From Nanobdellota archaeon (lineage in GTDB: Archaea; Nanobdellota; Nanobdellia; Woesearchaeales; JAHIVG01), in the NCBI GenBank assembly GCA_018816705.1, contig JAHIVG010000101.1, positions 1 to 39,785 of the forward strand: DNA of 39,785 nt. The letters run 5' to 3'. Under the pieces are notes generated by a model. The model saw only the letters and a program-made list of their open reading frames with translations. It had not been told where the DNA came from and ran no database searches. Of the stretch, positions 1 through 39,785 are shown piece after piece. How positions within the stretch are numbered: position 1 is the stretch's first letter; each line of letters begins with the position of its first letter. The position numbers and the translations under genes are program-made.

Positions 1-135
1 ACCAACGCACAAAGCGAAGGCTTCAACAACAAAATAAACGTAATCAAAAGAAGAGCCTACGGCTTCAGAGACCTGGAGTATTTCAAGCTGAAAATACTCC
101 AAAACTGCGGCCTAAGCCATCAGAACAAACCTTGA
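1..135 (+). CDS. ISL3-family transposase, C-terminal fragment (cut by window edge)
   Basis: The frame is open from base 1 to a TGA at 133-135 and gives 44 residues beginning TNAQSEGFNNKINVIKRRAY, followed by GFRDLEYFKLKIL. The N-E-G-NN-K-I--IKR-AYG-R----F--KI pattern is the conserved C-terminal end of ISL3 (IS204/IS1001/IS1096/IS1165) DDE transposases, where the Glu of S-E-G is the last catalytic acid. The N-terminal part lies outside the window, so it cannot be told whether the element is intact. I see no obvious terminal inverted repeat just after the stop. A MITE-like element at 590-710 lies nearby and could in principle have been moved by such an enzyme. Confidence 0.75.
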   Translation, partial: TNAQSEGFNNKINVIKRRAYGFRDLEYFKLKILQNCGLSHQNKP

Positions 136-183
136 AGAGCCTTATCTTATAATAAAGGGGAATAATGAAATGAGTCTATTCCA

Positions 184-522
184 CTAGCTCATGTAAAGAA
201 GTATCATCCTATCTTGCGGATGATAATCCTCGCCATCCAGTCCTGCCTCTTCAGCGTACTTTCTCTCAAGGAAAATCCCGCTTGCAAGCTGGACATGATC
301 TGCAATTCCAGTACCATCAACAGTTATTCTCAAGCCTTTTGTGTCTTCATCTACAGGGACCTTTATATTGACATCATCAAACAAATCAGCAATCTCAGGA
401 TGTCCGTATTCTCCGGCTGCCTTAGCTAATCCCACAAGGCACTATACTGGAGAATCCCTCTTGATGATATCCTCAAAATCACTTCCGATATTTGCTAGTA
501 CAATCCCTAACGCCTCGTTCAT
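184..522 (-). pseudogene. Small hypothetical protein interrupted by an in-frame TAG
   Basis: Reading from ATG at 522 gives 26 residues (MNEALGIVLANIGSDFEDII then KRDSPV), a TAG at 442-444, then 86 further codons in the same frame (CLVGLAKAAGEYGHPEIADL onwards) to a second TAG at 184-186. The part after the amber reads as normal acidic soluble protein, so this looks like one gene of about 112 codons with a nonsense change (CAG to TAG would be enough) or one read through at the amber. GGGGGT lies 7 bases upstream of the ATG and a TATA box near 562-576. No family recognised. A shorter product could start at GTG 433-435 after the stop. Confidence 0.5.
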
Positions 523-540
523 ATTATCAACCCCCTCATG

Positions 541-566
541 TTATCACCATTAGAAAATGGTAATAA
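541..566. promoter_or_regulatory. Imperfect palindrome between TATA box and start of the amber gene
   Basis: TTATCACCATT at 541-551 is matched by AATGGTAATAA at 556-566 (10 of 11 positions complementary). It lies between the minus-strand TATA-like CTTTTAAATATT (about 565-576) and the ATG at 522, where an archaeal repressor would block initiation. A role as an operator is inferred only from symmetry and position. Confidence 0.35.
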
Positions 567-589
567 TATTTAAAAGTTATGCTGAATGA

Positions 590-710
590 GGGTTTGTAGA
601 AAATCACTTTCATTTTTAGCCGTTAATCAGGTTATCAGCCTACTTCAACTGCCTAACTCAGCACTGAACGGCTAAAAATGAATCTTCTCTTATAGATTTT
701 CTACAAACCC
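590..710. mobile_element. MITE-like element 1 (121 bp, 16-bp TIR, 9-bp target duplication)
   Basis: The ends are a perfect 16-bp inverted repeat: GGGTTTGTAGAAAATC at 590-605 and its complement at 695-710. A second inner inverted repeat (TCATTTTTAGCCGTT near 610-624 and AACGGCTAAAAATGA near 667-681) makes the whole element a nested palindrome. Directly outside both ends is the same 9-mer GCTGAATGA (581-589 and 711-719), the mark of a transposition event. It has no coding capacity. It shares the core TGTAGAAA and the GG terminus with the element at 19419-19560, so the two probably belong to one family. Confidence 0.75.
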
Positions 711-718
711 GCTGAATG

Positions 719-765
719 ATTAAATATTTATATTACCTCATCATACCTTTTCCTAGGAGCATGAC
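719..765 (+). promoter_or_regulatory. TATA region and ribosome-binding site for the 761 gene
   Basis: ATTAAATATTTATATT follows directly after the MITE's right target duplication and is a plausible TATA region. AGGAG at 755-759 lies just before ATG 761. The insertion of the MITE therefore replaced everything upstream of this gene's promoter. Confidence 0.4.
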
Positions 766-1258
766 AAGGTATTTCGATGTCGGCGACGGCTATGTCAGAG
801 GTGGCATGGTCATCGGCTGTAAGCCGGACGTAGGTCAGCACAACCCGTTCTTCGCATTGGCGACACGCTTCAACCCCAGGGTATTGCAGCTTCCGGACTA
901 CGACCAGGAGACCCTCCACATGATATGGAAGCAGATGGACACGGTCGGAGAGTTCATCTTCCAGGAGAAACCGGTGTCCGAAAGTGGCAGCCGTTATGTG
1001 AAGGTCGCAAGCCCTTATAATCCGAGGAATCTAGTGGCTTTCAAGGACCTGGGCCAGGCAGTCGGAGCGTTCGTAGTATATGGCTGTCATGGCTCGGACA
1101 GGCAGGACGTGGATGCTGTGCTCGACGAGGTGCTCTACAGCACCAGCTCCCAAGAGCTGGAGATGGATGAGCCGGCTGTTGAGAGGCTGGTGCGGCTGGA
1201 TTTCATCCAGCTGGTGAAGAAACGGCCTGAAGAGCTGTTGAGGGAGTTCCTGCGCTGA
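761..1258 (+). CDS. Hypothetical soluble protein, 165 aa
   Basis: The ATG at 761 was chosen over one at 716 because it is preceded by AGGAG, while the upstream extension runs through the TATA region. The protein starts MTRYFDVGDGYVRGGMVIGC and has the region SRYVKVASPYNPRNLVAFKD near its middle; the C-terminus is acidic and probably helical. There are no membrane segments or signal peptide. I do not recognise a family. It is convergent with the folA-thyA operon and separated from it by 6 bp. Confidence 0.7.
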   Translation: MTRYFDVGDGYVRGGMVIGCKPDVGQHNPFFALATRFNPRVLQLPDYDQETLHMIWKQMDTVGEFIFQEKPVSESGSRYVKVASPYNPRNLVAFKDLGQAVGAFVVYGCHGSDRQDVDAVLDEVLYSTSSQELEMDEPAVERLVRLDFIQLVKKRPEELLREFLR

Positions 1259-1264
1259 GAATGC

Positions 1265-1723
1265 TCATCTTTTGTTGTAAACCACGAACTCGAACGGCCC
1301 CATGTCTTCCCTGTTGGCCTCTTCCCATTCGTTCTCGTCCCATTCCGGGAAGAAGACGTCTCCTTCATAGTCCTCTTTTATCCAGGAGATGTACATGGTG
1401 TCTGCCAGCGGAAGGAACTGCTTGTAGATGGATGCACCGCCGCAGATGAATATGTCGTTGCCGTAGGACTCGGCCTTCTCGATCGCTTCAGGGATAGTGG
1501 TGCAGACGTCCACGCCAGGGATCTCTACAGGTTTGAGGCTGAGGATGATATTATTGCGGTTGGGCAATGCTTTGCCGATGCTCTCATATGTCTTCAGGCC
1601 CATGATGCATGTGTTGCCCAGGGTGAGCTCGCGGAAGTTATGCATGTCCTCAGGGATGTTCCAGGGCAGCTCGTTGCCTTTCCCTATTATTTTTTTCTCA
1701 GTCATTGCGGCTATGATTATCAT
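1265..1723 (-). CDS. folA: Dihydrofolate reductase
   Basis: Reduces 7,8-dihydrofolate to tetrahydrofolate with NADPH, regenerating the cofactor oxidised by ThyA. The 152 residues have the usual DHFR order: MIIIAAMTEKKIIGKGNELP at the N-terminus, WNIPEDM with the catalytic acid at Asp26, IMGLKTYESIG (about 40-50), and the NADPH-binding ICGGASIYKQFLP in the C-terminal half. Length is typical of bacterial FolA. Its start overlaps the thyA stop by 4 bp (ATGA), so it is translated from the same transcript. DHFR is patchy in archaea, so this pair was probably gained laterally (inference). Confidence 0.95.
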   Translation of the reverse strand: MIIIAAMTEKKIIGKGNELPWNIPEDMHNFRELTLGNTCIMGLKTYESIGKALPNRNNIILSLKPVEIPGVDVCTTIPEAIEKAESYGNDIFICGGASIYKQFLPLADTMYISWIKEDYEGDVFFPEWDENEWEEANREDMGPFEFVVYNKR

Positions 1724-2580
1724 ACTGCCACCTCGAACTTGATCTTTGGATAGGGGTCATAGCCTTCCAGCTTCACATCATCGAAGCCCAGGCTCCAGAA
1801 GGACTTGTCCGCTATCTTCAGCTTTGGAAGCTGCTTGGGTTTTCTCTTGAGCTGTTCCTTGAGGCCTTCGACGTGGTTCTCGTAGATGTGGCAGTCCACC
1901 AGCGTGTGGGCGAACTCCCCTGCCTTGTAGCCGGTCTCCTTTGCTAACAGCATTGTCAGCAGTGAGTAGCATGCCAGGTTGAACGGGACTCCTAAAGCGA
2001 CGTCTGCCGAGCGCTGCGTGAGGTGGCAGTTGAGCTTGCCTGCAAGGACATTGAAGCAGAAGGTGTAATGGCATGGCGGCAGTAGGCTCTCTGCCGCGTT
2101 CGCAGGGTGCCATGCTGAAACGACCATCCTTCTCAGGTTTCTTGTCGTCGGGTTGGTCTTTATCTCTTTGAGTGTGTCGATGATGTATTGTATCTGGTCA
2201 AAGGTCTTCTGGCCGTCAGCTTCAGTCCTGACCCACTTCTCGCCCCATCTCTCGCCTTTCAGGCCGATGTTGGGGAGTGGGAACCTGCGCCAGAACCGGC
2301 CGTAAGCAGTCTCCAATTGGCCCTTCTCATTGCTCCAGGCATTCCATATCTTGGTCTTCTCCCTCAGGGTGCGGATGTGCTCCTCTCCGCTGAGGTACCA
2401 GAACAGCTCGTGCAGCATGGAGTTGAAGTACATCTGCTTCGTTGTCAGGAGAGGGTAGCCCTTGTTTAGGTCGACCTTGTAGAAATAGGCGAAGACTGAC
2501 CTCGTGGAGACACCTGTGCGTGTGTCTTTCTTGACGCCGTTCTCTAACACGTACCGGACCATGTCTAGATATTCTTTCAT
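1720..2580 (-). CDS. thyA: Thymidylate synthase (ThyA type)
   Basis: Methylates dUMP to dTMP using 5,10-methylene-THF, releasing dihydrofolate. The 286-residue product has the phosphate-binding DTRTGVST (19-26), ELFWYLSGE (58-66), the catalytic Cys170 in PPCHYTFCFNV, the QRSADVALGVPFN region (189-201) and DCHIYENH near 230-240. It is first in an operon with folA, so methylene-THF use and DHF recycling are produced together. A TATA-like TTTTTATATC lies at about 2607-2616. The one-carbon donor would come from the GlyA encoded at 22547. Confidence 0.97.
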   Translation of the reverse strand: MKEYLDMVRYVLENGVKKDTRTGVSTRSVFAYFYKVDLNKGYPLLTTKQMYFNSMLHELFWYLSGEEHIRTLREKTKIWNAWSNEKGQLETAYGRFWRRFPLPNIGLKGERWGEKWVRTEADGQKTFDQIQYIIDTLKEIKTNPTTRNLRRMVVSAWHPANAAESLLPPCHYTFCFNVLAGKLNCHLTQRSADVALGVPFNLACYSLLTMLLAKETGYKAGEFAHTLVDCHIYENHVEGLKEQLKRKPKQLPKLKIADKSFWSLGFDDVKLEGYDPYPKIKFEVAV

Positions 2581-2682
2581 TCCATAATTGCGGGTGATGG
2601 GGTGATATAAAAATTTTTAGGAAGCATTGCAAATTAAACACCTAATGGCTCTCAATAGGAATTACTTATTTTTTACTCCCAA

Positions 2683-2712
2683 ATGGTGACAAATCGAAAC
2701 ATTTATAAATAA
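2683..2712 (+). promoter_or_regulatory. Promoter of the aspartate racemase operon
   Basis: TGGTGACAAATCGAAACATT followed by TATAAAT is a BRE/TATA pair. A near copy stands on the minus strand upstream of the MraZ-like gene (about 8106-8136) and a related one precedes the Cys-rich gene (16473-16490). All three share GAAACATTTAT, so this is a common promoter type of the genome. Transcription should start near 2735. Confidence 0.6.
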
Positions 2713-2751
2713 CCTATATTCTCCCTGAAACCATGAAACAAATGCTATCGA

Positions 2752-3498
2752 GTGGGGAAACAGCACAGCGAAGTGCTGGTCGTCTTCATCAGCGGTAGCT
2801 CTGGTTCTCGCTTCAAGACAATCGGCATCCTCGGCGGCATGGGCCCTGAGAGCACTGCTGAGCTATATCTGAGGATAATCAAGCTCTTTCAGAAGAAATT
2901 CGGCGCGAAATATGATGATGATTACCCTGAGATGATCATCTATAACCTGCCTATACCTGATGTAGTGGAAGATCCTACCAGAATGCAGGATATTAGGGAT
3001 ATGCTTGTTGAGGATGCGAAGAAGCTAGAGGCTCTGGGCGTCGATATTATCGGTGTCGCGTGCAACACTGTTGATTTCTTCATGCCGGTGATGAGAGAGG
3101 CCGTTTCAATACCTATATTGAGCATAATAGATGAGATAAGGGAGAAGGTCAAGCGGAAGGAGAAGGTAGGCATACTAGCGACTGAGATGGCGATAAAGGA
3201 AGGGCTCTTTGACTCATTAGGGCCTGAGCTGATACTTCCCACCGAAGCGCAGAGGAAGCTGCTGACAAGGATCATAATGAACATACTTTCAGGCAGGCGC
3301 TACAGCGATGACGCTTCGCAGATAAACACCATGGTCAAGAGTATGCAAGATGATGGTGCGGATCTCGTCGTGCTGGGCTGCACAGACCTACCATTAATCT
3401 ACAGAAGAAGAAAAGGTGTGATTGATACTATTGACATCCTAGCTGAAGCTCTTGTAAGAGAATCAAGCCGCCCGGGCTCAAAACGGGGAGGAGATTGA
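2752..3498 (+). CDS. Aspartate/glutamate racemase family protein
   Basis: Cofactor-independent racemase of the Asp/Glu/hydantoin racemase superfamily, probably interconverting L- and D-aspartate or a related amino acid. The core begins KTIGILGGMGPESTAELY, with the two catalytic cysteines in GVACNT and VLGCTDLPL; the length fits the family. The start is uncertain: GTG 2752 opens the frame but adds about 21 residues before the usual family start near 2812, and an ATG at 2733 is in another frame. It heads a run of plus-strand genes that includes two frameshifted ones. Confidence 0.85.
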   Translation: MGKQHSEVLVVFISGSSGSRFKTIGILGGMGPESTAELYLRIIKLFQKKFGAKYDDDYPEMIIYNLPIPDVVEDPTRMQDIRDMLVEDAKKLEALGVDIIGVACNTVDFFMPVMREAVSIPILSIIDEIREKVKRKEKVGILATEMAIKEGLFDSLGPELILPTEAQRKLLTRIIMNILSGRRYSDDASQINTMVKSMQDDGADLVVLGCTDLPLIYRRRKGVIDTIDILAEALVRESSRPGSKRGGD

Positions 3499-3499
3499 A

Positions 3500-4589
3500 A
3501 TGTTTGATCCAGAACCTTATAGATGGGCATTGATGACCGATCCGAAGCGGTATACACCAAAGCGGGTAGAAACAGGACTGCGAATTCCGCCGTCAGGCAT
3601 GGAAAACCAAGCGGAAGGCAGCTCATCAGCGCGACCTAGCGACAGCTCTTGTCTTCATTGCCGGCCTAGAATATGGCTCAACTGATGAAAAACCGATTGT
3701 TCCAGGCAAGATGTTCATGGGTTTCGGATATAATCCATCGTTGGTAACGTCCGGCGAGAGGCTGGACATGTTGCAATTCTTCGCAGGGATGAAGAGATTA
3801 ACTCCAGTGAATGAATGGTGCGTATGGGATGCATCCGGATACTACATCATCAACAAGGTCCCTAGGAAGAAGATCATCAAACTCGGCGACAAACCTAAGG
3901 CGTCAGACCTGATCGAGGTGTTCATCAACGAGCAGGATAGGCCAAAGCGATGGGAGATACGCGAGAACTGCGACCTGAGATCTTCATACCTGCAGAAGAT
4001 GCTTGTGATAGCGGAGGTCGAAGGCTTGTACATCGATTCAAGGGAAATCTTCAGAAGTCAAGATACAGGATTCATAGATGCATTCTCGGAGTCATTGGAG
4101 TTTACATCTTGGCTAAGACAAGAGAAGCCTGAGTTGTATTCAAAAGTGACTGTGTCAAATCCCAATCCAGCAAGCTCATATTATCTGCCGCTCGAACTGG
4201 CAGAAACCATATACTTACAGGAAACATTCGGGATTACAGGGAAGTTCGGACCGAAGACCGAGGAGTTCTTCGACGAATGCATAATGATACAGCAGATAGG
4301 CAGAGAGAAAAGATATGATTTCGCCTGGGTTCCTGTGCCCCCTGAAGGAATACCTGTGCCGTATCTAGGCTCTTCAGCACGCTGCATCAGGACATTCAAT
4401 GATGAAGCTTCAATTAGGGACAAGCTCAAGGACAAGGAGTACAGAGAATATGTAGGTTCTTTTATGGGTCGGTTCTGGCTTGATGGGGAGACACTTGAAG
4501 ATTGTGTTTGTTGGATGTTGGATCTATTGAACGAAGAGGGATTAGTTGAAAAAATTAATCAGCCATGCGGGCCCAAAACGCGGAGGTAA
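3500..4589 (+). pseudogene. Hypothetical gene with an apparent frameshift near 3575-3600
   Basis: ATG 3500 lies just after the racemase stop, with GGAGGAGAT upstream, and reads MFDPEPYRWALMTDPKRYTP. That frame then turns Ser/Pro-rich and ends at 3685. From about 3590 the frame of the downstream ORF (stop at 4587-4589) reads a good protein sequence, RDLATALVFIAGLEYGSTDE, before its first ATG at 3711. The simplest reading is one gene of about 360 codons with a +1 shift. The main part (from 3711, 292 aa) has no membrane segments; features include WCVWDASGYYIINK and a C-terminal GRFWLDGETLEDCVCWML. No family recognised. Alternatives are a sequencing error or real translation from 3711. Confidence 0.5.
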
Positions 4590-4594
4590 TGAAT

Positions 4595-4757
4595 ATGGAA
4601 ATGAAGAAATACAGAATAAGATATGTCGGCGAAGGAGTGGGAGCACCTGAATTTGTCATCAAAGGCTCACCTGCAGATGCGGAACGCAGTGATTGCCTTC
4701 ACCGATGTGGTTGAAGAACAGCAGGAATTGTATGAACCGCTTCAGCCGAACGAATGA
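4595..4757 (+). pseudogene. Small hypothetical gene with a frameshift near 4680
   Basis: GGAGGT at 4582-4587 precedes ATG 4595 (MEMKKYRIRYVGEGVGAPEF), which runs through GSPADAE and then stops early in that frame. In the +1 frame the sequence continues naturally as RNAVIAFTDVVEEQQELYEP to a TGA at 4755-4757. The repaired product would be about 54 residues. It follows the other frameshifted gene with overlapping stop and start, so both may have decayed together. Function unknown. Confidence 0.45.
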
Positions 4758-4867
4758 TTTTTTTTCTTTTCCTTTATCTCCCACTCGCACTCGAGCCCTT
4801 TGGGGAAGATGACCCAGTCTCCAGCTCTGAACTCGAAGTCGCCTGCTTCGCAGTGCACGATGGTCGC
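4742..4867 (-). pseudogene. Cupin gene remnant (C-terminal part)
   Basis: The minus strand reads IVHCEAGDFEFRAGDWVIFP then KGLECEWEIKEKKKNHSFG and a stop at 4742-4744. This matches the C-terminal half of the intact cupin at 6858-7118, which has KAGDWVIFPKGLECEWDIKE and ends KFG. A TAA at 4868-4870 closes the frame upstream and the N-terminal half is missing. It overlaps the tail of the small gene at 4595-4757 on the other strand. It is best read as a truncated duplicate. Confidence 0.7.
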
Positions 4868-4915
4868 TTACAAGAATAAAGCATATACATGACCTGACAG
4901 TGATAGAAATCAGCA

Positions 4916-5092
4916 ACATTTAAATACAACCAATGCTTCCCCTCCAATATGGCATCAAAGAGTGATTGTCGGTGGCGTTAGGTTCTTTCTAGATACATCA
5001 ATATTCAAGGTTTCCAGTGGATTCTGGCGTTAGCCATATATTCGTAACTTAATCTAGTCGGATCAACAGCAGTCTAATCAGAGGTAATCAAA
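4916..5092 (+). promoter_or_regulatory. trpB promoter and long leader with a 10-codon Arg-Trp-Arg ORF
   Basis: ACATTTAAATAC at 4916-4927 is a strong TATA box. About 25 bp downstream, an ATG at 4949 opens MASKSDCRWR and a TAG at 4979-4981. trpB begins only at 5093, giving a leader of about 144 nt, unusual in a window where most genes are leaderless. The nonamer TGGCGTTAG occurs twice (4973-4981 and 5024-5032). GAGGTAATC precedes the trpB ATG. A Trp- or Arg-responsive leader is possible, but there is only one Trp codon and no clear terminator hairpin. Confidence 0.4.
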
Positions 5093-6244
5093 ATGAAAGG
5101 GACATTCGGACAGTATGGAGGGCAATATGTGCCCCCGCAACTACAAGGATACCTTGATGAGCTCGAGAGCTCATATGAGGGGATAAAGAAGGATAGGAAG
5201 TTCCAGGCAGAGATGAAGCATCTGCTGTCGGACTATGTAGGCAGGCCGAGCCCGCTCTATCTATCAGCTAAGCTCAGCAAAAGGCTTGGTTTTAAGGTAT
5301 ACCTCAAGAGGGAAGACCTGAACCACACAGGCGCGCACAAGATAAACAACACGCTCGGCCAGGCCCTGATAGCGAAGCATATGAGCCGGAAGGAGGTCAT
5401 CGCCGAGACCGGTGCGGGCCAGCACGGGGTCGCGACGGCGACGGCAGCGGCATTGCTCGGGCTTAGGTGCAGGATCTTCATGGGCGAGGTCGATGCAGAG
5501 AAACAGCGGCTGAATGTGTACAGGATGCAGATGCTAGGCGCACAGGTACACATAGTCAAGTCCGGCCTGCGCACATTGAAGGAAGCAGTGGATGAGGCCA
5601 TCGGATACCTGATAGAACATCCTGAGGTCTATTATCTCCTCGGGAGCGTCGTCGGCCCGCACCCATACCCGACCATGGTCCGGGATTTCCAGGCAGTCAT
5701 CGGGAAGGAAGCGAGGAAGCAGATACTCGAGAAGGAAGGGAAGCTGCCTGATGCGCTTGTCGCCTGTGTCGGCGGCGGCAGCAACGCCATGGGACTCTTC
5801 TATGAGTTCCTCAATGATGACGTCGAGCTGCACGCTGTGGAGCCCGCAGGCAAGGGCCTTGAGACCGGCAAGCATGCAGCCACACTCACACTAGGCACAC
5901 CAGGCGTGATACACGGCTTCAGATGCCTATTGCTCCAGGACAAGGAAGGCAATCCGATGGAAGTTTATTCCATCGCTTCAGGGCTGGACTATCCAGGAGT
6001 TGGCCCCGAGCCGAGCATGCTGAAGGACATCAAGCGCTTAAGGTACGGGACAGTGACAGACAAGGAAGCAGTGGATGCCTTCCACATGCTTAGCAGGGAG
6101 GAAGGCCTTATCCCTGCACTGGAATCCGCGCATGCCGTGGCATATCTTGACAAGGAAAGGGCTGCGTTCAAGGGCAAGATAGTGATCCTGAACCTTTCAG
6201 GCAGAGGCGACAAGGATGTGGAGACCGTAAGCAAGCTAGGCTGA
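5093..6244 (+). CDS. trpB: Tryptophan synthase beta chain
   Basis: PLP enzyme that condenses indole and L-serine to L-tryptophan. The 383 residues start MKGTFGQYGGQYVPPQLQGY and carry the PLP lysine K83 in HTGAHKINN, ETGAGQHG near 103-110, and the phosphate-binding GGGSNAMG. The length and N-terminal GQYGGQYVP are of the TrpB1 type that normally works with TrpA, yet no trpA or other trp gene is in the window. A stand-alone TrpB could salvage environmental or partner-derived indole. Its last 9 bp overlap the convergent membrane-protein gene. Confidence 0.95.
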   Translation: MKGTFGQYGGQYVPPQLQGYLDELESSYEGIKKDRKFQAEMKHLLSDYVGRPSPLYLSAKLSKRLGFKVYLKREDLNHTGAHKINNTLGQALIAKHMSRKEVIAETGAGQHGVATATAAALLGLRCRIFMGEVDAEKQRLNVYRMQMLGAQVHIVKSGLRTLKEAVDEAIGYLIEHPEVYYLLGSVVGPHPYPTMVRDFQAVIGKEARKQILEKEGKLPDALVACVGGGSNAMGLFYEFLNDDVELHAVEPAGKGLETGKHAATLTLGTPGVIHGFRCLLLQDKEGNPMEVYSIASGLDYPGVGPEPSMLKDIKRLRYGTVTDKEAVDAFHMLSREEGLIPALESAHAVAYLDKERAAFKGKIVILNLSGRGDKDVETVSKLG

Positions 6245-6856
6245 CGCCTGGAATTTTTTTCTTTCTTTCATATGCCATATAACATCAAAAAATATCTTAA
6301 GGAGCAGGAAGGGCAGGAGGAAGAAAGACGGCTTCTTCAGGCTCATCACGACAAAAGCTCCGAGGATGATCGTGACGTGCATGACAGCTATCCTTGCATA
6401 GGGCTGGAACATCAGCTTGATAATGTCCGCTTGGTTGTATTCCTTTTTCTTTATGTAATTGGCGTAGAAGGAGTATGCATGGCTGGCGGACAGCAGCACG
6501 AAACCTATCGCCACGTCTAATAGGAGCCTTGACAGGTTAAGATTCTGCAGCTTGGATGACACCAAACCTATAGCGACCAGAAATACCAGATGCACTAACA
6601 TGAAAGCTCCATAATGTATCATGAAAAAGGGGACCAGGAACAGCTTTACCAGATGCCCTGAAGTGTGTGTTTCAATCCTGGCCAGGATTATCTTTAAGAC
6701 ATTGAAGAACCCGATTATTACTGACTCAGACCAGTATAATATGAGAATTGACGCGATGCTGAAGTTGAAGAAGAGCACACCTAACAATGGAAGCAGATTC
6801 GCGGCCACTAGAAAGTATATGGAGAGATACTTCCTGTTCAAGCAGTCGCGGATCAT
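6236..6856 (-). CDS. Polytopic membrane protein (DUF6498-like)
   Basis: A 206-residue protein with about five hydrophobic segments: YFLVAANLLPLLGVLFFNFS, a short one with ILILYWSESVIIGFFNVLKI, LFLVPFFMIHYGAFMLVHLV, a mid-protein segment near LLLDVAIGFVLL, and C-terminal AVMHVTIILGAFVVM and LLPFLLLKIFFDVIWH. The WSESVIIGFFNVLKI motif followed by FMIHYG is typical of DUF6498 membrane proteins (family from memory). It lies 2 bp after the cupin gene on the same strand and is probably cotranscribed with it. Function unknown. Confidence 0.75.
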   Translation of the reverse strand: MIRDCLNRKYLSIYFLVAANLLPLLGVLFFNFSIASILILYWSESVIIGFFNVLKIILARIETHTSGHLVKLFLVPFFMIHYGAFMLVHLVFLVAIGLVSSKLQNLNLSRLLLDVAIGFVLLSASHAYSFYANYIKKKEYNQADIIKLMFQPYARIAVMHVTIILGAFVVMSLKKPSFFLLPFLLLKIFFDVIWHMKERKKFQASA

Positions 6857-6857
6857 T

Positions 6858-7118
6858 TTAACCGAACTTGTAATGCTTCTTTATCTTCTCCTTGATATCC
6901 CACTCACATTCGAGGCCTTTGGGGAATATGACCCAGTCGCCGGCCTTGAGCTTCGATTCGCCTGCGTCGCTTTGTATTACAGCCTTGCCTTCTATTATGA
7001 GGCAGGTCTCCTTGTCCTCATAGCTCCAGGGGAATGTTGAGCGCTCTTTCTCCCATATCGGCCAGGATTCAGCCGTCTCCCTCTCCTCCTCGGTCGGTTC
7101 GCGTATTTTGGGTTTCAT
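6858..7118 (-). CDS. Small single-domain cupin
   Basis: An 86-residue cupin with LIIEGKAVI, a glycine turn, and LKAGDWVIFPKGLECEWDI, the pattern of the cupin_3 group whose members bind small carboxylates or sugars. The start at 7118 (MKPKIREPTEEERETAE) was chosen over 7136 because the TATA box at about 7139-7149 puts the transcript start at about 7120. The N-terminal Trp/Glu-rich arm is usual for the family. A truncated copy lies at 4742-4867. Substrate unknown. Confidence 0.8.
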   Translation of the reverse strand: MKPKIREPTEEERETAESWPIWEKERSTFPWSYEDKETCLIIEGKAVIQSDAGESKLKAGDWVIFPKGLECEWDIKEKIKKHYKFG

Positions 7119-7136
7119 ATCATAATGATCAATCAC

Positions 7137-7152
7137 AAGATATAAATAACTA
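7137..7152. promoter_or_regulatory. Divergent TATA region between cupin and Nudix genes
   Basis: AAGATATAAATAAC works as a TATA box in both directions: minus strand toward the cupin ATG at 7118 and plus strand toward the Nudix ATG at 7171. Both distances are about 25 bp, so both mRNAs should be leaderless. Confidence 0.55.
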
Positions 7153-7170
7153 TCGACCTATAGATAGGGC

Positions 7171-7572
7171 ATGAAACAAACCCACAGCGCGGGCGGAGTC
7201 GTGATGAACGGAGAGAGAGTTCTCGTCGTCAGCCAGCGAGGCATTTCATGGTCCTTGCCCAAAGGCCACGTGAACCAAGGGGAGGACCTGTTGGACGCTG
7301 CGAAGCGTGAGATCCATGAGGAGACAGGTGTCTCTGAACTCGGATTCATCAAGGACCTTGGCAGCTATGAGCGGATAGCAGGTAACGACCCCGAAGAGCG
7401 CAAGACAATCCACATGTTCCTCTTCAAGACAGGGCAGGAAGAGCTGAAGCCTCAGGACAAGGACAATCCGGAAGCGAGATGGGTGCCGAAGGATGAGGTC
7501 GCAGAGCTTCTTACGCATAAGGAAGACAAGGAGTTCTACATTGAGTTTCAGACCGGCCTCAAGATGAAATAG
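7171..7572 (+). CDS. Nudix hydrolase
   Basis: Hydrolyses a nucleoside diphosphate linked to another group (exact substrate not predictable). The complete Nudix box spans residues 32-54: GHVNQGEDLLDAAKREIHEE then TGV, with all metal-binding glutamates (REIHEETG) present. At 133 residues it is a minimal single-domain member. The start METs the leaderless rule from the shared TATA at 7139. Its last 25 bp overlap the convergent MraZ/AbrB-like gene. Confidence 0.92.
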   Translation: MKQTHSAGGVVMNGERVLVVSQRGISWSLPKGHVNQGEDLLDAAKREIHEETGVSELGFIKDLGSYERIAGNDPEERKTIHMFLFKTGQEELKPQDKDNPEARWVPKDEVAELLTHKEDKEFYIEFQTGLKMK

Positions 7573-8081
7573 TCCGGCTGCCCTGTGATGGCATTCCCAG
7601 GCTCTGCGGGGCGGATGCCGACCTTCTGCCCTGGCTCCAGGGCTAATGCAGACTTGACAGGCCTCGGCAAAAGGATACGGCCTTGCCTGTCTATCGTGAC
7701 ATTGAAATAATGAGGGTAATGACTGCATGCTTCTAGGAAATCCCGTATGAAATGGAAATGCGCCTCACCCTCTCCAGTCAACCCTGCTGTCAAGCTCCTG
7801 GCTAGGAGCTCAAGCTTTTCCTCTAGTGTCTCCAGCCTGTCAGTGTCGACCAGGTAGGCATAAGGCCGGCCTTCACCGTCGAAAAGCTGGTCCTCATGGC
7901 GGCCGTCCTCCATGGTAGCATGATATATGGCCCTGGCCCGGATCACCTCCATGATAGACCTCGGCAGGCTAAGCCTGTCCTTGTCATCGAGCTTGTAATT
8001 CCACCTGTTAGGGTGGCTGAAATAAGGTATGGGCACGTATTGCTTTCCCAGCCTCTTAGTTGGTGTGGCTAGTTTGTTCAT
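7548..8081 (-). CDS. MraZ/AbrB-like swapped-hairpin protein
   Basis: A 177-residue protein with two copies of a swapped-hairpin AbrB signature: YKLDDKDRLSLPRSIMEVIR (about 29-48) and NVTIDRQGRILLPRPVKSAL (about 128-147), the second followed by LEPGQKVGIRP. Two such motifs separated by a helical spacer is the layout of MraZ, a DNA-binding ring-forming regulator in bacteria. Here the spacer is longer than in MraZ and there is no mraW or cell-division cluster. A GAAACATTTATAAAGG promoter lies at about 8106-8120. Probably a transcription regulator; the target is unknown. Confidence 0.6.
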   Translation of the reverse strand: MNKLATPTKRLGKQYVPIPYFSHPNRWNYKLDDKDRLSLPRSIMEVIRARAIYHATMEDGRHEDQLFDGEGRPYAYLVDTDRLETLEEKLELLARSLTAGLTGEGEAHFHFIRDFLEACSHYPHYFNVTIDRQGRILLPRPVKSALALEPGQKVGIRPAEPGNAITGQPDYFILRPV

Positions 8082-8163
8082 GATGATATCGAGGCATAAG
8101 AATTCCTTTATAAATGTTTCGGTTTGTTACCACCATTTAGAGACATTTTTATTAGGATAAAGT

Positions 8164-8820
8164 CTACTGATAATGGACTCCAGGCAGTCTGTCTTCAATG
8201 TCCCGTATATTCTTCTTTGCGGCATTTAGCAAACGGCATTCTTCCGCAAGGAATGGCCCGACGCCGTATTCCCTTCTCATCACCTGCAGCAGTCTGAACA
8301 GCCTTCCCGGCCGGCCGATGTCAAAGTAATGAGCTATCTTATATGCCCATCTATGTCTACGGGAATCTTTTTCAAGTTCTGGCATTAACCGGGAAGTGAT
8401 TTCAGCGCATTGCGTGCCACAAACATCATCCCTGTCTGTTCCCAGTCCATGAGATCCTATGGTGTAGTTCCACAGGTTTTCGAACGAATAGGCCCTTGCT
8501 TCATCCATCATCCCATTTCTTAACGGAGGAACATGACCGATTTCGTGCCCTAAAACATCCTCAAGATCCTGAGCACTGCCACAGTCGGAAAGGAATATCA
8601 CCAACCCACCATTATCTTTATCCTTCCCAATAGTCCCGATAACATTTTTCGGCCTTCCAGTCCCAGTAACTTCATCCACCCTAAGGAAGAAATCCTCCGG
8701 TTTTAGTATCTCAACCCTGCTAACCACTTCATTGGGCTGGCCAAAGATTATCTCGTAAGCCTTTCCTGCCAATTCATTAAGGTATGCTCCTCTTCCGGGT
8801 CTGTAGTCAATTGTATCCAT
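8164..8820 (-). CDS. Putative HExxH zinc metalloprotein
   Basis: A 218-residue protein (start at 8820, MDTIDYRPGR, placed by a TATA box at about 8840-8849) with a gluzincin-type site: H92-E-I-G-H96 in DVLGHEIGHVPPL and a candidate third ligand E107 in MMDEARAYSFE. Cysteines at DVCGTQCAE may form a disulphide or another metal site. There is no signal peptide, so it should act in the cytoplasm. The family is not recognised beyond the metallopeptidase motif; protease activity is inferred from the motif only. Confidence 0.6.
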   Translation of the reverse strand: MDTIDYRPGRGAYLNELAGKAYEIIFGQPNEVVSRVEILKPEDFFLRVDEVTGTGRPKNVIGTIGKDKDNGGLVIFLSDCGSAQDLEDVLGHEIGHVPPLRNGMMDEARAYSFENLWNYTIGSHGLGTDRDDVCGTQCAEITSRLMPELEKDSRRHRWAYKIAHYFDIGRPGRLFRLLQVMRREYGVGPFLAEECRLLNAAKKNIRDIEDRLPGVHYQ

Positions 8821-8885
8821 ATGAACCATGTATTTATGGATGGATTTATAAATCTTCCGATAATCACTACTATAAAGTTGTATAA

Positions 8886-9353
8886 TCAGCCCCGGATATA
8901 TGCCTTAGCAGGCCTCTCGAAAGCGAATAATCCTGCAATGACAGAGGCCGCGCCGCCTGCGAGCTCAGCATAATGAGAGTATACTTCCGCCTTCACAGAC
9001 TCTGTTATTTGTATAGTTATTTCATCAGGAAAATATTTTGCCACCTCGGTCAGCTCATAAAGGCGAGTGAGCTCATCAAGACCTTCATGGAAAAGTGCGG
9101 CTCCAGCGACCATCAATAAAGGCGGAGCTGCATATTTTACCACTTCCTTGGTCCTTTCCTTGAAGTTATCCGGCAAAACCGCAGGGACCATTTTTGAATA
9201 AAAATATGTGCCGCCTGCTGCCAAAATGCATCCAAAGAACAATGAAGCAGGATCACCTTTGATAATACCATCCATCAAAGGGCCACCGCTTGAGCAAAAG
9301 AGACCAGCTGCTATCATACTGTCGATACACCGTTCTATCCTCTCGAAATCCAT
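8886..9353 (-). CDS. Hypothetical membrane-associated protein
   Basis: 155 residues if started at 9353 (MDFERIERCIDSMIAAGLFC); this start is 23 bp from the TATA-like GGCTTATATACAG at about 9375-9387, while an upstream GTG/ATG at 9422 would begin before the promoter. Hydrophobic stretches are SLFFGCILAAGGTYFYSKMV, APPLLMVAGAALFHEGLD and GGAASVIAGLFAFE. Together with the two following plus-strand genes it forms a set of small proteins that share an 'ALLNHEGD'/'ALFHEGLD'-type motif. Function unknown. Confidence 0.6.
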   Translation of the reverse strand: MDFERIERCIDSMIAAGLFCSSGGPLMDGIIKGDPASLFFGCILAAGGTYFYSKMVPAVLPDNFKERTKEVVKYAAPPLLMVAGAALFHEGLDELTRLYELTEVAKYFPDEITIQITESVKAEVYSHYAELAGGAASVIAGLFAFERPAKAYIRG

Positions 9354-9456
9354 ATGCCCAAGAATCCATATTCTGTATATAAGCCTTTCGGATTTAACCA
9401 CTCGAGGATAGTCAATTCCCAAAGGTTTAAATACTAAAATCGTTGTCCATGCAAAT

Positions 9457-10011
9457 ATGAGGGAAATAATCCGCCAGGCATGGTTGTATTCGACTGTAAT
9501 ACTATTTTTAGCGGGCGCTAAGGCCTATGATGTGTTGGATACCAGGCGAACAGCTGAAAGGACAGCCCAGATGGACGCTGCATTGAGGGCTTCTGCGCCG
9601 GCTCAGACAATGGACTCTATCATAGATCATGCTAATCATGGCAATGTCCGTGAGTTCGACCAGGACCTGTTCCATCTGCCATACTCAAAGATGTTTCAAT
9701 ATTCTGTCGAGATGGAAGGCCAGACACTCGACGCATTCGTCTATATCACCGGCCTTGACACCATACAGACGGACAAGCTCATGATACATGAGAGCAACGG
9801 CGGGAAGAAGACAGAATCCATGTACATATTCCTCAGGGACAAGAAGGGCGTACCATTTATGTTGTATCAGGTGAATGATGAGAAGCATAAATGGACTCAC
9901 AGCGACCCAGACACGACAAGAGGCTGGACAGACCCCTGCCAGAAGATACAGGAGATGCTGGACGCAGAACCCAAAAGGAGCGATGCTAGGCTCAACATCG
10001 AAAGGGCGTAA
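9457..10011 (+). CDS. Hypothetical protein with N-terminal membrane anchor
   Basis: 184 residues with an N-terminal hydrophobic segment (WLYSTVILFLAGAKAYDV, about 9-26) followed by a long soluble region containing FAYITGLDT-like FVYITGLDTIQ and a C-terminal acidic/basic tail. AAGGTTTAAATAC at about 9422-9434 is the TATA box, giving a leaderless start at ATG 9457. The soluble domain should face outside the cell. No family recognised. Confidence 0.65.
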   Translation: MREIIRQAWLYSTVILFLAGAKAYDVLDTRRTAERTAQMDAALRASAPAQTMDSIIDHANHGNVREFDQDLFHLPYSKMFQYSVEMEGQTLDAFVYITGLDTIQTDKLMIHESNGGKKTESMYIFLRDKKGVPFMLYQVNDEKHKWTHSDPDTTRGWTDPCQKIQEMLDAEPKRSDARLNIERA

Positions 10012-10044
10012 GATTGATTAACCTGAAAATCTTAATACAATAAA

Positions 10045-10548
10045 ATGGCAGTCAAGCAATATATCGATGAAAAGCTGGCCGAATTGAACGGATATTGCAT
10101 ATCCGCTCTAGACGACATGGCCAGGAATCCGGGTGAATATATCGATAATGCGATGCAGGGATTCTTCGCCGATACGTATAACCTTATCAAGGATCATTGG
10201 GACTGGGGAGTGTGCATATTCGCAGGAGCTTTATTGAATCATGAGGGCGACGGAGGCCAGTTTTCAGAGACCATGGCCCAGTATAAGGAACTCATAGCAC
10301 TAGGCCTTGCGGGAATCGCGACAGCCAGGGCATGGGGAGATGATAATAAGGCGACGAGGAATATGGTTGGGGTCATAACTGGTTATGCACTCACAAATAA
10401 AGAAGAATTATTCAACCATTCAAATGATGCTCTTGCAGCCATTTCCTTCTTATGGTCATATTTGTTTAACAGAGCAAGCATTATTAAGAGGAACACAGGG
10501 ATTGACATATTAGGCCATCTTTATCCCAGCGCTCAACAGGATAAATAG
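10045..10548 (+). CDS. Hypothetical membrane protein
   Basis: 167 residues beginning MAVKQYIDEKLAELNGYCIS. Hydrophobic stretches are WGVCIFAGALLNHEGDGG, ELIALGLAGIATARAW and DALAAISFLWSYLFNRASII. The GALLNHEGD stretch resembles GAALFHEGLD in the minus-strand protein at 8886, suggesting distant kinship of these neighbours. It follows the 9457 gene by 33 bp, probably in the same transcript. Function unknown. Confidence 0.65.
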   Translation: MAVKQYIDEKLAELNGYCISALDDMARNPGEYIDNAMQGFFADTYNLIKDHWDWGVCIFAGALLNHEGDGGQFSETMAQYKELIALGLAGIATARAWGDDNKATRNMVGVITGYALTNKEELFNHSNDALAAISFLWSYLFNRASIIKRNTGIDILGHLYPSAQQDK

Positions 10549-10550
10549 AA

Positions 10551-10683
10551 TGGGCCCGCCCGGATTTTCGCTGTGTCTCGAACCGGGGACCTCCGCCATG
10601 TCGAGGCGACGTCATCTGTGGTGCCGGCACCAAAGATGCCGGAAATCTCAGATTTCCACGCATAGCCACTAGACTACGAGCCC
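10551..10683 (-). tRNA. tRNA-Val(GAC) with two internal insertions (48 and 12 nt)
   Basis: The acceptor stem pairs GGGCTCG (10683-10677) with CGGGCCC (10558-10552), with discriminator A at 10551. D-stem GTC/GAC, anticodon stem TCGCC/GGCGG with loop TCGACAT (anticodon GAC), and T-stem CCCGG/CCGGG are all intact. Without the inserts the molecule is exactly 73 nt. One insert of 48 nt sits in the D-loop after GGCTAT and contains hairpins GGAAATC/GATTTCC and GGCAC/GTGCC; a second of 12 nt sits in the T-loop after TTCGA. Position 33 is C instead of U. A TATA-like TTTTTAAATGG lies about 24 bp upstream. It is either a tRNA with non-canonical introns or a degenerate copy. Confidence 0.75.
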
Positions 10684-10730
10684 ATGATGAGGAGAATTTA
10701 GTATTCCATTTAAAAACATTACTATAATCC

Positions 10731-10927
10731 GGTAGGCAACACCACTCCTGGCGGCGCGACGGCCAAATCGCGAGAAATTGCCTCCAGCAATTTCTGTGTG
10801 CCAGAAATCTTCGATTTCTGAGCACGTGCCGATTTGTCCTACTCGTCAGACCATAACCCTACACTTCGCATAGGAACATGGTCTGCCTCGCCGCGCGCCA
10901 GTGGTATTGCCATTTTCCCAGCGCGCC
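10731..10927. ncRNA. Highly structured RNA candidate, strand uncertain
   Basis: The 409 bp between the gene ending at 10548 and the gene ending at 10958 hold, beside the tRNA, a rod-like fold. An outer stem joins GGCAACACCACT (10735-10746) with AGTGGTATTGCC (10900-10911), next to GC-rich arms (GGCGGCGCG and CGCCGCGCG). Inside are CAGACCAT/ATGGTCTG (10847-10854 and 10878-10885), CAAATCG/CGATTTG (10764-10770 and 10830-10836), and two closed hairpins AGAAATTGC/GCAATTTCT (10773-10795) and CAGAAATC/GATTTCTG (10802-10820). T-rich promoter-like DNA lies on both sides. I could not match it to RNase P, SRP or 5S RNA. Confidence 0.4.
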
Positions 10928-10957
10928 GATGTTGTTGCAAGTGAAAAAAATAAAAAA

Positions 10958-12286
10958 TCAATAAATGAACACCTGCCGCATCATGATGCTGTAGGTCACG
11001 AAGATTATCACCGAGAACAGGAACAGCCAGCCGAGCATGGACAGCATGATGAAAACACCTGTTGCGGGCCCGAACTTGCTGCCGATGAATATCGGAGCTC
11101 CTATCATCACTGCAAGGGTTATCATGATCGTAAACAAGACTAATATCAAGCCGAAGAAGGGTGTCCCGAATGCCTTGCTGATCGTATAGATGATCACGAT
11201 AGACACCACCCAGATCAGTGCTACGATTATGGCCGTGAACAGACCACCTAAGAACGGTACAATAAAGCGGTTCTTCTCGCTATGGCTGACAACCTTCCCC
11301 TTGTGCGCACCCATTATCTTCCTTGAGCCGTACACGAGGAAAGCTATCATGGCAGCACCTACCAAGGTCCATAGGACAATGCTGCCCAGGTAGAGCCTAC
11401 CCCAGCTCCGGGCATACTTGCCCTTCACAGTGAAGCTCTCATGCGGGTCCAGGTATGTGGCTGTCTTGACATAGCCGCTCTGGTACATAATGTTGTTTGA
11501 ATAGCTATACACAGACCTGGCCTGGTCTGCTGTCAAGGATTCTGCTTCCATAACCTTCGAGAACATGCCGAAGCTGGGCTCGTAGTTTACTCTTGCAGAG
11601 GTGCCTTTCAGGCGGAGGCCGTCCTGCACGTTCACCGCAACCCTCATGTTGCTCGTCATGTACTGCAGCTTGGCAGTCTCGAAGGCGAACTTGTGCAGTC
11701 CGACTGTGCTGTCGACAAAGCCTTCAGCCTTGTACATCATCAGGATGTTGGTCTGGCCGTTAGACTTGATCGGGGAGAGCAATTCTATCGGTATCACGAT
11801 GGAATCCGAATACTGCTCAGGCACGACGTCTATCTTGCGGAAGACATTCTCATTCACCCTCGTGGTACTGTATCTCGAACAGACCTGTCCCTCATTCAGG
11901 CAGGGCCTCTCATACTTCACGCATTCTCCCTCAAAGTCATATTCCACGCAGGTCTGCCCCTGGCCGTATTCAACACAGCCAGAGGTCCATTCTTGGCAGG
12001 TCTCCTTGTCATAGCCGGAGGTCTCCTGCATCACTCCGAAGAATGTGATGAACTCGCCTGGCAGCTCCACATTGACCCTCCCGATGTCTGTCTCCTCCGT
12101 GTTCTGTATCATCAGCCTCAAGGTCACGATAGCCTCGCCCTCCCCGTCGAAGACCACGCTGTAGTACTGCCTGGCTGAAGTCACGAACTGTAGGTCATCA
12201 ACGACCTGTTCGGGCATGGCTATCGATAATCCAAAGACATTCGGCAACACCGCCAATACAACCAACAACAATATCATATTTCTCAT
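10958..12286 (-). CDS. Surface protein with signal peptide and C-terminal membrane bundle
   Basis: 442 residues: a signal peptide (MRNMILLLVVLAVLPNVFGL), an outward domain of about 280 residues containing a cysteine cluster (about 95-137, eight Cys including CVEYGQGQTC and CSRYSTT), and then about four membrane segments (LYLGSIVLWTLVGAAMIAFL, FLGGLFTAIIVALIWVVSIV, FFGLILVLFTIMITLAVMIG and FIMLSMLGWLFLFSVIIFV). GGAGGT stands 6 bp before ATG 12286, which overlaps the stop of the upstream VWA gene (ATGA). The pair is probably a cell-surface complex. No family name is recognised. Confidence 0.75.
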   Translation of the reverse strand: MRNMILLLVVLAVLPNVFGLSIAMPEQVVDDLQFVTSARQYYSVVFDGEGEAIVTLRLMIQNTEETDIGRVNVELPGEFITFFGVMQETSGYDKETCQEWTSGCVEYGQGQTCVEYDFEGECVKYERPCLNEGQVCSRYSTTRVNENVFRKIDVVPEQYSDSIVIPIELLSPIKSNGQTNILMMYKAEGFVDSTVGLHKFAFETAKLQYMTSNMRVAVNVQDGLRLKGTSARVNYEPSFGMFSKVMEAESLTADQARSVYSYSNNIMYQSGYVKTATYLDPHESFTVKGKYARSWGRLYLGSIVLWTLVGAAMIAFLVYGSRKIMGAHKGKVVSHSEKNRFIVPFLGGLFTAIIVALIWVVSIVIIYTISKAFGTPFFGLILVLFTIMITLAVMIGAPIFIGSKFGPATGVFIMLSMLGWLFLFSVIIFVTYSIMMRQVFIY

Positions 12287-13809
12287 TTTGATACCTCCAT
12301 CTCGATCAATCTCTTGGTATTATATATGACGTCCCGGAAATCTGTCTCGCGGTCGTCCAAAGGCTCCAATGATTGTACAATCCTGTCCACATCCGCTATC
12401 GTGGGCGGAGGCTGGCTCATCTTTAGTATCTGGGCGAATCTCGCTACAGCCACTGCCATCTTGAACCTGTCAGAAGCTGCATCGAATGAACCCAGGCCTG
12501 GATATATCTCGGAGTAGATCTCGCGCTCAGCGTCGGTATCAGGGTCTGTGAACCGTAGATAGACCTTGCCCAGGTTACCAGCATCACCCTTCAGTTCAAG
12601 CTCGTATATAGCAGTCACCTGGTGGCCTGCGCCTATCTCTCCGCCGTCAGAAGCCGTGCGGAACTCATCGTCTGCAATCTCCCGATTGGCATATCCGATA
12701 AGCCTGTATCTCTTCACCACATCCGGGTTGAAGTCCACTTGGACCTTTGCATCACGGGCGATGACCTGCAATGTTCCCGAAAGCTGCTCCTGGAAGACGC
12801 GCTTGGCCTCATCGAACTCATTGATGTAATAGTAGTTGCCATCCCCCTTGTCTGCGAGCTGCTCGAGCAGGACATCGTTATAATTGCCCATACCCACGCC
12901 GATGGCAGTAAGAGTGATGCCCTTCTGCTTGTAGGTGATAAGCTGGCTTAATATGGAATCAGCAGAGGTGTTGCCTACATTCGCTACGCCATCGGAGAGC
13001 ATGATGACACGGTTGATTGAGTCTGCCCTGAAGGCCTTGTCCGCCTGAGAATAGCCCAGTTTCAGGCCGGCCTCCGCGTTAGTAGAGCCCTGGGCTGACA
13101 ATGAGTCTATCGCATCCAGCAATAGCTGCTTGTTGCCAGTGTAGTCCTGAACCATGACAGCCTGGGTGTTGTATTTGACTATGGCGACGCGGTCTGTTGA
13201 AGTGAGCTGCTCCACCAGATGCCTGAGGGATTTCTTCAGCAAGCCCAGCCGGTTCTCCTTGTTCATGGAGCCTGAGACGTCGATCACGAGCGTGAGTATG
13301 GCATCCTTGTCCCTGAAGTCCTGCCTGGACTTGATGCCTATCCTCAACATCTGGATGTCCTCATCGAACGGGGAGGGGGCTACCTCTATATAGATGCCCA
13401 GCTTGTCCATGGGATCCGGGTATTGATAGTCAAAATAGTTTATCAATTCCTCAGGCCGGATGGCAGCAGGAGGAGGAAGCTCTCCACGCATTATGAAGTT
13501 CTTGGCAACGGTGTAGGATGCAGTGTCCACGTCCAGGCCGAAGGTGGAGAGCCTGTCATCTTTTGTCCTGACAAAGGCGTTCGTACCGTAGTCCTGGAAG
13601 TACATGGCATCGCCGGCTCCTTCGGCAATCATTGAGGAAGAGGCATATTTTCCACTATCTAATGCACTCTCATATTGGCCCATAGCTTTACCTCTCGGTA
13701 ACATGTTACTGGGACTCAATACACCGAAATAGGCGAAGAAAAGAAAGATGAGGGCCGTGAGTATAACACTGACCATGATTGCACTTCCGATTATGATCTT
13801 CTTGTTCAT
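12283..13809 (-). CDS. Membrane-anchored VWA-domain protein (YfbK/DUF3520-like)
   Basis: 508 residues from ATG 13809, chosen because AGGAGGT lies 9 bp upstream of it and abuts the alternative ATG at 13818. An N-terminal membrane anchor (IIIGSAIMVSVILTALIFLF) is followed by the VWA_N-type stretch STFGLDVDTASYTVAKNFIM and RPEELINYFDY, the VWA domain with intact MIDAS DVSGSM and a conserved MLSDGVANVG, and a C-terminal DUF3520-type region ending with a helical tail. This is the bacterial YfbK layout. The domain faces outward and probably binds a ligand through a metal ion. It is the first gene of a two-gene operon. Confidence 0.88.
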   Translation of the reverse strand: MNKKIIIGSAIMVSVILTALIFLFFAYFGVLSPSNMLPRGKAMGQYESALDSGKYASSSMIAEGAGDAMYFQDYGTNAFVRTKDDRLSTFGLDVDTASYTVAKNFIMRGELPPPAAIRPEELINYFDYQYPDPMDKLGIYIEVAPSPFDEDIQMLRIGIKSRQDFRDKDAILTLVIDVSGSMNKENRLGLLKKSLRHLVEQLTSTDRVAIVKYNTQAVMVQDYTGNKQLLLDAIDSLSAQGSTNAEAGLKLGYSQADKAFRADSINRVIMLSDGVANVGNTSADSILSQLITYKQKGITLTAIGVGMGNYNDVLLEQLADKGDGNYYYINEFDEAKRVFQEQLSGTLQVIARDAKVQVDFNPDVVKRYRLIGYANREIADDEFRTASDGGEIGAGHQVTAIYELELKGDAGNLGKVYLRFTDPDTDAEREIYSEIYPGLGSFDAASDRFKMAVAVARFAQILKMSQPPPTIADVDRIVQSLEPLDDRETDFRDVIYNTKRLIEMEVSK

Positions 13810-13964
13810 GCGTCTCATACCTCCTGAATAAGGGTTGACATATATAATCCTGGCGATGACTTCAAACTGGGTTGAAACAACTGAATTCTACGACCGGTTG
13901 TTCTTGACAACAAAGAATATTCTGCATAGTTAGTATTTAAAGAAGAGTAACCATTAATGAGAGG

Positions 13965-14357
13965 TCATACTTTTGAGCTCTTCCACTTCTCGGGCTTGAA
14001 GGGCTTCAGCCTCACTATCTTGGTCTTGAGTCCTCGCTTCCTGATCTCGCCCTCCAACTGTCCTGTGAAGTCATGCTGGTCATAGCCCAGGCAGACCACG
14101 TCAGGCTTCTCGTCGAGGAAAGTATAATGGTCTGTCATGCTGCCGAGGAAAGCCGTGTGCACTATCTCAAGGTGGGATATCCTCTCCAGCCTCGTCCTCT
14201 CGTTGTTCAGAGGCCTCTTCCCCTTGATGTGCATGACGGTCTCGTCCCGCGCCACCAACACAATAAGCCTGTCTCCATGCTTCTTGGCCTGCCTAAGATA
14301 GTCCAGATGGCCAGGATGGATCAAATCAAATGTCCCTGAAGCGAGAGCGGTCGTCAT
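13965..14357 (-). CDS. ribL: FAD synthase / cytidylyltransferase-like protein
   Basis: Nucleotidyltransferase of the HxGH superfamily, 130 residues, beginning MTTALASGTFDLIHPGHLDY with the H14-x-G-H17 motif. VLVARDETVMHIKGKRPLNN and the closing KTKIVRLKPF stretch match the archaeal RibL family, which adenylates FMN to FAD. A glycerol-3-phosphate cytidylyltransferase activity cannot be excluded from sequence alone. It overlaps the upstream cis-prenyltransferase-like gene by 4 bp and is its operon partner. Confidence 0.85.
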   Translation of the reverse strand: MTTALASGTFDLIHPGHLDYLRQAKKHGDRLIVLVARDETVMHIKGKRPLNNERTRLERISHLEIVHTAFLGSMTDHYTFLDEKPDVVCLGYDQHDFTGQLEGEIRKRGLKTKIVRLKPFKPEKWKSSKV

Positions 14358-15067
14358 GCTCTCTGGTGGAAGCGCAGCGCTTCGAAGAAGTCCTGTCGCT
14401 GGAACTCGAGCCAGTTCTTCTTAGCAAAATATATTGCAGCATGCTTTGTGTCCCAAAGGAGGAATCCTTCATTGCTCTTGTACGGGCCGGTCACTATAAG
14501 GAGGCCGACAGGCAGGAATGATGCTGTATATAGGTTCTCCTTTATGGTCTGCCTGTTGACGAGGTCAGGGTCTATCCGTCCCATGCTTATCTGCTTGCCT
14601 ATAAGCCTGCATGCGTCCACTATCTCGTCCTGGCCGTCATAGTTTATGCAGAGGTTCAGGAAGAGCTTGTCATAACCCGCAGTCTTGTTCAGCACAGACT
14701 TTATCGAGTTGACCATCCTGTCCGGCAGCTTGTACCATTTGCCGAAGATTGATATCTTGACCTGGTTCGTGTGGATCATCTTTGAGTCATGCAGCTTATC
14801 CAGGAATTCTATCAGTGTGTTCATGAAATCCGGGAATTCAGGCGAGTCACGCATCTTCTCGCTCAGCAGATGCACAGTCAAGATAGGTATGTTCAGCTGT
14901 ATGCACATGTCAAGGGAGTCCATGAGATGTGTGAAGGATTTCCGGAACGCGACATCCTTCTCCACGCTCTCCTCTTCGGCCCACAGCTGGTTGCCGCCGA
15001 TGACTATGCCTATATGCTTCGGCAGCTTCCCCTTGTCCAGCCTCAGTTCCCTCAGTCTGTCTAGCAT
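14354..15067 (-). CDS. Cis-prenyltransferase homologue lacking key catalytic residues
   Basis: 237 residues from ATG 15067 (24 bp from TATA-like AATTATATATAC at about 15088-15099). The family fold is clear: KHIGIVIGGNQLWAEE aligns with the canonical HIAIIMDGNGRWA, LFLNLCINYDGQDEIVDACR with ALNYGGRDEIVDA, and the C-terminus GFLLWDTKHAAIYF...EALRFHQRA with FLLWQ...YF...AL..YQ. The catalytic Asp of MDGN is Gly24 and the diphosphate-binding RTSGE-R motif reads VTGPYKS. It is therefore either inactive, an NgBR/Nus1-like partner, or altered in substrate. It is in an operon with ribL. Confidence 0.8.
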   Translation of the reverse strand: MLDRLRELRLDKGKLPKHIGIVIGGNQLWAEEESVEKDVAFRKSFTHLMDSLDMCIQLNIPILTVHLLSEKMRDSPEFPDFMNTLIEFLDKLHDSKMIHTNQVKISIFGKWYKLPDRMVNSIKSVLNKTAGYDKLFLNLCINYDGQDEIVDACRLIGKQISMGRIDPDLVNRQTIKENLYTASFLPVGLLIVTGPYKSNEGFLLWDTKHAAIYFAKKNWLEFQRQDFFEALRFHQRA

Positions 15068-15277
15068 GGGGATAGTAAAGGAAAATGAGTATATATAATT
15101 TACTGAGAATATGAAGGCTCCATCCAAAAAATGGGCAAATTAGCATGTGAGTTAGGATGATGATGGCAGATTGGCTTCATAATTTATTGTTCTCACATGA
15201 AAATTTGTTTTCCCCTATACATTTTTTGGATATCGCCAAAGAAAACCTTTATAAACCCCTATGTGGAGATTGGAAGC

Positions 15278-16117
15278 ATGATAGAGCTGTGGCTTTGGGG
15301 AGGCATTGCCCTGCTGCTGGCTTCGATAAACGACCTCCGCACAAGAGAGGTGCCAGACTGGCTGAGCTATTCGCTATTCGCCTTGGCGCTCGGATACAGG
15401 ATATTTGCCTCATTGATTATGCATGACGGTAATATATTGCTATCAGGCCTTCTCGGCGGGGGGATATTCTTCGTGATTGCAGTGTTCATGTTCTACACAG
15501 GGCAGTGGGGAGGCGGTGATTCAAAGCTGCTGATCGGATTGGGCACGCTTTTCGGTTTCCAGATGGGCTGGCAGAACGATCTGGTGGCCTTTGTCATCAA
15601 TTTCCTATTCATAGGTGCCATGTACGGATTGATATGGACCTTTGTGCTGGCCTTGAAGAACCGGGAGAGGCTGGCGAAGGAATTCAAGATCAAGATGCAG
15701 GACAAGAGGCTGATCACAGCCAAATGGGTACTGCTGCTGACAGCTGCCCTGCTCATTGCGGCAACCGCTTTACTGAGCTCTCCCTGGCTGCTGCCCATAG
15801 CGATGACCGTGGCCCTGGTCATCATCACCATGTACATGTGGATCATAGTCAAGGCCGTAGAGAAGACCTGCATGCTGAAATGGCTACCCACATCCAAGCT
15901 GACCGAGGGGGACTGGATCGCCGAGGATATAATCGTGAAAGGCAAGAAGGTTGCAGGGATCAAGGATCTCGGCATCACCAAGAGACAGATCGCTGAGCTC
16001 ACGAGAAAGAAAGTCAAGAAGGTATTGGTAAAGGAAGGCATCCCATTCGTGCCGTCATTCTTCCTCTCCTACGTCTTCACCCTTGCCTGGGGCAACGTCT
16101 TCTTTTTCATCCTTTAA
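15278..16117 (+). CDS. Prepilin/prearchaellin peptidase, A24 family
   Basis: Membrane aspartyl peptidase that cleaves class III signal peptides of archaellins and pilins. 279 residues from ATG 15278, about 25 bp from the TATA box CTTTATAAACC (15247-15257). Catalytic Asp19 lies in INDLRTREVPDW and Asp81 in the GGGDSKLL motif. There are about six hydrophobic segments, including LLTAALLIAATALLSSPWLL and AMTVALVIITMYMWIIVKA, and a cytoplasmic insert with KLTEGDWIAEDIIVKGKKVA before the last segment, as in archaeal A24 (FlaK/PibD-like) enzymes. Its end overlaps the convergent HypA-like gene by 63 bp. Confidence 0.9.
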   Translation: MIELWLWGGIALLLASINDLRTREVPDWLSYSLFALALGYRIFASLIMHDGNILLSGLLGGGIFFVIAVFMFYTGQWGGGDSKLLIGLGTLFGFQMGWQNDLVAFVINFLFIGAMYGLIWTFVLALKNRERLAKEFKIKMQDKRLITAKWVLLLTAALLIAATALLSSPWLLPIAMTVALVIITMYMWIIVKAVEKTCMLKWLPTSKLTEGDWIAEDIIVKGKKVAGIKDLGITKRQIAELTRKKVKKVLVKEGIPFVPSFFLSYVFTLAWGNVFFFIL

Positions 16118-16432
16118 GACAACTTCTGCCAGTACTATCTCCTCGCCCTCGGTCATCTTCGGCTGCTTGCCACACTTTGGGCATTCGATATGTACGAATT
16201 CCTCCTCCCTGCCCGTGATCTTCGGCCGTCCCTGGTAGCCGCACTTACACCTCACTTTGGATTCCTTGGTCTCGATGGTTATCTCCCAATCAGGCTTGCG
16301 CTTGAGGATGCTGTTCCTGATCCCGTCCTTTGTCGCAGGAGCCGCCTCGCCTACAATCACATTCACTCCGGCCACATTACCGTGCTTCTCTGCCTCATCA
16401 ACGATGCGGTCAGCTGCAAGTTCCGCGTGCAT
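16055..16432 (-). CDS. HypA-like zinc-binding protein
   Basis: 125 residues. It begins MHAELAADRIVDEAEKHGNV and VNVIVGE, like the nickel-binding MHE-start of HypA, and has a zinc site with C62-K-C64 and C84-P-K-C87. HypA delivers nickel to [NiFe]-hydrogenases; here the second nickel ligand region is MHA rather than MHE and no hydrogenase or other hyp gene is nearby. The C-terminus is an acidic tail (about 103-125). It may be a HypA-derived metal or zinc-ribbon protein with another role. Confidence 0.6.
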   Translation of the reverse strand: MHAELAADRIVDEAEKHGNVAGVNVIVGEAAPATKDGIRNSILKRKPDWEITIETKESKVRCKCGYQGRPKITGREEEFVHIECPKCGKQPKMTEGEEIVLAEVVLKDEKEDVAPGKGEDVGEEE

Positions 16433-16472
16433 GGAGAACTATCTTCTTGCAGGGAATAAAAAGGTTTCGATA

Positions 16473-16490
16473 AATGGAAACATTTATTAA
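16473..16490 (+). promoter_or_regulatory. TATA region of the Cys-rich membrane protein
   Basis: AAATGGAAACATTTATTAAC is a BRE/TATA pair of the same GAAACATTTAT type as at 2690 and 8110, about 27 bp upstream of ATG 16513. Confidence 0.5.
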
Positions 16491-16512
16491 CACACTTGAT
16501 GACTAATCATCC

Positions 16513-16878
16513 ATGAAAAGCCAGCGCCTGGTGTTTCTTGTCGTCTTCATTTCAGTGCTGTTCCTGGTAACGTTCTTCTTCACATCGTCGATTACAGGCA
16601 TGGTGATACAGACGATGTACTGCGACAACGATGAATGCAGGGAGTTCTGCAGCTCAGACGCTGACTGCGACCCTGGGCAGGCATGCTGCGACAACAACGG
16701 CTACGGCGTGTGCGGAGACGGATGCGAAACGCTTTTCACGGCCGAAGCAGAGCTTGAAAGCATCCCAGAAGTGGAGACACCGGGAACCGTGACATACCCA
16801 CTGCTATGGCTGTACATCTCGCTTATCGCTATCACACTCATGATAGGCATAGTATTCTTGCTATCTGACAGGAAGTAG
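16513..16878 (+). CDS. Small cysteine-rich membrane protein
   Basis: 121 residues with a membrane segment at each end (LVFLVVFISVLFLVTFFF, about 6-23, and LLWLYISLIAITLMIGIVFL near 97-116). The loop between them has ten cysteines, with CREFCSSDADCDPGQACCDN followed by CGDGCE, resembling small disulphide-knotted extracellular modules (SDxDCxxGQxCC pattern). Both ends are probably in the membrane and the Cys module outside. Function unknown. Confidence 0.75.
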   Translation: MKSQRLVFLVVFISVLFLVTFFFTSSITGMVIQTMYCDNDECREFCSSDADCDPGQACCDNNGYGVCGDGCETLFTAEAELESIPEVETPGTVTYPLLWLYISLIAITLMIGIVFLLSDRK

Positions 16879-16915
16879 ACCTTGGCAACGGCTGACCTGT
16901 AAGAATTTACACACC

Positions 16916-18664
16916 TTATCTCTTAAGCTGGCCCTTGATTATCCCCAGAGAGATCACGAAAAGCACAAGAGAGAGCACTAATATGCCTGCCAGCGAATTT
17001 ATCGACGCTGCCTGGCCGTAGAGCGAGACCTTCTGCAGCTGGATTATCAGTTGCGTGAGCGGCAGGTTGAGGCTGATGTCCTGCATGAGCCTGCTCATCA
17101 ATATAAGGGGGATGAACGCCCCTGAGAGGAACATCATAGGCAGGCCGATTACAAGGCTGGACAGCATGGCAGTGGTCTCTGTCCTGCTCACCGCACCGAT
17201 GAAGAAGCCCATGGAGATGAACACGATAGACGCTGCGATGAGCACAGGGAAGAAGCCTGTGCCCACCGGAAAGGTGACTCCGAAGAACAGCAGCACGACC
17301 AGCATGCCAGCAACCCCGAACAATGCGAGCAGGAGCATGTATATCAACTTCTCAATGAGATAGATCGTCATCGGCAGAGGTGAGAGCAGCATCCTCACCA
17401 TCGTACCCGCATTCTTCTCCTGCACTATATGTGTCGTTGTCGTGATAAGGGTGATGAAAAGCAGGATGACGAGCAATAATGCAGGAGCCATCGTGTTCAG
17501 GTTAGTGGCCCTGGGCAGCACAGGCAGCTCTGTCAGCGCAATCGGCCTGACTATGTTCACAGGGTCGATGGATACATACCTATCAAGGACCTCTGTGGTC
17601 TTCTCAAGGTTGGCCTGGAACGAGTTCACCATGGAGAGCATGTCATCCAGCTGGAGCCTCAGCGCAGAGATGTTCTCCAGAGCGGCCAACCTCGTTGTCT
17701 CGAACTCCTGGAGATATGGCCTCAGCGAATCGAAATCTCCGATGCTATCGACAGCCGATGTGAGGTTCTCCAGCGATGACCTTATGAGCCATAGGTCTCC
17801 CAGCAGCTTCCTGTTGAACTCATCGCTCTGGTTCTGCTGCTTCAGCAGGTCCTCTATGCTCGCGTTCACCTCGACGCAGAACTCTGAGATGTTCAGGGGA
17901 TTGACGCAGTGAGTGGAATACTTGTCCATCAGGTCCTGGGTCTGGTTAGTAAGGTCCCAAGGAGCATTCTCAACCTCGAATATGACATAGTCCATCCTCT
18001 CCTGCGCAAGGAATATCTCGTCCCTGATGAGATCCACGCTTTCATCTATCTGTTCAGATGTCATGTTCAGCTGCAGCTCGAGGTTGGATATCTGAAGCTC
18101 GTTCAGCCTCAGCTCTGCCTGCAATAACTTGATCCTGGCATCCCTGATGTTCAAGTCGACTATCTCCAGCTCGGCCTGGACCTTCTTCAGGTTGGCGTTG
18201 AGCTCCTTGAGGTTTGACCAGGCTAAGAATATGAACTCTGATCCCAAAGCATCGGAGAGCTGCTGGACCTGGCTCCTGAAGGAGGTTATTATGAGCTGGG
18301 CGACCGCCCGCTGGGCGTTGTCATAATATAAGTCGAGGCTCGAGCCGTATCCGTTGGTGATCCTCTCTGTGAAGCCTTCTGGCACGACCAATAGGGCGCT
18401 CAGCTCGCCCCTTCTCACATCTTTCTCAGCCTCTTCACAGTCCTCTCTGTACTCTGGCATGAGGAATGATGAGGTGAAGTTGAACGGCAGTTCATCATCC
18501 TGATTGCATATCGCGATAGAGATCTGCTCAGAGCTGCCCTCTGTCGAGAAGGCGCTGGCAAGTATGGCCATGACGATGATCGGCGTGAGGAAGACCAGCA
18601 CTAAAGACCTTGGGTCCTTGAACAGCAGCTTGAAGTCCTTGTCCAATAGTGTGGGAAGTTTCAT
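16916..18664 (-). CDS. ABC-2 type transporter permease
   Basis: 582 residues from ATG 18664 (MKLPTLLDKDFKLLFKDPRS), which overlaps the stop of the ATPase gene by 4 bp; the longer reading frame upstream is only a shadow of that gene. It has an N-terminal membrane helix (LVLVFLTPIIVMAILASAF), an outward domain of about 300 residues rich in predicted coiled coil (from about residue 130, with repeated LNELQISNLELQ-type heptads), then five or six helices including ALLLVILLFITLITTTTHIV, which leads into the ABC-2 signature region. YhgE/ABC-2 exporters have this plan. The substrate is unknown. Confidence 0.88.
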   Translation of the reverse strand: MKLPTLLDKDFKLLFKDPRSLVLVFLTPIIVMAILASAFSTEGSSEQISIAICNQDDELPFNFTSSFLMPEYREDCEEAEKDVRRGELSALLVVPEGFTERITNGYGSSLDLYYDNAQRAVAQLIITSFRSQVQQLSDALGSEFIFLAWSNLKELNANLKKVQAELEIVDLNIRDARIKLLQAELRLNELQISNLELQLNMTSEQIDESVDLIRDEIFLAQERMDYVIFEVENAPWDLTNQTQDLMDKYSTHCVNPLNISEFCVEVNASIEDLLKQQNQSDEFNRKLLGDLWLIRSSLENLTSAVDSIGDFDSLRPYLQEFETTRLAALENISALRLQLDDMLSMVNSFQANLEKTTEVLDRYVSIDPVNIVRPIALTELPVLPRATNLNTMAPALLLVILLFITLITTTTHIVQEKNAGTMVRMLLSPLPMTIYLIEKLIYMLLLALFGVAGMLVVLLFFGVTFPVGTGFFPVLIAASIVFISMGFFIGAVSRTETTAMLSSLVIGLPMMFLSGAFIPLILMSRLMQDISLNLPLTQLIIQLQKVSLYGQAASINSLAGILVLSLVLFVISLGIIKGQLKR

Positions 18665-19374
18665 GATTCCACCAGCTTGACGAATACGTCCTCGAGGCTC
18701 TTGCCGCCCTTGACCAGGTTCTTCGGGGTGTCGACGGCGATTATCATGCCCTTCCTCTGGATGGCGACCCGGTCGCACAATCTTTCTGCTTCTGTGAGAT
18801 AATGGGTGGAGATGACGATCGTTATCTTCTTCCGTAGGCGTTCCATGACCTTCCACAACGCTGCCCTGGACACAGGGTCGACACCGACAGTCGGCTCGTC
18901 GAGGAAGAGCAGCTTCGGGTCATGTATCAATGCGATGGCCATGTTGAGGCGGCGCTTCATCCCGCCGGAGAGCGATCCTGCCTTCGAATCCCTCTTATCT
19001 GTGAGGAGGAGCTCCTCTAATAGTCGGTCAGCCCTCTGCTTGACAACCTTCTTCTTCAGGCCGAAGAGCATGCCGAAGAACACCAGGTTCTCGAAGACAG
19101 TCAGGTTGTGGTAGAAGGAATCCTCCTGCGGGGCGAAGCCGATGACACGCTTCAGCTTACTGGTCTTCTTAATGCTCACACCAGCAATGGAGGCTTCCCC
19201 TGAAGTCGGCTTTGAAAGCCCGGTAAGCATCCACATCAGGGTGGACTTTCCAGCCCCGTTCGGGCCGAGCAGGCCGAACACCTCGTTCTTGTTGACGGTG
19301 AGCGTGAGGTCCTTCACTGCCACAAACTTCCCGTAGCGCTTCTCAAGCCTCTTTATTATCAGAAGTGGGGGCAT
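18661..19374 (-). CDS. ABC transporter ATP-binding protein
   Basis: 237 residues. Walker A GPNGAGKST (37-45), signature LSGGMKRR, Walker B LLFLDEPTVGVD and the switch ISTHYLTEAERLCD are complete. The GVDPVSR and LTEAE patterns are those of ABC-2 exporter ATPases (drug or polysaccharide efflux). A TATA box (CTTTATATAAC at about 19394-19404) puts the transcript start at the ATG 19374, and the permease gene follows with a 4-bp overlap. Confidence 0.95.
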   Translation of the reverse strand: MPPLLIIKRLEKRYGKFVAVKDLTLTVNKNEVFGLLGPNGAGKSTLMWMLTGLSKPTSGEASIAGVSIKKTSKLKRVIGFAPQEDSFYHNLTVFENLVFFGMLFGLKKKVVKQRADRLLEELLLTDKRDSKAGSLSGGMKRRLNMAIALIHDPKLLFLDEPTVGVDPVSRAALWKVMERLRKKITIVISTHYLTEAERLCDRVAIQRKGMIIAVDTPKNLVKGGKSLEDVFVKLVES

Positions 19375-19418
19375 GAGGACTATGTTATCACGGTGTTATA
19401 TAAAGATTATGCATTAAT

Positions 19419-19560
19419 GGCCATGTAGAAATCCTACCTATTTAGAGCTTTCGCCGCCGTCCTTCGGACTCGTTTTTTCCCGCCCTGCCTAGGCGAGGCG
19501 GGAAAAAATGACCCAAACCTTGGTTTGGGGGCAGCGAAAAATGAGCATTTCTACGTGGCC
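19419..19560. mobile_element. MITE-like element 2 (142 bp, 8-bp target duplication)
   Basis: GGCCATGTAGAAAT at 19419-19432 and ATTTCTACGTGGCC at 19547-19560 are terminal inverted repeats (13 of 14 positions). Identical GCATTAAT octamers flank the ends (19411-19418 and 19561-19568). The inside is a string of smaller palindromes: TTTTTTCCCGCC/GGCGGGAAAAAA (about 19472-19507), CCAAACC/GGTTTGG, and CCGTCCTTCGGAC. It lies just upstream of the ABC-operon promoter. Its core TGTAGAAA and GG end match the element at 590-710. Confidence 0.75.
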
Positions 19561-19628
19561 GCATTAATAAAGATTTTACAAAACAGCCTTCCATAAGATT
19601 TATAAGTCCATCACATTGTTGGAAGGGG

Positions 19629-20009
19629 ATGGTCTGGGTCAAGGACATAATGTCGACGCATGTGATCTTCGCAGAGATAGACACAAACATCCAGGACGTG
19701 ATACAAACGATGATACGGAACAACATCGGTTCCATCATCATCATGGACAAAGGCATCCCTAAGGGAATACTCACAGAGCGCGACATCGTGAGGAATTTCA
19801 TGAAAGCAGACGGTGACCAGCCTGTAAGCACCATAATGTCCACACCTGTCATAACGATCGGCGAAGATGAACCAGTGATCAACGCAGCTACCAAGCTGGT
19901 GGACAACAACATAAAGAAGCTCATCGTGATAGACGGAACTGACATAACGGGAGTCATCACCCAGACCGACCTGGTAAGCAAGATGAGGGAATGGCTTCCC
20001 AAAGAATAA
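19629..20009 (+). CDS. Paired CBS-domain protein
   Basis: 126 residues made of two CBS domains: about 4-60 (VKDIMSTHVIFAEIDTNIQD to TERDIV) and 66-122 (VSTIMSTPVITIGEDEPVIN to TQTDLV). Each has the expected GI-TERD or GVITQTD nucleotide-contact strand-turn. Such stand-alone pairs bind adenylyl nucleotides or SAM and act as sensors. The TATA box GATTTATAAGTC lies at about 19594-19605, so the ATG is near the transcript start. No partner can be named from the context. Confidence 0.9.
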   Translation: MVWVKDIMSTHVIFAEIDTNIQDVIQTMIRNNIGSIIIMDKGIPKGILTERDIVRNFMKADGDQPVSTIMSTPVITIGEDEPVINAATKLVDNNIKKLIVIDGTDITGVITQTDLVSKMREWLPKE

Positions 20010-20181
20010 TAAAGGTGATATGTTCATTTCTTCCTGGTCGCGAACCAGATGCCGATCGCTATAAGTCGGAATTTCGTCCTTGAACTCTTGGCCGTGCCAT
20101 CATCTCAACACAAGTGTTATTAGTGGATTAGCAAAAAGTATTTAAATTTCCATCTTTCTCTAAAAGGATGAGGTGGTTCAG

Positions 20182-20661
20182 ATGGCTTTTACTGGTGATA
20201 TAACGGCGATGCTGGCTTATGCGATCATAATCAACATCATCATGATACCGCTCAGCGGACTCTTGCTGTGGCTTACTACAAAGATATTCAGCCTGAAGAA
20301 CTCCCGATTCCTCTCAGCACTCGTGGTTGCAGCGATAGTGCATATGACCATCTTGATCCTAAGTATACCTCGATTGATCTTCATCAAGAGCATATGGATA
20401 AATATTGCAGTAGGGCTGCTAATATGGCTCACAGTGTCTTTCTTCCTGGCCTGGATGCTGGTGAAAAGGATGTACGGGCTGAGCTGGGGATGGTCGATCC
20501 TCATCTGGCTGGTATGGTCAGCCTTCACGTGGGTGATAAGTTTCATAATAGGCTTGTTCGTGAGCGTGATCATAGGGGTGATGCTATTCAAGTCAGCTGC
20601 CGGTTTGTTCGCGTCGAACATGACGACGCCCACAGGGAAAGCGATATTCGGTATGATATAG
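20182..20661 (+). CDS. Polytopic membrane protein
   Basis: 159 residues from ATG 20182, supported by GAGGTGG 4 bp upstream and a TATA box GTATTTAAATTT (about 20138-20149). There are about five hydrophobic segments, for example AYAIIINIIMIPLSGLLLWL, LVVAAIVHMTILILSIPRLI, WINIAVGLLIWLTVSFFLAW and WVISFIIGLFVSVIIGVMLF. It is convergent with the eS17 gene (5 bp apart). Function unknown. Confidence 0.75.
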   Translation: MAFTGDITAMLAYAIIINIIMIPLSGLLLWLTTKIFSLKNSRFLSALVVAAIVHMTILILSIPRLIFIKSIWINIAVGLLIWLTVSFFLAWMLVKRMYGLSWGWSILIWLVWSAFTWVISFIIGLFVSVIIGVMLFKSAAGLFASNMTTPTGKAIFGMI

Positions 20662-20666
20662 AATTC

Positions 20667-20855
20667 CTATCCGCCCATCCTCTTCAGGCGGGTGATGTAG
20701 CCGGCAATGACATTCCTGATCTTAGGTGAGCCTGTTACTATGAGTCCGCCGAGGACCACCTTGTTCTTCTCATAGCTCTCTGAGAACTTCTCAGAGTGCA
20801 TGGCCATGAGCTTCTTCGAGGTCCGTTTGATGAACTGTGTCTTGATACGTCCCAT
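20667..20855 (-). CDS. rps17e: Ribosomal protein eS17
   Basis: 62-residue archaeal/eukaryotic small-subunit protein. The family signature is plain: MGRIKTQFIKRTSKKLMAMH at the N-terminus and RNVIAGYITRLKRM at the C-terminus. Length equals that of other archaeal eS17. The TATA box CTTTATAAAC at about 20878-20887 lies 25 bp upstream of the ATG. This protein is absent from bacteria and is one of the best markers that the window is archaeal. Confidence 0.95.
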   Translation of the reverse strand: MGRIKTQFIKRTSKKLMAMHSEKFSESYEKNKVVLGGLIVTGSPKIRNVIAGYITRLKRMGG

Positions 20856-20932
20856 AGACCTCTGGAATGATGGGGAGTTTATAAAGGTATCGCTGGGAAA
20901 GTTAAAACCCCCTAATCGGCTGAATCATTTTC

Positions 20933-21196
20933 ATATTTGTCCGTTTATCGTATTTCCACCTGTTTTTTCCTTCACAGCATATCATTGAACGGACAAATGG
21001 ATTTACCCCGGTAGATTTCTGAAAACTTACCCCACTCCTTTGGGTCGCTGGGTGCCTATCCCATACTATTATTTTGGTAAGTTTTCAGGACAAAGAAATG
21101 CTTTGGCATTTCTTGTCCACAAAATCTCTGATTTTGTCGGACCAAAAACCCAACCAGAGGCATACCCCACCGCTTGCGGTGGTTGGGTTTTTGATT
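20933..21196. repeat. Hairpin-rich spacer A (six inverted repeats)
   Basis: The 398 bp between eS17 and the PHP gene contain no coding sequence I can support. In order they hold ATTTGTCCGTT/AACGGACAAAT (about 20935-20998), CTGAAAACTTACC/GGTAAGTTTTCAG (21019-21031 and 21076-21088), GACAAAGAAATGC/GCATTTCTTGTC (about 21089-21117), ACAAAATC/GATTTTGT (21119-21137), AAAAACCCAACCA with GGTTGGGTTTTT (about 21144-21192), and inside the last CCACCGC/GCGGTGG. The AAGAAATGC and ACAAAATC hairpins recur at 28121-28239 and 39703-39752. Confidence 0.7.
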
Positions 21197-21253
21197 TTCA
21201 ACAGGCCTTTCCCAAGCAAAAAGCTTAATAACCAAGCGCATTTCTGCTCAGTC

Positions 21254-22063
21254 ATGAGCGAATACATAAGGGGTAGGCCTCACAAGGAGCGATTCCCGGG
21301 AAAAAGAGCCATGGACCTGCATATCCACACAGAGCATTCTGTGGACTGTGACACGAAGGTAAAGCAGGTGCTCAGGGTGGCAGAGAAGCATGGTTTCGGC
21401 ATATCGATAACAGACCACAACGCCATAGGAGGCTCGCTAGAGGCCCTGAAGCAGGATGTTGTCCCGGTGGTGCCGGGCATAGAGATAACAGCTGCCGAAG
21501 GGATAGATGTGCTGTGCTATTTCAAGGACAAGGACACGCTTGTCCGGTTCTTCGACGAAGATATCAAGCCGAACATGAAGAACAACCTCTTCCGATCGAG
21601 CAGGCTGAAAGGAGAAGAGGTCATCGCCAGGGCAAAGAAGCTAGGAGGCGTGACCGCATTCGCACACCCTTACAGGTACATACTCAGGCTGTACTCAGTA
21701 GCAAGCACACTTCCTGTAATAAAGAAATATTTCTCGATATTCGACGCAGTAGAGGTCATCAACGGCAAGAGCCCGCAGGTATTGAACCGTCGTGCGCTCA
21801 GGAAGGCCCAGCTGTTCAATAAGCCCTTCATGTCAGGCTCAGATGCCCATGAGCTTTCAGACCTCATGGTAACTTTCACACTATTCGACAGCGATGATCC
21901 GGCCGAAGTGGTTGAGAGCATCAGGAATGGCGATACGATAGTCATAGGGAGGGGCTCAAAGGCCCTGCTCAAGCTCCTACGGAGCGGCAAGAAAATAATC
22001 GTGAAAAAATACAATGAAGCAACGCATAAGGGAAAAGGCGCTCAAGCTGCGGAACAGCACTGA
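21254..22063 (+). CDS. PHP-domain phosphoesterase
   Basis: 269 residues from ATG 21254; the frame is open further upstream but only through the hairpin spacer. Metal-binding motifs are H23-I-H25 in MDLHIHTEHS, ITDHNAIGG, the GIEITAAEGIDVL strand, FAHPYR and GSDAHE near the C-terminus. Such stand-alone PHP proteins hydrolyse phosphoesters such as nucleoside 3',5'-bisphosphates or histidinol phosphate; the substrate is not decided. The C-terminus overlaps the MTHFS gene by 50 bp, so it heads the one-carbon operon. Confidence 0.88.
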   Translation: MSEYIRGRPHKERFPGKRAMDLHIHTEHSVDCDTKVKQVLRVAEKHGFGISITDHNAIGGSLEALKQDVVPVVPGIEITAAEGIDVLCYFKDKDTLVRFFDEDIKPNMKNNLFRSSRLKGEEVIARAKKLGGVTAFAHPYRYILRLYSVASTLPVIKKYFSIFDAVEVINGKSPQVLNRRALRKAQLFNKPFMSGSDAHELSDLMVTFTLFDSDDPAEVVESIRNGDTIVIGRGSKALLKLLRSGKKIIVKKYNEATHKGKGAQAAEQH

Positions 22064-22550
22064 GAACCAGGGAGAGAAATCCAGCAAGATATGTCAAAGG
22101 CTGAAGCAGCTGAAGGAGTTCAAGGAGGCAAAGTCAGTCCTGCTCTACTGGAGCATCCATTCAGAGGTCAAGACCCACGAGCTCGTGAATGAGCTAATCG
22201 GCAAGAAAGAGGTATACCTGCCTTTCACCATGAAGCATACCCTGGGCTGGGCCAGCGTGACATCAACAAAGGACCTGAAGCGAGGGATGTTCAAGATACT
22301 GGAGCCTGTGCGCATCCAGGCAGGCCCGCCTGACCTCGTGGTGATCCCGGGCGTGGCTTATGACGAGGACGGCAACAGATTAGGCAGGGGCAAAGGGTTC
22401 TATGACCGGACTCTTGGTGAGATTGACGCTCCCAAGATAGCGCTGGCATTCGAGTCACAGATAATCGGGGATGTCAGCTCAGACCACAGGGACCAGCCGA
22501 TGGACATCATAATAACCGAAAAAAGGATAATCGACTGCAGGATGAGATGA
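22014..22550 (+). CDS. 5-formyltetrahydrofolate cyclo-ligase
   Basis: Converts 5-formyl-THF to 5,10-methenyl-THF with ATP, returning a dead-end storage folate to use. 178 residues with the family motifs: [20 protein letters not shown] at the N-terminus, [20 protein letters not shown] and KGFYDRTL (nucleotide- and folate-binding loop). The ATG falls inside the PHP gene; the last bases overlap the glyA ATG (ATGA). This placement between folate enzymes supports the call. Confidence 0.92.
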
Positions 22551-23797
22551 TGAGCTTCCTATCACAGACAGACCCGAAGATCGCGCAGGCGATAAACAAC
22601 GAGATAAAGAGGGCGCAGCAAGGGGTAGAGCTGATAGCCAGCGAGAATTTCGTAAGCAGGGCAGTGCTCGAGGCAATGGGCTCTGTTTTCACGAACAAGT
22701 ATTCTGAAGGATACCCAGGAAAGAGGTATTATAGCGGAAACCAGTTCATCGATATTGCAGAACAGCTCGCAATAGACAGGGCGAAGAAGCTGTTCGGAGC
22801 TGACCATGCCAATGTCCAGCCGCATTCAGGCAGCCAGGCGAACACTGCTGCATATCTGGCCTTTGTCAAGCCAGGCGACACAATAATGGGGATGAACCTC
22901 TCTATGGGCGGTCACCTGAGCCATGGCAGCCCTGTCAACTTCTCAGGGATGCTGTTCAATGTTGTCAGCTATGGCGTAGATGAGGAGAACCACAGGATTG
23001 ATTGGGACAATGTCCGCGAGGTCGCTTTGAAAGAGAAACCCAAGCTGATAATCAGCGGCGCATCGGCCTATCCCCGAGAGATAGACTTCCATAAGTTCAG
23101 GGAGATAGCTGATGAAGTGGGAGCTATCCATCTGGCAGATGTCGCTCACATAGCAGGACTGATAGTTGCGGGCCTGCATCCTGACCCGATACCTGAATGT
23201 GAGGTAGTTACGACGACGACGCATAAGACCCTGCGAGGCCCCCGCGGCGGGATGATACTATGCCAGGAGGAGCACGCCAAGATGATCAACAAGATGATAT
23301 TTCCAGGCATACAAGGCGGGCCGCTGGAACATATGATCGCAGCAAAGGCGGTGGCGTTCAAGGAAGCGCTGCAGCCCGATTTCAAGGAATACCAGAGACA
23401 GATAATCCTGAATGCCAAGGCCTTGGCCAAGTCGCTCATAGGCGAAGGGATGATTCTCGTATCTGGCGGGACGGACAATCATCTCATAATGATCGATGTG
23501 ACAGAGCAGGGCACGACAGGTAAGCTGGCAGAGAACGCCCTGCATGAGGCAGGAATATTCACCAACAAGAACATGATACCCTATGACAAGAGAACGCCTT
23601 TCGACCCTTCAGGCATAAGGATAGGCACACCAGCGCTGACCACCAGGGGGATGAAAGAGCCTGAGATGAAAGCCATCGGCGAGCTCCTTGCTGAGGTCGT
23701 CAAGAAGGTGGAATCTGAAGCTGTGATAAGCAAGGTCAGGAGGCAGATAACCGAGTTATGCAGCAAGTTTCCGCTCTACGAAGGGCTGAAAGCATGA
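22547..23797 (+). CDS. glyA: Serine hydroxymethyltransferase
   Basis: PLP enzyme converting serine and THF to glycine and 5,10-methylene-THF, the one-carbon source for ThyA and purine synthesis. 416 residues with [20 protein letters not shown] near the N-terminus, [10 protein letters not shown] (56-65), HSGSQAN (93-99) and the PLP lysine K227 in [14 protein letters not shown]. Length and motifs are those of bacterial GlyA. It overlaps the cyclo-ligase by 4 bp and folD by 4 bp, in one operon. Confidence 0.97.
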
Positions 23798-24612
23798 TAA
23801 TGGACGGCAAGTCTGTTGCGAAGAAGATAAGGCAGGATATCAAGCAAGAGATCTCTGGGATGAAAGTCAAGCCCGGCCTCGCGGTGGTGCAGGTCGGAGA
23901 CAATGCAGCTTCTAATGTCTATATCCGGCTGAAGGAGAAAGCATGCAAAGAGGTCGGGATAGATTTAAGGCTGGTGAAACTGCAGGAGTCCGTACCTGAA
24001 GAGAGACTGCTTGCTGATATCGAGAAGCTGAATGACGATGATAGGATTCATGGCATGCTGGTGCAGCTGCCCCTGCCGAAGCATATCAATGTCGAGCGCG
24101 TCTTGAGCGCTGTGGACCCTGACAAGGACGTTGACGGATTCAACCCGGTGAATGTCGGTCTCTTGGCAGTGGGTGAGCCGAGGTTCGTGCCTGCAACACC
24201 CAAAGGCGTGATGAGACTGCTGGACGAGTATAAGATACCGATCGAAGGCAGGAATGCCGTTGTCGTCGGCAGGAGCAACATCGTGGGCAAGCCCTTGGCG
24301 GCCATGCTTTTGGCTAGGCACGCGACTGTCACGATATGCCACAGCAGGACCAAAGACCTGGTAGAGGTGACAAAGCGGGCAGATATCCTTGCCGTGGCTG
24401 TGGGCAGGCCGGGCATGATAAAGAAAGAGCATGTGAAGAAGGGCGCTGTCGTAGTGGATGTAGGCATAACTGAAGTTGATGGGAACCTGAAAGGAGATGT
24501 CGCTTTCGACGAGGTCGAACCTATCGCCTCACACATAACTCCAGTGCCAGGCGGGGTTGGTCCTATGACAATCGCCATGCTGCTGGAATCGACAAAGGAG
24601 GCTGCTAAATGA
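23794..24612 (+). CDS. folD: Methylene-THF dehydrogenase / methenyl-THF cyclohydrolase
   Basis: Bifunctional NADP-dependent enzyme that takes methylene-THF to 10-formyl-THF, the donor for PurN and PurH. 272 residues from ATG 23794, which overlaps the glyA stop (ATGA); a frame extension to 23758 is inside glyA. Motifs: [14 protein letters not shown] with the catalytic Tyr/Lys pair, [30 protein letters not shown] (Rossmann loop) and the C-terminal [12 protein letters not shown]. Confidence 0.96.
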
Positions 24613-25220
24613 CGATCAAGCTCGGTATACTGGCATCGACCAATGCCACAGACATGCAGGCCATAATAGACGAGATACACAACGGCACGCTCGACGTCGT
24701 CATATCTGTAGTGATAGCAAACAAGGAATGCGGAGCGCTGGAGAAGGCGAAGAAGAACGGGCTTAAGGCCGTGCTTATTGAGTCAAAGGACTACAAGGAG
24801 CGGGAGAACTATGACAAAGAGGTTGCGAAAGAGCTGGACAAGAACGATGTCGAGCTGATACTGCTCATAGGGTATATGCGCTTCCTGAGCAAGTGGTTCG
24901 TGGACAGGTACAAGAACAGGATCATGAACATACATCCGTCCCTGCTACCGGCATTCGCGGGCGGCATGGACCTCAACGTGCACGAGGAAGTATTGAAACA
25001 CGGAGTCAAGATCACAGGGGCCACCTTGCATTTCGTCGACGAGGGCGCTGACACAGGTCCTATCATATTGCAGAAAGCGGTAGCCATAGCCGAGGACGAG
25101 ACAGCTGAGACATTGAAAGAGAAGGTGCAGAAAGCTGAGCAGGAGATCATCGTCGAGGCGTTGAGGCTCTCCCAGGAAAAAAGGCTGCATATTGAGGGCA
25201 GGATCGTGCACGTAAGATGA
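24609..25220 (+). CDS. purN: Phosphoribosylglycinamide formyltransferase
   Basis: Transfers the formyl group of 10-formyl-THF to GAR in purine synthesis. 203 residues with the catalytic triad N107 and H109 in MNIHPSLLPAF and D148 in HFVDEGADTGPII. The N-terminus KLGILASTNATDMQAIIDEI is a formyltransferase Rossmann start. It overlaps folD and the next gene by 4 bp each. The upstream steps of purine synthesis are not in the window, so completeness of the pathway is unknown. Confidence 0.93.
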   Translation: MTIKLGILASTNATDMQAIIDEIHNGTLDVVISVVIANKECGALEKAKKNGLKAVLIESKDYKERENYDKEVAKELDKNDVELILLIGYMRFLSKWFVDRYKNRIMNIHPSLLPAFAGGMDLNVHEEVLKHGVKITGATLHFVDEGADTGPIILQKAVAIAEDETAETLKEKVQKAEQEIIVEALRLSQEKRLHIEGRIVHVR

Positions 25221-25777
25221 AAGAGGTATTTCTAGTAACGAAGAATCCTGAGAAACTCGAGGAGATATCTGCTGTGATGAAGGAGAAAGGCATCTCTGTA
25301 AGGCAGCTCGCGTTAGAGAAAGAGGAAGACAAGTCACTTTCAGTCGAGGAGATAGCTGTCCATAATGCCAAGCTCTTCGCCGAGAAGGAGCAGAAGCCGG
25401 TCATCGTAGATGACACAGGCATCTACTTTGATGCTCTTGATAATTTTCCTGGCTCGTCCCCGAAGGATGCTTTCCATGAATTCGGGTTTGATGGATTGCT
25501 GAAGAAAGTCGAGGGAAAGGAGAGAGGCATGCGGTTCAAGACAGCTGCTGCTTACTGCGAGCCGGGCAGGGAGCCGATCGTCGTGGTCGAAGAGCTGAGA
25601 GGCAGGCTTACCGAGAAGGTCTATGGCAAAGACGAGAAGAGACGGATGGTCTACGAGAGGATATTCATCCCTGAAGGTGGGGACAGACCGATGGTGTTGA
25701 TGACCAGGGAAGAGAAGAATAAACTAAGCCACAGGGCGAAGGCGTTCAGGGAGCTGGCGGGGAAGATAAAAGCCTAA
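25217..25777 (+). CDS. Non-canonical purine NTP pyrophosphatase (RdgB/HAM1 family)
   Basis: Removes ITP, dITP and XTP by cleaving them to monophosphates. 186 residues starting MKEVFLVTKNPEKLEEISAV with the substrate-binding TKNPEKLEE loop (T/SxNxxKxxE), the metal site VIVDDTGIYFDAL, and PGSSPKDAF. C-terminal LSHRAKAFREL is the SHR-KAF motif of the family. It is the last gene of the one-carbon/purine operon, fitting a house-cleaning role next to IMP synthesis. Confidence 0.93.
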   Translation: MKEVFLVTKNPEKLEEISAVMKEKGISVRQLALEKEEDKSLSVEEIAVHNAKLFAEKEQKPVIVDDTGIYFDALDNFPGSSPKDAFHEFGFDGLLKKVEGKERGMRFKTAAAYCEPGREPIVVVEELRGRLTEKVYGKDEKRRMVYERIFIPEGGDRPMVLMTREEKNKLSHRAKAFRELAGKIKA

Positions 25778-25813
25778 AACTTTAAAAACACAATCTCATT
25801 CACCCGAGTTGAT

Positions 25814-26206
25814 ATGGATAAGGATTCGCCGATTAAGAAACTGGAGCGGGCGGTGAGCGAAGTGGTAATGCTGCTTGCCGGTAAGGTGACTGATCAAGAG
25901 GTCGTGAGCGCATGGGAGAAAGTGAGGGTGCAATATTGTGGGGAGGAATCCATCAGGTATAGGGAAGCCCTAGGCAAGGTCTCAGCCATGCCGCTTCCTG
26001 GTGAGAATGTAATGCCTATGGATGGCCGATGCCATGATAATTGGCTACATTTTGAAGGGCTCTATGTAAAGCTCGAAGACCAATTAGCAGAAGGCAAGAT
26101 GAGGGAAGAACAATTCAAGATTGACCTGATACGTTTATCTTCCGCGTGCAATATGATAGACGTCCAGGCGAAATACCTCGATCATATGCATGCCGGCGGA
26201 AGCTAG
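25814..26206 (+). CDS. Hypothetical helical protein, 130 aa
   Basis: Starts MDKDSPIKKLERAVSEVVML, about 30 bp downstream of the TATA-like AACTTTAAAAAC (25778-25789). It looks all-helical and charged, with two cysteines, and has no membrane segments. Its last bases overlap the convergent 26203 gene by 4 bp. No family recognised. Confidence 0.6.
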   Translation: MDKDSPIKKLERAVSEVVMLLAGKVTDQEVVSAWEKVRVQYCGEESIRYREALGKVSAMPLPGENVMPMDGRCHDNWLHFEGLYVKLEDQLAEGKMREEQFKIDLIRLSSACNMIDVQAKYLDHMHAGGS

Positions 26207-26502
26207 GTCTCACGTTTAATGTACGACTCGCCTAATATGAATTCTAATGTTTCTTTTGGTACATCGTATTTGTCAATGGGGCCCAGGAGGAAAATTTCGA
26301 CATCTTCCTGCTTAAATCTCCTTAGGACATCTCCGATCCTTGGTTGCCAAGCAGCTGCGACCTCATAGAATGAGTCTCCTTCATGGGGGATGTTCTCGAT
26401 CCAGCCCAAACGACGGCCTTCTCCCAGCTCGACATCCATTATGTGATAAACCATCTTATGGGCTGTAATTGTGGAATAATGTCTTACTTGTGCTTGTGAC
26501 AT
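26203..26502 (-). CDS. Hypothetical protein, 99 aa
   Basis: Starts MSQAQVRHYSTITAHKMVYH and includes IENIPHEGDSFYEVAAAWQP and VEIFLLGPIDKYDVP. The TATA-like GATTTTTAAATTATC lies about 22-34 bp upstream, so it is likely leaderless. Shares its upstream region with purH on the other strand. It is soluble; family not recognised. Confidence 0.6.
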   Translation of the reverse strand: MSQAQVRHYSTITAHKMVYHIMDVELGEGRRLGWIENIPHEGDSFYEVAAAWQPRIGDVLRRFKQEDVEIFLLGPIDKYDVPKETLEFILGESYIKRET

Positions 26503-26547
26503 ATTTGGAGGGTATACAAAGATAATTTAAAAATCTTTTCAAAACGT

Positions 26548-26561
26548 TTAAATAACCAAGA
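26548..26561 (+). promoter_or_regulatory. purH TATA region
   Basis: AACGTTTAAATAACC stands about 25 bp before ATG 26577, giving a leaderless purH transcript separate from the upstream operon. Confidence 0.5.
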
Positions 26562-26576
26562 TTTCTCCTTGCCATC

Positions 26577-28091
26577 ATGAGAGCTCTAATCTCTGTTTCT
26601 GACAAGAAGGGCATCGACGGTTTCTGCAGGCGGCTGGCTAAGCTGGGATACGAGATCATTTCCACCGGAGGTACAGCGAAGGAGCTTGCGAAAGCTGGAA
26701 TCAAGGTAAAGAAAGTCTCTGACGTGACGGGCTTCCCTGAGATCCTCGACGGAAGGGTCAAGACCCTGCATCCGAAGATACACGGCGCTATACTGGCCAA
26801 GAAGGAACATGGAGAGACGCTGGAAGAGCATGGCATAAAGCCGATAGACATTGTGGTATGCAATCTCTATCCGTTCAAGGAGACAGTCAACAGCGGTGCA
26901 TCCCACGGGGATGTAATCGAGAACATCGATATCGGCGGGCCGACGCTGATAAGAGCTGCAGCAAAGAATCATGCGCGAGTCCTGGTGGTCGTCGATCCCT
27001 CTGACTATGAGCTTGTGCTCAATGCGCTGGAGAACGATGTAGTAACAGATGACTTCAGGGAAGAGCTGGCGCGGAAAGCCTTCCACCACACGGCCATGTA
27101 TGACTCTTGGATATCCTCATATTTCGACCAGAAAGAAGACGTCGTGTTCCCGGCGAACTTCACGCCGACCTTCAAGAAAGTGATGGACCTCCGCTACGGC
27201 GAGAACCCGCATCAGAAGGCAGCATTCTACACGGATTCCCAAATAGATGAGGCATGCGTCGCATCGGCCAAGCAGCTGCACGGCAAGGAACTGTCATATA
27301 ACAACATCCTGGATGCCAACGATGCCCTGGAGCTGGTGAAAGACTTCGAAGAGCCGTGTGCAGCAGTGATAAAGCACACAAACCCATGCGGGGTGGCAGT
27401 AAAAGATACAATCAAGCTTGCATACAAAATTGCTCATGAGACAGACCCCCTCTCAGCCTTCGGCTCTGTCGTTGCGTTGAACAGGCCGTGCACAGCCGGA
27501 GTGGCAGAGATCATGCAGAAGCTGTTCATCGAAGTCGTGATAGCACCCTCATTTGAAGAGGACGCGCTTGAGATACTCACCAAGAAGAAGAACATCAGGC
27601 TGCTGGAGACAGGCAGGATCAGCAAAAATGATCATGGGCTAGAGCTGAGAAAAGTTGCTGGAGGGCTCTTGGCCCAGACCAGGCATTTTCCAGGGGTAAA
27701 TGCAGAAGACCTGAAGATTGTCAGCAAGAGGAACCCTACAGCTTCAGAAGTAAAGGATATGCTCTTCGCCTGGAAGGTCTGCAGGCATGTGAAGTCCAAT
27801 TCGATAGTGTTCGCCAAGGACAACGTTACAGTCGGCATAGGCGCGGGCCAGATGTCAAGGGTCGTTGCAGCAGAGATAGCTGCCAAGAAGGCAGGAGACA
27901 GGGCAAAAGGGGCTGCGATGGCATCAGACGCATTCTTCCCTTTTCGGGATGGGATAGACGCAGCTGCCAAGGCAGGAATAACTGCAATCATACAGCCGGG
28001 CGGATCCATCCGCGATAAAGAGATCATAGATGCAGCCAACGAACACGGCATGGCCATGGCCCTCACTGGAATAAGGTTATTCAAACACTAG
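26577..28091 (+). CDS. purH: AICAR formyltransferase / IMP cyclohydrolase
   Basis: Catalyses the last two steps of IMP synthesis. 504 residues. The cyclohydrolase domain (about 1-190) begins MRALISVSDKKGIDGFCRRL and has EIISTGGTA, TGFPEILDGRVKTLHPKIHG and GGPTLIRAAAKNH. The transformylase domain follows with LRYGENPHQKAAFY, KHTNPCGVA (the catalytic Lys-His) and ITAIIQPGGSIRDKEIIDAA, ending FKH. This fusion is the bacterial form; many archaea use PurP/PurO instead, so lateral origin is likely. Confidence 0.97.
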   Translation: MRALISVSDKKGIDGFCRRLAKLGYEIISTGGTAKELAKAGIKVKKVSDVTGFPEILDGRVKTLHPKIHGAILAKKEHGETLEEHGIKPIDIVVCNLYPFKETVNSGASHGDVIENIDIGGPTLIRAAAKNHARVLVVVDPSDYELVLNALENDVVTDDFREELARKAFHHTAMYDSWISSYFDQKEDVVFPANFTPTFKKVMDLRYGENPHQKAAFYTDSQIDEACVASAKQLHGKELSYNNILDANDALELVKDFEEPCAAVIKHTNPCGVAVKDTIKLAYKIAHETDPLSAFGSVVALNRPCTAGVAEIMQKLFIEVVIAPSFEEDALEILTKKKNIRLLETGRISKNDHGLELRKVAGGLLAQTRHFPGVNAEDLKIVSKRNPTASEVKDMLFAWKVCRHVKSNSIVFAKDNVTVGIGAGQMSRVVAAEIAAKKAGDRAKGAAMASDAFFPFRDGIDAAAKAGITAIIQPGGSIRDKEIIDAANEHGMAMALTGIRLFKH

Positions 28092-28105
28092 CCTTTACAA
28101 ACGCA

Positions 28106-28290
28106 AAGACGGAGTCTTGCGCGCAAGAAATGCTATGCATTTCTTTGCGGGCTAGGATCCAAACACAAAGTGAGCAAAGCTCACTTGTGCGGAAAAATCA
28201 GAGATTTATTGCACACAAAATCTCCGATTTTGTTGTGCCCAAGACTCCGTCTTCGGGGAAGGGGAACACAAGGTTCCCCGACGCATCCCA
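28106..28290. repeat. Hairpin array B (seven inverted repeats)
   Basis: The 295 bp between purH and the TRAM gene (convergent) contain a dense string of hairpins and no gene. In order: AAGAC/GTCTT (28106-28118), GCAAGAAATGC/GCATTTCTTTGC (28121-28149), CACAAAGTGAGC/GCTCACTTGTG (28164-28189), AAATC/GATTT (28194-28207), GCACACAAAATC/GATTTTGTTGTGC (28212-28239), AAGAC/GTCTT (28242-28254) and GGGGAAC/GTTCCCC (about 28262-28280). The first and sixth are also complementary to each other over 14 bp, closing the array. Arms 2 and 5 match the spacers at 21089-21137 and 39703-39752. Confidence 0.7.
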
Positions 28291-28386
28291 CTTCCCAAAT
28301 AAATGCTGTTATAAAATCATATTTGCATAATAACAGGTCAAAAAGCTAAATGAAGTGCATTAAGAATAAGGAAAAAAAATTATTGT

Positions 28387-28905
28387 CTATTTCTTAGGAG
28401 GTACGGGTGGCTCTTCTTCTGCGTCCTCTTCCTCAGGAAGCTCTTCTTCAGCCTCTTCCTCTTCAGCTGGCTCTTCTTCGTCCTCTGAAGTCTCTTCCTC
28501 AGCTGGTTCCTCTGCGGCAGGCTCTTCCTCTTCCTCTGCAGTCTTTTCTTCAGCTTCCTCTTCGGTCTCTTCTTCGTCATCAGCAGGTGCATCTTCCTCT
28601 TCGTCCTCTGCTGCTGGCTCTTCGCCGAAGTCCTCTGAGTCCTCTGCAGGCTCTTCATCCGCTCCAGTTGAAGCTGACGCCTCTCCGACAGTCTCGGAGA
28701 AAGCCACTCGCCTTAGGACCTTGGTAACTCTGATCCTTACTTCGTCGCCGACATTGACATTCGGCACGAAGATCACGAATCCGTCCTTCTTGGCGATCCC
28801 ATCGCCCTTCTCAGCGATGGCTTCTATCTTCACATCTAACTCTTCTCCTTCCCGAACTGGAGGAGCTCTGGGGCCAAAACCCCCTCTGAAATTCCGTCTT
28901 TCCAT
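28387..28905 (-). CDS. TRAM-domain protein with a long acidic tail
   Basis: 172 residues. The N-terminal part (about 14-70) is a TRAM domain: VREGEELDVKIEAIAEKGDG then IAKKDGFVIFVPNVNVGDEV and RVTKVLRRVAFSE, an RNA-binding OB-like fold known from small archaeal TRAM proteins that act as RNA chaperones. After about residue 75 comes an unusual tail of about 100 residues, more than half Glu/Asp, with alternating Ala/Pro. AAGGTGA precedes the ATG. The tail may mimic nucleic acid or regulate RNA binding (inference). Confidence 0.85.
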   Translation of the reverse strand: MERRNFRGGFGPRAPPVREGEELDVKIEAIAEKGDGIAKKDGFVIFVPNVNVGDEVRIRVTKVLRRVAFSETVGEASASTGADEEPAEDSEDFGEEPAAEDEEEDAPADDEEETEEEAEEKTAEEEEEPAAEEPAEEETSEDEEEPAEEEEAEEELPEEEDAEEEPPVPPKK

Positions 28906-29016
28906 TTACTTCACCTTTAGGGACAATCTTTGTCATCCCTCATATAAGGGTGAGGGTGTAATATGGGGTTTTTAAATGTTTTGGGTAATTAATTGGAAAA
29001 TCCACGGAATTCCCTT

Positions 29017-30942
29017 TTAAATGAAAGGCACGTCACCGCCTAGCTTGGCGCCGTAGACGTATATGTAGTTCCAGAACAGTCCCTTCTTCCTCTCCACGTG
29101 CACTGAGAAGCCGCAGTCGCGGAAGACGTTCTCGATGACCACATTCTTGGACAGCCATTCCACGTTAGGTATTATGCCGAAGAAATCGCCGTACTCAAGG
29201 AAGACTATCTTGCCGCCTTCTGGCAGGATGCGATGCATGTCCTTCAAGACCTTCTTTATCTCCTGCAGGTAACCCATCATCCCGACCGAGATGATCGCAT
29301 CGACATAGGTGATGTCAGGGTGGACTCGCTGGGCCTGCTCCCGGTCATGGATTATCTGCACCTTGCCAGCCGGCTCCCCGCTGGAATCCCAGTCCTGCTT
29401 CTCCAGCCTGCGCTGCGTTATCCGCAAGTCGTTCTCAGACAGGTCCACAGCGTAGACCTTGCCTTGGGGACCGACAGCCTTGGCCAGGGCCATGGTCATC
29501 GTGCCGACGCTGCAGCCATATTCCAGCACTGTCCTGCTCCCGACATCCCCGAGAAGCTCTATAACCTCCTTCCTCACCTTTGTAGGGAGGTTTATGCGCT
29601 CGGTCAGCAGGATGAAATAGGCTGTAAGGTCATTCACACGTGTTATCATCTTAGGATTATTGTACAGCTCGATGAGGAAATACAAAGGTATGCCGAACAG
29701 GGCGAACGAGACCCCGAGCATGAGGTGAGATGGTGCTGCTGGCTCGCTGACCAACCATATGACAAAGAGCGCAATGATGAAAAGGACCACTATGAAAGGG
29801 GCGACCTTTCCGAAGGGAGCCTTGAAAGGCCTCTTGAGGTCCGGCTTCTTGAACCTCAGGATAGGGACTGCGAGTATGATTGCTATATACATGAAGAAGC
29901 CGAGAGGCAGCAGGATCGATAGCAGGAGCTTATATTGGCCGAAACCTATGAGGAGCACCAATAATGAGACAACTGTCTGAAAGATGACTGCCTTCGAAGG
30001 GGTCTTGTACTTCTTATGCACGTGGTTGAACTGTGACAAGAAGAGCTTATCCCTGGCAAGGGCCAGCAGCAGCCTGGGCATGGTGACCACGCCACCCATG
30101 GCAGCGCCGAGCAGGGAAAGGAAGACACCTATGCCTACCAAGGCAGCGCCTCCATAGATGATCTTGGCCACCTGGTTCAGAGGAGCCTGGAACTGGATGA
30201 ATTCCTTCCATGGCACTATGCCCAAGGAGACGAATGATATAGATAGCACGAAGAATGCCACGATTGCAGTCCCGATGACCAGGCTGCGGGGGATGACCTT
30301 TTCAGGGTCCTTGGTCTCCTCAGAGAGGTATGTGGCTGATTCCCAGCCGAAGAAGCTCTCGGCTATGAAGAATATGGCGACGAGTATAGGGGTGAATCCG
30401 AGCGAGATGAACGGCGAGAAGTTCCCGAGATCCACCTTGAAGAAGCCAGGTATTATGATGCTGAGCACCAGTATGAATGTGAGAGCTGCAAAGACCACCA
30501 GGACCATCGAGCTGGCCTCGATGCCCATATAGGCAATGATGTTGAGCACGAGCAGGATGCCGACGCAGATCAGGAGCTTGATGAGCGACAGCGATGGGTC
30601 AGGCAGGAGGTATTCTATGGCTGCAACGACCAGCAGGGTCATTGTGATGATGCCGACCAGCCAGGCCAGCCAGCCGACCAGGAACGAGAAGAACCTGCCA
30701 TAGGTCTGCTTGCTGAACTCGTACACGCCGCCTGCGTGAGGGAACATGGATGAGAGCTCCCCGAAGATAGTGCTGATATATAGCGCTATGATAGATAGTA
30801 TGGCCCATGACAGCAAGGAAGAATTGCCTGCGTACTCAGCAGCCACCCTCGTCCCGAAGAAGAGCCCTGTGCCCATTATCGAGGCTATGGCGAGTGATAT
30901 GATAGTGGGGTAACCTAATACTCGCTTCAGTTCTGCCATCAT
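29017..30942 (-). CDS. Amino-acid permease fused to a SAM-dependent methyltransferase
   Basis: 641 residues. The first part (about 1-430) is an APC-superfamily permease with about 12 helices; it begins LGYPTIISLAIASIMGTGLF and has FPHAGGVYEFSKQTYGRFFS and SFFGWESATYLSEETKDPEK. The C-terminal part (about 440-641) is a class I methyltransferase with motif I VLEYGCSVGTMTMALA, acidic VYAVDLSEND and the region ILPEGGKIVFLEYG. No stop or frameshift separates them. SD-like GAGGTGG stands before paired ATGs at 30942 and 30939. The gene follows Pth2 by 10 bp in the same operon. Substrates of both halves are unknown. Confidence 0.9.
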   Translation of the reverse strand: MMAELKRVLGYPTIISLAIASIMGTGLFFGTRVAAEYAGNSSLLSWAILSIIALYISTIFGELSSMFPHAGGVYEFSKQTYGRFFSFLVGWLAWLVGIITMTLLVVAAIEYLLPDPSLSLIKLLICVGILLVLNIIAYMGIEASSMVLVVFAALTFILVLSIIIPGFFKVDLGNFSPFISLGFTPILVAIFFIAESFFGWESATYLSEETKDPEKVIPRSLVIGTAIVAFFVLSISFVSLGIVPWKEFIQFQAPLNQVAKIIYGGAALVGIGVFLSLLGAAMGGVVTMPRLLLALARDKLFLSQFNHVHKKYKTPSKAVIFQTVVSLLVLLIGFGQYKLLLSILLPLGFFMYIAIILAVPILRFKKPDLKRPFKAPFGKVAPFIVVLFIIALFVIWLVSEPAAPSHLMLGVSFALFGIPLYFLIELYNNPKMITRVNDLTAYFILLTERINLPTKVRKEVIELLGDVGSRTVLEYGCSVGTMTMALAKAVGPQGKVYAVDLSENDLRITQRRLEKQDWDSSGEPAGKVQIIHDREQAQRVHPDITYVDAIISVGMMGYLQEIKKVLKDMHRILPEGGKIVFLEYGDFFGIIPNVEWLSKNVVIENVFRDCGFSVHVERKKGLFWNYIYVYGAKLGGDVPFI

Positions 30943-30952
30943 CCACCTCTTT

Positions 30953-31291
30953 TTATAAGCACTTCAGCATTCCGGTAATCTTGTCGATCTCGCCTTCAGG
31001 AGCAGGGCCTATGCCCACACAGGTCATTGTACCCGGTTCAAGCACTGTCTTCCCAGCGTCATAGATTTCTGCAACCGGCAGGCCTGCCTTGCTCGCCTCG
31101 TCTCCGAACGCCTCCAGCTGGGCCTGGTCCTCGACCTTGAGCACTACCTTCTTGGCACCATTGGACTTCCAGGCCTTCATCCTTGACTTCACTTTCTGCG
31201 CAGCCTCGAGAGACGCATGAGCTACCTGTACTGCCAGCTTCCCTTTAGGCAGCTTGAGATCCTGCCTCACAAGTATGACCTGCTTCAACAT
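30953..31291 (-). CDS. pth2: Peptidyl-tRNA hydrolase, Pth2 type
   Basis: Releases peptides from peptidyl-tRNA; the Pth2 form is archaeal and eukaryotic. 112 residues from ATG 31291 (MLKQVILVRQDLKLPKGKLA), chosen over ATG 31297 because the TATA region ends near 31305 and the family start is MKQVIV-R-DL. KGKLAVQVAHASL, IYDAGKTVLEPGTMTCVGIG and PAPEGEIDKITG are the standard motifs. It shares a promoter region with the plus-strand CDP-alcohol phosphatidyltransferase. Confidence 0.95.
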   Translation of the reverse strand: MLKQVILVRQDLKLPKGKLAVQVAHASLEAAQKVKSRMKAWKSNGAKKVVLKVEDQAQLEAFGDEASKAGLPVAEIYDAGKTVLEPGTMTCVGIGPAPEGEIDKITGMLKCL

Positions 31292-31299
31292 GCGCATCC

Positions 31300-31434
31300 A
31301 ATATGTTTAAATATATATAATGGTTTTGATACCGAAGCTCTGTAAAAAATCTAAGGGGAGGTCGCAGGCCACCATTACTTTTTCCCCGCAGGCTGTGAGG
31401 CGGGAAAAAAGAGACCGGATCCGGTCGCGACTTC
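31300..31434 (+). promoter_or_regulatory. Shared TATA region and structured leader of the phosphatidyltransferase gene
   Basis: ATGTTTAAATATATATAATG (31299-31318) can drive both Pth2 (minus) and the plus-strand gene. The plus-strand leader is about 95 nt long and holds TTTTTCCCCGC/GCGGGAAAAAA (about 31379-31411), the perfect palindrome GACCGGATCCGGTC (31413-31426), and GGTCGC/GCGAC arms around them. The C-rich/A-rich hairpin resembles one inside the MITE at 19419-19560 (TTTTTTCCCGCC/GGCGGGAAAAAA). It may be a regulatory leader or the remains of a repeat. Confidence 0.4.
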
Positions 31435-32037
31435 ATGGAGAAGCTCATGGAAAAAGTAAAAGGCATAGGGAGCAGGTTGTATTGGTGGTCGAGCAAGAGG
31501 AAAGACCGGCTGGTAAGGCCCATAGTGGAATCACTGGCAAGGCTCGGCGTGCACGCTTACCTGCTCACATTGATCTCTTTCATCAGCGGCATGCTCGGTG
31601 TGATCTTCCTTTTCCGCGACAACGGGCTCTTCGTCACATTCATGGTCCTGCACCTGTTCTTCGACAACCTCGACGGTGCCATGGCAAGGCACAAAGGCAC
31701 GACGACAGAGCTGTCCTCTTACGCCGATACGTTATGTGACAGGTCTGTGAACGCGTTCTTCTTCATCAAGCTATATCTGGTGTTCGAGACCGATAAGACG
31801 CTGCAGCTTATCGTGCTCTTCTTCATCTTCTCACTCGTGTATTTCATCTCGAACGCGCGCAACCACACGGCAAAGAGGCATTTCATCTTCGGGCCGGTGT
31901 ATTACATGTACTTACTCGCCGCAATCAACCTGATAGAGCTGGGTATAGTGATAGGGTGGTGGCACTACATCGTCGCGATAGCATACCTATTGGGATCCAC
32001 AGGCCGGGACTTGGCTAGGCGGAACCACAACGTTTAA
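31435..32037 (+). CDS. CDP-alcohol phosphatidyltransferase family protein
   Basis: Membrane enzyme of phospholipid head-group synthesis. 200 residues with about five hydrophobic segments and the catalytic motif FDNLDGAMARHKGTTTELSS then YADTLCD. This gives DGxxAR-x8-S-xxxDxxxD: all Asp residues are kept but the usual Gly is Ser. The acceptor alcohol (glycerol phosphate, inositol phosphate, serine) cannot be told. A second ATG at 31447 is possible. Confidence 0.88.
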   Translation: MEKLMEKVKGIGSRLYWWSSKRKDRLVRPIVESLARLGVHAYLLTLISFISGMLGVIFLFRDNGLFVTFMVLHLFFDNLDGAMARHKGTTTELSSYADTLCDRSVNAFFFIKLYLVFETDKTLQLIVLFFIFSLVYFISNARNHTAKRHFIFGPVYYMYLLAAINLIELGIVIGWWHYIVAIAYLLGSTGRDLARRNHNV

Positions 32038-32044
32038 ATACTTC
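32034..32044 (+). promoter_or_regulatory. TATA box of the RHH gene
   Basis: GTTTAAATACT overlaps the end of the phosphatidyltransferase gene. It is about 24 bp upstream of the expected transcript start of the RHH gene. Confidence 0.45.
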
Positions 32045-32080
32045 TGATTCCAAGAATATAGATAAGTATGGGTGATCCCA

Positions 32081-32239
32081 TTGGTAAAACGCAAGATCTC
32101 AATGACCATCAGTGAAGACGTGTTCAACGACTTCAAGGGCTTCTGCGAGCAGAACGGCATGAAGATGTCGACAAAGGTAGAGCTGATGATGAAAGAGGCC
32201 GTGAAGGACACCACGCTAAGCAAGTATTTGGGGAAATGA
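32081..32239 (+). CDS. Small ribbon-helix-helix-like protein, 52 aa
   Basis: Starts at TTG 32081, supported by GGTGAT at 32071-32076, and reads MVKRKISMTISEDVFNDFKG then FCEQNGMKMSTKVELMMKEA and ends KYLGK. The pattern beta strand (KISMTIS), helix (EDVFNDFKGFCEQNG), turn, helix (STKVELMMKEAVKD) is that of a MetJ/Arc ribbon-helix-helix DNA-binding protein. GTG 32072 or ATG 32102 are alternative starts. It stands alone, between the phosphatidyltransferase and the end of the ubiquitin-like operon on the other strand. Confidence 0.65.
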   Translation: MVKRKISMTISEDVFNDFKGFCEQNGMKMSTKVELMMKEAVKDTTLSKYLGK

Positions 32240-32351
32240 ATCCTTAAGGTTGATGGCTGCCGGCGGCTTTCAGTCGGCTATCGTGTTATGCATATTCCGA
32301 AGCCAAGAGAACCAACTGCTGGACATCGGGCTGGAGATTCTCGATCCTGGC

Positions 32352-33302
32352 CTATCTTGATATCTCCCTGCCCCCTATCCGCTCGTACCAATCTCTCCTG
32401 AGCCTGTCTGTCAAGGAGCTATCAGATACAACTTTCCTTGAAACGCCGTCAGGCATGTTCTTGAGCTTGCGGTAAACAGTGTACCTTTTAGCGACGCCCG
32501 ATTCGACAGGGATGGACACCCTTGAGAGCAGTTCAGCGTCGATTGTCTCTGCATCATATGACTTCGGCTGCTCACCCTCGACTTCGACGACAGGAAGATT
32601 GTCCAGCAGGCTGTCATCAGAATATGTGACCTCCAGATCCATCTTACCATCGCGCATGACGTACCTCTCATAACTCCAGGCCTTTCCGCAGAAGATGCCC
32701 TTATTGTTGTTCACGACCACTGTAGGGTATTCCCTCAATGTGGTGCTGAGCCTGTTGCACCCCCATTCGAAATCTATGGTCGTTGCAAGCCCCTTGGTCT
32801 CCCTAGGCACGATGTGACGCATGGTGTTCTTGTCCTCGCCTGAAAGGAACACTCCAAGCGCTCCGTGGCTGTGGGCCCAGCTTATGATATCCTTGCCATA
32901 CTCGGCTCTCACAGCGTCATCATGGCCGAATTCCACCTCGCAATACGCCGGCCTCACGTATTGTGGAGGGATATACACGTCAGATACGGCTGGAGAGTCT
33001 CCCGCCAGCAGGAACATGCCAAGCTCCTGGCTGGGCAGACCTTTGCTGCTCAATATTGTTGAGTACCTGTTAACATAATCGAAAACCTTCTCCTTAAGGC
33101 CAGTGCTGAGAACGACCCTCCTGAAGTCCCGGCTGGAGACATACTCTCTCACCTTCCTGTCCAGCTCCAAGTTGATTGAATTTACCGCAGCCTGCCGGGT
33201 GGCCTTTGACCTACTCAAGGCCAACCATTCAGTATTATCCACGTCAGAGTGCTTAGGTATTGATTTGGTGTTTCCAGGTAATAATCTATTGATGTTGTTC
33301 AT
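32352..33302 (-). CDS. JAB/JAMM metalloprotease, second copy (ubiquitin-like operon)
   Basis: 316 residues. The isopeptidase motif is complete: Glu93 in SQELGMFLL and H144-S-H146-x7-S154-x2-D157 in AHSHGALGVFLSGEDKN. JAMM enzymes remove or mature ubiquitin-like proteins at Gly-Gly bonds. An N-terminal helical region (about 1-85) and a C-terminal region of about 120 residues (VVVNNNKGIFCGKAWSYERY onward) flank the core. It is about 30% similar by eye to the neighbouring copy throughout. AAGGTGGTGA precedes ATG 33302, and 70 bp separate it from the first copy's stop. Confidence 0.88.
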   Translation of the reverse strand: MNNINRLLPGNTKSIPKHSDVDNTEWLALSRSKATRQAAVNSINLELDRKVREYVSSRDFRRVVLSTGLKEKVFDYVNRYSTILSSKGLPSQELGMFLLAGDSPAVSDVYIPPQYVRPAYCEVEFGHDDAVRAEYGKDIISWAHSHGALGVFLSGEDKNTMRHIVPRETKGLATTIDFEWGCNRLSTTLREYPTVVVNNNKGIFCGKAWSYERYVMRDGKMDLEVTYSDDSLLDNLPVVEVEGEQPKSYDAETIDAELLSRVSIPVESGVAKRYTVYRKLKNMPDGVSRKVVSDSSLTDRLRRDWYERIGGREISR

Positions 33303-33345
33303 TTTTCACCACCTTGATTCGTTTGGAGATTATGATCTCAGTTGA

Positions 33346-34275
33346 TTATTGAACATACAAAGATTGCTTTGAATTGTTCCTCACTCGTTCTTCAAGTCCT
33401 GATTCTTGGCTGGGCATCAAGTTGCTCAGTAGGGTGTAACCCCTTCGGTATGGCACCCTAACCTTAGCCATAAGGTCCTCTCGTATTGACTTGTCGTCAT
33501 AGGGTTCTGGTCTTTCGCCTTGAACCCACCGTATTGGCACGCCGCTTGCGAGGCGCATTGAATGCCTAGAAGGCATATAACTGTCTCCCTGCCTCGTCAC
33601 CTTGGGGTATTTGACCTGGACAGCGGCATAGATATCGCCTGCATTGTTCATCACTACAGTAGGAAAATAATGCACTTGATACTTCAGGTTGTCGTCTCCC
33701 CATGGGACTTCAATATCCAGCTTGAATCCCTCATAATATTGAGGGACGATATTCTTCAGTGTAGAAATGTCCGTGCCTGATAGGAAAACGCTGAGTGAGC
33801 CGTGGCTGTGGGCCCAACTGGCGATCCTCTTTCCAGTCCTCCTCCTGTATCTCTCAGACATTTGCTCATTGACGACTATGTCGCAGTGGATTGGGTTAAC
33901 CCACTGCTTATTCAGGTGGATGTCTGTGATGACAGGCTGGTCCCCTGATATGAGATAGAACCCGAGCTCCTGGTTCTCGATGCCGGCCCCATCAAGAATG
34001 TCCCGGAAATTGGATATGTAACCCTGGGCCCTGTCCCTTGCCTCGCGCGTCATCTTCACATGGCTCAAGGCACCATTCTCTACCTCCCTAGACACAGCAT
34101 CGTCTATACCCTTGTTCAGGTCCTTGGCGACCCTATCTTTTACCAACTGTTCAGCAAGAGCACGCCTCTGTTGGAGGTAATCAAGGAAGCTATCGTCGTA
34201 TAAACTGCTAGTTATGTTGTTCATATACTTAACTCTTCCAGGAAAATATCTTCTTATCCTATTCATTATTTCCAT
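33346..34275 (-). CDS. JAB/JAMM metalloprotease, first copy (ubiquitin-like operon)
   Basis: 309 residues from ATG 34275, chosen because AGGTGAT ends 4 bp before it (GTG 34284 is the alternative). JAMM motif: Glu103 in NQELGFYLI and H156-S-H158-x7-S166-x2-D169 in AHSHGSLSVFLSGTD. The N-terminus (about 1-95) is basic and helical, and the C-terminal third follows the same plan as the second copy (FPTVVMNNAGDIYAAVQVKY). Two intact copies suggest a division of labour, for example maturing the Ubl versus removing it from targets. The gene follows the E1-like gene by 9 bp. Confidence 0.88.
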   Translation of the reverse strand: MEIMNRIRRYFPGRVKYMNNITSSLYDDSFLDYLQQRRALAEQLVKDRVAKDLNKGIDDAVSREVENGALSHVKMTREARDRAQGYISNFRDILDGAGIENQELGFYLISGDQPVITDIHLNKQWVNPIHCDIVVNEQMSERYRRRTGKRIASWAHSHGSLSVFLSGTDISTLKNIVPQYYEGFKLDIEVPWGDDNLKYQVHYFPTVVMNNAGDIYAAVQVKYPKVTRQGDSYMPSRHSMRLASGVPIRWVQGERPEPYDDKSIREDLMAKVRVPYRRGYTLLSNLMPSQESGLEERVRNNSKQSLYVQ

Positions 34276-34284
34276 TTTTATCAC

Positions 34285-35847
34285 CTAGCACGCATGTTTG
34301 TTTCCCCCAGTCCTGCTGAAAGGGAAAAGTTTCCTTTGAGTGAAGGGCTGATATTGTATGCCAGTAATATCATAATGGCCCATCATCGTCCTCTCGGCCA
34401 TATCTACCATTAGATTCCCGATTATCAGGTTAGGTATGACAGTGCTCGGATCAATTGCGCAGGAAGTTTGATCTGGGAATTTGCTCAGGTTTAGCTGACA
34501 CTGTATGCATTTGGTGTGCCCTGGAGCATATGCTGCCAACTGGCCGCCCATACCGTCGGTGCCCCCATCGACATATAGGATTTTTCCGTCAATCGCTGCC
34601 TGGTTGAGCCACGCTCTCGCATACTTATTATCAAGACAACCAAATATCAGGTCATATCCTCTCACAGATTCACGGTCCAATAGAATTGCGCCGCCAGCCC
34701 TTTGGCGTGAGGTAAGGGAAAATTTTGACGCAATCAATGTATCCAAGTCATTTGATCCTTTCATTTGACTAAGCCATTCAAAGTCATTTTCACCTACAGA
34801 ACCAACTTTGCCATAGATTGCATTGACCTCAACACGAGGATTGATCTGTCTGATTCGCTCTTTGATGGCATCGACCTTCCTTTCACCAAGACGGCCACGA
34901 AGCAGAAATTGCCTTGTCAGATTATGGTCTTCGATGCAATCCATGTCGATTATACCGATAGAACCGTAACCCTTTAGGGCGAGTGTTATTGCAACAGCAT
35001 TACCTAAAGCACCGCCTCCAACAACCAAAACCCTCTTGCTTGGATAATGGGTTATCCAGCGGTCCTCGGTTACATAGTGGAAATTTCCATTCACTACCCT
35101 ATCTATTTCTGAATACTTGAATCGGCTCCTCCTGACTTCTTCCAGTGCAAGACCTGCAATCAGACCACTAGTGAAGGCTCCCTGCTGTGGAGAGTTATAA
35201 TAGTGCAATTTCCCAAGATGATTGCTGAAAGAACCACCAGATGAGACCTCATAAGTGCCACCTATGCTGTTCGCAGATGCAGATATGAATGTAGGCCTAT
35301 CGAATGAGAATCCTTTGCAATATGAGTAGGCGTACTGCTTTGATATCGGATCATTGGTAGCATCTATGATCACATCTGGCCTGAACCTGTAAGTCCTGCC
35401 CCAATTTACACAGCCAAATTCGTGCCTGATTTCAGCATTTGGATTGATTTGCGAAATCTCTTCAGCAATCAGCTGGACTTTTTTTCGTCCTCTATTGGTT
35501 CTTGATGGTCCGCAGAATATTTCAGGTCTTGAACTTTCGACCCTTCCGTCATCGACAAGCATTATCCTGTCAATACCTAATCCGGCCAAACCACCGGCAA
35601 TGAGTTGAGCGAGATAGTCCGAACCTATCACTAAGGCCTTAGTATTGCTAAGAGTCTCATGTCGGCCTTCACCGATATTTGCAAGTGTGCGATAGTAGGT
35701 TGATTCTGCATTCTGAAGTTCCTTTTCAAGATTCTTCCCCACTATTTTCTGCTTCTTTAATATTCTATCTCTCTCATTTAAATATCTGGCTGTGAGTTCT
35801 TCATCGTATGCCCATGCCTTCACATTCCTGGAAAATATCGATGTCAT
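34285..35847 (-). CDS. E1-like activating enzyme with two tandem adenylation (ThiF) domains
   Basis: 520 residues. The second domain (about 268-500) is an active-looking ThiF/E1 fold: VVGGGALG (275-282), the Mg-ATP motif DMDCIEDHNLTRQFL (D301, D303, E306, N309, R312), CLDN (404-407), a C447-I-Q-C450 pair and Cys463 in DQTSCAIDPSTV, where MoeB/UBA4-type enzymes have their thioester cysteine. The first domain (about 68-215) has the same Rossmann plan (LVIGSDYLAQLIAGGLAGLG, DRIMLVDDG, IIDATND) but a degenerate nucleotide loop. This inactive-plus-active fusion is like eukaryotic E1 and some bacterial Bil/Bub E1 proteins. ATGA overlap with the E2-like gene. Confidence 0.9.
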   Translation of the reverse strand: MTSIFSRNVKAWAYDEELTARYLNERDRILKKQKIVGKNLEKELQNAESTYYRTLANIGEGRHETLSNTKALVIGSDYLAQLIAGGLAGLGIDRIMLVDDGRVESSRPEIFCGPSRTNRGRKKVQLIAEEISQINPNAEIRHEFGCVNWGRTYRFRPDVIIDATNDPISKQYAYSYCKGFSFDRPTFISASANSIGGTYEVSSGGSFSNHLGKLHYYNSPQQGAFTSGLIAGLALEEVRRSRFKYSEIDRVVNGNFHYVTEDRWITHYPSKRVLVVGGGALGNAVAITLALKGYGSIGIIDMDCIEDHNLTRQFLLRGRLGERKVDAIKERIRQINPRVEVNAIYGKVGSVGENDFEWLSQMKGSNDLDTLIASKFSLTSRQRAGGAILLDRESVRGYDLIFGCLDNKYARAWLNQAAIDGKILYVDGGTDGMGGQLAAYAPGHTKCIQCQLNLSKFPDQTSCAIDPSTVIPNLIIGNLMVDMAERTMMGHYDITGIQYQPFTQRKLFPFSRTGGNKHAC

Positions 35848-37052
35848 GCTGCATCATTCAGGAATATCCTGGTGTCCGGATCGATTCCGTTCCTTACTGC
35901 ATATACCCTAGCACCATCCCTTGTTGTATGGCCAATTGACCGAAATTTGGTGATATTGTTGACTGGTGCCTTCATATCGGCAGTGTAACCATAGCAAATC
36001 ACCTGCCTCGCCCTTTTAAGAACAGAGACGATTGCGGATGCAAATCCAACACTTCCGATATTATGTTTCCTGCTGCCAGCGACGATGTCTGATTTATACC
36101 CATAAATTCCATCATAGCATATCTTCCCGTCATCATAGACGAACGGATGTTTATAGCCTTCATTCATTACTCTCGGCCAATCTTGGAGGTATAGGGAAGG
36201 TCCCTCACGCTTGAGTGGGCATGAAAGCCTTACGGGCTTGAAATCATAGTAAGCTCCACGTATTTTGCATAAGAACCTAGGGAGGTCCAGCATGAGGCTA
36301 TACTCAGAGCTGCTGATTCTCCTGTATGAGATTTCACCCTCTGCATATTCATCCGGATATGATTTTCCATTGTTGCCTTCATGCTTGTCATGTCTTCCAT
36401 AATGCGAGATGCCGATCCTCATTGCCGTGTCTTGGACATGTCTCCTAAGAACATTCTCATAAGCTGTGATGAATTCACTCGTGCTTACAAGAGCTTTTGG
36501 AACCATGATTCGGCCGTTCAGACTGACATAGTTTCCTCTATTAAGAGCAGGCTTCCCTAAGGAATATGCATTACCATCATGGAACATTATCGATAAATCA
36601 CCAAACGCCCTTTTCATAACAGAAGGAATCATACTAAGTTCTGAGACGACGTCTATACTCTTTGGAGCCTCAACATCTGGCTTTTTATAATGTATTTTCA
36701 GTTCATTTCGGTTATAGGCAGATATGATATGATCAATGATAAAGCCATCAACATCAGTAGAGTAATGGAACAGTCCACTCGATGCTCCACGATTGATCCT
36801 TGTGCCGATCTTCTCCTTAATCCAAATATTCATGTAACCTTGGATATTACAGCGATTTTCACGGAATAGCCGCTGTTCTAAGGTGGGTATATCTTCGCAC
36901 TCTCTCAATTCTAATTTGGATGTACCGAAATGAGCTGTATTTTGTTTATCCTCATCATTTGGCCTGACGAAGTATATGCGGTCATCATGGATCAAGAATG
37001 CTTCCTTGAAGAGTAATAAATCCTCAAGGAAGTCAGGTTTGAGTTTCAGCAT
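35844..37052 (-). CDS. E2-like conjugating protein with long N-terminal region
   Basis: 402 residues. The last third (about 248-402) looks like an E2: a beta-meander (YSLMLDLPRFLCKIRGAYYD, then FKPVRLSCPL) leading to H302-P-F-V-Y-D-D-G-K-I-C312, which matches the E2 signature HPN-[x]-GxICLD with C312 as the expected thioester cysteine. The N-terminal 240 residues are not recognised; they may be a substrate-binding or adaptor region. The ATG lies 2 bp after the Ubl stop and the stop overlaps the E1 start, as expected for a coupled Ubl-E2-E1 unit. The E2 call rests on motif and context. Confidence 0.75.
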   Translation of the reverse strand: MLKLKPDFLEDLLLFKEAFLIHDDRIYFVRPNDEDKQNTAHFGTSKLELRECEDIPTLEQRLFRENRCNIQGYMNIWIKEKIGTRINRGASSGLFHYSTDVDGFIIDHIISAYNRNELKIHYKKPDVEAPKSIDVVSELSMIPSVMKRAFGDLSIMFHDGNAYSLGKPALNRGNYVSLNGRIMVPKALVSTSEFITAYENVLRRHVQDTAMRIGISHYGRHDKHEGNNGKSYPDEYAEGEISYRRISSSEYSLMLDLPRFLCKIRGAYYDFKPVRLSCPLKREGPSLYLQDWPRVMNEGYKHPFVYDDGKICYDGIYGYKSDIVAGSRKHNIGSVGFASAIVSVLKRARQVICYGYTADMKAPVNNITKFRSIGHTTRDGARVYAVRNGIDPDTRIFLNDAA

Positions 37053-37054
37053 GA

Positions 37055-37501
37055 TTATCTCGGCGAATAACCGCCGCCCGATATCCGATGGACCTCAAAT
37101 TCTATCTTGTCATATCTCATCGGTTGGTCGCTCCCTGTCTCGCCTTCACAATGCTGGACTACGCTTTCGAGCTTGTCAACCAAAGTCTCACTGAGCAATA
37201 CAGGTATCTCTTCCTTGGGTGTGGAGTTACTGAGCACCAATATTTTGACAGCACCAGTATCTGGATTGACCTGATAGTTGTCGAGCCAGGCTTTGATAGT
37301 ATGCGCTGTTTGAAGGTCAGCACCCACATAAGCCTCATTCATCTCATCCTTTTCGTGGTCTAACACTTTGTATATGATGTCCTTCACTCGCTTCTCCTTG
37401 TACTTATGGTCAAGCTGCCTAAACAGCACAGTAAGGTCTCCTTCATGTCCTTCGGATCCGTCTAGCAACGGATTAAGGGTCACATACAATGTCGTTCCCA
37501 T
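37055..37501 (-). CDS. Candidate ubiquitin-like protein ending GGG plus four residues
   Basis: 148 residues from ATG 37501; GGAGGTG ends 6 bp upstream of it, so the ATG at 37516 (inside that site) is less likely. The C-terminal 65 residues follow a beta-grasp order: strand AVKILVLSN, helix SETLVDKLESVVQH, and a last strand YDKIEFEVHRISGGG, closely like the ubiquitin ending LHLVLRLRGG. G142-G143-G144 is followed by YSPR, so a JAMM cut would be needed to expose Gly. An N-terminal region (about 1-80) may be a second domain. No sequence family is recognised; the call comes from the tail and operon. Confidence 0.6.
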   Translation of the reverse strand: MGTTLYVTLNPLLDGSEGHEGDLTVLFRQLDHKYKEKRVKDIIYKVLDHEKDEMNEAYVGADLQTAHTIKAWLDNYQVNPDTGAVKILVLSNSTPKEEIPVLLSETLVDKLESVVQHCEGETGSDQPMRYDKIEFEVHRISGGGYSPR

Positions 37502-37540
37502 CAAAACCACCTCCATGGTTATGCATTCTTGGTGTTCAAC

Positions 37541-37586
37541 GGTTTTAATATGCCTTTGCCAGAAAAAACCGGAAGATTTCCGACGG
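37541..37586 (-). promoter_or_regulatory. Promoter and shared upstream element of the ubiquitin-like operon
   Basis: On the minus strand CGTCGGAAATCTT then CCGGTTTTTTCTGG stands 7 bp upstream of CATATTAAAACC, a TATA box about 25 bp before the expected transcript start near 37523. The same block precedes both Lrp/AsnC-like genes. Its place directly upstream of TATA is where archaeal activators bind. Confidence 0.65.
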
Positions 37587-37595
37587 TGCTAGAAA

Positions 37596-37880
37596 TTAGA
37601 CGTATCCTCTCCTTTCCATAGCTTCGCGCTTAAGCCTGTCCCTTATGTCTTCATACTGCGGCTCTTGATTGTCTGGCGCGTGGTGCAGCCTTCGTGTCAG
37701 GTCCTCTAAAGTGGATCTCCTGTCAGGAGGCACCATGTCCAGGGCTGCCTTGGTCGCGGCGCCGCCTATCATGCCGTACAAGAAGCTGCCTATGAAGGAG
37801 TTCGACTTGGCTGTCTTCTTTATCGCCTGATATGTGACTGCTGTCAGGCCGCCGCCGGTCATGGTCTTCCAGATACCCAT
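37596..37880 (-). CDS. Small glycine-rich hydrophobic protein
   Basis: 94 residues from ATG 37880, which lies 1 bp after the stop of the regulator gene; GTG 37889 is an alternative. The N-terminal half (GGGLTAVTYQAIKKTAKSNS, then FIGSFLYGMIGGAATKAALD) is hydrophobic and glycine-rich, possibly one or two short membrane helices; the C-terminal half is charged (RRLHHAPDNQEPQYEDIRDR). It is translationally coupled to the first Lrp/AsnC gene and sits just upstream of the Ubl operon promoter. Function unknown; it could be a target or membrane anchor of the conjugation system. Confidence 0.65.
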   Translation of the reverse strand: MGIWKTMTGGGLTAVTYQAIKKTAKSNSFIGSFLYGMIGGAATKAALDMVPPDRRSTLEDLTRRLHHAPDNQEPQYEDIRDRLKREAMERRGYV

Positions 37881-37881
37881 C

Positions 37882-38313
37882 TCAGACACCCGACATGAAG
37901 GATTCTCTCTTCAGCTCTTCCAATATATAGAAGTGCCTTATGTCATGGAACTGGTCCAGCATCTCCCTGAATTCTTCGACCTCGAGGATGTTCCTGAATA
38001 CTGCTTCTGCCATGATGTGCTTCTCGTCGTCGATGAACGATACGGTATTGATGTTGGGCATCATGGCTATCTTCTCAGCCTGGATGCGCTGCATCACCCT
38101 CAGCATGAAGATGCAGCGATAGGAGAATCCTAATCTCTCGAAGTCTATCAGCGTGGTGAATCTTGGCCTTATCCTCTTAATCTTCTGCATCCGGTCCATC
38201 AATGTTGTATGTGGCATGCCGATGTCGACCGCTATCGATGCCAGGCTCTTCCTGGAATCCGTCCTCAGGGCACGCAGGATCCTTATGTCCTTGTCATCGA
38301 AACTCGTTTTCAT
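37882..38313 (-). CDS. Lrp/AsnC-like regulator 1
   Basis: 143 residues from ATG 38313, which falls about 25 bp from the TATA box at 38335-38344; a longer frame to 38394 crosses that promoter and is rejected. N-terminal HTH: DDKDIRILRALRTDSRKSLA then SIAVDIGMPHTTLMDRMQKI, followed by FTTLIDFERLGFSYRCIFML and an AsnC-type ligand domain (NINTVSFIDDEKHIMAEAVF). Typical Lrp/AsnC length. With regulator 2 it forms a tandem pair (about 30% similar by eye) upstream of the Ubl operon. Confidence 0.85.
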   Translation of the reverse strand: MKTSFDDKDIRILRALRTDSRKSLASIAVDIGMPHTTLMDRMQKIKRIRPRFTTLIDFERLGFSYRCIFMLRVMQRIQAEKIAMMPNINTVSFIDDEKHIMAEAVFRNILEVEEFREMLDQFHDIRHFYILEELKRESFMSGV

Positions 38314-38332
38314 GGTCTTTCTTGTTGTTTGA

Positions 38333-38378
38333 GGTTTTATATGGCTTGCCCAGAAAAAACCCGAGGATTTCCGGCCGC
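38333..38378 (-). promoter_or_regulatory. Promoter and shared upstream element of regulator 1
   Basis: Minus strand: GCGGCCGGAAATCCT then CGGGTTTTTTCTGGG, 7 bp upstream of the TATA box CATATAAAACC. Close copy of the element at 37541-37586 and related to 38867-38900. Confidence 0.65.
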
Positions 38379-38386
38379 ATTGTAAA

Positions 38387-38848
38387 TCAAACAAGGTCCA
38401 ACAGCTGTGAATCGCTCAGGAAGGCCTCTTTCTTTATGTCCTCGATTATGTAATGGTTCTCGACCCTCTCTATCCTGAAGCGCTTCTCCAGGCTGGCGAT
38501 GAAGCCTTCAACGTCTACGACGTGGCGGAAGACAGCCTCTACCATGAAGTCGAAGCCGTTGCTTATCTTGAAGACAGAGTTGACATTAGGGTGCTTGAGC
38601 AGGAATTCTTTGATCTCTTCTCTTGACTCATGTTGGGCTTTGATAAGAATGTTTGTGCGCGCATGGTAGCCCAGGCTGGAGAAGTCCACTAATGTCGTAT
38701 GTTTCAGGATGAGGTTTCCCTGGTACTGCCGTATCTTGTCGTATATGGTCGATACAGGGATTGTAGTCGCTTTGGATATCCTGGTCAGGGTCTCCCTTGA
38801 GTTCTTCCTCAGGCTGACGAGCAAGAGGAGGTCTTTTTTCGATGTCAT
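38387..38848 (-). CDS. Lrp/AsnC-like regulator 2
   Basis: 153 residues. HTH region: KKDLLLLVSLRKNSRETLTR then ISKATTIPVSTIYDKIRQYQ; then HTTLVDFSSLGYHARTNILI and the RAM/AsnC domain (HPNVNSVFKISNGFDFMVEA). The ATG lies about 25 bp from a TATA box at 38868-38876, so it is leaderless. Upstream it has the longest set of TTCCGGAA-type repeats in the window, suggesting it controls itself and is the main binder of these sites. Confidence 0.85.
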   Translation of the reverse strand: MTSKKDLLLLVSLRKNSRETLTRISKATTIPVSTIYDKIRQYQGNLILKHTTLVDFSSLGYHARTNILIKAQHESREEIKEFLLKHPNVNSVFKISNGFDFMVEAVFRHVVDVEGFIASLEKRFRIERVENHYIIEDIKKEAFLSDSQLLDLV

Positions 38849-38866
38849 GGATAGGATGGTGTTTCT

Positions 38867-38975
38867 ATCTTTAATATGTGTTTTTGCAGAAAAACCGGAA
38901 ATATTTGGGTAAAGCCCGGAAGGTTTCCGGGCTGGAGGTTAGGATTTCCGGAAATGATGGAATATTTCGGAAAAA
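38867..38975 (-). promoter_or_regulatory. Operator cluster upstream of regulator 2
   Basis: Minus strand next to the TATA box: AATATTTCCGGTTTTTCTGC, the shared element. Farther upstream are the palindrome GCCCGGAAGGTTTCCGGGC (38914-38932), TTTCCGGAAA (38945-38954) and ATATTTCGGAAAAATA (about 38962-38977). Repeated TTCCGGAA half-sites at roughly 15-30 bp intervals fit cooperative binding by Lrp/AsnC octamers. Confidence 0.6.
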
Positions 38976-39034
38976 TACATCAAATTTCAGGAATTATTGA
39001 GTGCCTTCTGATTGATTAATGCACCATCTGAGCC

Positions 39035-39583
39035 TCAAAGGAGGAGCCACCTCACCAGGATGTCAGAGCCGTTAATTATCAGATGCTTCTTGACGATCCC
39101 TTGCTTCAACGTCTCTGTTACTTTATCCAGGGATTTGACATTTATTACATGTAAAGATTTGTTGAATCTCGCCGGGAGCTTGATATTGTCCATCCCTATC
39201 ACAAGCAAGTCGATGTCATTAGCCTTCAAAAAGTTTACTGCTGCTGAACCGAAAATTATCGACTCAGAACGTGGTATTTCCGAGCGGATATGATTAATTA
39301 TTTCTTTCAAATGAAGATCCTTACAGCTCATGATAAGTCTCTGTTTCTCTGCTATCATCAGATAGTCTATCAAGAGGTCATTTTCATTGTTCAACGAATA
39401 GAGGGTCAGACGGCCCTTTGTCCGCTTCCTTAAAATTCCCTCCTTCTCTAACACATTTAAATGCTGTCGGACTGTCGGATGGGGCTCGCATAGCTGCCTT
39501 GAGATGTCGGCGAGGTGCAGTTCTTCTTTTGGTCTGGAAAGGAACGGTTCTAGGGCAGTTGTTATTGTTAGTTTTTTTACCAT
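39035..39583 (-). CDS. Winged-helix protein fused to a MNT-type nucleotidyltransferase
   Basis: 182 residues. The N-terminal part (about 1-70) is a winged helix-turn-helix (ELHLADISRQLCEPHPTVRQ then HLNVLEKEGILRKRTKGRLT). The C-terminal part has the minimal nucleotidyltransferase motif G-S at SIIFGSAAVNFLKANDIDLL with the D-x-D metal pair. Such HTH-NTase proteins occur in archaea as possible toxin-antitoxin or regulatory units. A TATA-like AATTTAAATACT lies about 25-35 bp upstream. It may close the regulatory end of the Ubl locus or be independent. Confidence 0.75.
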   Translation of the reverse strand: MVKKLTITTALEPFLSRPKEELHLADISRQLCEPHPTVRQHLNVLEKEGILRKRTKGRLTLYSLNNENDLLIDYLMIAEKQRLIMSCKDLHLKEIINHIRSEIPRSESIIFGSAAVNFLKANDIDLLVIGMDNIKLPARFNKSLHVINVKSLDKVTETLKQGIVKKHLIINGSDILVRWLLL

Positions 39584-39659
39584 ATCGTTATTAAAGTAAC
39601 AATTAGTATTTAAATTTTATGGAAAAATCCGTAAAAAAGAAGGGAAAATAAAAATTATT

Positions 39660-39768
39660 GAAAATCTCGCCTTTGTGAGATTTTCCATGGGGTATTGAAT
39701 ACGAAGAAATGCGTAGCATTTCTTGTACACAAAATCTTTGATTTTGTTGTACCCCGCCCTTTAGGGCG
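39660..39768. repeat. Hairpin array C at the window end
   Basis: The last 202 bp carry GAAAATCTCGC/TGAGATTTTC (39660-39685), AAGAAATGC/GCATTTCTT (39703-39723), GTACACAAAATC/GATTTTGTTGTAC (39725-39752) and CGCCC/GGGCG (39755-39768). The second and third match arrays A (21089-21137) and B (28121-28239) in sequence and order. The array may continue beyond the window. I see no gene in this stretch. Confidence 0.65.
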
Positions 39769-39785
39769 AGACGCTCAAAAACGAG

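Follow-up and report, generated by a model that had tools for sequence, protein, structure and literature searches.

Known ubiquitin-like systems and the DPANN operon

Full E1-E2-DUB cascades are known among the archaea from Caldiarchaeum and Asgard, and have been used in arguments on the origin of eukaryotic ubiquitin signalling. The SAMP/Urm1 systems (Haloferax, Sulfolobus), likewise archaeal, use a beta-grasp tag, a ThiF-type E1 and JAMM deconjugation; they have no E2 and their E1 is of the MoeB type with a single domain. In bacteria, Bil, Bub and the Cap2/Cap3 pair of CBASS provide precedents for such chemistry in defence. The Bil operon is made up of BilA-BilB-BilC-BilD, with a JAB that processes the ubiquitin-like protein (Ubl) (PMC11354881), and by our reading it matches operon type 6d of PMC1779556.

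The operon analysed here belongs to a DPANN archaeon with a small genome (1.74 Mb) and lies in a stretch of 39,785 nucleotides, the whole of which we call the window. As in Bil, the Ubl, E2, JAB and E1 are found in one operon and, of the two adenylation domains of the E1, one is inactive and the other active (PMC11354881). However, BilA contains two Ubl domains and the DPANN Ubl a single one, as its model shows one beta-grasp domain within the 148 aa. BilB carries the motif CEHH, with a His after the Cys (PMC11354881), whereas the DPANN E2 has H-P-F ten residues before its Cys and no CEHH motif (the residues at +6, +8 and +13 from C312 are G, K and A). The alpha-helical Cys domain of ca. 80 aa found in Bil E1 is missing from the window E1, since there are only 13 residues from its CxxC to Cys463 (13-19 in the 14 loci measured). 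The DPANN system also differs from Bil in being archaeal and in having two additional N-terminal repeats in the E2, two JABs and Lrp regulators.

With the Caldiarchaeum subterraneum cluster (PMC5654768) and Asgard (PMC9192718) the operon shares an archaeal set of Ubl, E1, E2 and JAMM genes. In those systems, however, the modifier is recognisable as ubiquitin, the E2 resembles that of eukaryotes and there is a small RING E3, whereas the DPANN Ubl and E2 gave no family match in direct scans of Pfam, NCBIfam or PADLOC, and no RING was found by Pfam among the upstream neighbours in the window. In contrast to SAMP/Urm1, the DPANN operon has an E2 and a two-domain E1. CBASS type II Cap2/Cap3 is similar in having E1/E2 chemistry and a JAB in an operon, but there E1 and E2 are fused and the tagged protein is a CD-NTase (PMC10097602), neither of which is present in the DPANN operon. 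The initial annotation had remarked on an archaeal host with a gene set unlike those of SAMP, Caldiarchaeum and Asgard, and this holds; the gene set also differs from that of Bil. A literature search, covering few subscription papers and preprints, did not reveal any earlier description of the system from DPANN archaea.

Gene organization

The initial annotation described five coupled or nearly touching genes on the minus strand, and the list of open reading frames (ORFs) places them at 37501-32352, in the order Ubl, E2-like, E1, JAB-a and JAB-b (Table 1). The first two are separated by a 2-bp gap, the E2-like and E1 genes overlap by ATGA, and JAB-a and JAB-b are 43 bp apart. The spacing between E1 and JAB-a is 0 bp with a GTG start and 9 bp with an ATG start, so that the 9 bp given initially applies to the latter. 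An extra in-frame ATG exists for the Ubl at 37516; the start giving 148 aa is favoured because GGAGGTG sits just before 37501. The 97-aa protein upstream has a weak homologue in another operon (L058), where it is encoded directly before the E2 gene.

Table 1. Coordinates of the features of the operon and its upstream region.
Feature	Position	Strand	Basis or remark
JAMM/JAB protease b, 316 aa, tandem paralogue of a	32352..33302	-	complete JAMM motif HSHGALGVFLSGED
JAMM/JAB protease a, 312 aa	33346..34284	-	complete JAMM motif HSHGSLSVFLSGTD
E1-like activating enzyme, 520 aa	34285..35847	-	Pfam ThiF 2e-49, two domains
Candidate catalytic Cys463 of E1	34459..34461	-	conserved in at least 90% of 11 aligned E1s
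E2-like conjugating enzyme, 402 aa	35844..37052	-	conserved HP...C and profile match to yeast UBCs
Putative E2 catalytic core HPFVYDDGKIC, residues 302-312	36117..36149	-	motif comparison
E2 N-terminal repeat 2, ca. residues 150-222	36387..36605	-	hhalign and model
E2 N-terminal repeat 1, ca. residues 17-90, beta4-alpha	36783..37004	-	hhalign and model
Ubiquitin-like modifier, 148 aa	37055..37501	-	C-terminus ...FEVHRISGGG-YSPR, tail predicted to be trimmed
Putative operator/TATA element before Ubl	37548..37572	-	genome pattern count
97-aa protein, function unassigned	37596..37889	-	between regulators and Ubl; overlaps end of Lrp2
Lrp/AsnC-type regulator 2 (Lrp2)	37882..38316	-	Pfam HTH_AsnC-type (PF13404) 7e-9
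Putative operator/TATA element before Lrp2	38339..38363	-	genome pattern count
Lrp/AsnC-type regulator 1 (Lrp1), 153 aa	38387..38848	-	Pfam AsnC_trans_reg (PF01037) 7e-7
Putative operator/TATA element before Lrp1	38874..38898	-	genome pattern count

Components of the system

The lack of a beta-grasp in the 148-residue protein had been named beforehand as a finding that would count against the initial reading. The AlphaFold2 model has beta-grasp topology (pLDDT 90.7, pTM 0.84) and the nearest PDB folds retrieved by Foldseek are mostly beta-grasp domains; a PDB sequence search with the Ubl profile gave no credible match. A GG within the last 25 aa was found in 26 of 47 members of the Ubl family, compared with ca. 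10% in shuffled sequences. The last residues are exactly GG in two homologues, and GGK, GGYK or GGSR in others. The Gly-Gly varies within the family, some of whose members have AG, GS, SG or GA.

The double-domain E1 and its Cys463 are likewise borne out: the N-terminal ThiF domain is degenerate and lacks NxxRQ, while the C-terminal adenylation domain is intact, and the closest PDB chains are SAE2/UBA3. A longer insert is visible in the E1 of locus L038.

The E2-like protein requires more discussion. Its core shares with HPNINANGNIC of UBC4 the 10-residue spacing from H to C and the G-x-I-C, and among 57 relatives the Cys on which the initial annotation had centred its HPFV-GKIC312 motif is conserved in 56, P303 in 51 and H302 in 48. 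When the window-type E2s are compared with the UBC enzymes of yeast, their C-terminal half falls exactly in register on HPN...IC, with a profile score of 33.9; in 150 shuffled controls the score did not exceed 20.8. The lack of an E2 fold around C312 was the other finding named beforehand as counting against the initial reading. In the model, a beta-meander precedes C312 and a long helix follows it, an order of elements that fits UBC, but the E2 matches retrieved by Foldseek with the whole protein are weak (UFC1 at rank 6, a P. falciparum E2 at rank 9 and a Terrestrivirus E2 at rank 10; E 0.16-0.28) and mixed with spurious hits, and a PDB sequence search with the E2 profile gave no credible match. 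No UBC-type family was among the Pfam families listed for the 57 E2s, and UQ_con was found in none of 99 related genomes, a search in which the control genomes were silent as well. The E2 identity is supported by motif and profile conservation more than by structure matching. The Foldseek output for the full model was dominated by matches to metallo-beta-lactamases and to unnamed or phage proteins; these were short and local (60-70 residues or TM 0.1-0.2), and we do not consider them homology. The two N-terminal repeats form an internal repeat (hhalign probability 96%, P 1.5e-9). The length of 402 residues, initially pointed out as a peculiarity, is normal for a family that spans ca. 320-560 aa.

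Both JABs have intact JAMM motifs, as first described, and the invariant Glu upstream of them. The closest solved relative is the RPN11-like JAMM of Caldiarchaeum (6fjv), matched by the JAB family profile with E 1.6e-9. Prok-JAB was matched by six of nine family members; direct Pfam, NCBIfam and PADLOC scans gave no match for the two JABs of the window. These are 30% identical and each other's best match (E 3e-44), which looks like a lineage-specific tandem duplication, although two-JAB loci occur elsewhere too. Deconjugation would not be universal in the JAB family, because the canonical JAMM motif is missing from 11 of the 65 JABs.

Distribution and conservation

By profile search, 49 of 353 genomes belonging to the order contain the module, which extends to other orders of the same class; the named relatives are Woesearchaeota, Nanoarchaeota and Pacearchaeota. 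It is present in ca. 9-14% of the sampled DPANN genomes. The search for the same gene order that had been suggested at the outset gave 65 E1 loci, of which 52 have both E2 and JAB, and a small gene directly precedes the E2 in 52; the synteny is seen in other orders as well. The arrangement is not due to chance, because dozens of genomes carry the same set of genes. Contamination is unlikely, given that an E1-JAB pair lies on the closed AR15 chromosome (L095/L047) and that the module occurs in dozens of independent genomes. All parts are under purifying selection (dN/dS ca. 0.14-0.37 between loci L048 and L050), and the diversity of the module within DPANN is deep.

Many of the small-genome DPANN archaea are thought to be host-dependent, and have otherwise been losing genes. 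Relatives of a distinct cascade of standalone Ubl, E2, E1 and JAMM genes are scattered across this whole class of reduced cells and had apparently gone unreported. We tentatively suggest an old and separate conjugation lineage, exclusive to DPANN, with its own HPx...Cys E2 whose built-in target-selection domains would replace an E3, serving immunity or the control of a host-dependent lifestyle. Such a lineage would stand next to the Asgard and bacterial systems as an independent branch in which to ask how E1-E2-DUB cascades arose. The operons are compact and expressible, and would allow conjugation without an E3 to be tested, as well as what reduced cells need to have tagged.

Proposed mechanism and alternatives

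Regarding the complete conjugation system claimed initially, all four kinds of part are present; the conjugation itself is what we infer from them, and no E3-like gene was recognised. We consider it very probable that the operon encodes a self-contained, reversible system of ubiquitin-like protein conjugation. The Ubl precursor would be cut behind its glycines by a JAMM protease, with loss of the short tail YSPR or GYSPR. The E1, in which an inactive adenylation domain pairs with an active one as a pseudo-dimer, would adenylate the Ubl C-terminus and form a thioester on Cys463, and the Ubl would then move to Cys312 of the E2-like protein. The two N-terminal repeat domains of the latter probably stand in for a separate E3 by docking the E1/Ubl or selecting the target. 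The Ubl would then be linked to lysine residues on a single target or a small number of them, from which the JAMM proteases could take it off again.

Conjugation might serve different purposes. One would be conflict with viruses, with the accessory genes as effectors; a link to phage defence is possible, if somewhat unlikely. The patchy distribution fits this, and so do the several divergent, non-sister copies within one genome and the accessory genes, which vary and encode transglutaminase-like proteins, a ClpX-like AAA ATPase and long unknown proteins. However, the surroundings in the window are housekeeping genes (purine/folate synthesis), and the Lrp/AsnC partner would equally fit metabolic control. 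Moreover, when E1 relatives were sought in sequence collections with an alignment of four E1 sequences, none appeared in viral contigs, and the PADLOC matches were confined to generic E1-E2 models and lay on the ThiF domain. A second purpose would be a tag for the DPANN proteasome, analogous to SAMP/Urm1 degradation. The genome encodes two proteins matching the 20S proteasome family, the ClpX-like ATPase is in the operon at two loci, and the RPN11-like relationship of the JABs points in the same direction; but archaea in general have a proteasome, it is not linked to the operon, and most loci have no AAA gene. We regard this purpose as doubtful.

ThiF-type E1s and JAMM proteases are also known from sulfur-carrier pathways. 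The E1 could accordingly thiocarboxylate the Ubl for sulfur-dependent biosynthesis (as in ThiS-ThiF, or CysO with a JAMM), the putative E2 being the acceptor enzyme. This is improbable: the neighbouring genes that recur at ca. 85 loci include no recognisable biosynthetic partner (most of the neighbours lack a Pfam match), the genome has its own standalone ThiS-ThiF pair apart on contig C86, a conserved HP...C protein would be unexpected in such a pathway, and the double-domain E1 resembles conjugation E1s. That the operon is a true bacterial Bil (type 6D) recently transferred to archaea is hardly credible, since beyond the same four parts and the paired adenylation domains (PMC11354881) it has the Ubl, E2 and E1 differences detailed above, its diversity within DPANN is deep, and the matches in plasmids were only partial, covered a single ThiF and in many cases carried a MoeB or ThiF annotation.

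Regulators and promoter element

The conjugation operon that we favour is probably controlled by the two Lrp/AsnC regulators through an operator, which they would bind and which is common to the promoters of the regulators and of the Ubl. The operator pattern occurs three times in the genome and not once in a reversed control. Both regulators have Pfam matches above the cut-offs, and homologues of Lrp1 are found near the module in nine other loci. The Lrp2 ORF opens at 38394 and its promoter lies inside it; the start is likely at ca. 38316, downstream of that promoter.

The operon and its proteins

The window corresponds to contig C33 in a genome of 1.74 Mb (94% complete), and the five minus-strand ORFs claimed by the initial annotation were all found where it had placed them. 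Their junctions are so short (in order a 2-bp gap, an overlapping ATGA, either 0 or 9 bp, and finally 43 bp) that, judging from sequence, the five genes in all likelihood form a single transcription unit. For the Ubl, the 148-aa start of the initial annotation was preferred over a 153-aa ORF on the basis of the GGAGGTG immediately 5' of the ATG at 37501.

Coordinates of the operon genes, the regulator genes and the operator elements in the window
Feature	Position	Strand	Remark
Lrp1	38387-38848		Lrp/AsnC gene, precedes operon
Lrp2	about 37882-38316		Lrp/AsnC gene, precedes operon
Operator/TATA element	38874-38898	-	before Lrp1
Operator/TATA element	38339-38363	-	before Lrp2
Operator/TATA element	37548-37572	-	before Ubl
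Ubl	37055-37501	-	ORF
E2-like	35844-37052	-	ORF
E1	34285-35847	-	ORF
JAB-a	33346-34284	-	ORF
JAB-b	32352-33302	-	ORF

Only the E1 was recognised by family models, the Ubl, the E2-like protein and the window's JABs having no match in Pfam, NCBIfam or PADLOC. It matched Pfam ThiF (2e-49) with two domains and also NCBIfam, PADLOC recognising it through generic E1-E2 models only, and its nearest solved chains are SUMO- and NEDD8-activating E1 subunits. The N-terminal adenylation domain is without the N-x-x-R-Q motif; the C-terminal one retains G277, G279, D301, N309, R312, Q313 and K324, and Cys463 is kept, which bears out the double-domain E1 first proposed. The same is true of the two complete JAMM proteases, as the motif is intact in both JABs. 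The JAB-family profile matches the Caldiarchaeum RPN11-like JAMM 6fjv (1.6e-9) as well as AMSH, RPN11 and CSN5, and Prok-JAB was matched by 6/9 family members.

The beta-grasp expected of the 148-residue protein was recovered in an AlphaFold2 model built with 39 family sequences (pLDDT 90.7, pTM 0.84), in which strands and helices follow the beta-grasp order and the glycine tail is less certain. Beta-grasp domains predominate among the closest PDB folds (RING1B RAWUL, Ras-association, TBCE UBL, SOSEKI/DIX, USP15 UBL, FERM F1), at E 0.01-0.1 and, where the target is small, a target TM of about 0.5; extra helices are present in the query. GG occurs within the last 25 residues of 26/47 Ubl members, versus 10% in shuffled sequences and 11% in stretches taken from elsewhere in these proteins. 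Two members terminate exactly in GG (relatives' loci L062, 1500-1940, and L067, 4074-4556) and two from another order in VGGK (L113, L114). One operon (L062, 1-3146) carries four Ubl genes, one of them with such an exact Gly-Gly end.

Of 57 relatives of the E2-like protein, at just 12-24% overall identity to it, 56 conserve the candidate cysteine, 51 Pro303 and 48 His302. Its H-P-F-V-Y-D-D-G-K-I-C has the H-to-C spacing and the G-x-I-C of UBC4 (H-P-N-I-N-A-N-G-N-I-C). We compared the family with four yeast UBCs (UBC4 being identical to PDB 1qcq) plus two PDB homologues. Eight window-type E2s scored 33.9, aligned on the HP...C motif, versus at most 20.8 after column shuffling (n=150) and 12.3 when reversed; the full family scored 21.8 versus at most 18.6 in controls. 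The model (pLDDT 84.4, pTM 0.56) has a long helix, beta-meander, Cys loop and long helix in UBC-like order. Because Foldseek matches of the whole model were weak (UFC1 at rank 6, a P. falciparum E2 at 9, a Terrestrivirus E2 at 10, target TM about 0.3), we rest the predicted E2 function on conservation, which supports it well, and take the UBC fold as an unproven candidate only. Two copies of a beta4-alpha domain make up the N-terminal half (hhalign 96%, P 1.5e-9), a feature that ordinary E2s are not known to have.

In the mechanism that we propose, a JAMM protease would trim the Ubl tail, and the E1 would adenylate the Ubl and then form a thioester; the Ubl would pass to the E2 cysteine and be attached to a target, from which a JAMM protease would take it off again. 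Since no E3 was recognised, our guess is that the E2 repeats might serve for E1/Ubl docking or target choice.

Comparison with known systems

SAMP/Urm1 systems, as far as we know, are without an E2, unlike the window's module. In those of Caldiarchaeum (PMC5654768) and Asgard archaea (PMC9192718) a ubiquitin, an E2 and a RING protein can be recognised. As had been claimed, the window's gene set is different from all three. The proposed correspondence with bacterial Bil operons holds for their four parts, which are the same; however, the two-domain Ubl, CEHH E2 and E1 with a Cys domain of ~80 aa that characterise Bil (PMC11354881) were not what we found when testing the module for them. The description of the 6d operons is similar, with an E2 without the classical His (PMC1779556). 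The module would work like a ubiquitin-like conjugation system and, given these differences from Bil, Caldiarchaeum/Asgard and SAMP/Urm1, lies outside the named types tested. No description of such a module in DPANN archaea was found in the open-access literature.

Distribution and evolution

The E1 was searched first over 60 relatives and then, by means of a profile of 11 sequences, across the entire order, giving a two-domain E1 in 49/353 genomes (E <= 1e-45); a class-wide draw gave 33/378 (1e-50), and the E2 profile matched 42/371 genomes of a phylum draw, other orders included. A search of 84,980 species genomes, with narrow patterns that leave room for carriers elsewhere, returned nine named matches in Woesearchaeota, Nanoarchaeota, Nanoarchaeia, Pacearchaeota and other DPANN archaea, among them the closed chromosome of archaeon GW2011_AR15. 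No viral contig matched the E1, and plasmids gave partial single-ThiF matches only.

The neighbourhoods of 65 E1 loci, examined with iterated profiles, contained an E2 in 56, a JAB in 58 and both in 52. A small same-strand gene lies immediately 5' of E2 in 52 of the 65, recognised as Ubl family in 34; many of the other 18 are probably diverged Ubls, since their products often end in -GGR, -GGNY or -QEGGLQ, or have -IIPG near the terminus. The most frequent gene order is Ubl-E2-JAB-E1. The window's own gene order, Ubl-E2-E1-JAB, which the initial annotation suggested looking for, recurs in L028, L029, L035, L067, L069 and L083 and also at loci from other taxonomic orders (L113, L114). Of 65 JAB proteins 11 are without the HxH...S..D motif, comprising whole subclades of the module (e.g., L055, L056, L059, L061, L064, L086, L088) in which deconjugation may have been lost or replaced.

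In the E1 tree the window's protein groups with L069, L047, L060 and L065. Copies from one genome can stand far apart (L028 and L031, both in the relative G040), so by sequence several old subfamilies of the module coexist. Within one genus (L048, L050, L051) every part is under purifying selection, with dN/dS of about 0.14-0.37 for L048/L050.

Transglutaminase-like genes, possibly extra Ubl-cleaving cysteine proteases, recur beside the module (L035 4066-4635, L048 9661-10353, L083 3299-4663; related ones in L051, L058, L065). In two genomes a ClpX-like AAA ATPase gene lies between E2 and JAB (L085 3720-4835 and its homologue in L087), a hint that proteins carrying the tag may be unfolded or degraded. 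One subtype has long proteins (about 540-970 aa) 3' of E1 (L031, L042, L043, L055, L059, L061, L063, L064), those scanned having no significant Pfam match; several have a C-terminal stretch that is SH3/KOW-like by eye.

Regulation and possible role

The motif CSGGTTTTTN8-13CATAT, built from the three operator elements, occurs genome-wide only at these sites before Lrp1, Lrp2 and Ubl (reversed control 0), a count that measures exclusivity and not independent discovery. At the Ubl promoter the palindrome CGGAAATCTTCCG overlaps the start of the element and the TATA-like CATATTAAA lies at its end. Lrp/AsnC homologues accompany the module at nine other loci. The simplest reading is that these regulators would control both themselves and the tagging operon.

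Defence, regulation and degradation are each a possible role for the tag. Such Lrp control, together with housekeeping neighbours, suits a physiological role. The patchy presence, the multiple divergent copies and the accessory genes, which vary between loci (transglutaminase-like ones, ClpX-like AAA, long unknown proteins), would suit a role in conflict. That the Ubl is a sulfur carrier is argued against by the separate ThiS-ThiF pair that the genome already has besides the operon. The genome also encodes two proteasome-family proteins.

Upstream of the regulators (39035-39583, minus strand) lies a gene for a winged-helix and nucleotidyltransferase-like protein, with weak Pfam matches. At 29017-30942 (minus strand) lies a 641-aa protein that, reading the sequence by eye, appears to join an amino-acid permease to a SAM-methyltransferase-like domain at the C-terminus; near the L028 operon (11046-12938, plus strand) there is a close homologue of it (phmmer 4e-193).
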